Assembly (NCBI RefSeq): GCF_023703795.1
Contig: NZ_CP098518.1
Location: forward strand, 2,914,001 to 2,978,000
Direction of reading: 5' to 3'
Length of the DNA: 64,000 bases
From: Haloplanus sp. HW8-1
Lineage (GTDB): Archaea > Halobacteriota > Halobacteria > Halobacteriales > Haloferacaceae
In this document: piece after piece, positions 1 to 64,000 of the stretch
Layout of the letters: each line of letters begins with the position of its first letter
Numbering within the stretch: position 1 is the first letter of the stretch
The notes under the pieces: generated by a model
What the model was told of the DNA's origin: nothing
The model's input: only the letters and a program-made list of their open reading frames with translations
The model's database searches: none
Position numbers and translations under genes: made by a program

Positions 1-253
1 CGGCCGTGGCCTCGCGGATCAGCCGGTCGTTGATCTCGGCCTGGGGCGTTCGCTCGCCGTCGGCGCGCTTGCCGACGTTCGCGACCCGCGTCGGGTCGGG
101 GATCGATTCGATCACGCCGTCGCCCACGAGCGAATCGTGGAGGACGACGTCTGCCTCGTCGAGCAGACGCCGGGCTTTCACCGTCATGAGTTCGGGATCA
201 CCCGGGCCGGCGCCGACGAGATACACCGTACCGGTTGTCGTCGTGGTGTTCAT
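1..253 (-). CDS. cobA: Uroporphyrinogen-III C-methyltransferase (SUMT), N-terminal part
   Basis: This enzyme methylates uroporphyrinogen III twice with S-adenosylmethionine to give precorrin-2, the entry point to siroheme and cobalamin. Only the first 84 residues lie in the window; the gene runs off the left edge. The N-terminus carries the family P-loop-like motif VGAGPGDPELMT near residues 13-24, followed by ARRLLDEADVVLHDSLV, the typical first helix and strand. The ATG overlaps the TGA of the upstream chelatase gene (ATGA), so the two are probably translationally coupled. It is the last visible gene of an operon with nitrite reductase, which uses siroheme. Confidence 0.93.
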   Translation of the reverse strand, partial: MNTTTTTGTVYLVGAGPGDPELMTVKARRLLDEADVVLHDSLVGDGVIESIPDPTRVANVGKRADGERTPQAEINDRLIREATA

Positions 254-1770
254 CGGTGAGTGGTTGGGTTGCCGCCGGCCCGCCGGTACCGGACCCGGTA
301 GCGGTTGGCCGGATCGGTCAGGTCGCCCGGCGGTACGTCGGCTGCTGGCTGTTCCGGTGGCTGTTCGTCCGGCGGTTCGTCGACAAGCACCTCGCGGGCC
401 GCGGCGACGAGGAACGAACACGGCTCGCGGCAGGGGAGGTCCCCCGCGCCCCGATCGACGGGCAGCGTGTCGTCGGCCGTCTCGTCCCACGTGCGCCGCT
501 TGGCACAGTTGCCACAGACCGCCGCGGTCACGTCGGTCAGTTCCGCACGCGAGAGGTTCGCGACGCGCTCGTAGATGCCGGTCTGTCTGGCGGCCACCTC
601 GCGGTAGGGGACGGGGTCGGCGTCGTCGGCCCACTCCTCGATCCCGGCGGGGTACGCCGACGCGACGGCACGGAGCAGGATCGGGTCGTCAAGCCCCGGC
701 ATCACCCACCCCGTCGGCAGCGATCGCTCGCCGGCGAAGGGGCGGTAGCGGCCGTCGTCGTCGCTGCGGACGAACCCGCGGAACGTCGCGGGGTCGCGGT
801 CGACGAGGTCGGCACGCGGGCGCCCCCGGTCGGCGCGGTGGCGGAGTTCGTACGCCTCGCCGTCGGCGACGACGAGGAGATCACCCCACTCGCGGGCCCG
901 GCGACCGTCCGCGACGGGCGCATCGTCGACCCACGACAGGAAGGCGTCGCCGGCGTCGGGGCGGACGGGCGTCTCCGCCCCGACCGTCCGGTCCACGTCG
1001 GCGCCGGCGTCGGCCGCACGTTCCAACAGCACCTCGGGCATGAGCGGGTCGGTCCCGACGGCGGAGGTGTACCAGATCCGGCGGCCGTCGACCTCGCCGG
1101 GGACGGGGTAGCCCGAACGCGGGTCGTCCGTCACTCCGAGGAGTTCCGGAATCTCGTCTTGTGTGTGGAAGCCGTCGGCGATAAAGAGGGGGACGACCGC
1201 GACGTCGGCGGCGTCGAACCGATCGAGGACGTCGTCGACGTAGGGTTCCTCGTCCATGAACAGGGCGCCGACCTCGGCGAAGTCGGTCGTCTCGCGCAGG
1301 GCGTCGACGTGGTCGTAGATGGCGTCGGCGCTGTTGGGGTTGCGCTCGGTGCCGTGGCCGATCACCGCGAGCGCCGTCTCGGCCTCGGCGACGTCGTCGT
1401 CGAGGTAGCGACGGGCGCGTTCGGCGACCACCTCGGTCATGGCGGAGTGGGTGCCGACGGGATCGGTGTAGACGATCCGGGGTTCGTGTGACGTCCCGGT
1501 CACGTCGGCGACGCCGAGACCGAACTCCCGAGGGAGCACCCGATCGACGAAGTAGCCCTGACTCACGAACAGCGGGACGACGTAGGCCACGTCGGCGTCG
1601 ACGGTTCGGATCGACGACCGGAAGGACGGGGACTCCTTCCAGAAGGCCTCCCGGACCTGCTCGAAGCAGCCACGCTCGCGGATCGCGTCGGCGTGGGCGT
1701 ACGTCGGCGTCGCGGAGTCGGGGTTGCGGTGGGAGCCGTGGGCCGCGACGATCAGGGCTTGGTCGCTCAT
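250..1770 (-). CDS. CbiX-type sirohydrochlorin chelatase fused to a DR2241 iron-sulfur domain
   Basis: A 506-residue protein. Two tandem CbiX/SirB-like repeats (about residues 1-125 and 130-260) each carry a metal-handling GH or HG segment (VAAHGSH near the start, VIGHGTER near residue 137). This fits insertion of a metal, here probably iron, into sirohydrochlorin. The C-terminal half matches the DR2241 type seen in haloarchaea and ends with a four-cysteine set (CGNC then CREPC, near residues 428-450) that could hold a 4Fe-4S cluster. Together with SUMT downstream and nitrite reductase upstream, this points to siroheme synthesis. The ATG overlaps the stop of the preceding small gene (ATGA). 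A cobalt role in the B12 pathway cannot be excluded. Confidence 0.88.
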   Translation of the reverse strand: MSDQALIVAAHGSHRNPDSATPTYAHADAIRERGCFEQVREAFWKESPSFRSSIRTVDADVAYVVPLFVSQGYFVDRVLPREFGLGVADVTGTSHEPRIVYTDPVGTHSAMTEVVAERARRYLDDDVAEAETALAVIGHGTERNPNSADAIYDHVDALRETTDFAEVGALFMDEEPYVDDVLDRFDAADVAVVPLFIADGFHTQDEIPELLGVTDDPRSGYPVPGEVDGRRIWYTSAVGTDPLMPEVLLERAADAGADVDRTVGAETPVRPDAGDAFLSWVDDAPVADGRRAREWGDLLVVADGEAYELRHRADRGRPRADLVDRDPATFRGFVRSDDDGRYRPFAGERSLPTGWVMPGLDDPILLRAVASAYPAGIEEWADDADPVPYREVAARQTGIYERVANLSRAELTDVTAAVCGNCAKRRTWDETADDTLPVDRGAGDLPCREPCSFLVAAAREVLVDEPPDEQPPEQPAADVPPGDLTDPANRYRVRYRRAGGNPTTHR

Positions 1771-2051
1771 GACTCGTCGGCCCCGTCCACTCGGTCCGCG
1801 GCCTCCTGTAGTTCGGTCGCGAGGGTGCGTGCCTCCTCGGCCGAGAGCGTCACGTGATCGGCGTGCGGGGGAACCGACTCCAGTTGGGTGTTGTCGAGTT
1901 CGAGGTCGAGCGACACTGTCTCGGGATCGTTCCGGGCCGTCCGCACGTTCAGCGTGGCGAAGGCCTCCTCTTCGAACCCGTGCCCCTCGACGCTGGCGTC
2001 GAGGAGGTCGAACGTCGTGAAGGCGTTGACCTTCAGCACGCGGTCGGCCAT
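1767..2051 (-). CDS. Small conserved haloarchaeal protein in the nitrite reductase operon
   Basis: A 94-residue acidic protein between nitrite reductase (1-nt gap) and the CbiX chelatase (4-nt ATGA overlap), hence surely co-transcribed. It starts MADRVLKVNAFTTFDLLDA. The N-terminal half looks like beta strands (VKVNAFTTFDL, ATLNVRT, VSLDLEL) and the C-terminal third like a helix (AEEARTLATELQEAADRV). There are no cysteines and no membrane segment. It resembles small haloarchaeal DUF families annotated near siroheme genes (perhaps DUF6360), but no function is known to me. A chaperone or regulatory role for nitrite reductase or siroheme handling is only a guess from context. Confidence 0.8.
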   Translation of the reverse strand: MADRVLKVNAFTTFDLLDASVEGHGFEEEAFATLNVRTARNDPETVSLDLELDNTQLESVPPHADHVTLSAEEARTLATELQEAADRVDGADES

Positions 2052-2052
2052 C

Positions 2053-3831
2053 TCAGTCGTCCGACGGGAGCGGTTCGCCCTGGCCGTTCGTCGGCGCTGG
2101 CGAGGCGTCCATGTCGGTGTCCTCGGCGTAGGGGTACCACGTCATCTTCGTGTTGCCGAGGTAGGGGTCCTCGTAGCTCGTCTCCGCCGACTCCGCGAGG
2201 GCCGCGAGTTCGTCCTCGTCGCGGTCGGCGACGAAGTCACGGAACGACTCCTCGGGATCCGAGCGCTCCGCCTCGTAGGTTTCGAGGAGGTTTGCGATGT
2301 AGCCGGGCACCTCGTCGGCGGGCACGCGCATCTTCACCCAGTCGGCGAACTGCGGGTTCTCGCCCAGACCGCCGCCGAGGCCCACGTCGAAGGCCTCCAC
2401 GGCGTCGCCGTCCTTCCGCGTTTTCATCCCCCGGAGGCTGATGTCGGCGATCTGTGGCTGGGCACACGAGGCCGTACAGCCCGAGAGGTGGATGTGGAAG
2501 TCCTCGACGCCCTCGGGGACGGGCACGTTGTCGCGGAGCCAGCGGCCGTACCGGACCATCCGATTCTTCGTCTCGACGATGGACAGCGAGCAGTACTCGG
2601 TGCCGGTACACGCGATGGAGCCACGCATGAACGGGTGCGGATCCGGCGAGTGCTCCGCCAGCAGATCCTCGGCGAGGAAGTCGTCCAGATCCTCGTCGGC
2701 GATGTCGCCGACGAGGACGTTCTGTCGCTGGGTCAGGCCGATCATCTCGGAGCCGTACTCGTCGGCCAGATCGGCGAGGTCGATCACGTCGTCGGCGGCC
2801 ATGCGACCGACGAGGACGGAGAGGCCGACGAAGTTCTGCCCGTCACTCTGCTCGTGAACGCCGATGTAGTCGCCCGGGGAGTCAGAGCGGCCGGCGTTGT
2901 AGTCGTACTCGTCGCGAAGCCCCTCGCCGGCGGTGGGGAGTTCGTAGTCGACGTACTCCTCTTGCAGCACGGAGCGGACCTTCTCGGGGCCCCACTCGTC
3001 GACGAGGAACTTGATGCGGGCGTTGAAGCGGTCGTCACGGTCGCCGTAATCACGGAAGAGCGCGGAGAGCCCGGCGGCCACGTCGGCCGCGTTCTCGGGC
3101 CGGCAGAAGACGTCGATGTCCCGAGCGAAGCGGGGTTCCTTGCGGGCGAGACCGCCACCGACGTTGACGTTGAAGCCCTCGATTTCTTCCCCATCGATTT
3201 CCTTGATCGCGGGCTCGAAGGCGAGGTCGTTGATGTCGCCCTGGCCGGCGCCGCGGCGGTCGCCGGTCACGGCGACCTTCCACTTCCGGGGCAGGTTCGA
3301 GTAGAGGTCGTTGCCCTTGAACGTCTCGTGGAGTTCCTGCACGACGGGCCAGACGTCGATGAGTTCGTCGGCGTCGCGGCCGGCGACGGGCGAGCCCACG
3401 ATGTTGCGCCAGGAGTCGCCACACGCCTGAATCGTCGAGAGGCCGACCGATTCGAGTTCGTCGAAGATGTCGGGGATGTCCTCGACTTTGATCCAGTGAA
3501 GTTGGATCGACTGTCGGGTCGTGAAGTCGGCGTACGCCGCGCCGAACTCGGGGTTGTCGACGGGTCCCGTCGCGTACTCCCGAGCCACTTCGCCGACGGT
3601 TCGAAGCTGTTCGGGCGTCATCCGGCCCATCGGCGTCCCGATGCGCATCATGAAGTAGCTCTCCTGTCCCTTCCGCTGGTGGTACAGGCCCCACCATTTG
3701 AACCGCTCGAACCACGCGTCGTGTTCGTCCTCCGGGATGGCGTCCCACCCCTCCTCCGCGAATCGGAGGAGGTGATCGCGTATCTCCATCCCGTAGATTT
3801 CGTCTTTCCAGCTCTCGACCTTGGACGGCAT
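2053..3831 (-). CDS. nirA: Ferredoxin-dependent nitrite reductase (siroheme/4Fe-4S)
   Basis: A 592-residue member of the nitrite/sulfite reductase family, which carries out six-electron reduction of nitrite to ammonium in nitrogen assimilation. It has the two half-repeats with ferrodoxin-like N-terminal parts (GRMTPEQLRTV and the TTRQSIQLHWIK strand near residues 105-115; GLTQRQNV near residue 365). It also has the siroheme/4Fe-4S ligands in order: C408 and C414 (CTGTEYC) and C452 and C456 (CTASC). Length and motifs fit haloarchaeal NasD/NirA. Sulfite reductase is the alternative, but the operon and the haloarchaeal precedent favour nitrite. It is the first gene of the leftward operon with siroheme genes. 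No nitrate reductase gene lies beside it in this window. Confidence 0.92.
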   Translation of the reverse strand: MPSKVESWKDEIYGMEIRDHLLRFAEEGWDAIPEDEHDAWFERFKWWGLYHQRKGQESYFMMRIGTPMGRMTPEQLRTVGEVAREYATGPVDNPEFGAAYADFTTRQSIQLHWIKVEDIPDIFDELESVGLSTIQACGDSWRNIVGSPVAGRDADELIDVWPVVQELHETFKGNDLYSNLPRKWKVAVTGDRRGAGQGDINDLAFEPAIKEIDGEEIEGFNVNVGGGLARKEPRFARDIDVFCRPENAADVAAGLSALFRDYGDRDDRFNARIKFLVDEWGPEKVRSVLQEEYVDYELPTAGEGLRDEYDYNAGRSDSPGDYIGVHEQSDGQNFVGLSVLVGRMAADDVIDLADLADEYGSEMIGLTQRQNVLVGDIADEDLDDFLAEDLLAEHSPDPHPFMRGSIACTGTEYCSLSIVETKNRMVRYGRWLRDNVPVPEGVEDFHIHLSGCTASCAQPQIADISLRGMKTRKDGDAVEAFDVGLGGGLGENPQFADWVKMRVPADEVPGYIANLLETYEAERSDPEESFRDFVADRDEDELAALAESAETSYEDPYLGNTKMTWYPYAEDTDMDASPAPTNGQGEPLPSDD

Positions 3832-3916
3832 GGAGCCCTAGAGTGGACGCGAACATATACGGTCGGGCACGCCGTCAACCTTCCCCGGCTCTCCGGGGAG
3901 AAAGAAATACTTGCCG

Positions 3917-4258
3917 CTATCCTGGAGGCGGCGACTCAGTGCGGCGTCGCCGGCCTGGGACGTGGACGCTCCCGGGAATCACCGGACGGAACGCACCCGT
4001 CCCCGGATCGACGCGGCCGAGCATCAGCCAGTCGGTGACGCCTTCCTCGCCGCACTGGATACACCGGCCGGCGATCCGTCCCTCAACGCTCGTGCCGTCG
4101 GCACCCACCTCGACGAAGCCCTCGGCGAGGAAGTCGGCGAGTCGACAGTCACAGAAATCGTGGCTGGCGAGCCGCCAGAGGTCGCTCACGTTCACCTCGC
4201 GGGAGTCGTTGACGCTGACCCAGGCCCCGTCGTCGAGTTGGTGAACGTCGGTCGTCAT
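3917..4258 (-). CDS. Uncharacterised protein with four cysteines
   Basis: A 113-residue protein upstream of the nitrite reductase gene on the same strand, separated from it by 85 bp. The first two thirds are acidic and well structured. They hold a FCDC pair near residue 36 and a CIQC pair near residue 67, a spacing that could bind zinc or an iron-sulfur cluster. The Arg-rich C-terminus (GRRRRTESPPPG) looks like a poorly conserved tail. It starts MTTDVHQLDDGAWVSV. I do not recognise a named family with confidence. Its position suggests a link to nitrogen assimilation, but that is inference. Confidence 0.7.
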   Translation of the reverse strand: MTTDVHQLDDGAWVSVNDSREVNVSDLWRLASHDFCDCRLADFLAEGFVEVGADGTSVEGRIAGRCIQCGEEGVTDWLMLGRVDPGTGAFRPVIPGSVHVPGRRRRTESPPPG

Positions 4259-4456
4259 GACCCCCGCTTGGCCCCCGACGGCGGTAAGCCCGTCGGCGGC
4301 CGCGAGGTTTGCCGGTCGTCGGACGGTCGATTCGGGGATCGAACGGCCGGAATCGGGAGACAGCGTTGGGTTCGTGGCCGAACACCCGCGTCAGGGAAAC
4401 CGGAAAGGACCGCCTCCATGCGGGAGAACGGGTAGCGATTACGCCCTGACGCGGCC

Positions 4457-4462
4457 TTATAC
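4457..4462 (+). promoter_or_regulatory. TATA box for the small gene at 4487
   Basis: TTATAC centred about 27 nt before the ATG at 4487, the standard spacing for a leaderless haloarchaeal transcript. It supports that ATG over the in-frame GTG at 4472. Confidence 0.6.
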
Positions 4463-4486
4463 GGCCGTGACGTGTACGGATGTTCG

Positions 4487-4657
4487 ATGAGCGAGAACAG
4501 CGAGGTCGTGAAGAGCCCGTCGGACGCCGAGGCGGAATCCGAACGTGACGAAGCTGCGGAAGCGCGAAACCACCTCTCCGACGTCGAGCCGGGTGCCGGC
4601 TGTACGGAGATTTGGGAACATCTGAGCGAGACCCGAGACGGCGCGGCACAGGACTAG
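4487..4657 (+). CDS. Small acidic conserved protein
   Basis: A 56-residue very acidic protein starting MSENSEVVKSPSD and ending EHLSETRDGAAQD. The C-terminal half (NHLSDVEPGAGCTEIWEHLSE, split here as DVEPGAGCTEIWEHL) has the look of a conserved haloarchaeal small protein with one cysteine and a short amphipathic helix. A TATA box at the leaderless distance supports expression from the ATG. No function is known. It stands alone between the nitrite locus and the glycosyltransferase gene. Confidence 0.7.
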   Translation: MSENSEVVKSPSDAEAESERDEAAEARNHLSDVEPGAGCTEIWEHLSETRDGAAQD

Positions 4658-4738
4658 CTTCTCTTTCCGTCCGCTCGATGCCGAGGCCGACGCCCCACTC
4701 CGGCCGTCGCCACCGAGCGACGCCGCTGCGGACCCGCC

Positions 4739-5854
4739 TCAGCGCGGGGCCGGAAGCGCCGCGACCGCGTCGCGGACGGCCGCGTGAAACCGGTCGCTCG
4801 CGTAACGGTCGCGAGGGAGCGTCGGGCGGGCGTCCGCCTCGATCGCCGCGGCGACGGTCGCCACGGCGTCGTCCGTCGAGGCGAACAGACGGTCGGGGCG
4901 ACCGTCGAGCACCTCCCGCTGGCCGCCGGCGTCGGGGGCGAAGGCCACCATCCCCGCAGCGACGTACTCCGCGACCGCCATGCCGAAATGTTCCTCCGGC
5001 TTGCAGTTGAGCCCGTAGCGGTGGGTTTCGAGCAGTTCGTCGATCCGCTCGCGGGGCGCGTCCCGGTCGAGGTGGACGTACGATCGGTCGGCCGCGGCGG
5101 TGGCGACCCGCCGACCGTAGTCGGCGTAGATGGGCGAGGACGACCCGACCAGGTGGAGGTGGAGGTCGTGTCCCCGGGCGCGGACGCCGTCGACGATCCG
5201 GATCGCCCGGAGCGGCCGCTTGTCGGGTGCCAGTCGCCCGACGACCACGACTCCCGACTCGCGGTCGTCCCAGGGACGCGGATCGGGGGGCGGATCGACC
5301 GGCGGGAAACACACCGTCGGTCGGCGGCCGTAGGCGGTCTCGACGGCGTCGGCCGTCCATTCGGAGTTGGCGAGGAGGTGGGCGTCGGCGGGGAGTCGCC
5401 GGTGGCCGAGGCCGGCCAGTCGGCTCCAGAGCGAATCGAGGCGCCCCGCGTCCCCGGCCGACGTCGCCCGGCGGTTGAACTGCGGGTAGTGGACGTACTG
5501 GACCGATGGAAGCGGGAGGGCAAACTCGTTGGCGGTGCTGACGGCGGCGTCGAACCGGTCGGCGTGGCGGGCGAACAGGCGGCGAAGCAGGACGCTCCGG
5601 GGGGCCAGCGCCGGCCCGAACCGCTCGGGGAGGGCGTCGAACGCCCGGCAGACGAGGACGTTCCCCGGCGGTCGGTGGACGGGGACGTCGGCCGCGGTGT
5701 CGAACAGGCGATTCAGTTCGTCGAGCGACGACCGCGAGAGGGTAAAGAGCGTCACCTCGTGGACGGACTGCAGCGCTTCGCAGACGTGGAGACAGACGGT
5801 GTCGGCGCCGCCGCGGCCGTCGAGCGTGTTGTGGAGGACCGCCACCCGCGCCAT
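4739..5854 (-). CDS. Glycosyltransferase family 4
   Basis: A 371-residue GT-B fold enzyme that transfers a sugar from a nucleotide-sugar donor with retention. The N-terminal acceptor domain starts with VAVLHNTLDGRGGADTV (glycine-rich loop). The C-terminal donor domain has VVVVGRLAPDKRPLRAI and the EX7E-type motif in KPEEHFGMAVAEYVAAGM near residues 290-307. There are no membrane segments. It faces the oxidoreductase-led cluster at 6009 across a 154-bp intergenic region with two palindromes, so the two units may be co-regulated. The acceptor is unknown; a glycolipid or a decorated small molecule is possible given the phosphatidyltransferase in the facing operon. Confidence 0.88.
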   Translation of the reverse strand: MARVAVLHNTLDGRGGADTVCLHVCEALQSVHEVTLFTLSRSSLDELNRLFDTAADVPVHRPPGNVLVCRAFDALPERFGPALAPRSVLLRRLFARHADRFDAAVSTANEFALPLPSVQYVHYPQFNRRATSAGDAGRLDSLWSRLAGLGHRRLPADAHLLANSEWTADAVETAYGRRPTVCFPPVDPPPDPRPWDDRESGVVVVGRLAPDKRPLRAIRIVDGVRARGHDLHLHLVGSSSPIYADYGRRVATAAADRSYVHLDRDAPRERIDELLETHRYGLNCKPEEHFGMAVAEYVAAGMVAFAPDAGGQREVLDGRPDRLFASTDDAVATVAAAIEADARPTLPRDRYASDRFHAAVRDAVAALPAPR

Positions 5855-5878
5855 GCCGGTCCTGGGGCGGCGACCGTC

Positions 5879-5896
5879 TTAATACGATGTATCGTA
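5879..5896 (-). promoter_or_regulatory. TATA box and perfect palindrome before the glycosyltransferase gene
   Basis: On the minus strand CGTATTAAG lies about 28 nt before the ATG at 5854. Abutting it on the upstream side is the perfect inverted repeat TACGAT-GT-ATCGTA (5883-5896), placed where a repressor or activator would control TFB/TBP binding. The bound regulator is unknown. Confidence 0.55.
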
Positions 5897-5903
5897 AGTC
5901 ACT

Positions 5904-5941
5904 ACCGGTGGTTCGCCGAGACGGTCCGGCGAATCACCGGT
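5904..5941. repeat. Long inverted repeat in the divergent intergenic region
   Basis: The left arm 5904-5919 (ACCGGTGGTTCGCCGA) and right arm 5926-5941 (CCGGCGAATCACCGGT) are reverse complements with two mismatches over 16 bp, around a 6-nt centre. This could be an operator for the divergent genes or an RNA hairpin. It lies between the two start regions and not after a gene, so a terminator is unlikely. Confidence 0.6.
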
Positions 5942-6008
5942 AAACAGGTACAATAATCCGTATAACTCCGGGCGGGAGGCTTTTCACGACCGCCGCCCGC
6001 CGACGGGT

Positions 6009-7988
6009 ATGGAGTGTGCGTTCGTGGGCTGTGGCGCGGTAGCCGAGCAGTACGCCGCCGGCCTCGACGCGTCGTCGCTCTCGCCGGTCGCCGTCTGTGA
6101 CCTCGACGCCGACCGGGCGGCGTCGCTCGCGGCCGCCACGGGCGCGACGGCCTACACCGACCTGGACGCGTTGCTCGAGGCCACGGACGCGCCGCTCGTG
6201 GTGAACCTCACGAGCCACGGCGCCCACGCGACGGTGACCGAGCGGGCGCTCCAGGCGGGGCGGCACGTCTGGAGCGAGAAACCGCTCGCGATGGAGGCCG
6301 ACCGGGCGCGAGGGCTCCTCGACCTCGCGGCGTCGCGGGGGCTGGGGCTCGGCTGTGCCCCGATCACTCCGAGCGGCGAGAACCAGCGGCTCGCCCGGCG
6401 AGCGCTCGACGACGGCCGCCTCGGACCGGTCCGCCTGGGCTACGCCCACGCCCACGTCGGCCGCGTGACCGAGTGGCACGACGATCCCGGTTCCTTCCTC
6501 CGGGTCGGGCCGCTGTACGACGGGGCAGTCTACCCCTTGACTCTCCTCGTGGCGTGGTTCGGCCCCGTCGCGCGGGTGCGGTGCGCCGACGCCACCGATC
6601 CGTGGCCCGACCGCGAGGAGCGGTCACCCGAGCGACCCAGCCACGTCGAGGCGACACTCGACTTCGAGGCCGGGGCGCTAATCCGTCTCACTGCGAGCTT
6701 CTACGCCCCCCACCGGAGTCGAGAGTTCACGAGCCTCGAACTCCACGGCGACGACGCGTCGCTCTACCTCGGCGACGCGGGCGCGCAGGGCGGCGACGGC
6801 GAGAGTCACGTCTCGGTCGGCCGCGAGGGGCGGCACTACACCACGACCCCGCTCACCGCGCCGTCGCGGCGGACGGCCTACCTCGACGGGCCGGAGCGCC
6901 TCGCGGCGAGCGTCCGGCGGGGGCGGCCTGCCCGCGATACTGCCAGGCGGGCCGCCCACGTCGTCGCCGTCTGCAACGCGATCGAACGGGCGGCCGATCG
7001 GGGGGAGGCGGTCGCCGTCGACGCGGGGGGCGTCGAGACGCCGGACCGGCGCCGCGTGGTGTGGGGAACAAAGGGGGGACAGGACGCTGGAGTCGTCGGC
7101 CCGCCGACCGCCGCGCTCCGCCTGCCGCCGGTCGGGATCGGCTGTTCGCGCTACCGCGACGGGACGTACGTCGACCGCCGGGGCTCCATCGCGACGGCGC
7201 TGGACGCGGGCTATCGCCTCCTCGACTCCGCGGAACTCTACGGCAACGAGGCGCGGATCGGCGACCTCCTCGCGGCACCGGGGAGTCCCGACCGCGAGGC
7301 CCTGTTCGTCGCGAGCAAGGTGTGGAACACCAACCACGGCCACGTCGCGGAGGCCTGCGAAACGACGCTCGCGGATCTGGGGCTCGACCACCTCGACTGT
7401 TATATGATCCACTGGCCGGAGTCGTGGGCGTACACGGGGCCACTGCGACGGCTCGCAGCACTCCCCGTCGAGAAACAGGAGGCGCTCACCTTCCCCGAGA
7501 CGGCGGACGGCGATCGGGACCGGGCAGAGGTGAGCCTCGAATCGACATGGCGGGCGATGGAGGACCTCCACGACCGGGGGCTGGCGGCGACACTCGGGAT
7601 CTGTAACGTCGACCGGGAGATGCTTTCAGACCTGATCGAGTTCGCGCGTGTCCCGCCCGCCGTCGTCCAGGTGGCCCGGAACCCCTACCGGCCGCGCACC
7701 GATCTGGTCGAGTGGTGTCACGAGCGGGGGATCCGGGTGATCGCCCACTCGCCGTTGTCGGTACCGGGCCTGCTGGAAGAGCCAGCAGTCCGCGAGGGTG
7801 CCGCCGAGATGGGCGTCTCGCCGGCGGCGGCGGTCCTCGCCTGGCACGTCGGCGAGGGCGTCGTCCCCATCCCCGGCAGCACTGACCCCGACCACGTGGT
7901 CGAGAACCTCGGCGCCGCGACCCACCGCCTCCCCGAGGGGGCACGGGAGCGGTTCGCGGCGCTCGAAGACCCCGACTTCGAGCGATGA
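6009..7988 (+). CDS. Gfo/Idh/MocA oxidoreductase fused to aldo/keto reductase
   Basis: A 659-residue two-enzyme fusion. Residues 1 to about 345 form a Gfo/Idh/MocA dehydrogenase: Rossmann motif GCGAVAE near residue 7 and the EKP catalytic motif at 90-92. Residues about 370-659 form an aldo/keto reductase with the complete tetrad D406, Y411, K437, H468. They keep the AKR signature SKVWNTNHG and the NADP-side IPGSTDPDHVVENL segment. Both halves use NAD(P)H to interconvert hydroxyl and carbonyl groups, so the fusion may run two successive redox steps on one sugar- or polyol-like substrate. It is the first gene of a five-gene run with mostly overlapping ends (ATGA with the next). A misread stop between two genes is unlikely, since the linker is continuous and in frame. 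Confidence 0.9.
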   Translation: MECAFVGCGAVAEQYAAGLDASSLSPVAVCDLDADRAASLAAATGATAYTDLDALLEATDAPLVVNLTSHGAHATVTERALQAGRHVWSEKPLAMEADRARGLLDLAASRGLGLGCAPITPSGENQRLARRALDDGRLGPVRLGYAHAHVGRVTEWHDDPGSFLRVGPLYDGAVYPLTLLVAWFGPVARVRCADATDPWPDREERSPERPSHVEATLDFEAGALIRLTASFYAPHRSREFTSLELHGDDASLYLGDAGAQGGDGESHVSVGREGRHYTTTPLTAPSRRTAYLDGPERLAASVRRGRPARDTARRAAHVVAVCNAIERAADRGEAVAVDAGGVETPDRRRVVWGTKGGQDAGVVGPPTAALRLPPVGIGCSRYRDGTYVDRRGSIATALDAGYRLLDSAELYGNEARIGDLLAAPGSPDREALFVASKVWNTNHGHVAEACETTLADLGLDHLDCYMIHWPESWAYTGPLRRLAALPVEKQEALTFPETADGDRDRAEVSLESTWRAMEDLHDRGLAATLGICNVDREMLSDLIEFARVPPAVVQVARNPYRPRTDLVEWCHERGIRVIAHSPLSVPGLLEEPAVREGAAEMGVSPAAAVLAWHVGEGVVPIPGSTDPDHVVENLGAATHRLPEGARERFAALEDPDFER

Positions 7989-8755
7989 GCGGGGAGAACG
8001 TCCGCGGGCGGCGACTCGACGCCGCGGCGGTGACGGCGACGGCCGTGGCCGCCGCGGGCGTGGCCGTCGGCGGCTGGACCCTCGTCGCCGACGCGACCAC
8101 GCGCGCCGCCGCGAACCGCTGGACGGCGATCACGGGAGCGGTGCTGGCCTACGAGGTGGGTTTTCTCGCCCTCCACCTCGACGCCGGCCGACCGGGGGCG
8201 GCCGTCGCCCCGCCGAACCTCGTCACGCTGGGCCGGGGACTGCTGTACGCCGCCACGGCCGGGTTTCTGGTCGTCCCCCCGACCACACCGGCGGTGCGCT
8301 GGGCGCCCGCAGCCTGTTACGGCACCGGCGTCGCCCTCGATTTCGCCGACGGACGCCTGGCGCGACGGACGGGACGGACGACGCCGCTCGGGGCGAAACT
8401 CGATCACGCCTTCGATACGCTCGGATTCCTGGTCGCGCCGCTCGTCGGCGTCGCGTGGGGGCGGCTCCCACCGATCTACCTCTCGCTGTCGGCCGCGCGG
8501 TACGTCTATCTCCTCGGCGTCGGGTGGCGGCGCCGACGCGACCGACCGGTCGGCGACCTTCCCGAGAGCCGGGTGCGACGGCCGCTGGCGGCGCTCCAGA
8601 TGGGCTTTATCACCGTCGCGCTGGCGCCGGTCGTGCCGGCGTCGATCGTTCACCCGGCGAGTCTGGTCGCCCTCGCGCCGTCGCTCGCGACGTTCGTCCG
8701 CGACTACGTCGCCGTCACGGGGCGACTGGGCGAGACGGGCGGCAGTATGAAGTGA
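7985..8755 (+). CDS. CDP-alcohol phosphatidyltransferase family protein
   Basis: A 256-residue polytopic membrane protein with about six hydrophobic segments. It has the exact family motif D119-x2-D122-G123-x2-A126-R127-x8-G136-x3-D140-x3-D144 (DFADGRLARR... then LDHAFD), which binds the CDP-linked donor and two metal ions. Such enzymes join an alcohol to a phosphatidyl or archaetidyl group with loss of CMP. The start ATG overlaps the stop of the oxidoreductase fusion (ATGA). The alcohol substrate is unknown; the context suggests a product of the neighbouring redox enzymes rather than the housekeeping serine, glycerol or inositol phosphates. Confidence 0.88.
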   Translation: MSGENVRGRRLDAAAVTATAVAAAGVAVGGWTLVADATTRAAANRWTAITGAVLAYEVGFLALHLDAGRPGAAVAPPNLVTLGRGLLYAATAGFLVVPPTTPAVRWAPAACYGTGVALDFADGRLARRTGRTTPLGAKLDHAFDTLGFLVAPLVGVAWGRLPPIYLSLSAARYVYLLGVGWRRRRDRPVGDLPESRVRRPLAALQMGFITVALAPVVPASIVHPASLVALAPSLATFVRDYVAVTGRLGETGGSMK

Positions 8756-9831
8756 GCCGCGTCGCTAGAGCGGGCGTGACAGGGAGCGTCGACGACGCGG
8801 ACGAGTCAGGTGCCGTCGTCCCGCCGACCGGCCGGGCGCTGTACTTCACCGGCCCCCGGTCGATCAGCGTCGAACGGGAGTCGGTCAGTGCTCCGGGGCC
8901 CGACGAGGTGCTCGTGGAAACGCGTCTCTCCGCGGTGAGTTCGGGTACCGAACTCTTGATCTATCGGGGGGAGATGCCCCGCGACCTGCCCGCCGACACG
9001 ACGATCGACGCCCTTGACGGCGACCTCTCGTATCCGCTGAAGTACGGCTACGCGACCGTCGGCGACGTAGTGGCCCTGGGCGCGAACGTCGACGAGGCGT
9101 GGCGGGGGCGGCGCGTCTTCGCGTTCAACCCCCACGAGAGCCACTTCGTGGCGGCACCGGCCGACCTCGTGCCGGTGCCGGACGACGTGTCGACGGCGAC
9201 GGCCGCGCTGTTGCCGACGGCGGAGACGGCGACGACGTTCGTCATGGACGGGCGGCCGCGGGTCGGCGAGCGTGTCGTCGTCTTCGGCGCCGGGATGGTC
9301 GGCCTCGTCACGACGAGGGTGCTCTCGTCGTTCCCGCTGGAACGGCTGACGGTCGTCGAACCCGTCGCCCACCGACGGGAGATGGCCACCACCCTCGGCG
9401 CCGACGAGACGCTCCGGCCCGCGGAGGCGGCACGCATCGGCGACCGCGGCGGCCCGCCCGGGGCGGATCTGGCGTACGAACTCTCGGGGTCGCCGGCGAC
9501 GCTCGACGACGCCATCGACGCCGTGGGCTACGACGGCCGGATCGTCGTCGGATCGTGGTACGGGCGCAAGCGCGCCGAGACGGATCTCGGGGGCTTTTTC
9601 CACCGGAACCGGATCGACGTATCGTCGAGTCAGGTGAGCACGCTCGCCCCCGATCTCCGGGGGCGGTGGACGAAAGAGCGCCGACTGGACGTGGCGTGGG
9701 ATCGCCTCCGCGAACTGTCGACCGACCGCCTCGTCACGCACCGCATCGGCCTCGGGAACGCGGCCGAGGCATACCGACTGCTCGACGACGGCCCCGAGAA
9801 CGCGCTCCAGGTGTTGCTCACCTTCGAGTAG
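8752..9831 (+). CDS. BchC-like medium-chain dehydrogenase
   Basis: About 359 residues of the zinc-binding alcohol dehydrogenase superfamily. The Rossmann segment VVVFGAGMVGLVTTRVL is near residue 180, and the N-terminal GroES-like part has the SSGTEL signature of the BchC-type branch. The usual catalytic-zinc cysteine is replaced (SSGTELLIYRGEM), so it may be a zinc-free reductase or dehydrogenase. The start is uncertain: GTG at 8752 gives a 4-nt GTGA overlap with the preceding gene, and GTG at 8776 is the alternative. It belongs to the same tightly packed operon, and its substrate is unknown. Confidence 0.85.
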   Translation: MSRVARAGVTGSVDDADESGAVVPPTGRALYFTGPRSISVERESVSAPGPDEVLVETRLSAVSSGTELLIYRGEMPRDLPADTTIDALDGDLSYPLKYGYATVGDVVALGANVDEAWRGRRVFAFNPHESHFVAAPADLVPVPDDVSTATAALLPTAETATTFVMDGRPRVGERVVVFGAGMVGLVTTRVLSSFPLERLTVVEPVAHRREMATTLGADETLRPAEAARIGDRGGPPGADLAYELSGSPATLDDAIDAVGYDGRIVVGSWYGRKRAETDLGGFFHRNRIDVSSSQVSTLAPDLRGRWTKERRLDVAWDRLRELSTDRLVTHRIGLGNAAEAYRLLDDGPENALQVLLTFE

Positions 9832-9868
9832 GCCGAGCGTATAAGTCGCTGCCCGCCAATCGCCGGAT

Positions 9869-10246
9869 ATGTACCGGCTCTCGGTGTCGCGGGACTTCGT
9901 GGCCCAGCACTTCCTCACGGTCCCCGACCCCGGCCCCGAAGGCGAGGTCCACAGCCACCACTTCGAGGTGGCGGTGCGCTTCGCCGGCCCCGATCTGAAC
10001 GAGCATGGCTACCTCGTCGACATCGACGCGGTCGACGCCGCCCTCGACCGACTGGAAGCCCGGTATCGCGACGCCTTGCTGAACGACTTGCCGGAGTTCG
10101 AGGGCGCGAACCCGAGCGTCGAGCGGTTCGCACGCGTCTTCGGCGACCGGTTCGTCGAGGCCGTCCCGACCGAAGGACCCACGCGCCTGACCGTCCGGAT
10201 GTGGGAAGACGAGGACGCGTGGGCCAGCCACGAGCGAGCGCTCTGA
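9869..10246 (+). CDS. 6-pyruvoyl tetrahydropterin synthase / QueD family protein
   Basis: A 125-residue T-fold protein. It keeps the three zinc histidines: H14 in FVAQHFL and H28 and H30 in VHSHHFEV. It also keeps the family LVDIDAVDAAL strand-helix and the NPSVERFARVF segment. The catalytic cysteine normally four residues before the HxH pair is absent; glutamate occupies that place (E24), with E26 nearby. The protein contains no cysteine at all. A glutamate swap is known in PTPS-III enzymes that make 6-hydroxymethyl-dihydropterin, but the spacing is not identical. It has a 37-bp gap after the dehydrogenase and a stop/start overlap (TGATG) with the methyltransferase. Confidence 0.85.
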   Translation: MYRLSVSRDFVAQHFLTVPDPGPEGEVHSHHFEVAVRFAGPDLNEHGYLVDIDAVDAALDRLEARYRDALLNDLPEFEGANPSVERFARVFGDRFVEAVPTEGPTRLTVRMWEDEDAWASHERAL

Positions 10247-11073
10247 TGGACCACGCGGACGAGCGATATCTGGAGGCGAAACGGGTGGTCGACGACCGGG
10301 CGCTCGACCGGCGGGTACGGGACCGCCTCCTCGACGAACTCCCGCCGACCCCCCGGGTGCTGGAGGCGGGGTGTGGCACCGGTGTCACCGTCCCACGGCT
10401 GGTGGACTGGGGCGTGACCGCCGGCACGTACCGGGGCGTCGACAGCGACCCGGACGTCGTCGAGCGAGCGCGCGACCTGCGGATGGCCGACCTCGACGCC
10501 GACGACGCCGACGACGCCGACTTCCGCGTCGACGATCTGACCGTCCGCTTCGAGGCCGGCGACGCCCTCGACGCGTTCGACGGCGAATGGGCGGACCTCG
10601 TGGTGGCGGGGGCGTTCCTTGATCTCGTCCCCATCGACGACGCACTCGACGCCTTCGCCGGGGCGCTCGGCACCGACGGTCTGGTGTACGCGCCGATCAC
10701 CTTCGACGGGGAGACGATCTTTCAGCCGGACCATCCGGCCGACGACGCCGTCGTCGCGGCGTACCACGACGCCATCGACGACGAACCGGGGCGGGACGTC
10801 CGGGCCGGCCGGCACCTGCTCGACCGCTGTCGGGAACGCGACGGGGACCTGCTGGCGGCCGGGGCGTCGGACTGGATCGTCCACCCGCAGGACGGCGACT
10901 ACGCCGCCGACGAGCGTCACTTCCTCGGGACGATCCTCTCGTTCGTCGAGGCGGCGGTCGAGGGATCGGTCCCGGGTGCCGAGGCGTGGCTCCGGACCCG
11001 CCGGCGACAGCTCGACGCGGGAACGCTGACCTACGTGGCCCACGGGTACGACGTCCTCTATCGGCCCGGCTGA
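10246..11073 (+). CDS. Class I SAM-dependent methyltransferase
   Basis: A 275-residue protein with motif I VLEAGCGTGVTVPRL near residues 38-52, an acidic post-I loop (GVDSDPDVVERA) and a motif IV region (ADLVVAGAFLDLVP). The start ATG shares one base with the stop of the PTPS-like gene, so it is the last gene of the operon. The family is broad, covering small molecules, lipids and quinones. Here it probably modifies the unknown product of the cluster. The C-terminal half has no similarity I recognise and may be the substrate-binding part. Confidence 0.85.
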   Translation: MDHADERYLEAKRVVDDRALDRRVRDRLLDELPPTPRVLEAGCGTGVTVPRLVDWGVTAGTYRGVDSDPDVVERARDLRMADLDADDADDADFRVDDLTVRFEAGDALDAFDGEWADLVVAGAFLDLVPIDDALDAFAGALGTDGLVYAPITFDGETIFQPDHPADDAVVAAYHDAIDDEPGRDVRAGRHLLDRCRERDGDLLAAGASDWIVHPQDGDYAADERHFLGTILSFVEAAVEGSVPGAEAWLRTRRRQLDAGTLTYVAHGYDVLYRPG

Positions 11074-11105
11074 GCCACGGCCGTCCGGCGCGAGGCGGGC
11101 GGGGG

Positions 11106-11471
11106 CTACGCTTCCCGGCGGTAGAGCACGACGAGGACCGCGATCAGCCCGGCCTGGACGATCTTGTCGGCGATGCCGCCCGGACCGAGGACGTCCGGCC
11201 AGTTCAGATAGAAATAGAGGACGATCTGCACGCCGGTAAACGGGATGCCGACGAGATAGAGCAGGCGGCGGCGGTAATCGAGGCGGAGAAGCAAGATGGC
11301 GACGAAGAAGGCGACGCCAGCGAGGACGAAACTGATGCCCTGGAGGGTGTCGATAGCGAGGACGCCGAAATAGAGGTGGACGATCCCCGTGATCGCCGCC
11401 AGCGCGATGCCGAGCCAGTGGAGTCGGGTGAGCGACGCCGTATCGAGGGTGGATTCGGACGTGGATGACAT
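11106..11471 (-). CDS. Four-helix membrane protein, haloarchaeal family
   Basis: A 121-residue protein with four predicted transmembrane segments (LGIALAAITGIVHLYFGVLA, GISFVLAGVAFFVAILLL, LLYLVGIPFTGVQIVLYFYL, and IVQAGLIAVLVVLY). The start is set at the ATG MSSTSES because a TATA-like ATTTAGG lies about 30 nt upstream; a GTG two codons earlier is possible. It resembles small DUF membrane proteins common in haloarchaea. No catalytic motif is visible and the function is unknown. It is divergent from the GT2 gene. Confidence 0.8.
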   Translation of the reverse strand: MSSTSESTLDTASLTRLHWLGIALAAITGIVHLYFGVLAIDTLQGISFVLAGVAFFVAILLLRLDYRRRLLYLVGIPFTGVQIVLYFYLNWPDVLGPGGIADKIVQAGLIAVLVVLYRREA

Positions 11472-11497
11472 TCCCACGCGCAGTAGGGAGCGAGCGA

Positions 11498-11524
11498 CCT
11501 AAATCGTCGGGTCGGAGATTTATG
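11498..11524. promoter_or_regulatory. Divergent promoter pair
   Basis: CCTAAAT (11498-11504, read as ATTTAGG leftward) serves the membrane protein at 11471, and ATTTATG (11518-11524) serves the GT2 gene whose ATG is at 11549. Both sit about 28-30 nt from their starts, as expected for leaderless mRNAs. Confidence 0.6.
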
Positions 11525-11548
11525 CACCGCCGGATCGTTCACGGGGGT

Positions 11549-12271
11549 ATGGGCGTCGAGTACGTTCGACGGGCGACCGATCCGGCGGTGTCGGTCGTCG
11601 TGCCGTCGGTCCCGACGTACGATCACGACCCGACGATGGCGTGTCTCCAGGCCCAGACGTTCGACGACCCCTACGAGATCCTCCTCGTCGACGACGGGAC
11701 GGTGGACCGGTCGACGGCGCGCAACCGGGGATTGGAAGCGGCATCGGCGGACGTGGTCGCGCTCACCGACGACGACACCAGGCCCCCGGCGGACTGGCTG
11801 GCGACGGCACGCGCGGCCTTCGAGGCGGATCCGGACCTGATCTGTCTGGAGGGGCCGATCTACGGGGGCTGTCGCAGTTTCGGCCCCCGGCACTACGTGG
11901 GGTGTAACCTCGCGGTCCGGCGGGCGGCCGCCCTCGACGTCGGCGGCTTCCGTTCGGCGTTCTCGGAGTGGCGCGAGGACGTGGAGTTCGGGTGGCGGAT
12001 GGAGGCGGAGGCGACGGGGCGCTGCCGGTTCGAGGAGTCGTTCCGGATGTGTCATCCATCGGTACCGCGGACGGCGTTCGATCCGGCACTGGAGCGGCGA
12101 CTGAAACGGGAGTATCCGGACCGCTACGACGAGGTGATGGACGCGACGGTGGGCCGACGCCTCTACCGTCGGGCGAGGGCCGTGGGACTCACCCAGCCGA
12201 TCCAGCGGATTGGAAACGCACTCCGGCGGCGGCTGCGGGGGAAATGTTCCGCGGCGGAACGCGTCGAGTGA
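11549..12271 (+). CDS. Glycosyltransferase family 2
   Basis: A 240-residue GT-A fold enzyme with the SVVVPSVPTYD opening strand, an ILLVDDGT nucleotide-binding turn near residues 40-50, an ALTDDDTRPP acidic metal-binding triad near residue 70, and a W-R-E-D-VEFGWRM acceptor motif near 140-150. Family members add sugars to lipids or polysaccharides. The C-terminus is basic (RRLRGK), with no obvious transmembrane anchor. The ATG at 11549 is chosen over 11522 from the TATA box spacing. It ends 20 bp before the convergent MFS gene. Confidence 0.85.
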   Translation: MGVEYVRRATDPAVSVVVPSVPTYDHDPTMACLQAQTFDDPYEILLVDDGTVDRSTARNRGLEAASADVVALTDDDTRPPADWLATARAAFEADPDLICLEGPIYGGCRSFGPRHYVGCNLAVRRAAALDVGGFRSAFSEWREDVEFGWRMEAEATGRCRFEESFRMCHPSVPRTAFDPALERRLKREYPDRYDEVMDATVGRRLYRRARAVGLTQPIQRIGNALRRRLRGKCSAAERVE

Positions 12272-12290
12272 CGACGACAGCGCCGGGTCC

Positions 12291-13496
12291 CTATCGACGC
12301 AGAGACAGGTAGACGGCGCCGCCGGCGAGCATCGCGCCGAGGCCGGCAGCGACCAGGAGGGCGCGGTAGCCGACGAGCGACGACCCGAACGCGAGTCCCG
12401 CGGTGGCGGTGAACCCGACCGGGCCGAGGGTCTGTCCGAGTCGCAACACGCTCGTTCGCATCCCCATCACGCCGGCGCGGAGGTCGTCGTCGACGAGGGT
12501 GACGACCGCGGTGTCGATGGAGGGCATCACGACGCCGAAGCCGACGCCGAAGATCAAAAGCGACGCGCCGACGGCGAGCGGTGACGGGGAGAGCCGAACG
12601 GCCAGCAGTCCCACGCCGTAGGCGACGAAGCCGAGGGCGACGAGTTCCGGTGCGGACCGACGTGTCGAGAGCCGGCCGTACTGCGAGGAGACGGCCGCAC
12701 TGGCGAGTGCGACGGCCGACAGGACGGCGCCGATCCGGCCGGCGCCGAGGCCGAACGCGTCGCTCAGGAGGAGCGGGAGGACGGTGAGGACGGCGCCGTA
12801 GAAGATGAAGAAGGCGAGAAAGAGCGCGAGGAAGATAGCGAGCGCCTGCGGCAGGACGGCGACCGCCCGGAGGCGGCCGAGGTAGGTGCGCACGTCCGTC
12901 GAGCGGGCGGCGGTCGGTTCGCGCAGCGCCACGGTCGCGAACAGGCCGACGACGGCGCCGACGCCGAAAAAGAGGAAGGGCGCCGACCAGCGGATCCCCG
13001 CGAGCGCGCCGCCGAGAAGCGGGTAAAACGCCGCGCCGGTGCCGATGGTGCTCCCGTTCAACCCCATCACGGCGTCGCGGCGGCGACCCTCGTACACGTC
13101 GCCGATCAGCGTCACCGCGAGCGTGACGAGCGCGCTCGCGCCCACCCCCTGGAGGAGACGGAGGACGATCACCTCGGTGAAGGTGCGGGCGAAGGCGACG
13201 CCCGTCCCCGTGACGGCGAACAGAAAGAGGAGTGGGACGATCACGCGCCGGCGCCCGATCCGGTCGGCCGCGAGGCCGACGAAGGGCGTCACGACGACGC
13301 CCGGCAGGGTGTAGGCCGTGATGACCAGGCCGACCTGGGCGTCTGAGACGCCGAAGACCGGGCGCAGGTCGGGCAGGACCGGACTGACCAGCGAGACGCC
13401 CATCACCCCCATCAGCGAACACGACAGGACGACGTAGAGCGTCCGCGACCGCCACGGAACGAGCGCCAGCCCCCGGTCCCCGTCGAGGTCGGACAC
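12291..13496 (-). CDS. MFS transporter (DHA1-like)
   Basis: A 401-residue polytopic protein with about 12 hydrophobic helices. Loop 2-3 carries the MFS signature GLAADRIGRRRVIVPL near residues 75-92, and helix 4-5 has the LLQGVGASAL segment typical of drug:H+ antiporters. These export small lipophilic compounds with the proton gradient; the real substrate cannot be read from sequence. It is a single gene, converging with the GT2 gene. Some haloarchaeal relatives are annotated as multidrug exporters. Confidence 0.85.
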   Translation of the reverse strand: MSDLDGDRGLALVPWRSRTLYVVLSCSLMGVMGVSLVSPVLPDLRPVFGVSDAQVGLVITAYTLPGVVVTPFVGLAADRIGRRRVIVPLLFLFAVTGTGVAFARTFTEVIVLRLLQGVGASALVTLAVTLIGDVYEGRRRDAVMGLNGSTIGTGAAFYPLLGGALAGIRWSAPFLFFGVGAVVGLFATVALREPTAARSTDVRTYLGRLRAVAVLPQALAIFLALFLAFFIFYGAVLTVLPLLLSDAFGLGAGRIGAVLSAVALASAAVSSQYGRLSTRRSAPELVALGFVAYGVGLLAVRLSPSPLAVGASLLIFGVGFGVVMPSIDTAVVTLVDDDLRAGVMGMRTSVLRLGQTLGPVGFTATAGLAFGSSLVGYRALLVAAGLGAMLAGGAVYLSLRR

Positions 13497-13547
13497 GACG
13501 GGAGGTGACGCGGCGGGCTTGTTACCGTTGCGTTCGCGGCAGCCGAT

Positions 13548-13937
13548 CTAGAACTGCTCGGCGGTGTCGATGCCGATGACCACCCCCGCCTCGTCCGGGG
13601 AGAAGCGGTCGTCCGCGCCGACGGACGCGGCAAAGAGGAGTCGCGCCTGCTCGGTGTGGGCGAGGCGAACGGCCGCCGCCGTCGCCTCGCCGAAGTCGAA
13701 GTCGTCGATCAGCGTCGCCCACTCGTCGCGGTCGATCCGGTACGCCCGCGTCCCGTCGACGGTGACGTAGTCCGCGGTCCGCTCGAACGCCGCGTGGCGC
13801 CCCAGCAACTCCGCGTTGAGCGCGAGTAGGGCGTCGGCGATGGCGGACGGCTCGGGATCGACCCCCTCGGCCACCCGTTCGACGACCGTCCCGGTGATCG
13901 GTGCTTCGCCGGTCTCCACCGTCGCGTCGTTCGTCAT
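13548..13937 (-). CDS. Uncharacterised haloarchaeal protein
   Basis: A 129-residue acidic soluble protein starting MTNDATVETGEAPITGTVV. It has a helical middle (SAIADALLALNAELLGRHAAFE) and a C-terminal alpha/beta part ending GVVIGIDTAEQF. There are no cysteines, membrane segments or nucleotide-binding motifs. It lies alone 51 bp upstream of the MFS gene on the same strand and could share its transcript. No family was recognised. Confidence 0.72.
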   Translation of the reverse strand: MTNDATVETGEAPITGTVVERVAEGVDPEPSAIADALLALNAELLGRHAAFERTADYVTVDGTRAYRIDRDEWATLIDDFDFGEATAAAVRLAHTEQARLLFAASVGADDRFSPDEAGVVIGIDTAEQF

Positions 13938-14052
13938 ATGTCAACTATTCACAGTGCTCGACCTTCGATCTTTTGGGCCGGGGCCGAACGTTGATGCGGG
14001 ATGGGGTGGTAGGACGGGACGGGCACGGATCGATGGAACGCCCGGGACCCAG

Positions 14053-14721
14053 ATGACGAACCTTCGAGCCGACTCCCTCCGGTACGAGATCGACGGCGAC
14101 CGCATCGTCGACGACGTGTCGCTCGACGTCGCGAGCGGCGAGACGATCGCCATCGTCGGCCCCTCGGGTGCGGGGAAATCGACGTTTCTCCGCCTACTCA
14201 ACCGACTGGACGAACCGACCGCGGGGACCGTCTACCTCGACGACACCGACTACCGGACGCTGGCGCCGGCGACGCTGCGAAAGCGGGTGGGGCTGGTGCC
14301 CCAGCAGCCGGCGCTGCGGAACGGGACCGTCCGCGAGAACGTCACCATCGGGCCGCGACTCCGCGGGGAGTCGGTCGCCGAGGAGCGTCTGACCGCGCTG
14401 CTCGCGGACGTCGGCCTGTCGGGCTACGCCGACCGGAAGACGGGCGACCTGTCGGGCGGGGAGGCCCAGCGGGTCGCCATCGCGCGGACGGTCGCCAACG
14501 ATCCCGACGTGTTCCTGCTCGACGAACCGACGGCGAGCCTCGACAGCGAGGCCGAAGCGGCGATCGAGCGACTGGTGGCCGAGCTACTTGCTACGGGCGA
14601 GCGGACGGTCGTCCTCGTGACACACGACGAGCGACAGGCCGAGCGCCTGGCCGACCGGGTGGCTCGCTTCGCCGACAGTCGGATCGTCGAAGTGGGGACA
14701 CCGAGGGAGGTGATCGCGTGA
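14053..14721 (+). CDS. ABC transporter ATP-binding protein (FetA/YbbL-like)
   Basis: A 222-residue ATPase with Walker A GPSGAGKST near residues 36-44, Q-loop LVPQQPALRNG, signature LSGGEAQRVA near residue 134, Walker B VFLLDEPTASLD and H-loop VTHDERQ. The ATG overlaps no earlier gene. The downstream permease belongs to the FetB/UPF0014 family, so the pair matches the FetAB type. E. coli FetAB is implicated in iron export and peroxide resistance; the substrate here is inferred from that family. Permease and ATPase are coupled by a 4-nt overlap. Confidence 0.9.
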   Translation: MTNLRADSLRYEIDGDRIVDDVSLDVASGETIAIVGPSGAGKSTFLRLLNRLDEPTAGTVYLDDTDYRTLAPATLRKRVGLVPQQPALRNGTVRENVTIGPRLRGESVAEERLTALLADVGLSGYADRKTGDLSGGEAQRVAIARTVANDPDVFLLDEPTASLDSEAEAAIERLVAELLATGERTVVLVTHDERQAERLADRVARFADSRIVEVGTPREVIA

Positions 14722-15563
14722 TCGCCCTCCCCGACCGACTGGCCGATCCGGTCGTCGTCCGTGGCCTCGGCCAGGTGGCCGCCGCGACGGCGCTCGCGGC
14801 GGTCGTCATCGCCATCTCGTCGCTCCGGGACCTGGGGCTGGAGCGGGAACTCGGCGGCTCCTTCGCCCGGGGGTTCGTCCAGGTGCTCGCGATGGGCGCG
14901 CTCATCGGCGCGCTCTTTGCCATCCCGCTGGCCTACTCGGGGGTCCTGCTCGCCGCGATGGTCTGTTATGCCGCCTGGGAGTCGCGCAAGCGCGGCGACG
15001 GCGTCCCCAGGGCCTTCCGCATCTCCGTCGTCTCCCTCGCGCTCGGATCGGGGGTCGTCATCGTGACGATGGTGGCCGCGGGCGCCATCGAGCGGACGGT
15101 TCGGAACCTGGTCCCGGTCGGCGGCATGATCATCGCGAACGCGATGAAGACGAACTCGCTCACGCTCGATCGCTTCCAGGGCGAGGTGGAGTCGAACCGG
15201 GCGGAGATCGAGGCCGTCCTTGCGCTCGGCGTCCCCCCCGAACGGGCCGTCTCGGAGTTCGTCACGGAGTCGGTGCGGGCGTCGCTCATCCCCGTCGTCG
15301 ACGCGATGCGGACGCTCGGGCTGGTGTACATCCCGGGGATGATGGCGGGGATGATCCTCGGCGGCGCGAACCCCATCTACGCCGCCGAGTACCAGTTCGT
15401 CATCATGGGGATGATCTTCGCCGCCGGGGGCCTGACCAGCATGACGACCAGCCTCCTGCTCTCGCGGGCGGCCTTCACCGACGCCGCACAGCTCCGGCCG
15501 TTCGACCCCGTCGATCGGACCCTGCTCGGGACGCTACGGGCGGCCCTGAACAGGGAGGGATGA
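14718..15563 (+). CDS. fetB: ABC transporter permease, FetB (UPF0014) family
   Basis: A 281-residue membrane protein with about seven hydrophobic helices. It carries the family stretch VPVGGMIIANAMKTNSL in the middle, followed by the cytosolic helix EAVLALGVPPERAV that contacts the ATPase, and GMMAGMILGGANPIYAAEYQ near the C-terminus. The GTG start overlaps the TGA of the ATPase gene (GTGA). It probably exports iron or another metal with its partner. A glutathione-like substrate has also been proposed for related bacterial systems, so the substrate stays open. Confidence 0.88.
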   Translation: MIALPDRLADPVVVRGLGQVAAATALAAVVIAISSLRDLGLERELGGSFARGFVQVLAMGALIGALFAIPLAYSGVLLAAMVCYAAWESRKRGDGVPRAFRISVVSLALGSGVVIVTMVAAGAIERTVRNLVPVGGMIIANAMKTNSLTLDRFQGEVESNRAEIEAVLALGVPPERAVSEFVTESVRASLIPVVDAMRTLGLVYIPGMMAGMILGGANPIYAAEYQFVIMGMIFAAGGLTSMTTSLLLSRAAFTDAAQLRPFDPVDRTLLGTLRAALNREG

Positions 15564-15597
15564 GCCGCCTCGCGGCCGGGACCGTCGATCTGGAAGA

Positions 15598-15604
15598 CTT
15601 ATAC
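15598..15604 (+). promoter_or_regulatory. TATA box for the receiver-GAF-PAS gene
   Basis: CTTATAC about 36 nt before the ATG at 15637, implying a transcript with a leader of roughly ten bases or less. Confidence 0.5.
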
Positions 15605-15636
15605 GACTACACGCCAACCGGACCCTAGAGGCTTCG

Positions 15637-17001
15637 ATGAGTGCCAGAACCGACCCGATTCGGGTGTTGCACGTCGACGACGACCCGAGGGTGCTAGATC
15701 TGGCATCGACGTTCTTCGAACGGGAGTCGGCCCGGACCGAGATTGTCACGGCCACGACCCCGAGCGAGGGAGTCGACCTCCTCGCCGGCGACGACGTCGA
15801 CTGTGTCGTCTCGGATTACGACATGCCCGACCGAAACGGCATCGAGTTCCTGGAGGCCGTCCGCGCGGACCGTCCCGAACTCCCCTTCATCCTCTTTACC
15901 GGCAAGGGAAGCGAGGAGATCGCCAGCGAGGCCATCTCCGCCGGCGTCACCGACTACGTACGCAAGGGTCCGGGGACGGATCAGTATACGATCCTGGCCA
16001 ACCGGATCGAGAACGCCGTCGAGGCCGCCCGCGCCCGAGAACGGGCGGCGCGACAGGAACACATCAACACGCTGATTCGCGAGGTGAACCGTCGGCTGGT
16101 GTCGGCGGAGACCGCCGAGGAGATCGAACGGGCGGTGTGTGAGTCGCTCGCGGACTCCGAGCACTACCGGTTCGCGTGGATCGGCGGCGCCGACGGCGAC
16201 GAGATCGTCGCCTCCGCCTCGGCGGGAGACGCCGCCGCCTATCTCGACGAGGTGACGATCCGCCGCGGCGAGAGCCCGGAGGGACGGGGGCCGGGCGGTC
16301 GAGCGCACCGAACGGGCGAGTTACAGGTCGTCCAGCGCATTCCAGACGATCCGTCGTTCGAGCCGTGGCGGGAGGTCGCCGACCGCTACGGGTTCGAATC
16401 CGTGGCGGTCGTGCCGGTCACGTACGGGGACGACCACCGCGGCGTCCTCGCCATCTACGCCGACCATCCCCACGCCTTCGAGGCGGTCGAGCGGGCGGTG
16501 CTCTCCGAACTCGGGGAGACGATCGAGAGCGCACTCGACGCGGCCGACACGCGGCGGCGCCTGGAAACCCACGAGGCGGCCGAACGGCGGCAGCGGGAAC
16601 ATTACTACCGGACGCTCGCGGAGGCGCTTCCCAACGGCGCCGTCGCGCTGTTCGACACCGACCTTCGCTACACCGTGGTCGGCGGGACGGTGTTCGAGAA
16701 ACTGGATATCTCGCAGGCGGAGATGGAAGGCGAGGCGCTGGCTGACGTCCACTCGGATCGGTTCCGTCGGCGGTATCTGGACCACTACCGGGCCGCGCTC
16801 GCCGGCGAGACGCGGCGTTTCGAGTTCGAGTACGACGGCCGCCGGTTCGAGGCCCACGTCGCGCCCGTCCGCGACGAGTGCGGGCGGGTCGTCGGTGGGT
16901 TGTCGATGACGCAGGAACGCCGCGAACGGGGATCGAGCCCCGGGTCCGGCGCCGATCGGGAGCCGAAATCGGGGACCGGGGCGAGGACGGGGACCGACTG
17001 A
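15637..17001 (+). CDS. Response regulator with receiver, GAF and PAS domains
   Basis: A 454-residue cytosolic signalling protein. The receiver domain covers residues 8-125, with acidic pocket DDD at 14-16, phospho-acceptor D60 in VVSDYD and switch segment FTGKGSEE. A GAF/bacterioopsin-activator-type sensor domain follows at about 150-300, and a PAS-like domain at about 315-425 (DTDLRYTVVGGTVFEKLD). There is no HisKA/HATPase pair and no DNA-binding domain, so the output must act through protein contacts or a partner kinase. An 85-bp block in the receiver (15873-15957) is identical to the kinase gene at 22549. The C-terminal 20 residues are low-complexity. Confidence 0.88.
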   Translation: MSARTDPIRVLHVDDDPRVLDLASTFFERESARTEIVTATTPSEGVDLLAGDDVDCVVSDYDMPDRNGIEFLEAVRADRPELPFILFTGKGSEEIASEAISAGVTDYVRKGPGTDQYTILANRIENAVEAARARERAARQEHINTLIREVNRRLVSAETAEEIERAVCESLADSEHYRFAWIGGADGDEIVASASAGDAAAYLDEVTIRRGESPEGRGPGGRAHRTGELQVVQRIPDDPSFEPWREVADRYGFESVAVVPVTYGDDHRGVLAIYADHPHAFEAVERAVLSELGETIESALDAADTRRRLETHEAAERRQREHYYRTLAEALPNGAVALFDTDLRYTVVGGTVFEKLDISQAEMEGEALADVHSDRFRRRYLDHYRAALAGETRRFEFEYDGRRFEAHVAPVRDECGRVVGGLSMTQERRERGSSPGSGADREPKSGTGARTGTD

Positions 17002-17475
17002 TCAGGCCGACGCGACCGCGTCGAGGACGGCCCCGTAGTCGGGTTCGTTCGTCGGGTCGTCGGCGACCCAGCGGTAGGTGACGACCCCGTCGGCGTCGAG
17101 GACGAACACGGCGCGGTTCGCGATGCCGTGGAGGCCGAGGTCCGGAATATCCATCTCCAGATCGTACGCCCGGATGGCGTCGCCCGCCATGTCGCTCACC
17201 AGGTCGAATTCGAGGCCGTGTTTCTCGCGGAACGCGCCCTGTGAGAACGGCGAATCCGCGCTCACGCCGAAGACGGTCGCGCCGGCGTCGTGGAAGTCGT
17301 CGAGATGCTCCTGAAGTCCGAGCATCTCGTTCCGACAGGGTGGGGTGAAGGCGCCGGGGAAAAAGGCGAGGACGACCGGGCCGTCGCCGAGGTGGTCGGC
17401 GAGGTCGAACGATTCGTGTTCGGCGGTGCCGAGGGTCGCCGTGAACGTGGGTGCGGTGTCGCCGGGTGCAGGCAT
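17002..17475 (-). CDS. 1-Cys peroxiredoxin (AhpC/TSA, AhpE/BCP-like)
   Basis: A 157-residue thiol peroxidase that reduces hydroperoxides. The peroxidatic cysteine is C47 in PGAFTPPCRNE, the canonical PxxxTxxC. No other cysteine is present, so the oxidised form must be recycled by an external thiol. The start is set at MPAPGDTAPTFTA, as in relatives; the frame extends 13 codons further upstream without a better start. It ends back to back with the signalling gene. The function is detoxification of peroxides in the cytosol. Confidence 0.9.
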   Translation of the reverse strand: MPAPGDTAPTFTATLGTAEHESFDLADHLGDGPVVLAFFPGAFTPPCRNEMLGLQEHLDDFHDAGATVFGVSADSPFSQGAFREKHGLEFDLVSDMAGDAIRAYDLEMDIPDLGLHGIANRAVFVLDADGVVTYRWVADDPTNEPDYGAVLDAVASA

Positions 17476-17532
17476 ACGCGATACGTGGATCGGCGGCGGC
17501 ATAAATCCAGTCACGAACGGGGACGGGCCCCG

Positions 17533-18045
17533 TTACGCGCGGCCGTTGAGCGGACAGATGAAGTACGCCGGCGGGCCGAAGCCGGGGCGACCGAGAGTCA
17601 CGTCGATGTACGACTTCTCGAGAACGGCGTCCGCGTCGGTCAGTGGGGCGTCCTCGTTGAACGCGTCCACGTCCGTCACCTCGGCGGAGAAATGCGTCCA
17701 CTTCCCCCCGTTCCAGTCCCCGTCGCCGGGGGCGGATTCGGAGACGAACGGCGACCGCTGGTCGTCGCTCGCGTCGGCGTTGTCGTCGATGCGCCGTTCC
17801 CCGTCGTTGAGGAAGTAGATCCTGTCTTCGGGATCCGGCCGCTCGTCGAGCGGTTTCACGACGTTCGTCCGCCAGAGCACGCCGTTCGCGTAGACCCGTC
17901 CGAACGTCTTGCCGTTGCCTCGCTCGTCGCCGTTCCCCGGGGTCGCCGCGGCGGGCGCGACGAGAGGGAGTGCCAGTCCCCCGACGCCGAGCGCGACGCC
18001 ACTCCGGAGCACCTGCCGTCTGGTCGGATCGGTGTGTCCTGTCAT
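17533..18045 (-). CDS. Tat-exported protein of unknown function
   Basis: A 170-residue protein with a twin-arginine signal (TRRQVLRSGVALGVGG near residues 8-23), a hydrophobic stretch and an AAATPG cleavage site near residue 40. The mature part is small, acidic and rich in Asp, Gly and Asn. It has a YANGVLWRTNVVKPL strand region, a NDGERRIDDNADASDD stretch that could bind calcium, and a C-terminal PPAYFICPLNGRA. The substrate and role are unknown and I recognise no family. The ATG at 18045 is chosen because the signal motif follows at the right distance. Confidence 0.75.
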   Translation of the reverse strand: MTGHTDPTRRQVLRSGVALGVGGLALPLVAPAAATPGNGDERGNGKTFGRVYANGVLWRTNVVKPLDERPDPEDRIYFLNDGERRIDDNADASDDQRSPFVSESAPGDGDWNGGKWTHFSAEVTDVDAFNEDAPLTDADAVLEKSYIDVTLGRPGFGPPAYFICPLNGRA

Positions 18046-18139
18046 TGGGAGTCGGAGGTCGTGAGCCTCCACGCGGAACCGGGCGGAGAACCCACGTGAA
18101 TATTTTTCAAACTCCGAAGGAACTCCGTCGAAGGTCGGT

Positions 18140-18160
18140 CTAGACTGTCACTAGACTGTC
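18140..18160. repeat. Tandem direct repeat CTAGACTGTC
   Basis: CTAGACTGTC occurs at 18140-18149 and again at 18151-18160, an 11-bp period equal to one helical turn. It lies in the 196-bp region between the Tat-protein gene and the antiporter gene, about 80-100 bp before the antiporter start. This could be a paired regulator-binding site. Confidence 0.45.
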
Positions 18161-18241
18161 TCTTCTGGCGCGGGCGATCACCGCTCAGCGGACGAGGACG
18201 ATGAACGAACAACTAACACGGTGGCCGGGCAAACGGATCGC

Positions 18242-19870
18242 ATGGCCGAGTTCGGCGTGCTCTCGCTCGTTCCGCCGTTGTTCGCGATCGGATTGGCCGT
18301 CGTCACGCGGAAGGCGGTGTTGGCGCTCTTCCTCGGCGTGTGGTCCGGTGGTGTGATCGTCACCGGTGGGATCGGGCTGGGGCGGGCGTTCGAATGGATC
18401 GCCGCCGCCGTCGGCGAGAGTACCTTCCACGCCCAGATCCTCATTTTCACGCTGTTGCTCGGGTCGGCGGTGGCGATGATCTGGCGCCTCGGTGGCTCCC
18501 ACGCCGTGCGGGACTGGGCCATCACCCGCCTCGACAGCCGACGCAAGGTCGGTGTGGTGACCTGGCTGCTCGGGCTGCTCCTCTTTTTCGACGACTACGC
18601 CAACACGGCGGTCGTGGGGAGCACGATGCGCGACGTCTCCGATCACCTGCGGATCTCCCGCGAGAAGCTCTCTTACCTCGTCGACTCGACGGCGGCGCCG
18701 GTGGCGACGCTCACCATCTCCTCGTGGGTCGCCTTCCAGCTCTCCATGATCGAGTCGGGGTACGAGGCGACCGACCTCGCCGCGAGCGAGGTTCCCAACT
18801 CGTTTGCCGTGTTTTTGCAGTCGATCCCCTACAACACCTACGCCATCCTCGCCATCGCCATGGTCGGGATCGTCGTATTGAGCGGGCGGGACTACGGCGA
18901 GATGCTCACGGCCGAACGCCGCGCCGCCGAGACGGGAAAGGTGACCCGCGACGACGCCCGGCCGATGCAGGACGTCTCGGCCGAACTCGGCGAGCCGAAC
19001 GTCGAGGAGCCGAAACTGCTCGCCTTCTTTCTCCCCATCGGCGTGCTGATCGCCGTCACGCTGGGGTCGGCGCTGTACACCGGCTACAGTCCCGGCGCCA
19101 GCCTCTATGATACGATCGTCGGCGCGGACTACGCGGTGGCGCTCATCTTCGGCTCCTTCGCGATGGTCGCCTCGACATACGTCATCGGCGTCGGCACCGG
19201 GCTCCTCTCGCTCGGCGAGAGCGTCGACACGACCATCGACGGCTTCGGCGTCATGCTCACTGCGGTGACCATCCTCGTGCTCTCGTGGTCCATCGGTAAC
19301 GTCGTCGAGACGCTCGGCACCGGGGAGTACGTCGGGAGCGTGGCGGGCCAGGTGCTCGACCCCGGACTCCTCCCGGTCGTCGTCCTGTTCACGGGCGCGT
19401 TCATCGCCTTCTCGACGGGGAGTTCCTGGGGGACGATGGGCATCGTGACGCCCATCGCCGTCCCCGTCGCCTGGGACCTGACCGGCGGGCACACCATGGT
19501 GGCCGCGGTGGTCGGGGCCGTCTTCTCCGGTGCCATCTTCGGCGACCACGCCTCGCCCATCTCCGATACGACCGTCCTCTCGGCGACCTTTACCGGCGCC
19601 GATCTGATCGACCACGTCCGCACGCAACTGTACTACGCCGTCACCGTCGTCGTCGTGGCAGCCGGACTCCTGCTCGTGTGGGGCTACACCCGCGTGAGTC
19701 CGTGGCTCCTGCTCACGATCGGCGTCCTCGTCCTCGTGGGGTTGGTGTACGGCTTGTCCACCCTCGACGCGCGACGGCGCGGGATCGGGTCGACGGGCGC
19801 GTCGAGTCCAGGGGCGGACGACGGTGGTGGGGCCGAGACGGGAGCGGGAACGTCGACCGACGAGGGCTAG
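18242..19870 (+). CDS. nhaC: NhaC-family Na+/H+ antiporter
   Basis: A 542-residue polytopic protein with about 11-12 transmembrane helices. It has NhaC-type features: FFDDYANTAVVGSTMRDVSD near residues 110-130 and the SSWGTMGIVTPIAVPVAWDL pore region (start FSTGSSWGTMG) near residue 400. It also has IFGDHASPISDTTVLSAT, which is shared with malate/lactate-type NhaC antiporters. It likely expels Na+ in exchange for H+; an organic anion exchange is possible. The last 30 residues are a disordered Gly/Ala/Thr tail. The start is set at MAEFGVL; a GTG seven codons earlier is an alternative. Its TAG stop overlaps, as CTAG, the stop of the convergent DUF35 gene. Confidence 0.88.
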   Translation: MAEFGVLSLVPPLFAIGLAVVTRKAVLALFLGVWSGGVIVTGGIGLGRAFEWIAAAVGESTFHAQILIFTLLLGSAVAMIWRLGGSHAVRDWAITRLDSRRKVGVVTWLLGLLLFFDDYANTAVVGSTMRDVSDHLRISREKLSYLVDSTAAPVATLTISSWVAFQLSMIESGYEATDLAASEVPNSFAVFLQSIPYNTYAILAIAMVGIVVLSGRDYGEMLTAERRAAETGKVTRDDARPMQDVSAELGEPNVEEPKLLAFFLPIGVLIAVTLGSALYTGYSPGASLYDTIVGADYAVALIFGSFAMVASTYVIGVGTGLLSLGESVDTTIDGFGVMLTAVTILVLSWSIGNVVETLGTGEYVGSVAGQVLDPGLLPVVVLFTGAFIAFSTGSSWGTMGIVTPIAVPVAWDLTGGHTMVAAVVGAVFSGAIFGDHASPISDTTVLSATFTGADLIDHVRTQLYYAVTVVVVAAGLLLVWGYTRVSPWLLLTIGVLVLVGLVYGLSTLDARRRGIGSTGASSPGADDGGGAETGAGTSTDEG

Positions 19871-20343
19871 TCGTCCGCCGCGATCGGGTCGAACTCGTGG
19901 ATCGGCCAGTCGCGCTCGTTGTCCAGGGCCATCGCCAGTTCGTCGTCGTCGGGCGGCCGGGTAGTGAGGCGCACGCGCATGCCGATGGCCGCGTCGGCGT
20001 GGGGGACTGTGAGCCGTCCGGTCAGCCGCGCGCCGGAGTCGAGTTCGACGATCGCGACGGTGTAGGGCGCCCGCGCTTCGAGCGCCGGCGGCGGCGTACG
20101 CACCTCCGTGTAGGTGATCACGTCGCCGGTCAGTGGCTGCGATTCGGCGCGGAGGGTCCGCCCCCCGCAGGCGTAACACGCCGGGCGCGGCGGGATCAGG
20201 TGGGCGCCACAGTCCCGACAGACGGCGGCCAGCAGGTCGCCGTCGGCGAGGGCGGCGAAGAACCCCGGGAGGGTGAAGGGACTGTCGGCGGTGACGTCGG
20301 CGGCGGTACGTGGGGCCGTCGGTGGGGACGTGTCGTCAGTCAT
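19867..20343 (-). CDS. Zn-ribbon OB-fold protein (DUF35), thiolase partner
   Basis: A 158-residue protein with an N-terminal rubredoxin-like zinc ribbon (CRDCG at about 42-46 and CYACG at about 56-60) and an OB-fold (VITYTEVRTPP... to GMRVRLTTRP) that is proposed to bind CoA or acyl carriers. DUF35 proteins form complexes with thiolases, HMG-CoA synthase or steroid-degrading lyases and channel intermediates. The gene start overlaps the end of the thiolase gene by 8 bp, supporting a stable complex. The C-terminus is acidic. Confidence 0.88.
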   Translation of the reverse strand: MTDDTSPPTAPRTAADVTADSPFTLPGFFAALADGDLLAAVCRDCGAHLIPPRPACYACGGRTLRAESQPLTGDVITYTEVRTPPPALEARAPYTVAIVELDSGARLTGRLTVPHADAAIGMRVRLTTRPPDDDELAMALDNERDWPIHEFDPIAADD

Positions 20344-21508
20344 GGATGAGGACGTGGGCGACGGTGACGGCGTCGGCGACGCCGCCCTCGTTGATCAGCA
20401 GGCCGGTCGTCGCGCCGTCGACCTGTCGGTCGGGGGTCGCGGTACCCGTAAGCTGTTCGTACACCTCGACCGCCTGGGCCAGTCCCGTGGCGCCGATTGG
20501 GTGACCCCGGGCCTTGAGCCCGCCGCTCGTGCTCAGGCGCGTCGCGGTCCATCCCTCGGCCCGCTCGTCGGGGGGGAGCGCGCTCTCGTAGCCCCGACCG
20601 CGTGGCGCCAGCCCCGCCGCCTCGGCGAGGAGCGCCTCGGAGACGGTGAAGGCGTCGTGGACCTCGGCGACGTCGACGTCGGCGGGGGAGACGCCGGCCG
20701 CCTCGTAGGCCCGGGTCGTCACCTCGCGGGCGCCCTCGACGACGGCGAGGTTCCGCTCCGCGACGGCGATGTTGTTCGTGCCGGCGCCGACGCCCGCGAC
20801 CCTGACGGCGTCGCCGGGCAGCGTCGCCGCCACGTCCTCGCTCGTGACGAGGACGGCGGCGGCGCCGTCGGTGATCGGCGCACAGTCGAACAGTTTCAGC
20901 GGCGGGGCGACGTACGCGGAGTCGAGGACCGTCTCGACATCCACCTCCCGCCGGAACTGCGCGCGCGGATTGGCGACGGCGTTGGCGTGGTTCTTGACCG
21001 CGATGCGGGCCAGATCACGCTCCGTCGCCTCGGTGTCGTGCAGGTACCGCTTGGCGAGGAGGGCGTACTGACTGGGCGCCGTGACGCCGGAGCGGCCTTC
21101 GAGCGCGCGGTCGAACGCCGCCGAGAGCGCGGTGGTGGCGCCGGCGGTCCCCCCGGCGGTCATCTTCTCGACGCCGCAGGCCAGAACGGCGTCGCGGCGC
21201 CCGCTCCGGACGTCCTCGACGGCGTGACGGAGGGCCATCGCGCCGGCGGCGGCACAGCCCTCGACGCGCTCGGCGGGGACGTGGCGCAGGCCGGCCCACT
21301 CAGCGAGCAACGTCCCGTACATGATCTGTCGCTCGTAGGACTCGGACTGGTTGCCGACGTACACCGCCTCGACCACGTCGGCGGGGTCGGGCAACCCCTC
21401 GAACGCCTCGACGACGGCGGCGCCGAAGAGGTCCCGACCCGTGAGGTCGGTGTGGCCGAACGGCGAGGTGCCGACGGCCGCGACGTGTGGTTCGCTCACA
21501 CACCACAT
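20336..21508 (-). CDS. Thiolase family protein (SCP-x/archaeal type)
   Basis: A 390-residue thiolase that cleaves or forms 3-ketoacyl-CoA. It has nucleophile C85 in RVEGCAAAGA, the AEVHDAFTVSE histidine near residue 300 and the GGLKARGHPIGATG signature near residue 345. The C-terminal CxG motif of classical thiolases is replaced by LINEGG, as is common in archaeal/SCP-x members. A TATA-like element lies about 20-30 nt upstream; GTG at 21499 (protein start SEPHVAAVG) is an alternative. The DUF35 partner follows. It could serve acyl-CoA degradation or an acetyl-CoA condensing step. No HMG-CoA synthase lies beside it. Confidence 0.88.
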   Translation of the reverse strand: MWCVSEPHVAAVGTSPFGHTDLTGRDLFGAAVVEAFEGLPDPADVVEAVYVGNQSESYERQIMYGTLLAEWAGLRHVPAERVEGCAAAGAMALRHAVEDVRSGRRDAVLACGVEKMTAGGTAGATTALSAAFDRALEGRSGVTAPSQYALLAKRYLHDTEATERDLARIAVKNHANAVANPRAQFRREVDVETVLDSAYVAPPLKLFDCAPITDGAAAVLVTSEDVAATLPGDAVRVAGVGAGTNNIAVAERNLAVVEGAREVTTRAYEAAGVSPADVDVAEVHDAFTVSEALLAEAAGLAPRGRGYESALPPDERAEGWTATRLSTSGGLKARGHPIGATGLAQAVEVYEQLTGTATPDRQVDGATTGLLINEGGVADAVTVAHVLIHD

Positions 21509-21530
21509 CTCTCGGGCCAGCGAGTTAATC

Positions 21531-22451
21531 TTACGTGCCACTCGCGGCGTCGAGGTGGTCGGTGAGGGCGTCGAGCGCCCCGTCGAGCGAGAGCCGATCG
21601 CGCTCGACCCGGCGGAGCGCCGCCAGGACGGCCGGATCGATCGGTGGCGAGCCGATTACCCGGGCTCCCCCGGTGGCCGCTGCCCGGTGGAGCCACCGGG
21701 TGACCGCACGGGCCGGTGCCGCGCGGACGTCGGTCAGGACGGCAGCCGTGCGCCACGCCCACGCTCGCCCCTCGGTCATGGAGAACAGCGAGAACGCCTC
21801 GTCGAACCGGCCGAACGTCGCGTCGACCGCCGACAGTCCCGGCGCGTAGAGGTCGACCAGCGCCGCTTGCTGGGCGTCGACCAGGCCGGCGAGGACGTCG
21901 TCGATCCGGTCGTGATCCGCGCGCTTGCGAGCGCGACGGGGGTCGATGCCCAGGTCACGGAGGGTCAACGCGAGATCGTAGTTGATGTGCGCGTTGATGC
22001 CGAGAAAGGCGTCCTGAGCGACGAGGGCGTCGCCGGCCACGGCGACGTCGAAGGCCACTCGCCACGGCGCCGGCACGGCCGCGTACGCGCCGCGCTCGAA
22101 GGTCAGAAACGCCCGCCGGTAGTAGTCCGCGAAGGTCACCGTATACCGGCGCATCCACTCGGGATCGGCGAAGCGGCCGTCGTCGATGGCCGCGCGGACG
22201 GCGTGGGTCATCCGGGTGTAGATCGTCGGGAAGACGGCCCGACGGTCGCCGGCGGCGCGCAGTCGGCGTTCGAGTGCGCGCAGGCGGTCGTGGGCGTCGT
22301 CGACGGTCTCGAAGGGGGTATCGAGCAGATCGACGAACACCGGATCGGTCTCGTGATCGTCGGGGGTCGGCGCGGTCACCCGGGCGGCGAGGAGGGCCGC
22401 CCGTACGCGCCGGGCGTCGAACAGTCGGACCATCGCGGCGTAGCCGGCCAT
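21531..22451 (-). CDS. DUF5995 family protein
   Basis: A 306-residue mostly helical soluble protein. The recognisable family stretch is FLGINAHINYDLALTL near residues 155-170. Other features are FPTIYTRMTHAVRAAI near residue 75 and FADYYRRAFLTFE near residue 108. Asn, His and Asp residues in the central motif might form an active site, but the family has no known role to me. A TATA-like CTATTTG is about 33 nt upstream of the ATG at 22451. The gene is separate from the thiolase pair (23-bp gap, same direction), so it may be an upstream operon member. Confidence 0.82.
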   Translation of the reverse strand: MAGYAAMVRLFDARRVRAALLAARVTAPTPDDHETDPVFVDLLDTPFETVDDAHDRLRALERRLRAAGDRRAVFPTIYTRMTHAVRAAIDDGRFADPEWMRRYTVTFADYYRRAFLTFERGAYAAVPAPWRVAFDVAVAGDALVAQDAFLGINAHINYDLALTLRDLGIDPRRARKRADHDRIDDVLAGLVDAQQAALVDLYAPGLSAVDATFGRFDEAFSLFSMTEGRAWAWRTAAVLTDVRAAPARAVTRWLHRAAATGGARVIGSPPIDPAVLAALRRVERDRLSLDGALDALTDHLDAASGT

Positions 22452-22548
22452 CGGGTGTCAGGGAGGTGGGGTACGAGCAAATAGATGGTGGCGTGGCCCG
22501 AGACCGGCGGAATCCCTTTGACGACCGGGAGCACACTGTCACGTCGAG

Positions 22549-24687
22549 ATGGACGCATCGATCCGGGTGTTGCACGTCGACGACGATCCCGAGTTCAGGA
22601 CGATGGCGGCGAAACTCCTGGAACGGGAGGACGAGCGAATCGTCGTCGAGACGGCAACGAGCGCTCGGGAGGGACTGACACAACTGGAGGAGGGCGACGT
22701 CGACTGTGTCGTCTCGGACTACGACATGCCCGGCCGGAACGGCATCGGGTTCCTGGAGGCCGTCCGCGAGGACTGTCCCGAACTCCCCTTCATCCTCTTT
22801 ACCGGCAAGGGAAGCGAGGAGATCGCCAGCGAGGCCATCTCCGCCGGCGTCACCGACTACCTTCAGAAGGATGGCCGGACCGGCCAGTACGCCGTCCTGG
22901 CCAACCGGATCGGGAACGCGGTCGACCAGTACCGCTCGCGGCGGAAACTCGAAGCCAGTCGCGAACGGCTCTCGCTTTTCTTCGAGCAGTCGCCGCTCGG
23001 CGTCATCGAGTGGGACGAGCGGTTCGAGGTCGTCCGGGCCAACGACGCGGCGGTGGAGATCCTCGGCTACGAGGCGGAGGAACTCCGCGGGAAGTCCTGG
23101 GAGTGGATCGTCCCCGAGGCCGACAGGGACCGGGTAGAAGAGGTCGTCGAGGGCCTGCTCTCGGATCGGGGTGGCTACCGCAGCGTCAACGAGAACGTCC
23201 GCGCGGACGGCGAGGTGATCGTCTGTGAGTGGCACAACCGGGTCGTGACCGACGACGACGGCGACGCCGTCGCCGTCTTCTCGCAGTTTCAGGACGTCAC
23301 CGAGCGCGAGAAACGCACGGAGCGTCTCCGTCGGACCTCCGCGCGCCTCGAAGCCCTCTTCGAGAACTCGCCGGACATGATCAACGTTCACGACACCGAC
23401 GGGAACATCATCGATCCGAACCCCCGGCTGTGCGAGGAGACGGGGTACGACGCGGCCGAACTCACGGACATGAAGGTGTGGGACCTCGACCGGCGGATCG
23501 ACCCCGAGACGGCACGGGAGGTGTGGGAGGGGATGGACGTGGGCGACAGGCGACGCTTCGAAGGCGTCTACCGGCGCCGCGACGGGTCCGAGTTTCCGGT
23601 AGCAATCCATCTCCGGCGCCTCGACCTGGAGGGTGACGAGCGGTTCGTCGTCATCAGTCGGGACGTCTCCGAGCGCAAGGCCCGCGAGGAGGACCTGAAG
23701 GCGACCAAAGAGCGGTTGGACACGGTCGTCTCGAACGTGCCGGTCGTCCTCTTCGCGGTCGACGCCGACGGCGTGTTCACGCTGTCGGAGGGGCGGGGAC
23801 TGGAGACGCTCGGCCTGGAACCGGGCGAAGTCGTCGGCGACTCCGCGTTCGAGCGGTACGCGGAACGGCCGGAGGTGATCGAGGCGCTCGAACGTGCCCT
23901 CGACGGCGAGGAGGTCAGCACGATCCAGCGGATCGACGACCGCTTCTTCGAGACGGCCTACCAGCCGGTCGTCGAACCGGACGGCGGCGTCTCGGGCGCC
24001 ATCGGCGTCGCCATGGACGTCACCGAGCGCCGTCGTCGCGAGCGGGAACTCCAACGGCAGAACGAGCGTCTGGAGGAGTTCGCCGGCGTGGTCAGCCACG
24101 ACCTGCAGAACCCGCTGAACGTGGCCGCTGGTCGGGTGGAACTGGCACGCGAGGAGTGTGACTGCGATCACCTCGCCGACGCGGCACGCGCCCTCGACCG
24201 GATGGACGAGTTGGTCACGGATCTGCTCCGGTTGGCACGCGAGGGGACCCGGGTGGACGACATCGAGTCGGTCGCCCTCCCGGGACTGATCGAGGAATGC
24301 TGGGGCACCGTCGAGGCGCCGGGCGCGACTCTCGACGTCGAGACGGCGCTGACGATCCGCGCCGATCCGAGACGCCTCCGACACCTCCTGAGCAACCTCC
24401 TCCGGAACGCGGTGGAGCACGGCGCGACGGCGGGCGGCGTGACGGTCACGGTCGGGACGCTCGACGACGGGACTGGCTTTTACGTCGCCGACGACGGCCC
24501 CGGTATCCCCGACGACGAACGCGAGCGGGTCTTCGAGAGCGGGTACTCGACCGAGACGGACGGCACCGGCTTCGGCCTCGCCATCGCCGAGGAGGCGGCC
24601 GAGGCCCACGGCTGGTCGATCGACGCGACCGAGAGCGCGGCCGGCGGGGCCCGCTTCGACGTCTCGGGCGTGGACGTCGCCGAGTGA
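22549..24687 (+). CDS. Hybrid sensor histidine kinase (receiver, three PAS, HisKA, HATPase)
   Basis: A 712-residue soluble kinase. The N-terminal receiver spans residues 5-123, with acidic pocket DDD at 11-13 and phospho-acceptor D57. Three PAS domains follow at about 140-255, 265-380 and 388-498. HisKA has phospho-histidine H517 in VVSHDLQNP. The HATPase spans about 600-710, with N-box NLLRNAVEHG, G1 DDGPGIPDDE and G2 GTGFGLAIAEE. There are no membrane helices, so it senses internal signals such as redox or oxygen through PAS. The N-terminal receiver shares an 85-bp identical DNA block with the protein at 15637. Several haloarchaeal kinases have this layout and their partners are unknown. 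Confidence 0.9.
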   Translation: MDASIRVLHVDDDPEFRTMAAKLLEREDERIVVETATSAREGLTQLEEGDVDCVVSDYDMPGRNGIGFLEAVREDCPELPFILFTGKGSEEIASEAISAGVTDYLQKDGRTGQYAVLANRIGNAVDQYRSRRKLEASRERLSLFFEQSPLGVIEWDERFEVVRANDAAVEILGYEAEELRGKSWEWIVPEADRDRVEEVVEGLLSDRGGYRSVNENVRADGEVIVCEWHNRVVTDDDGDAVAVFSQFQDVTEREKRTERLRRTSARLEALFENSPDMINVHDTDGNIIDPNPRLCEETGYDAAELTDMKVWDLDRRIDPETAREVWEGMDVGDRRRFEGVYRRRDGSEFPVAIHLRRLDLEGDERFVVISRDVSERKAREEDLKATKERLDTVVSNVPVVLFAVDADGVFTLSEGRGLETLGLEPGEVVGDSAFERYAERPEVIEALERALDGEEVSTIQRIDDRFFETAYQPVVEPDGGVSGAIGVAMDVTERRRRERELQRQNERLEEFAGVVSHDLQNPLNVAAGRVELAREECDCDHLADAARALDRMDELVTDLLRLAREGTRVDDIESVALPGLIEECWGTVEAPGATLDVETALTIRADPRRLRHLLSNLLRNAVEHGATAGGVTVTVGTLDDGTGFYVADDGPGIPDDERERVFESGYSTETDGTGFGLAIAEEAAEAHGWSIDATESAAGGARFDVSGVDVAE

Positions 24688-24692
24688 CCGGC

Positions 24693-25838
24693 TCAGCGGT
24701 CGACCGTCGCCAGCAGGGCATCGAGGCGATCGATCGCCTCGCGGATCGCGTCGGCGTCGGTCGCGTAGGAGAGTCGGAGGTAGTCCGCTGCCTCCTCGCC
24801 GAAGTCGACGCCGGGGGTGACCGCGACCCCCGCCTCCTTCAAGAACAGGTCGGCGACGTCGAACGCGTCGCCGGGCAGGTCGCTCACGTCGGCCAGGAGG
24901 TAGTAGGCACCCTGCGGGGTGTAGCCCAGGTCGAGTCCCCAGTCGGCGACGGCGTCGACCAGGAGGTCGCGACGCTCCCGGTAGGTCTCGCGGATCGCGT
25001 CGAGTCGTTCCGGGGGCGTCTCCAGGGCGGCGACGCCGGCGTCCTGGACGAAGTTGGGGGCACAGATGAACAGGTTCTGCGCGAGGCGGTTCACCGCGTC
25101 GACGAGGGTCGGTGGAACGACCATCCACCCGAGCCGCCAGCCGGTCATGGCGAATCGCTTCGAGAACCCGTCGAGGACGACGGCCTCGTCCGTGTATTCG
25201 AGGGCGCTGTGTGCCTCGACGTCGTAGGAGAGGCCGTGATACACCTCGTCGACGACGGGCGTGGCGTCGTGTTCGGCCGCGAGGGCCACGAGGTCCGCGA
25301 GCGTCCCGCCGTCCATCACGGCCCCCGTGGGATTGGCGGGGGAGTTGAGCAACAGCGCCGTGGTGTCGGCGGACATCGCGTCGGCGAACGCCGACGTCCG
25401 GGGACGGAAGCCGTCGGCCGGACGCAGGGGAACCGTCTCCATGCGCCCCCCGACCGTCCGCACGAAGTTCGGATAGCAGGCGTAATGTGGGTCGGTGAGC
25501 ACCACCTCGTCGCCCGGATCGACGAGCGCCGCCATCGACAGCAGGAGGCCCGTCGCGGACCCCGGCGTGACGACGACGCGGTCGGGGTCGACGTCGACGC
25601 CGTACGTGCGGTCGTAGTGGGCGGCGATAGCCCGGCGGAGGGCCGGCTTTCCCCGCGCAGCGGTGTAGTTCGTGTTGCCGGCCCGCAGCGACTCGACGGC
25701 CGTCTCGACGACCCGGTCCGGCGGGTCGAAGTCCGGTTCGCCGACCTCCAGGTGGATCGCGTCGTCGGTGTCGTTCGCTCGCTCCAGAACGTCCATCGCC
25801 AGGAACGGAGTCACGTCGGCAGCGCGCTCGGAGACCAT
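24693..25838 (-). CDS. PLP-dependent aminotransferase, class I/II
   Basis: A 381-residue fold-type I aminotransferase. It has SPANPTGAV (PLP phosphate/NPTG motif) near residue 167, PVVDEVYHGL near 195, the Schiff-base lysine in LDGFSKRFAMTGWRLGW near 225, and the C-terminal arginine of YLRLSYAT that binds the substrate carboxylate. It catalyses transfer of an amino group between an amino acid and a 2-oxoacid. Substrate preference (aspartate, aromatic or branched) cannot be fixed. An amino-acid permease gene lies next upstream on the same strand (96-bp gap), which suggests amino-acid use. Confidence 0.9.
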   Translation of the reverse strand: MVSERAADVTPFLAMDVLERANDTDDAIHLEVGEPDFDPPDRVVETAVESLRAGNTNYTAARGKPALRRAIAAHYDRTYGVDVDPDRVVVTPGSATGLLLSMAALVDPGDEVVLTDPHYACYPNFVRTVGGRMETVPLRPADGFRPRTSAFADAMSADTTALLLNSPANPTGAVMDGGTLADLVALAAEHDATPVVDEVYHGLSYDVEAHSALEYTDEAVVLDGFSKRFAMTGWRLGWMVVPPTLVDAVNRLAQNLFICAPNFVQDAGVAALETPPERLDAIRETYRERRDLLVDAVADWGLDLGYTPQGAYYLLADVSDLPGDAFDVADLFLKEAGVAVTPGVDFGEEAADYLRLSYATDADAIREAIDRLDALLATVDR

Positions 25839-25934
25839 CGGTGACGACGGTGGATACGACCGTGGGACGGGAATACGCTCCGGTCGCGGAACATCAGGGG
25901 TGCCGACCCGACGTCGGCGGGGGCCGACCGCGGC

Positions 25935-27275
25935 TCACGGCGGCACGTCGGGTGCGTACGAACTCCGATCGACGTAGAGATATTCGAGGAGGAAGACCGC
26001 CACGAACACCCCAACGATCCAGAGCAGGACGCCGACGTCGGTACGATAGAGGTGATAGACGACGATCGGAACGGCGACCGTGGTCCCGGCGAGGCCGAGC
26101 GCCGGAAACAGGCGGTTCGACCCCGTCTCGTCGGCGAGGCGGAGGTTGACGTAGTTCGTGACCGCAAAGGAGACCAGAAAGGCGACGGACCCGAACTCGG
26201 TGATCCACGTGAGCGTACCCAGGGCGGCGAAGGCGGCCGTCAGTCCCCCCATGATCAGAAGCGAGTAGACCGGCACGTCCGCCCGGTTGCGAAACGAGAA
26301 GATCCGGGGGAGCGCCCCCTCGGTTGCGATCTTATCGACGAGCCGTGCGGTGCCGAACAGCGTCGCGTTGATCCCCGACGAGGTACTCTTCATCGCCGAG
26401 AGGATGACGAGGACGAATCCGGCGGGCCCCAACACCGGGACGTGTGACACCGCCTCGGCGAGTGCGACTTCCTCGTGGGCGACGAGCTGTTCGGGCGTCA
26501 GGTGGAGCGTCGCCATGAACGACACGGAGACGTATATCAGGATGGCGATGGCGATGGCGAGATACATCCCCCGAGGCAGCACCTCCTCGACGTTCTCGAT
26601 CTCCTCGTAGTCGTAGATCAGCAACTGGAACCCCTCGTAGGAGACGAAAATGATCGCAAACCCCGTGAGGGGACTGATCACGCCGCGGTCGAACACGTCG
26701 ACCGCGGTCACGCTCCCCTCGTAAAAGACGATGCCCAGGACGGCGAGCGAAAGGAGAATGACGATCTTGACGTAGACCGCGATGTCCTCGAAGAGACCGG
26801 TCTCCTCGACGCCCCGGAGGTTGAGGGCGACGAACGCCGCGACGACGAGGACGGAGATGACCGGCCGCAGGAGTTGGGGTAGCTGAACGCCGACGACGGT
26901 GCGAGCGGCCGTGAGCGTGTACGCGCCGAACGCGAAGGCGTACATCGCCATGACGCCGACGTAGCCGACGACGAGGACCCAGCCGACGTACGCCGCGACC
27001 GTCGGGCTGTCGACGACGTGTTCGACGAACGAGAACACCCCGCCGTGCTCACCGAAATGCAAGGTGAGTTTGAGATAGGAGTGGGCGGTCAGCAGCGTGA
27101 TGACGCCCGCGATCAGATAGGAGATGGGAACGGCGTTGCCGGTCTGACGCATCGCGACGCCGAGCACGGCGTAAATGCCGCCGGAGACCATCCCGCCGAC
27201 GCCCATCGCGACGACCTCCGGGAGACCGAGCGTTCCGGAACGCTCACGGGACAGCAGGGCTGGGATCGAACGCAT
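25935..27275 (-). CDS. APC-family amino acid permease
   Basis: A 446-residue membrane protein with about 12 hydrophobic helices. The N-terminus has the APC signature GLPEVVAMGVGGMVSGGIYAV near residues 17-36 (split here: GLPEVVAMG, GGMVSGG), which is the unwound helix 1 that binds the substrate amine. LSAMKSTSSGINATLFGTARL near residue 300 (start LSAMKSTSSG) is also typical. No C-terminal USP domain is present. It is a probable importer of an amino acid, upstream of an aminotransferase gene. Substrate unknown. Confidence 0.87.
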   Translation of the reverse strand: MRSIPALLSRERSGTLGLPEVVAMGVGGMVSGGIYAVLGVAMRQTGNAVPISYLIAGVITLLTAHSYLKLTLHFGEHGGVFSFVEHVVDSPTVAAYVGWVLVVGYVGVMAMYAFAFGAYTLTAARTVVGVQLPQLLRPVISVLVVAAFVALNLRGVEETGLFEDIAVYVKIVILLSLAVLGIVFYEGSVTAVDVFDRGVISPLTGFAIIFVSYEGFQLLIYDYEEIENVEEVLPRGMYLAIAIAILIYVSVSFMATLHLTPEQLVAHEEVALAEAVSHVPVLGPAGFVLVILSAMKSTSSGINATLFGTARLVDKIATEGALPRIFSFRNRADVPVYSLLIMGGLTAAFAALGTLTWITEFGSVAFLVSFAVTNYVNLRLADETGSNRLFPALGLAGTTVAVPIVVYHLYRTDVGVLLWIVGVFVAVFLLEYLYVDRSSYAPDVPP

Positions 27276-27371
27276 ACCTATCGTCCCCTCGTCACGTCCG
27301 CTCGGTTATTGTTTCCGCCGATCCCCATCGAACGGGAGCGACGGGGCGGGAGGCTGGGCGGCGCCCCAGCG

Positions 27372-27584
27372 TCACTCCAGATAGCCCAGTTCGAGGAGTC
27401 GGTCCCGGGTCTCCGGCGCCAGTTCCAGGTCGTCGAGGACTTCGTTCGCGCGGCCGTGATTCTCCTCGATGGCTTCGAGCAACTGGATGGCCGTCCGGAG
27501 TTTGAAACGCGCCTCCTCGTCGGTCGTCTCCTGTAGGACGGCGTCGAGCAGGTCGTGAATCCGCTGAACGGTAGTGGTGCTCAT
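27372..27584 (-). CDS. Small helical acidic protein
   Basis: A 70-residue protein starting MSTTTVQRIHDLLDAVLQE and ending DRLLELGYLE. It appears fully helical with heptad-like hydrophobic spacing (LLDAVL, FKLRTAIQLLEAI). A TATA box CTATATT about 25 nt upstream fixes the ATG at 27584. Similar small proteins are common in haloarchaea and have no assigned role. It is 96 bp upstream of the permease gene on the same strand. Confidence 0.75.
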   Translation of the reverse strand: MSTTTVQRIHDLLDAVLQETTDEEARFKLRTAIQLLEAIEENHGRANEVLDDLELAPETRDRLLELGYLE

Positions 27585-27605
27585 ACACGATGTCGGTCCG
27601 ACCGG

Positions 27606-27612
27606 AATATAG
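27606..27612 (-). promoter_or_regulatory. TATA box for the gene at 27584
   Basis: AATATAG on the plus strand (CTATATT leftward), centred 25 nt before the ATG. It is the best-formed TATA element in this part of the window. Confidence 0.6.
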
Positions 27613-27686
27613 ATGATGCCGACGATTCCCGAACCGTTGGACCGGAGACGCCCGGCCACAGCTACATCGCGGACCGACCCGCAACG

Positions 27687-28949
27687 TCAGTCGGCCCCGG
27701 CCGACCCGACCTTGTACAGCCCACCCGTCGGCCCGTCGCCGTCGTCGAGGTACGCGCCTGATGCCCGGTCGGTGAAGTAGACCGCGCCGTCGACGACCGT
27801 CGGGGCGCTGGTCACGGAGCCGACGCCGTCCACTGCCCAGCGTTCCCGACCCGTTCGTTTCTCCAGCGCGTAGCAGGTCCGGTCGTACGAGCCGACGAGC
27901 ACGTGATCCCCGGCGACGGTCGGACAGCCGATGATCGACCCGCCGGTGTCGAACGTCCACCGCGTGTCCCCGGTCGCGGTATCGAGGGCGTGGAGCCGGG
28001 AATCGTGACTCCCGACGTAGACGGTGTCGGTCGTCGTCTCGACCGCCGGCCCGGACATGACCATGTCCCCGGTCTCGACGGCCCACTCCCGGGTCCCGTC
28101 GTCGAGCGCGACCCGGTAGACGTGTTCGTCCCACGAGCCGAAGAAGGCGCTCCCGTCGTCGAGCGCGATGGGGCCTTTGATCGCGTCGCCGGTCGAGAAC
28201 GACCACGCGAACGTCAGGTCGGGATACGTCCACGCGTACAGGTTGCCGTCGTTCGAGCCGACGACGAGCCGCCCGGCCTCGCGGTCGATGGCACACGTCG
28301 AGTGGGGGTGGTCCGTCGGTCGCCGATCCTCCCAGACCACCGCCCCGGTGACGGCGTCGACACCGAACATCGCGCCGCTCGGCTCGTAATACTCGACGGC
28401 GATGTAGACGGTGCCGTCGTGATATCCCGGGCTCGATCCGATGGCGTCGCCGAGCTTTCGGCGCCAGAACCGCTCGCCCGTTTCGAGGTCGAACGCGTAG
28501 AGTGCGCCGTCGTAGGCGCCGACGTAGACCGTCCCGTTGGCGATGGCGGGCGTGCCGTGGATCCCCCGTCTCGTCTCCTCGACGGCGGCCGTCCAGACGA
28601 CGTCGCCGGCCGGAGTCACCCGTCGCAGGTCGCCGGTGTCGCCGGGGACCACGAGGTCACCGCCCGGCGTCGCGACGGGGCTCGCCTTCGCCGCCGTGTG
28701 GTCGCCCGTGTTCACGCCGCGGAGCGTCCACTCGACGCGGGGCTCGGCGGGAACCGTCGCGTCGGGATAGACGCCACGACGGTGGAGGCCGCCACGGAAC
28801 GACGCCGTGGCGGTCGCCGAGGCCGGGAGGCCGTCGTCGTCGATGCGACCGGCCGCGGACCGTCGGGAACCGAGACAGCCGGCCACGCCGCCGGTCGCCG
28901 CGAGGCCGATGGCGCCGAGGACGGCGCGTCTGGAGCGAAAGGTGGGCAT
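27687..28949 (-). CDS. PQQ-like beta-propeller lipoprotein
   Basis: A 420-residue exported protein. The N-terminus is a Tat-type lipoprotein signal: SRRAVLGAIGLAATGG then the lipobox VAGC near residue 25. The mature part repeats a WD/PQQ-like unit about every 40 residues (for example GTVYVGAYDGALYAFDLETG near 145, GNLYAWTYPD, DHVLVGSYDRTCYALEKRTG), predicting a seven- or eight-bladed beta-propeller outside the cell. It lacks the known PQQ-binding residues of alcohol dehydrogenases as far as I can see, so it may be a binding or scaffold protein. An ATG at 28979 would add ten residues. Confidence 0.85.
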   Translation of the reverse strand: MPTFRSRRAVLGAIGLAATGGVAGCLGSRRSAAGRIDDDGLPASATATASFRGGLHRRGVYPDATVPAEPRVEWTLRGVNTGDHTAAKASPVATPGGDLVVPGDTGDLRRVTPAGDVVWTAAVEETRRGIHGTPAIANGTVYVGAYDGALYAFDLETGERFWRRKLGDAIGSSPGYHDGTVYIAVEYYEPSGAMFGVDAVTGAVVWEDRRPTDHPHSTCAIDREAGRLVVGSNDGNLYAWTYPDLTFAWSFSTGDAIKGPIALDDGSAFFGSWDEHVYRVALDDGTREWAVETGDMVMSGPAVETTTDTVYVGSHDSRLHALDTATGDTRWTFDTGGSIIGCPTVAGDHVLVGSYDRTCYALEKRTGRERWAVDGVGSVTSAPTVVDGAVYFTDRASGAYLDDGDGPTGGLYKVGSAGAD

Positions 28950-29225
28950 CGTGCGGAGGCGTCCACGCCGGAGGGACATAGTGCTACGGGCGGGGTGGGG
29001 CGACGCGGGCGCCGTCGCCGGAAGGCCCTTGGTCCCGACTGGACAGGTGAGGACGCATGCCTTCTCGCGACGCAGTCTGTCGAGGAGGTGGTCTGGCCGG
29101 CGGTCGAATCCGCCCTCAATGGCGTTTGCCGGCACGATCACCGTCTCACCCGGGACGCCGTTGGGTGTGACGACGGATACGCGGGGACGGTGATCCCTCC
29201 AACGAGGCTCGGAACGAACGGAGGA
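28950..29225. other. 276-bp gap between lipoprotein and tRNA genes
   Basis: No gene with a credible start was found. An open plus-strand stretch around 29038-29200 has haloarchaeal codon bias (it reads ACLLATQSVEEVVWPAVESA) but no start codon or promoter, so it may be a gene remnant or chance. Confidence 0.3.
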
Positions 29226-29298
29226 TAGTCCATCCTGGATTCGAACCAGGGTCGAAGCCCCCAGAAGGCTTCAGGATTGGCCGCTACCCCAATGGACT
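29226..29298 (-). tRNA. tRNA-Gln (CUG)
   Basis: A cloverleaf of 73 nt on the minus strand. The acceptor stem pairs AGTCCAT (29292-29298) with ATGGACT (29227-29233). The anticodon arm has a 5-6 bp stem around the loop TTCTGGG, giving anticodon CTG. The T-arm CCTGG-TTCGAAT-CCAGG is complete. The discriminator is A, and CCA is not encoded. There is no intron. It decodes CAG, the main glutamine codon in GC-rich genomes. Confidence 0.93.
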
Positions 29299-29420
29299 GA
29301 CACGTCGGCTCCCGCGAACCGCTTCGGGAGCTTCACCCGCCACTACCGGCGAGTCGCATATGAGTGTTGCGAAGTCGGTCGCCGTCGACGGACGCCCGGG
29401 TCCATCGGGACCCGGATCGG

Positions 29421-29918
29421 TCACGCCGTCGCGACGCCGAGCAAGCGGATCACGTGGGCGAAACTCAGCAGGTGGTCGGCCCGGTCGAGCGACCCGCCAC
29501 CCGGAACGAGTGCCGCCACCGCGTCGTCGATGCGGGCGTCGAGAGTCGTGGCGGCGTCCTCGCCGAGCCATCCGAGCGCGCGGTAGCGTGAGATCGCGTT
29601 CCGGGTTCCCGTCTCACCCGCCGTCCGGACGAGGTAGGCGATCCAGTCTCGGCCGACGCGGCGGGCCTCGGGCGCGTCCGGGAAGGTCCCGAGATAGGGC
29701 CGTTCGCCCAGGGCGGAGGGGTCGACGCCGCCGATAGCGACCAGCCGCTCACACTGCTCTCGGGAGGGTTCGTCGGGCGCTGGCGCTCGATACCCCGACC
29801 CCTCCACTGGCGGGAGTGTAACCCCCGACTCGGGGTCGATGTCGGTATTGGGGTCCTCCGTGTCGGCGAGCGATCGGAGTTCCCGCGCGTCGTAGTCCCC
29901 GGGATCGAACACGTCCAC
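29421..29918 (-). CDS. Stand-alone FlaD/FlaE-type archaellum domain protein
   Basis: A 165-residue protein with the FlaC/E-like domain at about residues 75-165. Its motifs are RPYLGTFPDAPEARRVGRDW, then WIAYLVRTAGETGTRNAISRYRAL (start WIAYLVRTAG) and GWLGEDAATTLDARIDDAV. The end, HLLSFAHVIRLLG, matches how FlaD/E proteins finish. The N-terminal 70 residues are acidic and disordered. Archaellum proteins FlaC, D and E form a cytosolic ring that couples the motor to the chemotaxis system, but no fla or che genes are near. The start is a GTG at 29918 (29912 also possible). It may be a solitary paralogue or a relic. Confidence 0.72.
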   Translation of the reverse strand: MDVFDPGDYDARELRSLADTEDPNTDIDPESGVTLPPVEGSGYRAPAPDEPSREQCERLVAIGGVDPSALGERPYLGTFPDAPEARRVGRDWIAYLVRTAGETGTRNAISRYRALGWLGEDAATTLDARIDDAVAALVPGGGSLDRADHLLSFAHVIRLLGVATA

Positions 29919-29955
29919 CGATCGGCGCCGTCGCTCAAGGCTCTTGTGACCGGTA

Positions 29956-30126
29956 TCACACCGGATATCGGAGGTCCGAGAGCGGGATCCGTAGCGTCGC
30001 GACGGTTCCGCGGGGCTTGGGATCGGCGTCCCCGATCCCCACGGCCACCCGGAGGCCGAACCGGAGCCGTGCTGGAGGTGGGTCTCCTCGCCCGCTTCGA
30101 GGGCGTCGAGTTCGGCGTCGGGACCG
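29956..30126 (-). pseudogene. Remnant of a histidine kinase C-terminus
   Basis: The minus strand reads GPDAELDALEAGEETHLQHGSG just after the next gene's stop. After a frame change it reads GLRVAVGIGDADPKPRGTVA and then TLRIPLSDLRYPV and a stop at 29956. Both parts match the end of a haloarchaeal HATPase domain (ALEAGEETPLQHGSGLGL followed by GTVATLRLP). The N-terminal kinase, the phospho-histidine and most of the ATP site are absent, and a frameshift splits the rest. It is a decayed gene, cut at its 5' side by the pyridoxamine-oxidase-like gene. Confidence 0.65.
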
Positions 30127-30576
30127 TCAGTCCGAACCGACGACCCGTCCCGACCGCTCCTCGATGTCGAGCGCCCACACGTTGGGATGTTCCTCGATGT
30201 CGTGTTCTCCGAGGAGATCCGACTCGAACGCGTTGTCGGCCAGCGCCGCGCGTGCGGTGTCCCACCGGTTCGGAGTGATCCGGTCGATCGGACCCGCGAC
30301 GATGGCGCTCCGCCAACTCCCGTCGGGGTCGACGTCGAAGGCGGCGAAACTCGCTTGCCGGGATTGCTCCGCGTAGCGCTCCTTTTTGAGTTTCGTAGAG
30401 CGACCGACGAACAGGAAATAGAGGGAGTCCCCGTCGTATCCGAACGACAGCGGGACACCGTATGGTACGCCGTCGACACTCATCGAGAGCACCCCGACAC
30501 CGGTCCGCGTGAGGAACTCGTCGATGTCCGATGGATCCATTTTCGAACCGAGAAGTGTGTGATATGGCGAGCTCAT
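30127..30576 (-). CDS. Pyridoxamine 5'-phosphate oxidase-like FMN-binding protein
   Basis: A 149-residue split-barrel protein. The start MSSPYHTLLGSKMDPSDIDEFL and the strand run GVGVLSMSVDGVPYGVPLSFGYD are typical of the PNPOx-like family. The flavin-site part is LYFLFVGRSTKLKKE near residue 52. Family members are flavin reductases, F420- or heme-binding proteins; the exact reaction is not set. The middle segment (RQASFAAFDVDPDGSWRSAI) also fits. It is a single gene with its stop right beside the kinase remnant. Confidence 0.85.
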   Translation of the reverse strand: MSSPYHTLLGSKMDPSDIDEFLTRTGVGVLSMSVDGVPYGVPLSFGYDGDSLYFLFVGRSTKLKKERYAEQSRQASFAAFDVDPDGSWRSAIVAGPIDRITPNRWDTARAALADNAFESDLLGEHDIEEHPNVWALDIEERSGRVVGSD

Positions 30577-30719
30577 CGATAGTGGTTCGTCGTACGAAGG
30601 AAAAAATCTCCACTTCGGTTTTCAATCGTTGGGAACGTCCGCGTCGGTCAGTCCGGCTGGCTGCGGGCATCACGGGACGAAAGGAAAGACCCAGGTAGGC
30701 GGTGGCGGAAACGTCGGGC

Positions 30720-31292
30720 ATGTACATCGGTCGCTTCATCGTCGTCGGTCCGGGGATCGGCGCCTACCGTGTCTCCTCTCGGTCCTTCCCGAACCGTCGG
30801 ATCGTCGAACGAGGAGGGACGCTGACCGTCGCGCCCACTCCCGACGCCCCCGAGACGGACAACCCGTACGTATCCTACAACTGCGTTCGCGAGAGCGACG
30901 GCCGGGCGGTCCTCGGCAACGGCTCGCACGTCGATCCCGTGACGGAGAAACTCGATATGGGCTATCCGGCGCGGGACGCGCTGGCGACGGCGCTGCTCTC
31001 GCTGGATTACGAGAAGGACGACTACGACACCCCGCGAATCGCAGGGGTCGTCGGGGACGACGCGGCGACAGTCGGGGTCGTCCGCCGGGACGCGCTGCTG
31101 GTGGAGCGGGTCACAGAGCCAACCCTCGTCGCCACCTACGAGGAGGACGACCCCCGGCGCTTCGAGTTCGGGGCGACGACGGCCGCGGAGGCGGCCCGGG
31201 AGGCGTACGGCCTCGACTTCGAACACGCGGTCTGTGCGGCGGGGGTCGCGGTCGACGGGAGCGTAGAGAGGGCTGTCGTCAACGGAGAGTAG
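30720..31292 (+). CDS. purO: Archaeal IMP cyclohydrolase
   Basis: A 190-residue enzyme that closes FAICAR to IMP, the last step of purine synthesis in archaea. It begins [20 protein letters not shown] and keeps the PurO segments [19 protein letters not shown] and [14 protein letters not shown]. It replaces the bacterial PurH cyclohydrolase domain. The start is the ATG at 30720; an in-frame GTG 18 nt earlier adds MAETSG. The fold is of the Ntn-hydrolase type. No other pur gene is beside it. Confidence 0.93.
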
Positions 31293-31438
31293 ACGCCGCC
31301 CGACCGCGTCGCTGGAGTTCGGATCCAAGACGGGGTCGATGGCGATGGCGGCCGGACGATTGCGCCCACGGCGGCGGGCAGGACAGTCCCGGGGGAGGAC
31401 ACGACAAAGCCTAACCGCGGCGGGGCGCAAGCGGGACT

Positions 31439-32116
31439 ATGCGACTGGGCGTCATCTCGGACATCCACGCCAACCGGATCGCCCTCGACGCCGTCCTCGA
31501 CGACATGCCGACCGTGGACCGGCTAGTCTGTGCGGGGGACGTAGTCGGCTACAACTCCTGGCCGGTCGACTGCGTTGCCGCCGTCCGTGAACGGTCGATC
31601 CCGACGGTGATGGGGAACCACGACCGCGCGGTGGCTCGCGACACGGGCTTCCGGTTCAACGCGATGGCGGCGGCGGGCGTCGACTACGCCCGCGAGCGAC
31701 TCGACGAGGACGCCCTCTCGTGGCTCGCGGACCTCCCGGACGCCCGCGTCGTCGCGGACGGGCGCGTGAAACTCGTCCACGGTCACCCGGCGGATCCGGA
31801 CCGGTACACCTACCCCGAGGAGTTCTCGGCGTCGATGCTCGACGGCGAGGACCTCCTCGTCACGGGTCACACCCACGTCCAAGGGCATCGCGTCTTCGAC
31901 GAGGGGGTGGTGATGAACCCCGGAAGCGTCGGACAACCGCGGGACGGCGACCCGCGGGCGGGCTACGCGGTGGTCGACCTGAACGCGGGGAGCGGCGGGG
32001 ACGCCGTGACCGTCGAGGAACGGCGTGTCGAGTACGACGTCGACGCCGTCGTCGCGGCGGTGCGGGAGGCGGGGCTGCCGGAACGGATCGGGTCGCGACT
32101 GTACGAGGGCCGATAG
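31439..32116 (+). CDS. Metallophosphoesterase (YfcE/MJ0936-like)
   Basis: A 225-residue calcineurin-like phosphoesterase with all five metal motifs: SDIHAN near residue 7, AGDVVG near 36, GNHDRA near 63, HGHPAD near 117 and GHTHVQG near 145. It hydrolyses phosphomonoesters or cyclic phosphodiesters, with two divalent metals. The substrate is unknown. It sits alone, and its stop is 4 bp before the convergent aspartate kinase stop. Confidence 0.9.
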   Translation: MRLGVISDIHANRIALDAVLDDMPTVDRLVCAGDVVGYNSWPVDCVAAVRERSIPTVMGNHDRAVARDTGFRFNAMAAAGVDYARERLDEDALSWLADLPDARVVADGRVKLVHGHPADPDRYTYPEEFSASMLDGEDLLVTGHTHVQGHRVFDEGVVMNPGSVGQPRDGDPRAGYAVVDLNAGSGGDAVTVEERRVEYDVDAVVAAVREAGLPERIGSRLYEGR

Positions 32117-32120
32117 CGGC

Positions 32121-33302
32121 TCAGATCGTCTGTTCCTGGACGATTTCGAGGGTCTCCTCGCGGTCGTCCCAGTCGACGAAGATGGCGACGGAGGTGGCCG
32201 AGGTGATGAGGTCGTGGATGTTGATGCCGGCCTCCGAGACGGGTTGGACGATGTCGAGGATGATCCCGGGACGGTTGGGGAGTTCGCCGCCCGTGACCCG
32301 GATGACGGCGAACTGGTTCTCGACGGTCACCGACGAGAGCGTCTCGTCGTTGACGACCTGTTCGTGGAGGACGTACTCGGCGTCCTCGGAGATGTCGTCG
32401 TTGACGTAGAAGGTGACCGAGTCCATCCCGCTGGCGACGGCGTCGATGTTGATGTTCTCGCCGCGCAAGGCGTTGGTGAGGTCGGCGAGGATGCCCGGTC
32501 GGTTGCGCAGGGCGCGACCGGCGACGGTGATGCAGGCCAGCGGTTCGTCCTGCATGTCGATGAGGTTCTGGAACTGGCCCTCGATGCGCGTGCCGCCGGT
32601 CAGCAGGTCGCCGTGCTGATAGTGGACGACCCGGACCGTCAGGTCCTCGTCTTTGTAGGAGAGGGCGCTCGGTGCGACCACCTCGGCGCCGCGAAAGGAG
32701 AGGTTCCGGAGTTCGTCGACGGTGATGTGGCCGACGTTGCGGGCACCCTCGACGACGCGTGGGTCGCCGGTCATGACGCCCTCCACGTCGGTGACGATGA
32801 CCACCTCGTCGGCGTCCATGAACTTGCCGAGCATGACGGCGGTGGTGTCGCTGCCGCCGCGACCGAGGGTTGTCACCTTCCCGTCGAGGGTCTGGGCGAG
32901 AAAGCCCGTGATGACGGGGACGACGGTGTCCAGGTCGTCGGCGAGCGACCGGGCGCGTTTCAGCGTCTCCTCGGCGTCGACCTCGCCGAACTCGTCGGTG
33001 ATGATCGGCCACGCCGCCGAGCCGGGTTCGACGAACATGGCGTCGACGCCGCGGGACGCCAGCGCAGCCTTCAGCATCCGGACGCTCGTCCGCTCACCCA
33101 TGCTGACGATCTCCGCGCGGTCGGTATCCTCCGCCTCGAAGGTGATCTCGTCGAGGAGTTCGTCGGTCGTCGACCCCATGGCGCTGGCGACGATGGCCAC
33201 CTCGTGACCCTCCTCGACGGCCTTCGCGACGGTGTCGGCCGCGCGTTCGATGCGGTCACCGCTGCCGAGCGAGGTGCCGCCGAACTTCGCCACTACGCGC
33301 AT
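32121..33302 (-). CDS. lysC: Aspartate kinase
   Basis: A 393-residue enzyme that phosphorylates aspartate, the first step to lysine, threonine, methionine and isoleucine. The kinase domain opens with MRVVAKFGGTSLG and has GFLAQTLDGKVTTLGRGGSDT near residue 148 (end GRGGSDT), which binds ATP and aspartate. Two ACT domains follow at about 270-325 and 335-393 (ITVAGRALRNRPGILADLT and IRVTGGELPNRPGIILDI), the sites for feedback inhibition. The frame extends 26 codons upstream without a better start. A single gene. Confidence 0.93.
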   Translation of the reverse strand: MRVVAKFGGTSLGSGDRIERAADTVAKAVEEGHEVAIVASAMGSTTDELLDEITFEAEDTDRAEIVSMGERTSVRMLKAALASRGVDAMFVEPGSAAWPIITDEFGEVDAEETLKRARSLADDLDTVVPVITGFLAQTLDGKVTTLGRGGSDTTAVMLGKFMDADEVVIVTDVEGVMTGDPRVVEGARNVGHITVDELRNLSFRGAEVVAPSALSYKDEDLTVRVVHYQHGDLLTGGTRIEGQFQNLIDMQDEPLACITVAGRALRNRPGILADLTNALRGENINIDAVASGMDSVTFYVNDDISEDAEYVLHEQVVNDETLSSVTVENQFAVIRVTGGELPNRPGIILDIVQPVSEAGINIHDLITSATSVAIFVDWDDREETLEIVQEQTI

Positions 33303-33465
33303 CGTGAGACCTCCCCAGGTTCCGGCCGATACGGAATCATGCGAGGGGGTAGCGAGATGGACGGTAATAACTGTGTTCACTCACACCGGACGGCGGTCCC
33401 GGGATGGGTCGGGAGGCTGGTGCTTTTGTGCTTATGACTGGTGATTTGATACTACGGAGCCGACA
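33303..33465. other. Intergenic region before the oxidoreductase remnant
   Basis: 163 bp. No gene was found. It contains TTTGATAC (33444-33451) about 20 nt before the ATG of the pseudogene, perhaps its old promoter. Confidence 0.35.
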
Positions 33466-33730
33466 ATGGACGACACCCAAGAGACGACGAAGACGGTCTA
33501 CCCGTACTGTGGCGCGGGTGTGGCATCGCGGTGACCGACGACATCAGGGAGGGGTTTGACGACGGTCCACTTCTCGGCGGCGTTGGTCAACCGCCCCACC
33601 GACGACGTACTCGACGGAACGCGCGAAGATTCCCGAGTACAAGGCGCCCGCCCCGTCGATCGACGTTAGCGTCAAGCCGGCGGTGCCAGGCGACGACCCG
33701 CGACCGGGGCGGACGACGGCGAGCGTTTAA
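33466..33730 (+). pseudogene. Internally deleted molybdopterin oxidoreductase (formate dehydrogenase/nitrate reductase type)
   Basis: The start reads MDDTQETTKTVYPYCGAG, then after a one-base frameshift CGIAVTDDIREGFDD. This is the N-terminal 4Fe-4S segment of molybdopterin enzymes (CPYCGVGCGI) with the first cysteine changed to tyrosine. After about 60 nt another frame reads HFSAALVNRPTDDVLD and then AKIPEYKAPAPSIDVSV, which is how such enzymes end (N-x-LT-x-D-x-LDP...PEYK). The roughly 600-residue middle is missing. This is an inference from motifs; no intact copy is in the window. Confidence 0.62.
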
Positions 33731-33731
33731 G
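33726..33731 (+). promoter_or_regulatory. TATA box for the GNAT gene
   Basis: TTTAAG centred about 27 nt before the ATG at 33756, as for a leaderless transcript. It fixes that start. Confidence 0.6.
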
Positions 33732-33755
33732 CGGCTGCCGCCGTTAGGTCGTGGC

Positions 33756-34187
33756 ATGGAAGTGCGCGACGCGGTCGAGGCCGACGCCGACGAACTCTCG
33801 GCCATCGCGGACGTGCCGGCCGACGTGGTTCGGAACCTGATCCACGATCGGACGGTCAGAGTCGCGGAGCGTGGCCCGACTGCGGCGGGGCCGAACGCCG
33901 ACACCGACGACGGGAAGCACCGCGACGTCGTGGGGTTCGTGAGCTTCGACGTCCGGGATGGGACCGTCCACGTGACGCAACTGTCGGGAACCGGGACAGC
34001 CTGCGAGCGGCTGCTTGCCGAACCCGTCCGGTTCGCCACGACCGAAGGGATGACCGTCGAACTGCTGGCGATCAGCGGCGACGACGCGATCCGCGAGGCC
34101 GCCGAGGCGGCCGGCTTCGAGCGTGACGGGCAGGGGCCAACGTTCGACGGGAAATCGACCGTGCGATACCGGCTCGATCCCGCCTGA
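33756..34187 (+). CDS. GNAT-like N-acetyltransferase
   Basis: A 143-residue protein with the layout of a GNAT domain. It has an N-terminal MEVRDAVEADADELSAIADV strand-helix, a VVGFVSFDVRDGTVHVTQLSG central sheet (start VVGFVSF) and a GTGTACERLL turn near residue 85 in the place of the acetyl-CoA loop. It ends AAEAAGFERDGQGPTFDGKST. The usual QxxGxG/A motif is imperfect (TGTACERL), so CoA binding may be weak or lost. The target is unknown. It follows the pseudogene directly. Confidence 0.75.
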   Translation: MEVRDAVEADADELSAIADVPADVVRNLIHDRTVRVAERGPTAAGPNADTDDGKHRDVVGFVSFDVRDGTVHVTQLSGTGTACERLLAEPVRFATTEGMTVELLAISGDDAIREAAEAAGFERDGQGPTFDGKSTVRYRLDPA

Positions 34188-34221
34188 ACGCGAGGGGCGA
34201 CCGCCGGTCGTCGACTGACGG

Positions 34222-35856
34222 TCAGGCGAACTTCCGTACCGTCAGATCCAGCGTGTCGAGATCGAGGATGGGAGCGAAGCCGACGTCGGGATCGATGTTG
34301 ACGCTCTTTTGGAAGGCGGTCTGGGCCTGCCAGCACCCGCTGTTGACCGCGAGGACGTTGTGGTACTTCCCGTATCCGAGCTTGTGGACGTGGCCGGTGT
34401 GAAAGACGTCGGGGACGTCCTCCACGACGAGGTAGTCCCGCTCCTCCGGTGCCAACCGCATGTGCCCGCCGTATTTCGGCGCGACGTGACGTTTTTTCAG
34501 GAGGTGGTACATCGCCCGGTGCGGGTCGTCGTAGCTCGCTTTCTCGTCGGGGAGTTCGGCGATCACCTCGTCCAGCGAGACGCCGTGATACATCAGTACC
34601 GAGACGCCCTCGACGGTCACGGTGGCGGGGTTACCGACGATCCGGGCGTCGTGGGCGGTCATGATGTCGCGGAGTTCCTCGTCGAACGCCGGCTGGGGCT
34701 CCGCGAGTCGGACGGCGTCGTGGTTGCCCGGAATCATCACGATCTCCAGATCGCCGGGCACCGCCTTCAGATGCTCCGAGAACCGCTCGTACTGGTCGTA
34801 GATGTCGACGATGTCGAGTTCCTCGTCCTGGTCGGGGTACACCCCGACCCCCTCGACCATGTCGCCCGCGATCAGCAGGTACTCCACGGCCGCGGCCTCC
34901 TCCGTGTGGAGCCAGTCGGCAAAGCGGTTCCAAGCGTCGGCGACGAACTCCTGGCTCCCGACGTGGACGTCGGAGATGAGCGCCGCCTGCACGTGTCGGT
35001 CGGCAGTGTTCGGCCGGTACGTCCGGGGGACGTCTGGAAAGTGGAGCGCGTCGACGAAGACGATACCCGCGTCGTCGGAGAGCGTTCCCTCGACGGCGAT
35101 ACATTCGTCGAGCAGGAGTTCGTCCACCAGATCGGCGATGTCGCGGTCCTTCGTGATCAGACAGGGGAAGGTGCCCGTGGTGTCCTCCAGTTCGACGATC
35201 CAGTGACCGTTCGCCGAGGAGCGGACGTCGTTCACCAGTCCAATCATCGCCACGTCGCTTCCACCCGGCATGTCGTCGATGGCCGACGTCGGTCGGTGAT
35301 TCACCCGTCCGCGAAGCTGCCCCGAGAGGGTCTCGTAGCGGTCCCGAAACACCGAAACGAAGTCGTCGTATTCGCCGGTTCCGGTGCTCCGGCCGGTGAT
35401 GTCGCCGTCGACCTCCGGCGGTTCGGGTCGACGCTCTGGAGCCTCCGACGCCGAAGACCCCTTCGTTTCGACTGGAGATTCCGACGGCATCGTGGTTGTT
35501 TCGGACGGATTCGGTGGAGTCGAAACATCGGTTCCGGACGGATCGGTTCCGGCCGGGTCTGGATCGGGGGAGTCGGCGTCGGGAACGGTGTCGGCGGGGG
35601 GAGCGTCGGTGTCGGGCGACGAATCGTCACGAGCGGGGGTCGAGGGGGTCGAACCCGTGGAGTCGGCCGTTCCCAGCGTCGCCCGGACGTGATCGGTCGT
35701 GAGTCGGAGGGCGTCGTCGGGCGCCGTCTCGACGGCGGCGTCGAGGGCCGCCGCGGGATCGGCGGCTCCCGCCAGAAGTGTCACGGCTTCCCGCTCGGCG
35801 TTGTATCCGCGACGGGCGAGTTCCCGGACGATCCGTGCGGGCGTCTCGAGAGGCAC
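34222..35856 (-). CDS. polD1: DNA polymerase D small subunit (DP1), 3'-5' exonuclease
   Basis: A 544-residue replicative polymerase subunit. The C-terminal half is a Mre11-like exonuclease with LISDVHVGSQEF, LLIAGDMVEGVGVYP, VMIPGNHDAV, MYHGVSLDE and HTGHVHKLGYG. Ahead of it is an OB-type domain (MIGLVNDVRSSANGHW, start about residue 210). The N-terminus (PLETPARIVRELARRGYNAE) is a small helical domain. A 100-residue acidic, Thr/Ser/Pro-rich linker joins the two. The start is a GTG at 35856. Inside the linker the DNA carries a full ORB-like sequence. It is divergent from sec11 and near the origin. Confidence 0.92.
   Translation of the reverse strand: MPLETPARIVRELARRGYNAEREAVTLLAGAADPAAALDAAVETAPDDALRLTTDHVRATLGTADSTGSTPSTPARDDSSPDTDAPPADTVPDADSPDPDPAGTDPSGTDVSTPPNPSETTTMPSESPVETKGSSASEAPERRPEPPEVDGDITGRSTGTGEYDDFVSVFRDRYETLSGQLRGRVNHRPTSAIDDMPGGSDVAMIGLVNDVRSSANGHWIVELEDTTGTFPCLITKDRDIADLVDELLLDECIAVEGTLSDDAGIVFVDALHFPDVPRTYRPNTADRHVQAALISDVHVGSQEFVADAWNRFADWLHTEEAAAVEYLLIAGDMVEGVGVYPDQDEELDIVDIYDQYERFSEHLKAVPGDLEIVMIPGNHDAVRLAEPQPAFDEELRDIMTAHDARIVGNPATVTVEGVSVLMYHGVSLDEVIAELPDEKASYDDPHRAMYHLLKKRHVAPKYGGHMRLAPEERDYLVVEDVPDVFHTGHVHKLGYGKYHNVLAVNSGCWQAQTAFQKSVNIDPDVGFAPILDLDTLDLTVRKFA
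35457..35479 (-). promoter_or_regulatory. ORB-like element inside polD1
   Basis: Leftward it reads CTCCAGTCGAAACGAAGGGG plus T: the dyad (TCCAGTCGAAAC) and the G-string of an Orc1-binding ORB. It falls in the linker codons of polD1 (SPVETKGS), 2.7 kb from the origin. This could be a real Orc1 site in a coding region or chance. Confidence 0.5.
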
Positions 35857-35954
35857 AGGGGAGGCACGACTGGCGCGGTCAAAAGGGTGCTGGATGCCGG
35901 GAGTCGAACGCACGGTCCAGAAGTTTCAACTCCGGCGACGGTAAACGGCAACCG

Positions 35955-36701
35955 ATGAGTGCCGACGACGGTCCCCAACCACCCGACGAGTACGCGGACG
36001 ACGACGAGTGCCCGCGGAAGTCGGGAGGACCACTGCGGCGGGTCGCCACGGCGAGCGAGGGGGTGCTGTTGGTCGTCCGCGAGGCGGCGCTGAGCGTCGG
36101 CGCCGTCGTGGCCATCGGTGCTCTCCTCTTTGCCATCAGCGGCGTCTGGCCGCCGATGGTGGCCGTCTCGAGCGGGAGCATGGAACCGCACATGTACAAG
36201 GGAGATCTGGTCTTCATCACCGACAACGGGCGATTCGCACCGGAAGCGGCCCACGACGCGACGGGCGTGGTCCCGCGAACGACCGGCCGGGAGGTCGGGT
36301 ACCGGAAGTTCGGGGCCCACGGGTCGGTGATCGTCTACGACAACCCGACGGACGCGGGACCGCCCGTGATCCACCGTGCCCAGTTCTGGGTCGAGGCGGG
36401 GGAGAACTGGTACGACCGCGCCGACCCCGACCACGTATCGGCGGACGACTGCGAGGAGATGTCGAACTGTCCGGCGCCACACGCCGGGTTCGTTACCAAA
36501 GGCGACGCAAACGGCCGGTACGATCAGGTGAACGGTATCAGCGAACCGGTCAAGCCGAACTGGATCGTCGGCGTCGCACGCGTTAGGGTTCCCTACCTCG
36601 GATGGGTGCGACTCGGCATCTCGGGGGTCGTCCTCGAGACGTCACCGACGGTCGAACCGTCGATCGAGGGCAGCCTCGACCGGGTCCCGGCGCCCACCTG
36701 A
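35955..36701 (+). CDS. sec11: Signal peptidase I, Sec11-like
   Basis: A 248-residue membrane serine protease that removes Sec signal peptides. Transmembrane segments are at about 45-65 and near 215. The catalytic serine is S75 in SSGSMEPHM, followed by KGDLVFI. The conserved histidine, where bacteria use lysine, is in VIHRAQF near residue 140. The HAGFVTKGDANGRYDQ segment near residue 175 matches archaeal SPases (box D/E). It converges with orc1 (11-bp gap). Its place beside polD1 and orc1 is a known haloarchaeal arrangement. Confidence 0.92.
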   Translation: MSADDGPQPPDEYADDDECPRKSGGPLRRVATASEGVLLVVREAALSVGAVVAIGALLFAISGVWPPMVAVSSGSMEPHMYKGDLVFITDNGRFAPEAAHDATGVVPRTTGREVGYRKFGAHGSVIVYDNPTDAGPPVIHRAQFWVEAGENWYDRADPDHVSADDCEEMSNCPAPHAGFVTKGDANGRYDQVNGISEPVKPNWIVGVARVRVPYLGWVRLGISGVVLETSPTVEPSIEGSLDRVPAPT

Positions 36702-36712
36702 ACCCGCGGCGC

Positions 36713-38230
36713 TCAGTTGTCGAATCGGGCCTGGACGAACGGTTGTGCGTTCTCGATGTCGCCCAGTCGAGAGTCCGAAAGCAGGACCGCTTCGGTCTCC
36801 TCGACGGGGACCGAGAGGCTGATCTCCTTCGTCCGTCCGTAGCGTCCCTTGCTCACCACGACGGCGTTGACGATGCCGAGCATGTCGAGTTCGGAGATGA
36901 GGTCGGTGACGCGTCGCTGGGTGAGGACGTCGGCGTCGATCTCCTCACAGAGCCGCTTGTAGATGTTGTACACCTCGCCCGTGTTGATGTTGTGGACGCC
37001 GTTTTTCTCCAGGAGGATGATCGCGAAGAGGACGATCTTCGACTGGGTGGGAAGGGTGCGGACCACCTCGATCACCCGGTCGAGTTCGATCTTGTCCTGG
37101 GCCTGCCGGACGTGGCTCTCCTCAACGGTGTTGGCCTGGCCGCGCTCGGCGAGTTCGCCGGCCGTCCGGAGGAGATCGAGGGCCCGGCGGGCGTCGCCGT
37201 GTTCCTGTGCCGCGAACGCGGCACAGAGGGGGATGACGTCCTCGGTGAGTGCGCCGGGTTCGAAGGCCACGTCCGCGCGATGCTGGAGGATGTCCCGCAG
37301 TTGGTTGGCGTCGTACGGCGGGAAGACGATCTCCTCCTCGCCGAGACTCGATTTGACTCGGGGGTCGAGGAAGTCGGTGAACTTCAGGTCGTTCGAGATC
37401 CCCATGATCGAGATGCGGGAGTTGTCGAGTTCGGAGTTCATCCGCGAGAGGTTGTAGAGGGTGTCGTCACCCGACTTCTCGACGAGTTTGTCGATCTCGT
37501 CGAGCATGATGACCACCACGCGTTCGTGGTAGTCGACCGCCTCGAAGAAGGAACTGTAGACGCGGTCGGTGGGCCACCCCGTCATCGGGACGCTCTCCAT
37601 CCCCTCGCGGTCCGCTTCGAGCGTCTCGATCCGGTCGTCGATGCCGTCGACCGAGTCGAACGGGGAGTCGGCAAGAGTCCGCTCGCCGTCCGTGACCGCC
37701 GACCGCAGCGTGCCGAGATCGTCGATCCGGCCGTCGATGACGTCCCGGTTTTTCTCGATGAACTTGTTGGCGAGTTGCGCGAGCACGCGATACTGCGTGT
37801 CGGTCACCTCGCAGTTGATGTACTCGACTTCACAGGGGACGTCGTACTTCTGAGAGGTGGACTCGAGTTCCTTGCTGACGAACTTCGCGCTCGCGGTCTT
37901 TCCCGTCCCCGTCTTTCCGTAGATGAGGATGTTCGACGGCGTATCGCCCCGGAGCGCCGAGACGAGGATGGTCGCCATCTGGTTGATCTGCTCGTTTCGG
38001 TGCGGGAGTTCGTGTGGCGTGTAGGACGGGCGGAGGACCTCCTTGTTCTCGAAGATCGGCTCCCCGGAAAGCAGATCGTCGAACAGTCCCTGACTGTCGT
38101 CCTCGTCGTCGAGCACGTCGTCGATGTCGACGTCACCGGAGATGTCGCTTGTCCGGTCGCGCGGTTGGGCGTCCAAGTCGCGCTCGTCGGCACCGGAGCG
38201 ATCGTCGGGAGGTGAGTCGTTGGCATCCAT
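36713..38230 (-). CDS. orc1: Orc1/Cdc6 replication initiator
   Basis: A 505-residue AAA+ initiator. After an acidic, disordered 60 residues comes the ATPase: Walker A YGKTGTGKT at 104-112, Walker B VVIMLDEIDKL near 230 and sensor SIMGISNDL near 265. The C-terminal winged helix (KIVLFAIILLEKNGVHNIN, to RRVTDLISELDMLGIVN) binds ORB elements. Its ATG is 6 bp from an ORB at 38236-38261, so Orc1 probably represses its own promoter. It is the gene paired with the adjacent origin. Confidence 0.94.
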   Translation of the reverse strand: MDANDSPPDDRSGADERDLDAQPRDRTSDISGDVDIDDVLDDEDDSQGLFDDLLSGEPIFENKEVLRPSYTPHELPHRNEQINQMATILVSALRGDTPSNILIYGKTGTGKTASAKFVSKELESTSQKYDVPCEVEYINCEVTDTQYRVLAQLANKFIEKNRDVIDGRIDDLGTLRSAVTDGERTLADSPFDSVDGIDDRIETLEADREGMESVPMTGWPTDRVYSSFFEAVDYHERVVVIMLDEIDKLVEKSGDDTLYNLSRMNSELDNSRISIMGISNDLKFTDFLDPRVKSSLGEEEIVFPPYDANQLRDILQHRADVAFEPGALTEDVIPLCAAFAAQEHGDARRALDLLRTAGELAERGQANTVEESHVRQAQDKIELDRVIEVVRTLPTQSKIVLFAIILLEKNGVHNINTGEVYNIYKRLCEEIDADVLTQRRVTDLISELDMLGIVNAVVVSKGRYGRTKEISLSVPVEETEAVLLSDSRLGDIENAQPFVQARFDN

Positions 38231-38235
38231 TCGGT

Positions 38236-38261
38236 GAAACCCCGCCGTTTCGACTGGAAAA
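38236..38261 (-). promoter_or_regulatory. ORB at the orc1 promoter
   Basis: Leftward: TTTTCCAGTCGAAACGGCGG then GGTTTC. It has the dyad and most of the G-string and covers the position of the orc1 TATA box. Confidence 0.7.
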
Positions 38262-38474
38262 CGCGCCCACGGGACTGGGGTGGTTCGATCGATCTCACCA
38301 TCTCCGTGGGCCACTGGCGCGTCCAGATGATCCAGAGGAAACAGAGGAACAGACGGTAGAAAAACTTTCCCCCTCGTCGGGACGCACGTGTCCGAATCCG
38401 AAACCTCCGTGAACACGGGGTCAGGCGCCCTATCATCGGTCATTGGCCTACGGTCCCGTTTGGTGAGCGGTCGG

Positions 38475-38498
38475 TTCCAGTCGAACGGAGGGTGTGGG
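38475..38498 (+). promoter_or_regulatory. Degenerate ORB
   Basis: TTCCAGTCGAACGGAGGGTG then TGGG, similar to ORB but with one A missing in GAAAC. It faces the next ORB (38506). Confidence 0.5.
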
Positions 38499-38505
38499 AG
38501 GGCAA

Positions 38506-38533
38506 CCCCCCCACCCCTTCGTTTCGGGTGGAA
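38506..38533 (-). promoter_or_regulatory. ORB, left side of the unwinding region
   Basis: Leftward: TTCCACCCGAAACGAAGGGG then TGGGGGGG. Inverted copy of the element at 38724; 24 of 26 core positions agree, differing at the ends. Confidence 0.8.
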
Positions 38534-38561
38534 CGACGGAACAGTGGGGGGCGAGGAGAAG

Positions 38562-38635
38562 GCTACTAGAGCGACACTTATAAGTAACACTGACTGTAAC
38601 TATACCCGCACTGCAGTAAAATAACTTATTACACG
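38562..38635. other. AT-rich duplex-unwinding element
   Basis: Far lower in GC than its surroundings (for example ACTTATAAGTAAC and AAAATAACTTATTACAC). It lies between the inverted ORBs, as in known haloarchaeal origins. Confidence 0.75.
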
Positions 38636-38723
38636 GGGCGGTTGTGTGGATACTAGGGATCGAGGACGACCCCCGATCGTCGGTCGCCGTCGACACCGGG
38701 GTGCCGTCCCCACGGGTTGGTCC

Positions 38724-38751
38724 TCTCCACCCGAAACGAAGGGGTGGGGGG
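38724..38751 (+). promoter_or_regulatory. ORB, right side of the unwinding region
   Basis: TCTCCACCCGAAACGAAGGG then GTGGGGGG: the dyad-like part plus a long G-string. Confidence 0.8.
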
Positions 38752-39039
38752 CACCCCCTGCTGGGCGCCGCCACGTCGATGTCCGTCGTCCCGGTGGCCG
38801 CATCCATCGCCGTCCCGTGGGCCGTCCCGATCCGTGGTCCGACCGAGGGCCAACGGCGGCGATGTCGGCGCAGGCCTCGAAGTGGGCGTCGACGTCGATT
38901 ACCGCCACTACGGCCGTCGAACGCCGGTCACTACTGACAGGTCGGTTATGGTTGTCTGACGCACACTTAAGTAATCGCGGTGACGTTCATCCCGCATACG
39001 CCCTCTCGCGGCGGTAGACGGGAGGAGCGGGAGGATAGG

Positions 39040-39681
39040 ATGGGACTGCTCACAGGACTTAGAGACAGCATCACACGCGTAACAGAACGACTGTTCTCGG
39101 CCAGCGATCCCAAGCGGATCGGGATCTACGGGCCGCCCAACGCGGGGAAGACGACACTGGCGAACCGAATCGCCCGCGATTGGACGGGCGACGCCATCGG
39201 CCCGGAGAGTCGCGTCCCCCACGAGACTCGCCGGGCCCGTCGCAAGGAGGACGTCGAGATCGAACGAAACGGCCGCACGGTGAACATCGACATCGTCGAC
39301 ACGCCGGGTGTCACCACGAAAGTCGACTACAAGGAGTTCCTCGAACACGACATCGAGGAGGAGGACGCGGTCCGTCGCTCCCGCGAAGCGACCGAAGGAG
39401 TCGCGGAGGCGATGCACTGGCTCCGGGAGGACGTCGACGGCGTCATCTACGTCCTCGACAGCACGGAGGATCCGTTCACTCAGGTGAACACGATGCTCAT
39501 CGGGATCATCGAGAGCCAGGATCTCCCGGTACTCATCTTCGCGAACAAGACCGACCTCGACGACTCCAACGTCAAGCGCATCGAGAACGCCTTCCCGCAA
39601 CACGAGACGGTGCCGTTGTCGGCGCTCGAAGGCGACAACATGGACGAAGTGTACGACAAGATCGCGGAGTACTTCGGGTGA
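39040..39681 (+). CDS. oapA: Origin-associated Era-like GTPase OapA
   Basis: A 213-residue small GTP-binding protein. It has G1 GPPNAGKT at 31-38, G3 DTPG in DIVDTPGVTT near 87, and G4 NKTD in FANKTDLDD near 183. An N-terminal helix (LLTGLRDSITRVTERLF) precedes the G domain. The gene is next to the origin in haloarchaea generally and heads oapABC; its exact role is unknown. A GGAGG motif lies 10-20 nt before the ATG. Confidence 0.9.
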   Translation: MGLLTGLRDSITRVTERLFSASDPKRIGIYGPPNAGKTTLANRIARDWTGDAIGPESRVPHETRRARRKEDVEIERNGRTVNIDIVDTPGVTTKVDYKEFLEHDIEEEDAVRRSREATEGVAEAMHWLREDVDGVIYVLDSTEDPFTQVNTMLIGIIESQDLPVLIFANKTDLDDSNVKRIENAFPQHETVPLSALEGDNMDEVYDKIAEYFG

Positions 39682-40073
39682 TGGAGATGCCTGAAGCCAC
39701 CCCGACCGACGTCGACGGTGTCCAGATCGACCTCATCAGCGGTGCCCGGATGGAGAACCTCACGAGCATGGAGAAGATCCGGCTCATCCTCGACGGGGTC
39801 CGTGACGGCAACATCGTCATCCTCGAGGAGGGCCTCACGCCCGACGAGGAGTCGAAACTCATCGAGGTGACGATGACGGAGATCAGCCCCGACGAGTTCA
39901 ACGGCATCGAGATCGAGACGTACCCCCGATCGGAAACCGCCGACCGGAGCTTCCTCGACCGCCTGATGGGTCGGGAGTCGACGAAGAAACTCACCGTCAT
40001 CGGGCCGGCCAACCAGATCCAGACGCTCCACAAGGACGAGAACCTCATCAGCGCGCTCGTCTCCAGAAAGTAA
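39681..40073 (+). CDS. oapB: OapB (DUF2073)
   Basis: A 130-residue protein with the DUF2073 stretch IDLISGARMENLTSMEKIRLILDGVRDG (start IDLISGARM) and a C-terminal basic-acidic part ending NQIQTLHKDENLISALVSRK. Start and stop overlap those of oapA (TGATG) and oapC (TAATG). No enzyme motif is visible. It may bind nucleic acid at the origin, but that is inference from position. Confidence 0.88.
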   Translation: MEMPEATPTDVDGVQIDLISGARMENLTSMEKIRLILDGVRDGNIVILEEGLTPDEESKLIEVTMTEISPDEFNGIEIETYPRSETADRSFLDRLMGRESTKKLTVIGPANQIQTLHKDENLISALVSRK

Positions 40074-40765
40074 TGCCTCACCAGTGTACGAACTGCGAAC
40101 GAGTGTTTCCCGACGGCTCCAAGGAGATGCTTTCGGGCTGTCCCGACTGCGGTGGGAACAAGTTCCAGTTCAAGCCGGACTCCGCGACCGAGACGCCGAC
40201 ACTCGGCGACGATTCTCCGACTGCTCCGTCCGGTTCCCCCCCCGACGCCGGTGCGGCGGAGACGGTCGGCCCGTCCTCGACGTCCCCCGACGCACCGTCG
40301 GCAACCGGCGGCGACCCGACGCCCGAGTCGGACCCCGACCCCGACGCGGACACCTCGTCGTCCCCGCCGGTCTCCGAGGACGTGGCCGGGTCGGCGTCGG
40401 AGACCGATGGGACGTTCATCGAGGCCGACTCGGATCCGAGCGTCCTCGAGGAGGACACCGCACAGGCGGACGCTCGCCGCGACGTAGTCACCGCAGACGA
40501 ACTCGACGACGCGTCGTCGTCCCCGCCGCCTTCGGCCGCCGACGCCGCCCGTACCGTCCCACCTGACGCGGACGAGTCGCCCGGAATCGACGATCTCCGC
40601 GCGGAACTCAACGACCAGTTCGAGAGCATCAAGATCCTCGAACCCGGCCAGTACGAACTGAACCTGATGGAACTGTACGACCGCCAGGAGTGCATCATCT
40701 CGCTGCAGGAGGACGGTCACTACGTCATCGAGGTGGCCGACACCTGGCGCGACGACGACCCGTAA
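40073..40765 (+). CDS. oapC: OapC, zinc-ribbon protein with acidic linker
   Basis: A 230-residue protein. The N-terminal zinc ribbon has CTNC (5-8) and CPDC (23-26). A 110-residue disordered stretch rich in Asp, Pro, Ser and Thr follows. The C-terminal 55 residues (ELNDQFESIKILEPGQYELN, to YVIEVADTW) form a compact domain. The family is found at haloarchaeal origins. The long linker is typical of haloarchaeal proteins and varies between species. Confidence 0.88.
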   Translation: MPHQCTNCERVFPDGSKEMLSGCPDCGGNKFQFKPDSATETPTLGDDSPTAPSGSPPDAGAAETVGPSSTSPDAPSATGGDPTPESDPDPDADTSSSPPVSEDVAGSASETDGTFIEADSDPSVLEEDTAQADARRDVVTADELDDASSSPPPSAADAARTVPPDADESPGIDDLRAELNDQFESIKILEPGQYELNLMELYDRQECIISLQEDGHYVIEVADTWRDDDP

Positions 40766-40925
40766 CCGTTCCACAGAATTCATCCGTTCCCGTCCCACAC
40801 GCTCTTCTCGCCCGCGACGGATCACGTCTGTCCACGCTTCGGCGACGGACCGACACTGCCTCGCCCGCCCGTTCTCGCCGCCCCGACGAACCTACTTTAC
40901 CCCCGTTCCGGACGTCCCCATCCAT

Positions 40926-40950
40926 ACCCCTTCGTTTCAACTGCAGTTCA
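40926..40950 (-). promoter_or_regulatory. ORB-like element after oapC
   Basis: Leftward: CTGCAGTTGAAACGAAGGGG then T. It has the dyad TGCAGTTGAAAC and the GGGGT string, close to the classic CCAGTTGAAAC...GGGGT consensus. It could be an outlying Orc1 site of the origin 2 kb away. Confidence 0.6.
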
Positions 40951-41075
40951 CTACCCGAAAGCTTCGAAGACGATTGTAGGGGCGCATCTCTATGGACGGG
41001 AAACGTTGGTGTCGGACGACCGTCACGGGATGGAACGTCCGGTCCGGGGCGTCGGTGTCGTCGGAGCGAGACTGC

Positions 41076-41084
41076 AATATTTAT
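41076..41084 (+). promoter_or_regulatory. TATA box for the 29-residue gene
   Basis: AATATTTAT, centred about 29 nt before the ATG at 41110. Confidence 0.6.
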
Positions 41085-41109
41085 GCGGGCCCGTCCCGAG
41101 CCTTTCGGT

Positions 41110-41199
41110 ATGAGTCAGGCGACGAAGATCGTGATCGGGACGCTCGGCGTATCGGGACTCCTCGCGGCGATTCTGGTGATCGGCTCACTGCTCGGTTGA
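41110..41199 (+). CDS. 29-residue single-helix membrane peptide
   Basis: Codes MSQATKIVIGTLGVSGLLAA then ILVIGSLLG. One hydrophobic helix fills most of the peptide, which could sit in the membrane. A good TATA box lies at the leaderless distance, and the stop overlaps the next gene start (TGATG). That coupling argues it is translated rather than being a leader by chance. No function is known; it may be a small membrane partner of the next protein. Confidence 0.6.
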   Translation: MSQATKIVIGTLGVSGLLAAILVIGSLLG

Positions 41200-41990
41200 T
41201 GTTCGAGCGTCGGCGACTCTCCGCGGACCTCGAATCCGTCCGGGAGCGACACGCCCCGGACTCGCTCGTCTTCGGCGCCGACGCCGACTTCGAGACGCTC
41301 CCTCCGCCGACCGCCGAGGATCTCGGCTTGCTGGTCGACTCCCTCGATCCGGCCAGCTACCCCGAGTCCTGGGTGCCCGCGGATGCTCCTCGGCCGCTCC
41401 GCCGGTACGCGGGACCCGACTTCACCGTCGGCCTTCCGGGCGACGGGACGGTGATGTGGACTCGTCAGACCGTCCCCCCGACCGTCATCGTGAAGGCCCG
41501 CGCCGAGGGAACGCCCGACGAGTTCCTCGCGTTCCTGATCGCGGAGGCGCTCGTTCAGGTCGGCCTCGACGTGCCCGAGTCGTTCCTCCCCTTCTTCGGC
41601 GACGCGTATCCGGATCTCGATGCGGTCATCCCGCTCGACCCCGCGTCGGTCTATCAGATCGCGGCGGCGCTGTACGACGGCTGGGTGGGCCGGCAGACGC
41701 GCCCGATCTTCGCCGATTGGGCCGACGACTTCCCCGGCCTCCACGCGGCCTGGGTGGACGCCGGCGACAGTCTCCGGGACCGTGTCGACGGCCTCCCCGG
41801 CGCGGTCGCTCGCGGCGAGACCGACTTCGCCGACGCCACCGAACTCGCCTGCGCCGCGATCAAGCACGGACTGGATCTCCCCGCCCCCTTCGCCGCGCTC
41901 GATACGACGGCGTACGTGGAGTACGGGCCCGAGTACGCGGTCCGCTGGGCGGCGACGACATTCGAGAAGTTGACCGAGACCGACGATTGA
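41199..41990 (+). CDS. Conserved haloarchaeal protein near the origin
   Basis: A 263-residue soluble protein starting MFERRRLSADLESVRERHAP. It has a mid-region TVMWTRQTVPPTVIVKARAE and a helical C-terminal half (FLIAEALVQVGLDVPESFLP). Acidic, with no membrane helix and no motif I can name. The family resembles DUF7089-type proteins of haloarchaea. It is coupled to the membrane peptide. Role unknown. Confidence 0.82.
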   Translation: MFERRRLSADLESVRERHAPDSLVFGADADFETLPPPTAEDLGLLVDSLDPASYPESWVPADAPRPLRRYAGPDFTVGLPGDGTVMWTRQTVPPTVIVKARAEGTPDEFLAFLIAEALVQVGLDVPESFLPFFGDAYPDLDAVIPLDPASVYQIAAALYDGWVGRQTRPIFADWADDFPGLHAAWVDAGDSLRDRVDGLPGAVARGETDFADATELACAAIKHGLDLPAPFAALDTTAYVEYGPEYAVRWAATTFEKLTETDD

Positions 41991-41994
41991 ACGC

Positions 41995-42579
41995 TCAGAC
42001 GTCGAACGACGCGGTCACGCCGCCGCCGACCCCCAGGTCGAGAACGCCGTCGAACAGGTCCTGGAACCGGGTCAACGTCGCCTCGTCGTGGACTTCCTTC
42101 GAGAGGTGAAACAGCCCGACTGCGTCGTACTCGCCCAGCAGGTCGAGGAGCCGTTTCGTCGCCTCGTACACCTGCTCGTCGTCCGCGTAGTACGCCATCT
42201 CGGTGAGTGAGTCGACGCTCACGCGCCGCTTCCCACCGTGGCTTTTCAGGAACGCCTCGGTCTTGTCGACGATGCCGTCCAGGTCGTCGGGCGAGGCGAC
42301 GTAGTGGACGCGGTCCGAGGGGCGCCGGGAGTAGCCCCGTTCGACCGAGAGCGTATCCAAGATGTCCGCGCGTGACTCGTCCACGTCGTAGTGTTCGAGT
42401 TTCTGTTCGACCTCCCGGGCAGTCGTTCGAGTCGAGATGACGAGGAAGTTGTCGGTGTCGGTCTTCAGAAAGTCGGTGTCGATGCGGTCGGTCTCGCCGA
42501 TGCTCGGGTGGAGCAAGAGGACACCCGTCCCGCCGGGAACCGTCTCCGGCGCGCCGTCGATGGCGAGCGTGTAATCCAT
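41995..42579 (-). CDS. RecA/KaiC-like protein with degenerate P-loop (HTR-like)
   Basis: A 194-residue protein that looks like the ATPase core of the haloarchaeal KaiC/RadA-like family, with strand VLLLHPSIGETDRIDTDFLK where the Walker A loop should be. No GxxxxGKT is present, so ATP binding is probably lost. Walker-B-like RVSVDSLTEMAYY near residue 117 and a DAVGLFHLSKEVHD strand remain. Such proteins often sit beside sensor or transducer genes. Possible role: regulatory subunit. Stop 5 bp from the previous convergent gene. Confidence 0.72.
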   Translation of the reverse strand: MDYTLAIDGAPETVPGGTGVLLLHPSIGETDRIDTDFLKTDTDNFLVISTRTTAREVEQKLEHYDVDESRADILDTLSVERGYSRRPSDRVHYVASPDDLDGIVDKTEAFLKSHGGKRRVSVDSLTEMAYYADDEQVYEATKRLLDLLGEYDAVGLFHLSKEVHDEATLTRFQDLFDGVLDLGVGGGVTASFDV

Positions 42580-42632
42580 ATCCGTCTCTCCGACCGGACG
42601 GACTTAAGACTGCGGGTGACCGCCTTCGGGTC

Positions 42633-43055
42633 TCAGAACAGCGAATCGGCGGTCGCTGCGCCGACGACGCTGAACACCCCGCCGACGCTGACGGCCTTGA
42701 GCGTCACCTCGATCGATCGTCTTCCCACATCCTCGCCGAGAAACGTCTCGGGGGCGCCGAACGCCAGTGCCAGCGCCAGCACCGAACAGTACGACACGAA
42801 GACGAGCGAGACGAACCGGAGCGGCACCCCGCCCACCTCGGTTTCGCTCTCGGGATCGCGGTCGTCGGCCTTGTAGAGTGCGCCATAACCGATCCCGAAG
42901 ACGATGGCGACGGTCGCCAGCGTCTGCACCCAGGACATGTTCGCCGCCAGCGTCCACACCTCTTCGGTGACGACGAACGGCCCCGCGAGCAGGAACCCGC
43001 CGACGATCTGCTGAGCGGCGTCTGCCAGTTTGAACCGCCGGCTCGATCCGACCAT
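42633..43055 (-). CDS. DUF2391 membrane protein
   Basis: A 140-residue protein with about four hydrophobic helices: IVGGFLLAGPFVVTEEVWTL, TLATVAIVFGIGYGALYK, LVFVSYCSVLALALAFG and VSVGGVFSVVGAATADSLF. It matches the family of small integral membrane proteins first seen in cyanobacteria and haloarchaea (DUF2391). Function unknown; perhaps the membrane partner of the KaiC-like gene 53 bp downstream on the same strand. Confidence 0.82.
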   Translation of the reverse strand: MVGSSRRFKLADAAQQIVGGFLLAGPFVVTEEVWTLAANMSWVQTLATVAIVFGIGYGALYKADDRDPESETEVGGVPLRFVSLVFVSYCSVLALALAFGAPETFLGEDVGRRSIEVTLKAVSVGGVFSVVGAATADSLF

Positions 43056-43164
43056 GTCACGTCCTCACGCTCCCGGAATATAGGCGCGGGGTTCGGCGCC
43101 GGGAAACGAACGATGTTCGACGCCGGGAAACGGTTTTCCCCGCGCACGCCGCACGGGACGACGT

Positions 43165-44166
43165 ATGACGCTCCAGCGTCGGTACGTCCTCGGCGCGGTG
43201 TTCGTGCTCGCGGCCGTCGGGACTGCCGTCCTCGTCGCGGACGTGTTGGCGACGGTGTTTTTCGCGGTGACCGTCGCCTACCTGCTTGTCCCCCTCCACG
43301 AGGGACTGACCCGCCGGGGGTTCTCCACGTGGTAGGCGAGCGTCGCCGCGACGGCGGCGGCGGCGCTCGCGGTTATCATGCTCGCGCTCCCGCTCCTGTG
43401 GATCGTCGTCGGCCGCCTCGACGAACTCCTCTCGGTCCTCTCGTCGCTCCCGCCGGCGCTGACGGTCGACCTCTATGGCTTCGCCGTGACGGTGACGCTC
43501 TCGGAGGCCAGAGCGATGGTGCTCGGGTACGGGCGCGGACTCGCCCGGTCGGTCGCTGTCGTCGTTCCCGTCCTCGCGCTCAAACTGACCGTGTTCGTGA
43601 TGCTCGTGTTCGCCTTGCTCTCTCGGACCGCCGACGCCAACCGCGCGGTCATCGCCCTCGTTCCGCCGGGGTATCACGACCTGGCCCGCGGGCTGGGGAG
43701 TCGGACCCGCGCGACCCTCTTCGGCATCTACGTCCTGCAGGCGGCGACCGCGGTCGGAACGTTCGTCATCTCGGTGATCTTCTTTTTCCTGCTCGGCTAC
43801 CCGTACTTCTTCACGCTGGCCGTCGTCGCCGCGATCCTCCAGTTCGTCCCGGTGATCGGCCCGTCGGTGCTGCTCGCCGTCCTCGCGGCGACTCACCTGA
43901 TCGCCGGCGACCCGGTGCAGGCGGCGATGGTCCTCGTCGCCGGCCTCGTTCTGATCGCGTGGTTGCCGGATGTGTTGATCCGGCCGCGCCTCGCCCGCGA
44001 GACCGCCGACCTCCCGGGGAGTCTCTACTTCGTCGGGGTCGTCGGCGGACTCCTGACGCTGGGGCCCGTCGGGATCATCGCGGGGCCGCTGGCGGTCGCG
44101 CTCGCCGTCGAGAGCGCCGAACGCCTCTCGGCGGAACTCAACGAGGTGTCCGTCTCGGAGGGCTGA
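43165..44166 (+). pseudogene. AI-2E family transporter with an in-frame amber stop
   Basis: A frame of 333 codons with about eight hydrophobic helices, ending LAVALAVESAERLSAELNEV. It has the family segments LVPPGYHDLARGLGSR-like turn and AAILQFVPVIGPSVLLAVLA. Codon 57 (43333-43335) is TAG, in RGFSTW-TAG-ASVAAT, where relatives probably have Trp (TGG). Unless read through, the protein is cut after two helices; reinitiation at ATG 43378 would drop them. Either a recent nonsense mutation or a sequencing error. Pyrrolysine is not expected in haloarchaea. Confidence 0.8.
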
Positions 44167-44169
44167 GCG

Positions 44170-44955
44170 CTACTCGTCCGGGTCGCCCTCCGCTACCGGT
44201 CCTCCTCGCTCCATCCACTCGGTGAGGCTGCCCTCGTAGAACCCCACGTCCTCGTATCCGAGATGGGTGAGGACGATGTACGTGTGGCTGATGCGTCGGG
44301 CCGTGTTGCAGTAGAGGATGATCCGGCTGTCGGGCGTGATTCCCCGGGCGGCGAGCAGCGACTCCAGTTCCTCGCGCGGCTTCAGTCCCCGCGTCCCTTC
44401 GTCGACGAGTTCCCGCCAGTCGAGTTGGATCGCGCCCGGGAGGTGAGCCTCTTCGTACTCCCACGCCTCGCGGGTGTCGACGATCAGTGCGTCGGTGTCG
44501 AGGGCGGACTCGACCGTCTCGAAGTCGACGAGCGGCGACGACTCCGGCTCCCGAACCTGGTAGGTCGCGCGCGACGGCTCCGGCGTCTCGGTCGTCGTCT
44601 CGTGTGATCGACTCCACGCGCTGTAGTCGCCGTCGAGGAGGTGGAGGTCGCGATGGCCGTACAATAGCGCCGTCACCAGGAACCGCGCCGCGAACACGCC
44701 GTGTTCGTCGTCGTAGGCGACCAGTCGGCCGTCGGTCGTGATCCCGGCCGCCTCCATCAGTTCCGTCCACCGCTCCTTGCCGGGGAGCATTCCCTCGTCG
44801 CCCGCCTCGCTTCGGAACCGATCGAAGGGAACGTTGACCGCCCCGGGGACGTGCCCGATTCCGTCGAACTCCCAGGCGTCGCGTACGTCGACCACGCGCA
44901 CCTCGTCGCCGTGGGTCGCGAGCCAGTCGATGGATACGACGATGTCCTCGTTCAT
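44170..44955 (-). CDS. Thiosulfate sulfurtransferase, two rhodanese domains
   Basis: A 261-residue protein. The N-terminal domain (about 1-115) lacks the active cysteine (VAYDDEHGVFAA instead). The C-terminal domain (about 150-250) has the nucleophile in YCNTARRISH near residue 218. It transfers sulfur from thiosulfate to cyanide or thiol carriers. It is divergent from a second rhodanese gene 240 bp away. Its stop is 3 bp from the AI-2E gene end. Confidence 0.9.
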   Translation of the reverse strand: MNEDIVVSIDWLATHGDEVRVVDVRDAWEFDGIGHVPGAVNVPFDRFRSEAGDEGMLPGKERWTELMEAAGITTDGRLVAYDDEHGVFAARFLVTALLYGHRDLHLLDGDYSAWSRSHETTTETPEPSRATYQVREPESSPLVDFETVESALDTDALIVDTREAWEYEEAHLPGAIQLDWRELVDEGTRGLKPREELESLLAARGITPDSRIILYCNTARRISHTYIVLTHLGYEDVGFYEGSLTEWMERGGPVAEGDPDE

Positions 44956-45195
44956 GGCCGGCGATGGGGGCCGACCGAATATAGTGACGGCGCTTCCGTC
45001 GTCCCGGCGGCGTCCCGATTCAGGTCAATATTTGCCGGTTCCAGTGCGCGCCGCCCCCGCCCCTCCCGGTCGATCCGCCGCCCCGAACGGTACGGCTCCC
45101 CAAGAGGAAGCAATAATTTCCGATTCGAGCGAGGGATGGCCGTGTCTGCCCGTAGTGTGAGGGTTATAGGGGTGGGTGCCGTAGGTGGGACCGCT

Positions 45196-46062
45196 ATGTC
45201 AGATTCAGCGTACGCGAAAGACGTTCTGGTGTCGGCGGACTGGGTGGAAGACCACCTCGACGACTTCCAGAGCGACGACCCCGATCACCGGCTCGTGGAG
45301 GTCGACGTCGACACCGAAGCCTACGACGAGGGGCACGCCCCCGGCGCCATCGGCTTCAACTGGGAGACACAACTGCAGGACCAGACCACGCGCGACATCC
45401 TCTCGAAGGACGACTTCGAGGATCTGCTGGGGAGTCACGGCATCTCCGAGGACTCGACCGTCGTGCTGTACGGCGACAACTCCAACTGGTTCGCGGCTTA
45501 CACCTACTGGCAGTTCAAGTACTACGGTCACGACGACGTGCGCCTGATGGACGGCGGGCGCGACTACTGGCTCGAGAACGACTATCCGCTGACCGAGGAC
45601 GTCCCCGACTTCTCGGCTGTCGACTACGAAGCCTCTGGTCCCCGCGAGAGCATCCGTGCCTACCGCGAGGACGTCGAGAACGCCATCGAGCGCGGCGTGC
45701 CGCTGGTCGACGTGCGAAGCCCCGAGGAGTTCCGCGGCGAGATCCTCGCGCCCCCGGGACTCCAGGAGACCGCCCAGCGCGGCGGCCACATCCCCGGCGC
45801 GAAGAACATCTCGTGGGCCGCCGTCACCAACGACGACGGCACGTTCAAGACCCGCGACGAGATCGCGGACCTGTACGCCGACGAGGGCATCGACGGCGAC
45901 AGCACGACCGTCGCCTACTGCCGTATCGGCGAGCGATCCTCCGTCGCCTGGTTCGCGCTCCACGAACTCCTCGGCTACGAGGACACGATCAACTACGACG
46001 GCTCGTGGACCGAGTGGGGCAACCTCGTGGGCGCGCCGGTGGAGAAGGGCGACGCCAAGTGA
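45196..46062 (+). CDS. Sulfurtransferase, two rhodanese domains
   Basis: A 288-residue protein. N-terminal domain to about 125 (VVLYGDNSNWFAAY in place of the cysteine loop). C-terminal domain with the active cysteine in YCRIGERSSVAW near residue 241, matching CRIGERSSH of actinobacterial CysA-type enzymes. Very acidic. The role is sulfur transfer, likely for thiosulfate use or detoxification. Start ATG 45196. Confidence 0.9.
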   Translation: MSDSAYAKDVLVSADWVEDHLDDFQSDDPDHRLVEVDVDTEAYDEGHAPGAIGFNWETQLQDQTTRDILSKDDFEDLLGSHGISEDSTVVLYGDNSNWFAAYTYWQFKYYGHDDVRLMDGGRDYWLENDYPLTEDVPDFSAVDYEASGPRESIRAYREDVENAIERGVPLVDVRSPEEFRGEILAPPGLQETAQRGGHIPGAKNISWAAVTNDDGTFKTRDEIADLYADEGIDGDSTTVAYCRIGERSSVAWFALHELLGYEDTINYDGSWTEWGNLVGAPVEKGDAK

Positions 46063-46242
46063 GCGAAGCGAACGAGGCGTCGTAGTGAAGCGGCGACACA
46101 CTCACCGACGACCGGACATTTTTCGCACTGCCGACCCGCCGGAGCCGCCGCCGTCGCGTCCGAACGCCCGTCCCCCCGGGGACGCCGGCGGCGCCGGATC
46201 GCTGGCGATGCATACAAACGCGGGCCTCTCGTACCGCGGGCC

Positions 46243-46860
46243 ATGGACGGAACGACGCTCGTGGACACCCTGACCGACGACATGGAGACGGAGCTGTCCC
46301 GACTCGGCTCGTCGAAGTGGCTGTACGCGCTGACGGACGGCGAGATGACCGCCGACACGGTTCGCGCCGCCGCGGCAACCGACGCCGCGGCCGCAGCCGA
46401 CCGGTTCGAGGTGTGGGCGACCGACGCCGAGGGAGAGGCCGCGGCGCCGTTCGCGGCCCTCGCCGAGACGGCGAACGACCGGCGCGAGACCGTCGCCGCC
46501 GACCCCGCCCCCGATCCCGGGGAGCGCCGGACCTACGGGGCGCTCGCGGACCTCGACGACACCGTCGCCCGCCTCGGTGGGGCGCTCGGTCACGCGCTCG
46601 TCCTCGACCGGACCGTGGGGCAGATGGTCGGGTTCTTCGTCGGCGACGCCGACCCGTCGACGGCCGGTACCTTCCGTGACCTCCGGGATGCGGCCGACGA
46701 CGACCGCGACCGGATCGTCGAGGCCCTCGATGCCCACTGCACGGGCGAGGACGACTGGGACCGCGCCCGGAGCGCCGCGGCGGCCGTCGTCGAGGCCACC
46801 TACGAGGACTACGTCGAGACCCTGGAGTCGATGGGGATCAAACCGAAGAACGTCTGCTGA
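46243..46860 (+). CDS. Helical protein of a haloarchaeal rubrerythrin-like family
   Basis: A 205-residue acidic helical protein starting MDGTTLVDTLTDDMETELSRLGSSKWLYA. Relatives are named rubrerythrin family or transcription antitermination protein in haloarchaeal genomes, but I cannot see the full ExxH iron set of rubrerythrin. The pair DAHC near residue 164 and the closing KPKNVC contain cysteines. Function unknown. Confidence 0.62.
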   Translation: MDGTTLVDTLTDDMETELSRLGSSKWLYALTDGEMTADTVRAAAATDAAAAADRFEVWATDAEGEAAAPFAALAETANDRRETVAADPAPDPGERRTYGALADLDDTVARLGGALGHALVLDRTVGQMVGFFVGDADPSTAGTFRDLRDAADDDRDRIVEALDAHCTGEDDWDRARSAAAAVVEATYEDYVETLESMGIKPKNVC

Positions 46861-46864
46861 TCGA

Positions 46865-46887
46865 TCTCCACCCGAAGCGAGGGGGTT
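46865..46887 (+). promoter_or_regulatory. ORB-like element between convergent genes
   Basis: TCTCCACCCGAAGCGAGGGG then GTT, 2 mismatches to the ORB core at 38724 (GAAACGAAGGGGT here GAAGCGAGGGGGT). Intergenic, 8 kb from the origin. Confidence 0.5.
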
Positions 46888-46911
46888 CGTGAACGGTTCC
46901 CACCCGGCCGG

Positions 46912-47175
46912 TTACACCCCGTCGAGGGTCTCTCGGTACTCGCTGATCGCGTCCATCGCCGCCTCGATGCGTTCGCCGACGTCGGCGTCGGTCGCCGCCG
47001 TGATCTCCCGGAGCGCGTTCTCGTGACGGGCGAGACGGCCGTGGTCCGTACCGATCTCCGCCAGTTTCGCGAGCTGTTCGGCCTGTCGTTCGAGCCGGTC
47101 GCGTTCGTCGCCCGAGGCCAGTTCCGCCGCAGCGTCCAGTTCGTGGCTCGCTCGCTGGAGTCCTGATTGCGCCAT
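46912..47175 (-). CDS. Small coiled-coil protein
   Basis: An 87-residue all-helical acidic protein: LQRASHELDAAAELASGDER, then long helices to the end, ISEYRETLDGV. Two or three helices with heptad repeats. Similar small proteins are frequent in haloarchaea (DUF7553-like). No function assigned. Divergent from the SLC13 gene, with its start 74 bp away. Confidence 0.72.
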   Translation of the reverse strand: MAQSGLQRASHELDAAAELASGDERDRLERQAEQLAKLAEIGTDHGRLARHENALREITAATDADVGERIEAAMDAISEYRETLDGV

Positions 47176-47214
47176 GGGCGGAGCTACGACCCGGGGGGAC
47201 AAGTTCCTGTCCCC

Positions 47215-47224
47215 ATCTATTTCC
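47215..47224 (+). promoter_or_regulatory. TATA box for the SLC13 gene
   Basis: ATCTATTTCC, about 29 nt before the ATG at 47249. Confidence 0.5.
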
Positions 47225-47248
47225 CCGCTCCCCGCCCATGGGTGTTCG

Positions 47249-49108
47249 ATGGTTCCGTCGCCGCCGCCGACCGGTACGCTCCTCGTGTTCGGCCTCATCC
47301 TCGCCGCGCTCTTCCTTTTCGTGACCGAGCGCATCCCCAACGACACCACCGCGCTCGCGGTCCTGGTCGCGCTCGCGGTCTTGGAGCCGTGGACCCTGAT
47401 CACCCCGGCCGAGGCGCTCTCGGGCTTTGCCAGCCCCGCGACACTCACCGTCGTCGCGATGTACATGCTGAGCGAGGGTATCCAGCGGACGGGACTCGTC
47501 GGCCGCCTCGGCGCCACGCTGGGCCGACTCACCGGAGGGGACGAGCGCCGCCTCCTCGGCGCGACGGTGGGGACGACGGGACTCGCCGCCGGCGTCGTCA
47601 ACAACACGCCCATCGTCGCGGTGTTCATCCCGATGATCACGGATCTCGCCGACCGATACGGCCTCTCCCCGTCGAAGCTCCTCCTCCCGCTCTCGTATGC
47701 GGCCATGCTCGGTGGGACGCTGACGCTCGTCGGCACGGCGACGAACATCCTCGCGAGTGACCTCTCCCGACAACTCCTCGGCCACCCGCTCTCGATGTTC
47801 GAGTTCACCAAACTCGGCGTCGTCGTCTTCCTCGTGGGCGCGGCGTACCTGCTCACGGTCGGCCGGTGGCTCACGCCCGCTCGCATCGATCCCGCCGCGG
47901 ATCTCACCGAGACGTTCGATCTGGAGAACCACCTCGTTCGCCTCGTCGTCCGGGAGTCGTCGCCGCTGATCGGGGCCACTCCCGACGCGGCCGACGATCG
48001 ACTCGCGGCCGACGGCCACGACCTGGACGTGTTACAGGTGGAACGCGACGGCGAGTCGTTCCTGGCACGGACGAGCGACCGACCCCTCCTGGCCGGGGAC
48101 CTGCTCACCGTCCGTACGTCGCTCCAGACCGCCAACCGCGTCGCCGGCGAGTACGGACTGCGTCACCGTCACCGCGACGAGGTCACCGAGGACGACCTTT
48201 CGGAGACGCCCCACCGGGGCACGCTCGTCGAAGTGATGATCCCCGGCGAGTCACGGTTCGTCGGGACGCGACTCGGAGCGTCGGCCCTCGACGAACGGTT
48301 CGACACGACGGTGCTCGCCGTCCGTCGCGGCGACGAGGTGACACGGGCGGACCTCGACGACGTCGAACTCCGGGGCGGCGACACGCTCCTCCTCCAGACG
48401 ACGGCCGGCGCCATCGCCTACCTCGCCGACCGGGACGAGGTGATCGTCACCCACGAGCCCGAAGATCCGGCGGATCTCGACGGGACGGTCCGCGCCGAGG
48501 AGCCGGGCGCTCCCCTCGATTCCCGCGCGCCGGTCGCCGTCACCATCCTGCTCACCGTCGTCGCCGTGGCAGCACTCGGCTGGCTCCCAATCGTCATCGC
48601 CGCACTCGGCGGCGTCGTGGCGATGGTGGTCACCGGCTGTCTCCGCCCGGCGGACGCCTACGACGCCGTCAGTTGGAACGTCGTCTTCCTGCTCGCGGGC
48701 GTCCTCCCCCTCGGCCTCGCGATGCAGCGCACCGGTGGCGACGCCCTGTTGGCAGGGGTCCTGGTCGCGAGCGACGCCGTCCTCCCGCTCGTCGGCGTTC
48801 TCGCGCTCGTCTACGTCGTGACCGCCCTACTCGCGAACCTCATCACGCCCGTCGCCACCGTCGCGTTGATGGTTCCCGTCGCCGTCGAAGTCGCCGCCCG
48901 CCTCGGCGCCACCCCCCTCACTTTCCTCCTCGCCGTGATGTTCGCGGGGTCGACGGCGTTCCTGACGCCCGTCGGCTACCAGACGAACCTGATGGTCTAC
49001 GGCCCCGGCGGCTACCGCTTTACCGACTACCTCCGGGTCGGCGGCCCGCTGCAGGTGCTCGTGGCCGCCGTGACGACGACCGGGCTGACCGTCCTCTGGG
49101 GGTTGTAG
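47249..49108 (+). CDS. SLC13/DASS-type permease with two TrkA-C domains
   Basis: A 619-residue membrane protein. Helices 1-6 lie at about 8-205 and include VVNNTPIVAVFIPMI and LVGTATNILAS, the paired SNT-like hairpins. Two RCK-C (TrkA-C) domains lie at about 215-295 and 305-385 (DVLQVERDGESFLA and TVLAVRRGDEVTRADL). C-terminal helices run from about 420 to 619 and include NLITPVATVALM and GYQTNLMVYGPGG. These proteins move anions such as sulfate or dicarboxylates, coupled to Na+. The TrkA-C domains probably sense a ligand. Confidence 0.88.
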   Translation: MVPSPPPTGTLLVFGLILAALFLFVTERIPNDTTALAVLVALAVLEPWTLITPAEALSGFASPATLTVVAMYMLSEGIQRTGLVGRLGATLGRLTGGDERRLLGATVGTTGLAAGVVNNTPIVAVFIPMITDLADRYGLSPSKLLLPLSYAAMLGGTLTLVGTATNILASDLSRQLLGHPLSMFEFTKLGVVVFLVGAAYLLTVGRWLTPARIDPAADLTETFDLENHLVRLVVRESSPLIGATPDAADDRLAADGHDLDVLQVERDGESFLARTSDRPLLAGDLLTVRTSLQTANRVAGEYGLRHRHRDEVTEDDLSETPHRGTLVEVMIPGESRFVGTRLGASALDERFDTTVLAVRRGDEVTRADLDDVELRGGDTLLLQTTAGAIAYLADRDEVIVTHEPEDPADLDGTVRAEEPGAPLDSRAPVAVTILLTVVAVAALGWLPIVIAALGGVVAMVVTGCLRPADAYDAVSWNVVFLLAGVLPLGLAMQRTGGDALLAGVLVASDAVLPLVGVLALVYVVTALLANLITPVATVALMVPVAVEVAARLGATPLTFLLAVMFAGSTAFLTPVGYQTNLMVYGPGGYRFTDYLRVGGPLQVLVAAVTTTGLTVLWGL

Positions 49109-49185
49109 GCCGAGCGACCTACGTCGTCGCGTCGCCGACGGGAAGCTATAAGCAGCGTTCGAGTGCGGTGTTCGGCCGGTGAAGA

Positions 49186-49192
49186 TTTTATT
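49186..49192 (+). promoter_or_regulatory. TATA box for the FAH-family gene
   Basis: TTTTATT centred about 28 nt before the ATG at 49217: leaderless spacing. Confidence 0.65.
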
Positions 49193-49216
49193 GCGTCCCG
49201 GCAGCCTGACAGTTGT

Positions 49217-50089
49217 ATGCGATACTATCGGTACACGGGAGCCGGAGGCACCAGCCACCTCGCCGTCCGTGACGGCGATACCGCGTACGACCTGACGAGT
49301 GTCGCCCCCGAACTCGAGACGTATCGGGACCTCCTTCGGACGGCGTCGGCCGCCGAGCTATCCGCGGACACCCTCGCCGAACGCCACGTCGACGAGGCCG
49401 ACTCCGTCTCGCTCGACCGCCTTGCCACCGACAGGGGACAGCCCGTGGTGCCCCCGGAGGTGTGGGCCGCCGGCGTGACCTACCGGATCAGCGAGGAAGC
49501 GCGCGAGTCGGAAAGCAGTATGCCCGACCTCTATCTCGACGTCTACGATGCCGAGCGACCGGAGTTGTTCTTCAAGGCCACGCCGTCTCGCACCGTCGGC
49601 CCCGACGAGCCGGTGGGCGTTCGTGGGGATTCGGCGTGGAACGTCCCCGAACCGGAACTCGGGCTGGTGCTGTACCGGGGCGACGTGGTCGGCTACACGA
49701 TCGGTAACGACATGAGTAGCCGAACCATCGAGGGGGAGAACCCGTTGTATCTCCCACAGGCGAAGGTGTACGACCGGTGCTGTTCGCTCGGCCCGTGTGT
49801 CGCCTCCGCGGATTCGGTGCCGGACCCGACGGATCTGGACATGCGCATGGTCATCCGACGGAACGGGTCGGTCGTGTTCGACGACGAGACGACGACCGCC
49901 GAGATGGTCCGTCGCCCCGACGAACTGGTGTCGTACCTGTATCGACACAACACCGTGCCGGACCTCTGTGTCCTCCTCACCGGGACGTCGCTGGTGCCCG
50001 AAGACGAGTTTACCCTGAAAACCGGCGACGAGATCCGGATCGAAATCGACCGGATCGGGACGCTGCGCAACGACGTCGTCGACGTCTGA
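49217..50089 (+). CDS. Fumarylacetoacetate hydrolase family protein
   Basis: A 290-residue enzyme of the FAH superfamily: FKATPSRTVGPDEPV near 118, the metal-binding EPELGLVL near 147, GYTIGNDMSSRTIEG near 160, and the C-terminal LTGTSLVPEDEFTLKTGDEI. It probably cleaves or dehydrates a 2-oxo acid. In haloarchaea and Sulfolobus relatives serve as 2-keto-3-deoxypentonate dehydratase in oxidative pentose breakdown, the best guess here. No sugar genes lie nearby. Confidence 0.85.
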   Translation: MRYYRYTGAGGTSHLAVRDGDTAYDLTSVAPELETYRDLLRTASAAELSADTLAERHVDEADSVSLDRLATDRGQPVVPPEVWAAGVTYRISEEARESESSMPDLYLDVYDAERPELFFKATPSRTVGPDEPVGVRGDSAWNVPEPELGLVLYRGDVVGYTIGNDMSSRTIEGENPLYLPQAKVYDRCCSLGPCVASADSVPDPTDLDMRMVIRRNGSVVFDDETTTAEMVRRPDELVSYLYRHNTVPDLCVLLTGTSLVPEDEFTLKTGDEIRIEIDRIGTLRNDVVDV

Positions 50090-50249
50090 AAGGGGCCCGT
50101 CGGGGTACCACGAAGACCTCGATCGCACGCGCTGCCGGAGTACGGTCGAGTCAGCGTGACCGATACACCTCCGATCCGTTCCGTCGGTTCGTTTTCCCCA
50201 CTCCCCAAGCGAACCCGTAAAGTGATCCAGGATCCTACCCGGAGCTACC

Positions 50250-52307
50250 GTGAGCGAATCAGGTGGCCCCCTTTCGCCGGACAGACCGGACGCGGAGAAG
50301 GACTTCGAGGTCGACGCACCCTTCGAGCCGGCGGGCGACCAACCCGATGCGATAGCGCAGTTGGTCGATGGCTTTCGGTCGGGTATGGCACAACAGACGC
50401 TTCTTGGCGTAACGGGGTCGGGCAAAACGAACACCGTCTCCTGGGTCGTCGAAGAACTCCAGCAACCGACGCTGGTGATCGCCCACAACAAGACGCTGGC
50501 CGCACAGCTCTACGAGGAGTTCCGGACCCTGTTTCCCAACAACGCGGTCGAATATTTTGTATCCTACTACGACTACTACCAGCCCGAGGCGTACGTCGAG
50601 CAGACGGACACGTTCATCGACAAGGACGCCTCGATCAACGACGAGATCGACCGCCTGCGCCACTCGGCCACCCGCTCGCTGTTGACCCGCGAGGACGTGA
50701 TCGTCGTCGCCTCCGTCTCGGCCATCTACGGCCTCGGCGACCCCGCGAACTACGTCGACATGGCCATGCGCCTGGAGACGGGCCAGGAGATCGACCGCGA
50801 CGAACTGCTCGCTCGCCTCGTCGACCTCAACTACGACCGCAACGACGTGGACTTCACCCAGGGCACCTTCCGGGTCCGGGGTGACACCGTCGAGGTGTTC
50901 CCGATGTACGGCCGCTACGCCGTCCGCGTGGAGTTCTGGGGCGACGAGATCGACCGCCTGACGAAACTCGATCCGCTGGAAGGCGAGGTCAAGAGCCGGG
51001 AACCGGCCGCTCTGATCCACCCGGCGGAACACTACTCGATCCCGGAGGAGCGTCTCGAAAACGCCATCGACGAGATCGAGGCCCTGATGGCGGATCGGGT
51101 CGCCTACTTCGAGCGCCAAGGCGACCTCGTCGCCGCCCAGCGGATCGAGGAGCGCACCACCTTCGACATCGAGATGCTGCGGGAGACTGGCTACTGCTCC
51201 GGTATCGAGAACTACTCCGTCCACCTCTCGGACCGCGAGTCCGGCGAGGCACCCTACACCCTGCTCGATTACTTCCCGGACGACTTCCTCACCGTGATCG
51301 ACGAGTCCCACCAGACGCTCCCCCAGATCAAAGGGCAGTACGAGGGCGACAAGTCACGCAAGGACTCGCTGGTCGAGAACGGGTTCCGCCTCCCGACGGC
51401 CTACGACAACCGCCCGCTCACCTTCGAGGAGTTCCGCGCGAAGACCGACCGGACGCTGTACGTCTCGGCGACGCCGGGCGACTACGAACGCGAGCACTCG
51501 GAGCAGGTGGTCGAACAGATCGTCCGCCCGACCTACCTCGTCGACCCCGCGATCGAGGTGGCCGAGGCCACGGGACAGATCGAGGACCTCATGGATCGGA
51601 TCGACGGGCGGATCGAACGGGACGAGCGCGTCCTCGTCACCACCCTCACCAAGCGCATGGCCGAGGACCTCACCGAGTATCTCTCGGAGGCCGGGGTGGC
51701 GGTGGAGTACATGCACGACGAGACGGACACGTTGGAGCGCCACGAACTCATCCGGGGGTTGCGCCTCGGGGAGTTCGACGTGCTCGTCGGCATCAACCTC
51801 CTCCGGGAGGGGCTGGACATCCCCGAGGTGTCGCTCGTCGCCATCCTCGACGCCGATCAGGAGGGCTTCCTCCGCTCGGAGACGACGCTCGTCCAGACGA
51901 TGGGGCGGGCGGCCCGGAACGTCAACGGCGAGGTGGTGCTCTACGCCGACGAGGTGACCGATTCGATGCAGGCGGCCATCGACGAGACGCGCCGTCGCCG
52001 CCGGATCCAGCGCGAGTTCAACGAGGAGCACGGCCACGAACCGACGACCATCGAGAAGGCGGTCGGCGAGACCAACCTGCCGGGGAGCGAGACGGACACC
52101 TCGGGCGTCACCGGCGACGCGCCGGAGAGCGAGGACGAGGCACGCGCCCGGATCGAGGCGCTCGAAGACCGGATGGCGGCCGCCGCCGACAACCTGGAGT
52201 TCGAACTCGCCGCGGACATCCGCGACCGCATCCGCGAACTCCGCGCCGAGTTCGAGTTCGACGACGCCGACGACGGGGTCGCCCCCGAGGTCGACGCCGA
52301 CTTCTGA
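50250..52307 (+). CDS. uvrB: Excinuclease ABC subunit B
   Basis: A 685-residue helicase-like subunit of nucleotide excision repair. Walker [10 protein letters not shown] at 52-60, the beta-hairpin [11 protein letters not shown] near 105, DEAD-like DESHQ near 352, helicase motif VI MGRAARN near 550, and a C-terminal UVR domain that binds UvrC ([20 protein letters not shown] near 635). The start is GTG with the SD GGAG 6 nt upstream (50241-50244), unlike the mostly leaderless genes around. Works with UvrC (58240); uvrA is not in the window. Confidence 0.95.
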
Positions 52308-52390
52308 TCCTCAGCGTTCGTCCAGTCCCTCGCCGTGCCAACCGTCACCAATGTTTATGTACCGAGGGGCGGAATGTAGAACCGTTACGG

Positions 52391-52552
52391 ATGAGTCACG
52401 AATCCGATCCGACGCGCCTTCGCGGGGAGGGTCGCTCGACCCCCGAAGGCCCGGCGCCCAAGCGCCTCCTCGGCCGTCTCGAATCGCATCTCGCCGAGTG
52501 GCCGCGGCGCTACGTCGACATGCAGGTCGAAGCGCTCGATCCGAAGCAGTAA
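52391..52552 (+). CDS. Small protein of 53 residues
   Basis: An ORF starting MSHESDPTRLRGEGRSTPEG and ending DMQVEALDPKQ. Its helix LLGRLESHLAEWPRRYVD is amphipathic, and the codon use is haloarchaeal. TTTATG lies about 34 nt before the ATG. It sits between uvrB and the TauE gene. No family is known to me, and it may be a conserved haloarchaeal small protein. Confidence 0.5.
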   Translation: MSHESDPTRLRGEGRSTPEGPAPKRLLGRLESHLAEWPRRYVDMQVEALDPKQ

Positions 52553-52607
52553 CGCACCCCCGCGCCCAGCGCCCTCTCACGTTCGTCGCAGCCGCCCCGA
52601 TGTCCGC

Positions 52608-53696
52608 TCAGCCCAGTCCCGCCGCCATCAGGAACAGCGCCGTCGCGATGACGCCAAAGAGCATCGCGACGAACCGCTTGATCGTCCGGGTGCTGAGCGC
52701 GTTCGACACGTAGGGAGCGACCTGTCCGCCCGTCACCGTCGCGGGGACGGTGAACACGACCATGTTCCAGGGCGTCGAGGCGAGCGAGAGCGAGTGGCCG
52801 CCGACGATTCCGCCGCCGAACACGTGGACCAGCGACGCGAGGATGGCCGTCAGCGCGACGACGATGTGGTTCGTCCCGATGGCCACCCGCACCGGCACCT
52901 TCGTCCCGAGCATCGAGATGATGCCCAGTTCGCCGATGCCGAACCCCGCGAGTCCCTGGAAGGTGCCGCCGATGCTGTAGTTCGCGGCTCGGCGCAGGTA
53001 GCCTCCCCGGGTGTACGTGTAGTCGTCACCGTCGCGGTCGACCCGCGTCACGGTGCCGTCCTCGGCCGTCTCGACCCCTGCCGGCCCGAGTTTGTTGCTG
53101 TCGTCGGGGAGGTCCGTCCCGGTCGCCGCCGTCCCGCCGTCGGCGGCGGCGCCGTCGCCGCTCCCGTCGCCCTCGCCGTGATCGAGGTTGGTCCTGAACA
53201 GCAGATACGCGGCCGCGAGCAAGGCGAGTCCGAGCAGAGCGTGAAAGACGGGTTCGGGGATGACAAAGGAGAGCAGCGCCCCGCCGACGACGAACGGGAT
53301 CGACCCGCCGACGAGGGACAGCGCCAGCCGTCGGTCGACGAGGCCGTACTGGACGAACGCCACCGACGAACTCGACAGGCCGAAGGCCTCGCTGATCAGT
53401 CCGACTTTCACGAGCGTCTCGGGTTCGAGCGGCTGGGCGAAAAGCGGGAAGACGAAGATCAGGAAGGGGACGAACAGTGCGGACCCGCTGATGCCGACGG
53501 TGTTCACGATGGTCGCCCCGAGCAGGAAGGCGGGACAGAGCCACCAGAACTCGAGCCAGTAGTCGCCTCCCGCGTCGTTCGGCGCGGGCGCCGCGAAGAA
53601 CACGCCGACGATGAAGATGACCGGCGCCGCGAAGACGAAGAAGTGCTGGTACTTCAGGAGCCACTTCTGTACGCGGCTGGATGACGAGGTACTCAT
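52608..53696 (-). CDS. TauE/SafE family sulfite exporter-like permease
   Basis: A 362-residue membrane protein with about eight helices in two halves. The family feature G-I-S-G-S-A-LFVPFLIF near 65 and GTNHIVVALTAILASLVH near 258 bound the two repeats. A cytosolic acidic insert (LDHGEGDGSGDGAAADGGTA and on, residues about 165-210) separates them. The family exports sulfite or organosulfonates. Substrate unknown. Confidence 0.86.
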   Translation of the reverse strand: MSTSSSSRVQKWLLKYQHFFVFAAPVIFIVGVFFAAPAPNDAGGDYWLEFWWLCPAFLLGATIVNTVGISGSALFVPFLIFVFPLFAQPLEPETLVKVGLISEAFGLSSSSVAFVQYGLVDRRLALSLVGGSIPFVVGGALLSFVIPEPVFHALLGLALLAAAYLLFRTNLDHGEGDGSGDGAAADGGTAATGTDLPDDSNKLGPAGVETAEDGTVTRVDRDGDDYTYTRGGYLRRAANYSIGGTFQGLAGFGIGELGIISMLGTKVPVRVAIGTNHIVVALTAILASLVHVFGGGIVGGHSLSLASTPWNMVVFTVPATVTGGQVAPYVSNALSTRTIKRFVAMLFGVIATALFLMAAGLG

Positions 53697-54076
53697 TGGT
53701 CCGTCGGTGTCAGTGGTCGGTGGCCGTCGCCGCCGTCCGCGGGGGACGATGCGACGATACGACGTGGAAACGGGGTTCGTTCGCACGGTCACACCGTGGC
53801 ACGGCCACCGCCAAGCGACGGGTCATCCCCATCCGGCGGGCCCCCTATCACCGAACGAACCGATCGTGTCGATGTCCAACACGCCGTCGACCGCGTCACG
53901 ACTCATTGTCGGCCCGGTCGTAGCGCAGTCGGTGTAAAAAACCTTGAGATTCGCCATCACCGTGTGTACGGAGCCCACGCGGCCCGTCGCCCTCGACCGC
54001 CGGGAGTCGCCGATCCCCCGACACTGACGGGGGACCCGCCACCATCTTTTTGCCCGCGCCACGCTCATCGGCACGT
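53697..54076. other. 380-bp gap between the TauE gene and a small membrane protein
   Basis: No supported gene. A 44-codon frame on the minus strand (53823-53957, MANLKVFYTDCATTGPTMSR) has no promoter and is doubtful. A run of six A (53936-53941) and CTTTTTG at 54046-54052, the TATA box of the next gene, are the only marks. Confidence 0.4.
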
Positions 54077-54265
54077 ATGCATCGCGCCTCGCTCGACGTC
54101 GAGGACCTACTGAAACTGGTCCTCCTCCTGGTCGTGGTCTGGCTCGCCCTCGAAATCGTCGGCGAGGTGTTCGACATCTTCTTCGGCCTACTCGGCTTCC
54201 TCCCGAACGTCCTCGGCCTCCTCGTCGTCGTCCTGATCGTTCTCTGGCTTCTCGACCGAATCTGA
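54077..54265 (+). CDS. Small two-helix membrane protein
   Basis: A 62-residue protein: LLKLVLLLVVVWLALEIVGE and VLGLLVVVLIVLWLLDRI form two hydrophobic helices. A TATA-like CTTTTTG about 28 nt upstream places the start at 54077. DUF7554-like proteins of haloarchaea have this shape. It may share a transcript with the next gene, which starts 7 bp later. Confidence 0.72.
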   Translation: MHRASLDVEDLLKLVLLLVVVWLALEIVGEVFDIFFGLLGFLPNVLGLLVVVLIVLWLLDRI

Positions 54266-54272
54266 GGTCGAC

Positions 54273-54779
54273 GTGTACAGCCTCAACGTCCCCGTGTCCG
54301 GTGCCGTCGAACGCCTCGCGGCGGATCTCCACCCGAAACTGACCGGGTTCGACCGCGTCCGTGACCGCCACGCCATCGTCTGCAAACGGTTCGAGGCCGA
54401 CGAGGCCGACCTCCATCACCTCCGGGAGCGCCTCCGCTCCGCGCTCTCGCCGACGCCCGCCTTCGAGGCTCGGGTGACGGGGATCGACGCCTTCGAGACG
54501 CCGACCCACGGTCCGGGGCCGGTCGTCTACCTCGCCGTCGAGAGCCCCGGGCTCCGCGACCTGCACGCGCGACTGGTCGAGGCGTTCGGCGCCGTCGACG
54601 ACGAACTCGAAGGCCCGGCGTACGTTCCCCACGTCACCCTCGCACGCGACGGTCCCGCCGACGCGGTCGACCGCCTGCTTGCGACGCCCGTCGACCCGAT
54701 CACGTGGACGGTGTCGGAACTCCACCTCTGGAGTCGCGCCCGGCGCGAGACGGCGTGGAACGTCCCCGTACCCCGCTAG
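54273..54779 (+). CDS. 2'-5' RNA ligase/phosphodiesterase family protein
   Basis: A 168-residue 2H-phosphoesterase-fold protein. The second catalytic HxT is clear (VPHVTLARD near 122). The first is altered to RHAIVCK near 33, in place of HxTL. The family ligates or cleaves 2'-5' bonds, or hydrolyses cyclic phosphates; with one motif changed it may be a phosphodiesterase of lower activity. GTG start. Confidence 0.78.
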   Translation: MYSLNVPVSGAVERLAADLHPKLTGFDRVRDRHAIVCKRFEADEADLHHLRERLRSALSPTPAFEARVTGIDAFETPTHGPGPVVYLAVESPGLRDLHARLVEAFGAVDDELEGPAYVPHVTLARDGPADAVDRLLATPVDPITWTVSELHLWSRARRETAWNVPVPR

Positions 54780-56122
54780 CGCGTCCGCACGCGCATCGGC
54801 ATGCCGTCCTCGGGATGCATCGTCAGCGATCCCCGGAGATCGAACGGTTCCTCGCGGGCGTACGACAGGCTGTACTCCCGGCCGACGACCGCGAGGATGA
54901 GTTTCGCCTCGAGCAGCGAGAACTGCTTGCCGATGCAGTGACGCGGCCCGCCCCCGAAGGGGAAGTGGGCGAACCGGGGGCGGTCGGCCCGCCGCTCCCG
55001 CGACCACCGCTCCGGGTCGAACCGCCCGGGGTCGGTCCACCACCGCGGGGAGCGGTGGACCGCCCACTGTGGCAGCATGATCGCCGACCCCTCGGGCACC
55101 CGGTAGCCCCCGAGTTTCACGTCGATGACGGGTTCCCGAAACATGACGTAGACGGGGGGGTACAGCCGCATCGTCTCCTGTAGCACCCGGTTCAGGGACG
55201 CCAACTCGCGCGTGTCGGCGAACGTCGGCGGGCCGTCGAGCACCGAATCGAGTTCCTCGTGGACCCGCCGCTCTGTCGCCGGGTGTTCCGAGAGCAGGTA
55301 GAACGCGTAGGTGAGCGTCAGGGCCGTCGTGTCGTGGCCCGCGAGTAGCATCGTCACCACCTCGTCGCGCAACTGTTCGTCGGTCTGCTCCCCCCGGTTC
55401 TGCGCCCGGAGGAGGATCGAGAGGAGGTCCATCGGCGGATCCGCGTCGTCCTCGCTCCCCTCGGTCCCGCGGCGCTCGGCGACGACGTCGGCGACCACGT
55501 CTTCCAGTCGCTGGACGGCGGCCTCGTACTCGCGGTTCTCGCGGGTCGGGAGCCAGTCCGGCGTCACGAACCGGAAGGGATTCGGCTCGAACCGCGCACC
55601 CAGCGGTTCCAGGTTCTCCTGGATCGTCCGCACCCGTTCCTCGCCCAGATCGACACCCAGCATGGCGTCGGCGATGATCCTCACCGTCAGCCGCGCCATC
55701 TCCAGTTCCAGATCGAGTTCGTCGCCCGCCGACCACGAGTCGACCGCCTCGGTCGCGTGTCGGGTCATCGTCTCGGCGATGCCCGCGATCCGCGACATGT
55801 CGAACGCGGGGTTGGCGAGGTCGCGCTGTCGTCGCCACTGCTCGCCCTCGCTCAGGAGCAACCCGTCGCCGAGGAGGCGTCCGAGCGCGTCGTCCTGGAA
55901 CTCCGGTTTCCGGTATTTCCCGTGGTCGCCGACGAGGATCCGCTCGATGTCCTCGGGGTTCGTCGCGATGTACGTCTCCAGCGGTCCGAGATCCACCTGG
56001 GTCACGTCGCCGTAAGCCGATTCACACGCCGACAGGAATCCGAAGGGATCCCTGGCGTACTGTCTGCTGTTACCGAAGACGGGCTCTCCACGGGGACCGG
56101 GTGGCCGTGACTGCTGACGCAT
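54776..56122 (-). CDS. Cytochrome P450
   Basis: A 448-residue soluble P450. The I-helix is LLAGHDTTALTLTY near 250; ExxR is ETMRLYPP near 308; the heme loop is FPFGGGPRHCIGKQF with the axial cysteine near 395. No membrane anchor. It oxidises a lipophilic compound with two electrons from a ferredoxin. Haloarchaeal P450s of this class resemble CYP174-like proteins. The substrate is unknown. The gene overlaps the previous convergent gene by 4 bp. Confidence 0.92.
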   Translation of the reverse strand: MRQQSRPPGPRGEPVFGNSRQYARDPFGFLSACESAYGDVTQVDLGPLETYIATNPEDIERILVGDHGKYRKPEFQDDALGRLLGDGLLLSEGEQWRRQRDLANPAFDMSRIAGIAETMTRHATEAVDSWSAGDELDLELEMARLTVRIIADAMLGVDLGEERVRTIQENLEPLGARFEPNPFRFVTPDWLPTRENREYEAAVQRLEDVVADVVAERRGTEGSEDDADPPMDLLSILLRAQNRGEQTDEQLRDEVVTMLLAGHDTTALTLTYAFYLLSEHPATERRVHEELDSVLDGPPTFADTRELASLNRVLQETMRLYPPVYVMFREPVIDVKLGGYRVPEGSAIMLPQWAVHRSPRWWTDPGRFDPERWSRERRADRPRFAHFPFGGGPRHCIGKQFSLLEAKLILAVVGREYSLSYAREEPFDLRGSLTMHPEDGMPMRVRTR

Positions 56123-56187
56123 CGCCGGCCGTTAGGAAGGGATCGGCATAAGCGCACGGCCCCGGGCGATTCCCGGTCGCGCCCCTC

Positions 56188-56460
56188 TCAGACGGTCGCG
56201 TCGGGGTCGTGTTTCTCGGCCATCCGTCGCGCCTCGCTCGCGTATCGCTCGCGCCGCGCCGTCTCCTCGACGGGCGTGAGCGTGCCCTCCTCGGCGTCGA
56301 CGGCCGCGGTGACGCCGCCCGACCGCTCGACGGCGATCGGTGCTCGCTCGATCCGCCGGACCGACTCGCCGTCCGTCGTCGCGTACACCAGCGCGATGAG
56401 TCCCTTGTCGTCGTACGTTCGCTCGACGAGCCATAGCCGCGTCGTTCCGTCGTCGCTCAT
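56188..56460 (-). CDS. Small uncharacterised protein
   Basis: A 90-residue protein starting MSDDGTTRLWLVERTYDDKG. Two beta strands and a helix (VERTYDDKGLIALVYATTDG; ETARRERYASEARRMAEKHD). A TATA GGTATAATC lies 29 nt upstream (56485-56493). Reminds me of DUF7113 haloarchaeal proteins. No function. Upstream of the P450 gene on the same strand. Confidence 0.72.
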   Translation of the reverse strand: MSDDGTTRLWLVERTYDDKGLIALVYATTDGESVRRIERAPIAVERSGGVTAAVDAEEGTLTPVEETARRERYASEARRMAEKHDPDATV

Positions 56461-56484
56461 ACCCTCCTCAATCGCCGCCACCGG

Positions 56485-56493
56485 GATTATACC
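56485..56493 (-). promoter_or_regulatory. TATA box for the gene at 56460
   Basis: Leftward GGTATAATC, centred 29 nt before the ATG. Confidence 0.6.
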
Positions 56494-56507
56494 CTCGGTC
56501 GTACGGG

Positions 56508-58130
56508 CTACCGGCGGTCCGCAGCGACCTGCCCGTCGCTTGCCCGCAGTTCGTCGACGCTCCGAGAGAGGTCGTCGATCACCTCGTCGGCCTCGTTGGC
56601 TGCGGCCACGATCCGGTCGGCGGCCGCGGCCGTCTCCTCTGCCCGGTCCCGGAGCGTCTCGATGGTCGCGGTGAGTTCCTCGCCGGTCGCCGCCTGGTCG
56701 TCGGCCGTCCGGGACACCTCGGCGACGCCGTCGGCGAGTCGGTCGATGGTCTCCGCGATCTCCTCGAAGGTTTCCAGTACGCCGTCGATCTGCTGGCTCG
56801 CCTCCTCGATGCGGTCGACGGACCGCGTGGCCGCCTCGACGGTCTCGTCCGTCTGTGTCTGGAGCGTCTGGATGTCGTCGGTGATCTCTTCGGTGTGGTC
56901 GTGTGTCTGCTCGGCCAGCGACTTCACCTCCTCAGCGACGACGGCGAACCCGTCGCCGTCCTCGCCCGCCCGTGCCGCCTCGATGTTGGCGTTGAGTGCC
57001 AGCAGATTCGTCCGGTCGGCCACCTCCGAGATGACCTCGACGACCGCCTCGATGTCGTCCATCCGGTCGCCGAGGGCGGTCACGTCCTCGACGAGTTCCT
57101 CGCTCACGTCCACGACGCTCTCGGTCGCTTCGCGTGCGTCCGCGCTCGCGTCGAGACCGTCGCTGGCCGCGGTCCGTGCCTCGTCGGCCGCCGATTCGAC
57201 CTCGTCGGTCGTCGCCGCGACCTCCTCGATGCTCGCGCTGAACGACTGCATCTCCTCGGCTCCTTCCTGGAGCAAGCCGTTCTGGTCCTCGACGTTCTCC
57301 GCGATGTCGACCGCCGCCGTCGCCGTCCGGTCGATGGCGTCGGCCAGCGACTGCGTCTCGTCGTCGACCTCGCTGGCGAGGCTCTCGAACTCCTCGGCCG
57401 TCCGGTTCAACTCCGTGATCACCTCCGCGAGGCGGTCGTCGACCACGCGGTCGTCGGTGTCGAACGATGCCCTGGAATCTAGACGCCCGTCCGCCAGGTC
57501 GTGGAGGGTGCCCCTGATCTCGTCGACGAGGTCCGCGACGGCCTCCTGCCGTTTCACCTCGCTCGTCCGATCCCGAATCGCCTGGATGACGGCCACGAAC
57601 TCACCCTCCTCGTTCAGCGGCATCGACGTGTGCCGGAAGTGGCGCGTCTCGCCCCGCCGGTCGGTCACCGTCTCGTCGGTCGCGTACAGTGACAGCGACT
57701 CGTCTTCGAGTTCTACTCCCTCGCGTTCGTCGGCCGATTCGGGCGACTCCAGGACGGTCTGGGCCAGCATCTCCCGCTCGCGCCCGTCGGGGTAAAACAC
57801 CGTACTCGGCTTCGTCGAGCCGATGGCGACGTCGTCCCCGTTTCCGGAGAACTCCTCGATGCTGTGGTTCCACGCCGCGATGGCACCGCTTCCGTCGAGG
57901 ATGAACACCGGCATCCCGACGCCGTCGATCAGGACGTCGTCGTCAACGTTCAGTTCCACGGCACGCCCCGCGTCCGCCCCGTCCGTAGCTCCCGTCTCCT
58001 CGGACTCCGTCGATTCGATGGTGACGGCGTCGGCGTTCGCTTCGGCACGGCCGCCGTCGGTTCGAATCCGCTCGGGACGAGGCCCGGCCACCGACGGCTG
58101 TGATCCTTGCGAGTCGGGAGTGCGATCCAT
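56508..58130 (-). CDS. Soluble methyl-accepting transducer (Htr type)
   Basis: A 540-residue chemotaxis receptor with no membrane helix. A PAS-like domain at about 65-190 ([19 protein letters not shown]) senses an internal signal. The signalling domain (about 280-520) has the conserved hairpin [20 protein letters not shown] then [20 protein letters not shown], which contacts CheW and CheA. Acidic N-terminal 60 residues. No che gene nearby. A TATA CGTTAAGAAT is about 27 nt before the ATG. Confidence 0.88.
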
Positions 58131-58239
58131 GCTAGAGGCCTTACTACCGCTATTCTTAACGTTTTCCTGCAATTCTCAGCGATGAAAATGGAATCGGACA
58201 CGTCAAGCTCATCAGTCCGTGGTCGCTACGAGGGCGGTG

Positions 58240-59973
58240 ATGGACGCGAGTGCGGTTCGCGCGCGTGCGGCCAACCTCCCCCGTGATCCGGGGGTCTATC
58301 TCTTCTACGAGGCCGACGACGTGCGGTACGTCGGCAAGGCGGTCGACCTCCGGGACCGGGTCCGCTCGTACGCCGATCCGCGGAGTGATCGTATCCGGCG
58401 GATGGTCGACCGCGCAGACCGGATCGACGTGGCCGTTACCGACACGGAGACACAGGCGCTCCTGTTGGAGGCGAACCTCATCAAACGCCACCAGCCGCGG
58501 TACAACGTCCGGCTGAAAGACGACAAGTCGTACCCGCTCGTCCAGTTCACCGACCACCCGATCCCCCGGATCGAGGTGACGCGGGACCCCGAGGAGGGTG
58601 CGACCGTGTTCGGCCCGTTCACCGAGAAGGGGCGCGTCGAGACGGTCCTGAAGGCGATCCGCGAGGTGTACGGGCTCCGGGGCTGTTCCGATCACAAGTA
58701 TCGGGACCGGGATCGGCCCTGTCTCGACTACGAGATGGGGCTGTGTAGCGCGCCATGCACCGACGAGATCGACGCGGCGTCGTACGCCGATGACGTGCGT
58801 GCGGCCCGCCGGTTCTTCGAGGGGGAGACGGGAGTGCTGGCCGATCCACTCCGCCGGGAGATGGCAGCCGCCGCGGAGGAGCAGTCCTTCGAGCGCGCCG
58901 CCAACCTTCGGGACCGACTGGAGGCCGTCGAATCGTTCCACGGGGCTGGCGGCGAGGCGGTGGCGTCGCCGGGCGACGAGCGGACGGTCGACGTCCTCGG
59001 GGCGGCCGTGGAGGGTGACCGCGCGACGGTCGCCCGCCTCCACAGCGAGCGCGGGCAACTCGTCGATCGCTCTCGACACCGCCTCGACGCCCCCGAGGGC
59101 GAGGACCGGATCGGCGCTCTCCTCGCCGCCTTCATCCCCCAGTACTACGCCGACCGGGACCTCCCCGACGCCGTCCTCTGCTCGGAGCGGCCGGCCGACG
59201 AGGAGCTGCTCGCGTGGCTGGACGCCGAGGGCGTCTCGCTGCGGGTCCCCGGCGCCGGCCGCGAGGCGAAGTTGGTCGACCTCGCGCTGAAGAACGCCCG
59301 GAGTCGCCCGGGCCAAGACGACGGCGGCGCCCGTCTCGCCGAGGCGCTCGGCCTCGACGGCCGGGTCGAGCGCATCGAGGGCTTCGACGTGAGCCACACC
59401 GGTGGTCGGGCGGCCGTCGGCAGCGACGTCTGTTTCGTCGACGGGAGTGCGGAGAAGTCGGCCTACCGCCGAAAGAAGCTCACCGATCGGAACGACGACT
59501 ACGCGAACGTACGCGAACTCCTCTGTTGGCGCGCCGAGCGCGCCGTCGCGGGCGAAGACGACCGTCCCGATCCGGATCTCCTCCTGATCGATGGCGGCGA
59601 GGGACAACTGGCCGCCGCATGCGACGCCCTCGCGGAGGCCGGGTGGACGGTCCCGGCGGTGGCACTCGCCAAGGCCGACGAACGGGTAATCACGCCCGAC
59701 GACGTCCGTGACTGGGACGACGACGCTCCTCACCTGCATCTCCTTCAGCGGGTCCGCGACGAGGCCCACCGGTTCGCGGTCCAGTATCACGGAACCGTCC
59801 GCGACGAGGTGTCGACGGCGCTCGACGAGGTGCCGGGCGTCGGCCCCGAGACGCGGCGGCGCCTCCTCCGACGGTTCGGGAGCGTCGAGAACGTCCGGGC
59901 GGCGTCGGCCGCGGACCTCCGGAGCGTGACGGGCGTCGGCGAGAAGACCGCCGAGGCGTTGCGACGGCTGTGA
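58240..59973 (+). CDS. uvrC: Excinuclease ABC subunit C
   Basis: A 577-residue endonuclease subunit. GIY-YIG domain at residues 15-90 ([20 protein letters not shown]), the UVR motif near 205-235, RNase-H-like nuclease 340-490 ([20 protein letters not shown] then [10 protein letters not shown]) and a C-terminal helix-hairpin-helix pair ([20 protein letters not shown]). Cuts both sides of a lesion. Start at [10 protein letters not shown]; a GTG 21 nt earlier is possible. Confidence 0.95.
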
Positions 59974-60051
59974 TCGGTGGTTTCGTCGCTTTGCGGCGGT
60001 GGCCGTCTCGACGGGGGTCCTGACTGAGTGGAACCGTGGCGCTCGGGTCGC

Positions 60052-60966
60052 TTACGCGATCTCGTCGTACTGCTCGGCCAGTTTCTCCGCGGCGTCGTCC
60101 ATCAACTCGACCTCGTAGTCGTCGAGATCCCACTCGACGACCTCCTCGACGCCGTTCGAGCCGAGTTTGACCGGGACGCCGAAGGCGGTATTCTCGTACC
60201 CGAACTCGCCGTCGAGGGCGATACTGCCGGGGAGGACCTCGCCCGTGTCCCGGATCACGGCCTCGACCATGTGGGCGACACCCGTCGCCGGGCCCCACTC
60301 CGTCGCACCCTTGCGCTCGATGACGTCCATCGCGGACTCCTGGAGGTTGCCGAGGATCTCCTCGCGTTCGTCGGCCGAGAAGTCGGGGTCGCGCCCGTCG
60401 ACCCGGACCTTCGAGAAGACGGGGACCTGCGCGTCGCCGTGTTCGCCCAGGATCGTCGCCTCGACGTTCTGCACCGGCGCGTCGAATCGCTCCGAGAGGA
60501 CGTAGCGAAAGCGCGCCGAGTCGAGTCGGCCACCGAAACCGATCACCGAGTGTCGGTCCCGGTCGCCCGTCTCGTAGAGATGCCGGTTCAACAGGTCGAC
60601 CGGGTTCGAGGTGGTGATCGACACGAAGTCGTCGTTGTACTCGGCGATCGACGAGCCGATGTCCTCCATGATGGGTGCGTTGTCGCCCGCGAGGTCGATC
60701 CGGGTCTGGCCGGGTTTGCGCGGGATACCCGCCGTGATGACCACCACGTCCGATCCCTTGGTCGCCGCGTAGTCGCCCTGCCGGACGACCGTGTTCGAGT
60801 CGTAGGCGACCCCGTGGTTCGCGTCGGCCGCCTGTCCCACCGTCTCCGCCTCCATGTCCGGAATGTCGACGAAGACCAGTTCGTCCACGACGTCACGGAG
60901 CGCGATGTTGTACCCTGCCGCGGCCCCGACGGTTCCCGCCGCACCGATAATGCTCACTTTCGTCAT
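60052..60966 (-). CDS. mdh: Malate dehydrogenase
   Basis: A 304-residue LDH-like malate dehydrogenase: NAD(H) motif [13 protein letters not shown] near 8, substrate loop IPRKPGQTR near 81, with the Arg that selects malate over lactate, and the catalytic His in [12 protein letters not shown] near 178. Reversible oxidation of malate to oxaloacetate in the citrate cycle. Very acidic, like the well-studied Haloarcula enzyme. A single gene. Confidence 0.95.
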
Positions 60967-61108
60967 ATCACGTACCTGTGGCGACGGATTCCGATTAAAC
61001 GCTTCGAAACACCCGGATTCGCCGCACGACCGCCGAACTGGCGTTCGACGAACGTCGATTTCTCTCCGTGCCGTGGGGTTTTTCGACCTCCACCGCCTCC
61101 GTCGATCC

Positions 61109-61711
61109 ATGAGCGGCTTCGACAAGGAGGCCGAACGCGAGCGCCTCAGGGAGAAGTACGAACAGGACCAGGAGAAGCGAGCGGCGACACAGCGCATGAG
61201 CGAACTCCTCCTGAAGGGTGCGACGATGACCAACAGCCACTGTGATGCGTGTGGCGACCCGATCTTCCGCTACGAGGATCAGGAGTTCTGTCCGACCTGT
61301 CAGGCTCCAGACGAGGCCGGAACCTCGGCGTCCGCGTCCGCCGCCGACTCCACGTCGGCCAGCGACGCCACGCCCGCCGACGCCGACGCAACGACGGGGA
61401 CCGAGGCCACCGAGAACCGGCCGACAGCCGACGCGTCCGACCCCGCCGAGTCGGGCGCGACCCCCGAGCGACCGGCGCCCCCCGCTGTCGACTCACGGGA
61501 GCGTCGCCCTGCCCCCGCCACCGGCGCCGACGCCGACGCCGGATCCGGCGCCTCCCTCGACGACGCCCGGGCGTCGCTCTCGCGGACGGTCGTTCGGTTC
61601 GCGCGGGCGGCCGAGGAGACGGACGACCCTCGGCGCGCCACGGACCTACTCGCCGCCGCCCGCGAGGCCGCCGAGACGCTCTCGGCGCTCGACGACTGCG
61701 GCCGGTTCTAG
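61109..61711 (+). CDS. Zinc-ribbon protein, autoantigen p27 family (SSSCA1)
   Basis: A 200-residue protein. Residues 1-30 helical ([20 protein letters not shown]), then [20 protein letters not shown] with zinc ligands CDAC and CPTC near 45-67. A 75-residue Ala/Thr/Pro/Asp linker and a helical C-terminus ([20 protein letters not shown]). The family is conserved from archaea to man; its function is not settled. Stop overlaps that of hef by 4 bp. Confidence 0.85.
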
Positions 61712-64000
61712 CGGTAGTCGCTCCCGACCACCGTCCGGATTCGGTCGGCGGTCACCTCTCCGACGCCGCCGACCGCCAGCAGATCCTCCTCGCGGGCCGT
61801 CATCACCGCCTCGACGCTCCCGAAGTGCTCCAGAAGCGCACGGGCGGTCACGGGACCGATGTCGGCGATGGCGCCCACGACGTACTCCTGTTGTTCGTCG
61901 AGCGTCTTCGCGCTCTTCTCGCCGTGGACGCTGACGGCCCGGTCGCGGGTGGTCTGTTCGCGCTCCGCGAGCACCGCAAGCAGGTCGGTGGTGTCCCCCT
62001 CGTCTTCGGTTCGCAGGACGCTCACGCCGAAATCGACCGTGAGCGACGCCAGCGCCCCCCGGATGGCGTCCGGGTGGACGTTGCGCTCCTCGTAGAGTCC
62101 CTCGCCTTCCAGCAGGACGACCGGGCGGGCGTAATGCCGCGAGAGGTCGCCCACCTGGTCGAAGAGGGAGCGGTCGCCGCCGGTGAGCGTATCGAGGAAG
62201 TCCGCGACGGTCTTGCGCTCGACGGCCACGCGGTCCGAGACGACGTAGTCGCCGACCGCGAGTGTCTCCAGACGCGTCTCGACCCCCTCGCGGGTCGAGA
62301 GGTCCCGCGCGATGGCCGAGTCGAGTTCCCGCTGGTCGACGACGACCTCCACGGCCTCGTCGTCGCCCTCGGCGGCCGCGACGACGCCCTCCGGCTCGTC
62401 GTCGCCGGGTCGGTCGCCGCCCGCCTCGCCGTCGGCCCCACCATCGCCTTCGTCCGGCCCGAACGCGGCGAGCCCCGGCTGGGCCGCCGCGCCGCCGTCG
62501 GCCTCCGCCGTCCCGTCCCCGTCGTCGAACGCGTCCAGCGCCGTCTGGTCGCCATCGAGTTCCTCGGCCATCTCGTCGGCGACCCCTTTCAACTTCGCGA
62601 GTTCGTCCTCCATCTCCCGCTCGCGGCGCCGAGAGATCCAGAAGAAGGCCTCGTCGCGGGTGTCCTCGGCCATGAGGACGACCACTCGGCCCTCGTCCTG
62701 GCGGCCGGTTCGCCCCTTCCGCTGGATCGACCGGATCGCAGTGGGAACGGGCTCGTAGAAGAGGACCAGATCGACCTCGGGCACGTCCAGACCCTCCTCG
62801 GCGACCGAGGTGGAGACGAGCACCTCGAACTCGCCGGCCCGGAACGCATCGAGGGTTTCGCCTTGCTCTTTCTGGGTCATCCCGTCGGACCCGTCCTTGT
62901 CGCCCTGGCCGACGAACCGTCGCACGTCGAAGCTCTCGGACAGGAAGTCGGTGAGCGCCTCGGCGGTGTCCCGTGATTCGGTGAAGACGATCACCCGCTC
63001 GCCGCCGCCGATGCCGAGCGTCCGGGCCAGCATCACCCGCGTCTGCCGGAACTTGGGGTGGAGGTCGTCGAAGGCCTCGGCCTTCCGCATCGCCTCCCGG
63101 ACCTTGGGCTCGGCGACCAGCCGCTGGCTCGCCTTCGAGGCGCCGGAGGCGCGCGCGGCGTTGCGCTGGCGCTCGAAGTAGCGCCGGAGCGACTCCACCG
63201 ACTGCGTCTCCGCGAGTTCGACGGCCCGCCGGAGCTTCATCACCTCGGCGTGGACGGACATCCCCTCGTACCCCTCGGACTGGTCGGCGTCGATCAACTC
63301 CTGTAGCTCGCCACGCATCCGGTTGAGGTCCCGCTGGGAGAGGTCCGGGCTCGTGGTGTTCGTGACGCCGAGTTCCTTCAGCGTCTCCAGTCGGTCGACG
63401 ATCACCTCGTTGATCGCGTCGCGAATCTCCAGCACTGCGTCGGGCAACGTCACCCGCTCCCACTCCACGTCGGTGTCGTGGGTGTACTCGTCGACGTCGG
63501 CGTCGTCCTCGGTCATCACCGCCACCTCGCGGAGGCCGAGGTTCTCACAGACCGTCATAATCGCCTCCTCGTCGCCGCCGGGCGAGGCACTCATCCCCGT
63601 CACCAACGGCGCCTCGGCGTCGGCGTGGTAGCGTTCGGCGATGTAGACGTAGGCGTAGTCGCCGGTCGCCCGGTGACACTCGTCGAAGGTGCAGTGGGTC
63701 ACGTCCGCAAGCGAGATGCGGCCGCCGATGAGGTCGTTCTCGACGACCTGCGGCGTCGCGATGACCACCCGGCTCTCCCCCCACAGGTCGGCCCGGTCCT
63801 CCGGGCGCACCTCCCCGGTGAAGACGGTGATCGCTTCGTCCGGGAGCGTGAGCGCGTCGCGGTAGAACGCCGCGTGCTGCTGGACCAGCGGCTTGGTCGG
63901 GGCGAGAAAGAGCGCGGTTCCCCCGACCTCGTGGAGTCGGTCGGCGGTCACGAGCAGGCTCACCGTCGTCTTGCCGAGCCCGGTCGGCAGACAGACCAGC
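61708..64000 (-). CDS. hef: Hef: FANCM-type helicase fused to XPF nuclease, 5' end cut
   Basis: At least 763 residues are visible; the N-terminus is beyond the right edge. The Walker A LPTGLGKTTV is at the very edge, followed by DECHRATG, motif III SASPGG and QRKGRTGRQ (motif VI). After a 60-residue Gly/Asp-rich linker comes the XPF-type nuclease with VGDYVVSDRVAVERKTVADF (GD-ERK-D) and a C-terminal tandem HhH domain (ARALLEHFGSVEAVM). It processes stalled or branched replication forks. Confidence 0.93.
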   Translation of the reverse strand, partial: LVCLPTGLGKTTVSLLVTADRLHEVGGTALFLAPTKPLVQQHAAFYRDALTLPDEAITVFTGEVRPEDRADLWGESRVVIATPQVVENDLIGGRISLADVTHCTFDECHRATGDYAYVYIAERYHADAEAPLVTGMSASPGGDEEAIMTVCENLGLREVAVMTEDDADVDEYTHDTDVEWERVTLPDAVLEIRDAINEVIVDRLETLKELGVTNTTSPDLSQRDLNRMRGELQELIDADQSEGYEGMSVHAEVMKLRRAVELAETQSVESLRRYFERQRNAARASGASKASQRLVAEPKVREAMRKAEAFDDLHPKFRQTRVMLARTLGIGGGERVIVFTESRDTAEALTDFLSESFDVRRFVGQGDKDGSDGMTQKEQGETLDAFRAGEFEVLVSTSVAEEGLDVPEVDLVLFYEPVPTAIRSIQRKGRTGRQDEGRVVVLMAEDTRDEAFFWISRRREREMEDELAKLKGVADEMAEELDGDQTALDAFDDGDGTAEADGGAAAQPGLAAFGPDEGDGGADGEAGGDRPGDDEPEGVVAAAEGDDEAVEVVVDQRELDSAIARDLSTREGVETRLETLAVGDYVVSDRVAVERKTVADFLDTLTGGDRSLFDQVGDLSRHYARPVVLLEGEGLYEERNVHPDAIRGALASLTVDFGVSVLRTEDEGDTTDLLAVLAEREQTTRDRAVSVHGEKSAKTLDEQQEYVVGAIADIGPVTARALLEHFGSVEAVMTAREEDLLAVGGVGEVTADRIRTVVGSDYR

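Follow-up and report, generated by a model that had tools for sequence, protein, structure and literature searches.

A conserved gene cluster around a PTPS-like T-fold protein in haloarchaea and distant bacteria, with a predicted pathway starting from GTP

The window considered here, a 64,000-nucleotide stretch of Haloplanus sp. HW8-1 (contig NZ_CP098518.1, positions 2,914,001 to 2,978,000), carries a gene cluster with a core of a CDP-alcohol phosphatidyltransferase, a BchC-like MDR dehydrogenase (ADH), a PTPS-like T-fold protein and a methyltransferase (MT), which are inherited together across haloarchaea and recur in bacteria. A riboflavin-type step acting on GTP very probably initiates the pathway encoded by this cluster, and the pathway is likewise very probably separate from riboflavin and F420 synthesis. 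Taken as a whole, the cluster may specify a dedicated GTP-fed pathway leading to a membrane-anchored glycosylated pyrimidine or pteridine, a reading to which we assign about even chances. The proposal in the initial annotation that the cluster is biosynthetic and undescribed, and that other haloarchaea have similar gene sets, is strongly borne out by co-inheritance across 145 genomes, and among the papers searched we found none describing the gene set in full.

Architecture and co-inheritance of the cluster

The locus begins with a GT4 glycosyltransferase of the type we term GT4b on the reverse strand (4739-5854; Pfam PF00534/PF13692). Divergent from it, the forward strand encodes a 659-residue fusion of a Gfo/Idh/MocA dehydrogenase with an aldo-keto reductase (Gfo/Idh-AKR, 6009-7988; PF01408 at residues 2-112 and PF00248 at residues 394-645), followed by the core: the CDP-alcohol phosphatidyltransferase (7985-8755; PF01066, E=4e-16), the ADH with a GTG start (8752-9831; PF00107), the PTPS-like protein (9869-10246; PF01242, E=4e-25) and the MT, a class I SAM-dependent enzyme (10246-11073; PF13649). 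All of the six genes initially grouped together are present as open reading frames; what that set missed is a seventh member, a small DUF7475 membrane protein on the reverse strand (11106-11477; PF24287). This frequent partner lies within 6 kb of the PTPS-like gene in 35 of 59 haloarchaeal loci, mostly adjoining the CDP-alcohol gene. On the forward strand the Gfo/AKR-CDP and CDP-ADH junctions overlap by 4 nt each and the PTPS/MT junction by 1 nt. The ADH and PTPS-like genes are separated by 37 nt with a TATA-like stretch inside, so that a single transcript for the run is not guaranteed. The true start of the ADH may lie downstream of 8752, since its homologues start at about residue 26 and residues 1-20 are poorly modelled.

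Two sub-clusters can be distinguished in the locus, namely ADH-PTPS-MT and GT4b-Gfo/AKR-CDP. In the latter, GT4b replaces the GT4a of most other clusters; no GT4a was found in the window genome or in 17 other PTPS-bearing genomes. GT4b likewise adjoins Gfo/AKR-CDP in the loci L213-L216 and L229, as does a GT4 in Haloarcula pelagica. The closest matches of the GT4a profile are a cyanobacterial GT4 (Tll1590) and GT4 enzymes of the MshA/PimA type, from which we infer no acceptor. The Gfo/Idh-AKR fusion is probably an accessory component acting in sugar or polyol modification: its Gfo part occurs within 6 kb of the PTPS-like gene in 14 of the 59 haloarchaeal loci and its AKR part in 10 of the 59, i.e., in a minority of clusters.

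Two palindromes had been noted between the divergent genes. The first, an imperfect palindrome of about 82 nt (5881-5963), has at least 17 other copies across the genome at 74-94% identity; the second amounts to a weak 10-nt hairpin (5971-6001), and an Rfam search with them returned no match. A role as operator or terminator of the cluster is rejected on the dispersed nature of the repeat, which is not specific to the locus and is probably unrelated to the pathway.

Co-occurrence was examined in 145 haloarchaeal genomes, 88 with the PTPS-like gene and 57 without the cluster. The ADH is found in 86 and the MT in 87 of the 145 (phi 0.97-0.99), in every case in a PTPS-bearing genome, and the CDP-alcohol phosphatidyltransferase is present in 83 of the 88 (phi 0.92 against PTPS over the 145). 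Fisher p-values for these associations ignore shared ancestry; the co-inheritance persists inside genera in which only some members have the genes, and also when the genes are far apart. Separability of the genes in relatives had been named as grounds for doubting the cluster, and it holds in part: the two sub-clusters are apart in several relatives, yet both are nearly always present together, and for this reason the claim of a cluster survives.

The gene set is no haloarchaeal specialty, being found also in a methanogen and in bacteria including Chloroflexi, Desulfobacterota, Streptomyces and alphaproteobacteria; the pathway is probably horizontally mobile. A CDP-alcohol phosphatidyltransferase is part of the clusters of Chloroflexi, Streptomyces, Rhizobiaceae and Thiodictyon, and none was seen in those of Desulfobacterota, though absences in the bacterial genomes are weak because these are mostly MAGs. 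Among other neighbors, a cytochrome b gene adjoins the cluster in two proteobacteria, and creatininase-family genes are found beside it in Streptomyces and near the CDP-alcohol gene in Haloarcula marismortui.

The core proteins

The PTPS-like protein is confidently modelled (AF2, pLDDT 97), with SCO6650 (3d7j) as its top solved match by both profile (E=3e-18) and fold (TM 0.91, rmsd 1.6); it is a sister of PTPS-IV, the group to which SCO6650 belongs. With QueD and PTPS-I/II/III it shares the T-fold, the metal-binding His triad and the anchoring Glu (H14, H30 and E113 are invariant in the family and H28 is conserved in 97%). Unlike them, it has a Glu at the position of the QueD catalytic Cys (E24, in 99% of the family), has lost the catalytic His (Ala in the window protein) and lacks the CxxxHGH, CxxxxxHGH and ExxHGH motifs. 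With two of the three catalytic residues gone, the reaction of the T-fold protein is not readable from QueD or PTPS. Specifically, the CxxxHGH motif with the catalytic Cys and Asp-His of QueD and PTPS-I is absent, and the NCBIfam QueD equivalog model scores 41 bits against a cut-off of 89.25. The ExxHGH motif of PTPS-III is absent as well: a conserved Glu precedes the first His by four residues, and HSH stands in place of the final HGH. A PTPS-III bypass enzyme is rejected, as E24 corresponds to the QueD Cys position and not to the ExxHGH glutamate. The FGPAQ signature of PTPS-IV, found in the SCO6650-type loci L183-L192, is also absent, the equivalent columns reading PGPEG in the window protein. 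The cluster accompanies Cys-less T-fold matches, and QueD-type matches with the Cys motif are without it. Hence, the initial label 'PTPS/QueD-like' is apt only at the level of the fold.

The same is true of the label 'dehydrogenase'. BchC (TIGR01202) is the best equivalog-level model for the MDR protein (E=2e-25) but at 89.4 bits it falls far short of the cut-off of 291.25, and alignment to solved MDRs indicates that across the family the catalytic zinc ligands Cys and His are replaced by Ser and Tyr100. Haloarchaea are not known to make bacteriochlorophyll. The MT has the SAM-binding motif G42xG44xG46, and its profile matched generic SAM enzymes only, giving no hint of the substrate. The CDP-alcohol phosphatidyltransferase preserves the complete DxxDGxxARx8GxxxDxxxD motif, with D119, D122, G123, A126, R127, G136, D140 and D144 all invariant.

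Entry from GTP and the candidate product

The window operon itself has no cyclohydrolase, RibD_C reductase or GT4a, and the single copy of GTP cyclohydrolase IIa (GCH IIa, PF05165) in the genome lies 2.5 Mb away (G000:C1:429308), so that the GTP-opening step would here be shared with riboflavin synthesis. It is the clusters of relatives that point to the start of the pathway. Many haloarchaea encode GCH IIa within the operon, and it lies within 6 kb of the PTPS-like gene in 24 of 59 haloarchaeal loci; where a genome has the cluster and two GCH IIa copies, one copy is within the cluster in all cases (16/16). Haloarcula pelagica has the gene order of the window with GCH IIa included (GT4, Gfo/Idh, CDP-alcohol, GCH IIa, ADH, PTPS, MT), and in broken-up clusters (G008, G009) GCH IIa remains adjoining GT4a. 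In Chloroflexi and Desulfobacterota its place is occupied by GCH II and a stand-alone RibD_C reductase; both are also near the genes in alphaproteobacteria, as is the cyclohydrolase in Streptomyces. In the bacterial and methanogen clusters GCH II, mostly with RibD_C, lies upstream of ADH-PTPS-GT4-MT, in some cases as a fused GCH II-RibD_C chain. The cluster GCH II retains the zinc-binding Cys, Asp126 and Arg128, with a Met at the Tyr105 position in Streptomyces. The RibD_C protein, found in bacterial loci only, has the archaeal diaminopyrimidinone reductase 2azn as its closest match; in haloarchaea the chromosomal ArfC would have to take its place. The recurrence in the cluster of GCH IIa, or of GCH II with RibD_C, gives good support to a start from GTP, and we take the pathway to be a dedicated one.

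Based on these components we propose that opening of GTP would first yield the formylamino- or diamino-pyrimidinone 5'-phosphate (in haloarchaea through GCH IIa and a deformylase, in bacteria through GCH II), and that the stand-alone RibD_C-type reductase would then make the ribityl form. As no deaminase is present, the 2-amino group would be retained. The T-fold protein might hold the 2-amino-4-oxopyrimidine via Glu113 and act on it at its three-His metal site, with the zinc-less MDR oxidizing or reducing the side chain. Methylation, and glycosylation by GT4a or GT4b, would follow, and most likely the phosphatidyltransferase would join the product to CDP-archaeol, or to CDP-diacylglycerol in bacteria. 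The initial guess of a lipid-linked or glycosylated molecule is still the best available, now with the full CDP-alcohol catalytic motif and co-inheritance with the core in its favor. What is observed directly is which genes are present, their co-inheritance and the intact catalytic residues of the entry enzymes and the phosphatidyltransferase; from these we infer the sequence of steps, the substrates of the later enzymes, the attachment to lipid and the product. Lipid attachment may not be universal, given that the CDP-alcohol gene is missing in 5 of the 88 PTPS genomes and unseen in the Desulfobacterota clusters.

An unlikely alternative is a pterin product, glycosylated and perhaps attached to lipid: the T-fold protein would carry out a GCH I-like rearrangement and ring closure from the diaminopyrimidinone to dihydroneopterin, and RibD_C, which shares the DHFR fold, would be a dihydropterin reductase. 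Charged 'halopterins', unusual pterins reported long ago from haloarchaea, would be a candidate product, and other microbes are known to make glycosylated pterins. The PTPS fold with its invariant Glu113 and metal-binding His is consistent with this route, but the protein has neither the catalytic Cys nor the catalytic His, and the closest matches of RibD_C are genuine diaminopyrimidinone reductases, enzymes with a ribityl product incapable of that rearrangement.

We judge it improbable that the product of the same GTP-derived pathway is soluble, i.e., a glycosylated pyrimidine or pteridine, with the phosphatidyltransferase, Gfo/Idh-AKR and sulfatase-like genes being a polar-lipid module that merely travels along. 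The separation of the two sub-clusters in L213-L216 and L229, together with the lack of the CDP-alcohol gene in 5 PTPS genomes and, as far as seen, in the Desulfobacterota clusters, would fit such a product; against it, that gene is strongly correlated with PTPS, occurs in the clusters of four bacterial groups and in split clusters is still in contact with the MT or GT4a.

A riboflavin operon, with the cyclohydrolase working for vitamin B2 and the remaining genes as passengers, is very improbable. Haloferax volcanii becomes auxotrophic for riboflavin when HVO_1284 (arfA) is deleted (PMC8305020), and arfA comes first in the cluster order of Haloferax mucosum. However, GCH IIa is present in 141 of 145 haloarchaea, with the cluster missing from 57, and the cluster showed no deaminase, RibB, RibH/lumazine synthase or riboflavin synthase model. 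A plain riboflavin operon is rejected on the second GCH IIa paralogs within the cluster in 16 genomes and on the full-length RibD elsewhere in three Desulfobacterota, two of which have a second GCH II too. A role in F420 synthesis, as stated for PTPS-IV with an unpublished source (PMC5041015), is extremely improbable: the F420 ligase is present in haloarchaea, the methanogen and most Chloroflexi tested, but it is found in 145 of 145 haloarchaea, 57 of them without the cluster, and is missing in six Desulfobacterota genomes and one of Rhodothermaceae that carry the cluster (absences subject to the MAG caveat above), a distribution that excludes F420 as the general role. Queuosine or archaeosine synthesis, as implied by the automatic annotation '6-carboxytetrahydropterin synthase', agrees with the fold and family only and has a negligible probability, being rejected on the QueD motif and score and on the lack of que neighbors (no queC, queE or queF recurs beside the PTPS-like gene in the neighborhoods of relatives).

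Relation to known systems and implications

The nearest published kind is the PTPS-IV (SCO6650-type) neighborhood of COG0720/IPR007115, which is known as an orphan only. Like the present cluster, it combines a Cys-less T-fold protein with an MDR, a GT4, a methyltransferase, GCH II, RibD_C and a CDP-alcohol phosphatidyltransferase. Its reported neighbors PF00925 and PF01872 (PMC5445326) are present in the Chloroflexi and Desulfobacterota relatives, with GCH IIa filling the role of PF00925 in haloarchaea in place of the GCH II of PTPS-IV. The two also differ in the T-fold protein: the haloarchaeal, Chloroflexi and Desulfobacterota form has GPExxxHSH and three metal-binding His, as against FGPAQxxHGA. 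The archaeal riboflavin pathway (ArfA, ArfB, ArfC) has the GTP-opening enzyme in common with the cluster, and the bacterial clusters also have a reductase of the kind it uses; the cluster differs in its final steps, which are those of modification enzymes and a phosphatidyltransferase. A comparable logic is seen in the 7-azapteridine (toxoflavin) pathway, in which a second, dedicated GCH II and a RibD-type enzyme lead to a specialized product that is then methylated; that pathway is not known to have a T-fold protein, glycosyltransferase or phosphatidyltransferase.

The sole functional statement that we found for PTPS-IV, a type that includes SCO6650 with its solved structure, is the unpublished F420 role, which is not backed by the gene distribution. 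The present reading would correct the '6-carboxytetrahydropterin synthase' (queuosine) annotation, carried by most of the plasmid-borne members examined. The haloarchaeal form is tractable: one Haloferax relative has the cluster, and the separate GCH IIa in some haloarchaea means that the cluster can be deleted there without loss of riboflavin. A guanine-derived, methylated, glycosylated and lipid-linked compound is a prediction open to labelling and mass spectrometry. If true, a GTP-derived vitamin B2 precursor is diverted in a haloarchaeon and in distant bacteria to an apparently undescribed molecule. Tentatively, this could be a cofactor lipid of a class not yet described, perhaps redox-active in view of the cytochrome b neighbor in two proteobacteria, with a glycosylated pyrimidine or pteridine, derived from GTP via a riboflavin intermediate, borne on a phospholipid head group in haloarchaea and several bacterial phyla.

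Genes of the window and their products

The six genes proposed by the initial annotation are all present as open reading frames where it had placed them, and their Pfam families agree with the names it used: a GT4 glycosyltransferase on the minus strand (4739-5854) and, on the plus strand, a Gfo/Idh-AKR fusion (6009-7988), a CDP-alcohol phosphatidyltransferase (7985-8755), a BchC-like MDR dehydrogenase (8752-9831), a PTPS-like T-fold protein (9869-10246) and a methyltransferase (10246-11073). A DUF7475 gene on the minus strand (11106-11477) belongs to the set through its recurrence near it in relatives. The window (genome coordinates 2914001-2978000) has Haloplanus as its nearest relative. An 82-nt imperfect palindrome (5881-5963) has at least 17 further genomic sites (74-94% identity, several at ORF borders). 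Being a dispersed repeat with 18 or more copies in all, it is ruled out as a cluster feature; it has the appearance of a REP- or MITE-like element of haloarchaea. A GT2 glycosyltransferase weakly similar to MftF (11465-12271) adjoins the cluster in Haloplanus-type genomes only, with no recurrence seen outside them.

Of the window's three redox and T-fold proteins, none scores high enough for a curated equivalog assignment. The dehydrogenase has an ordinary MDR fold with its catalytic zinc ligands replaced by Ser and Tyr. The phosphatidyltransferase retains the entire catalytic motif; among solved structures it is related to phosphatidylglycerol-phosphate synthase and to cholinephosphotransferases. 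Profile comparisons of the methyltransferase and GT4 gave no pointer to substrate.

The closest solved fold to the AF2 model of the PTPS-like protein (pLDDT 97) is SCO6650, a PTPS-IV type protein, which ranks before QueD. Residues H14, H30, N72, N81, P82, S83, E85 and E113 do not vary across 69 sequences. Where QueD has its catalytic Cys, 99% of them carry Glu24, and only the Asp of the QueD Asp-His pair is retained. The SCO6650 type has Ala in place of the third metal His. A third form from Chloroflexi, FGPATxxHGH (three His, no Cys), also occurs with the cluster: in three Chloroflexota loci (L207, L210 and L212, the last with two copies) it is linked to a riboflavin-type reductase domain (RibD_C, PF01872), the dehydrogenase and a GT4. 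QueD-type matches with CxxxHGH have no cluster alongside; loss of the catalytic Cys therefore accompanies cluster membership. From its family, the protein is predicted to bind a 2-amino-4-oxopyrimidine via Glu113; its reaction cannot be read from known PTPS enzymes.

Co-inheritance and the GTP cyclohydrolase step in haloarchaea

A strong PTPS match was found in 88 of 145 haloarchaeal genomes. Every genome matched by the profiles of the dehydrogenase (86), methyltransferase (87) and GT4a, the glycosyltransferase of most clusters elsewhere (70), also has PTPS, as do 83 of the 84 matched by the phosphatidyltransferase; the Fisher p-values for this co-occurrence take no account of kinship. The 18 PTPS genomes without GT4a include the window's genus, in which GT4b adjoins Gfo/AKR instead. 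The genes are frequently scattered. In two Haloferax-like genomes (G040, G076) the methyltransferase adjoins the phosphatidyltransferase, with PTPS a long way off; G054 and G075 have GT4a close to the phosphatidyltransferase. As presence and absence are mixed within at least nine genera (by genus label), the association does not reflect one old inheritance. One PTPS-less haloarchaeon (L223, G110:C1:1625000-1641000) groups the archaeal GTP cyclohydrolase GCH IIa (ArfA, PF05165), AKR, DUF7475, the CDP-alcohol phosphatidyltransferase and PAP2, which may be either a decaying cluster or another use of the lipid half.

GCH IIa lies within 6 kb of PTPS in 24 of the 59 haloarchaeal loci anchored on PTPS, mostly immediately upstream of the dehydrogenase. 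Eighteen haloarchaeal genomes carry two copies; the cluster is present in 16 of these, each of which has one of its copies inside it. Haloarcula pelagica, with GCH IIa included, shows the gene order of the window (GT4, Gfo/Idh, CDP-alcohol, GCH IIa, dehydrogenase, PTPS, methyltransferase). The window genome has a single GCH IIa, at 429 kb, distant from the cluster; Haloferax volcanii needs its arfA gene HVO_1284 for riboflavin (PMC8305020).

Bacterial and methanogen counterparts

Searching named genomes with the dehydrogenase recovered Anaerolineae, Desulfobacterota and one Methanotrichaceae MAG at about 50% identity. The fullest cluster, from Anaerolineae, comprises CDP-alcohol, LPG_synthase_TM, the bacterial GTP cyclohydrolase GCH II (PF00925), RibD_C, dehydrogenase, in some cases an extra methyltransferase, PTPS, GT4a and methyltransferase; other clusters have fewer genes. 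Several clusters of this set fuse GCH II and RibD_C in one chain. GCH II retains the zinc Cys, Asp126, Arg128 and Tyr105, and the closest match of RibD_C is an archaeal diaminopyrimidinone reductase (2azn). In four Desulfobacterota contigs (L056, L066, L076, L078) RibD_C adjoins the dehydrogenase, with no PTPS found within the stretches examined.

A plasmid search with SCO6650 recovered loci of Streptomyces, Rhizobiaceae, Rhodobacterales, Methylosinus and Thiodictyon with subsets of the cluster genes. Plasmid p1 of Streptomyces fungicidicus (L183, 11645-13138) has a creatininase-family gene divergent from a GCH II with Met for Tyr105. A GCH II with Met at this position yields the formyl compound as its end product, from which a creatininase-family enzyme takes off formate. 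The arrangement is similar to the way archaea divide the GCH II reaction between ArfA and ArfB and may reflect a like division of labour, although the creatininase-family protein scores 37 bits against the ArfB model, under the cut-off of 180. Haloarcula marismortui has a creatininase-family gene close to the CDP-alcohol gene. Two further Streptomyces plasmids (L184, L190) present a second context for SCO6650-type proteins, flanked by MEKHLA-domain, cupin and MBL-fold genes without the cluster. A cytochrome b gene in or beside the cluster of Peteryoungia and Thiodictyon (L186, 11055-11582; L187, 10528-11085) hints at a possible redox link.

Relation to PTPS-IV and the proposed pathway

PTPS-IV was described by its signature FGPAQ and its neighbours PF00925, there named GTP cyclohydrolase I, and PF01872 (PMC5445326); its participation in F420 synthesis has been cited as unpublished work (PMC5041015). 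F420 ligase is present in every haloarchaeal genome searched (145 of 145, including 57 without the cluster), and was absent from cluster-bearing genomes of six Desulfobacterota and one member of the Rhodothermaceae. Although all are MAGs, the absences in six Desulfobacterota agree, and a general role in F420 synthesis is therefore unlikely.

Because it lacks the FGPAQ signature, the gene set does not count as a filed member of the PTPS-IV orphan cluster but as a variant of it. The set represents a real, co-inherited pathway across archaea and bacteria, for which entry from GTP via the riboflavin route is well supported; the enzymes encoded point to methylation and glycosylation steps, and the proposed attachment of the product to a lipid is likely.
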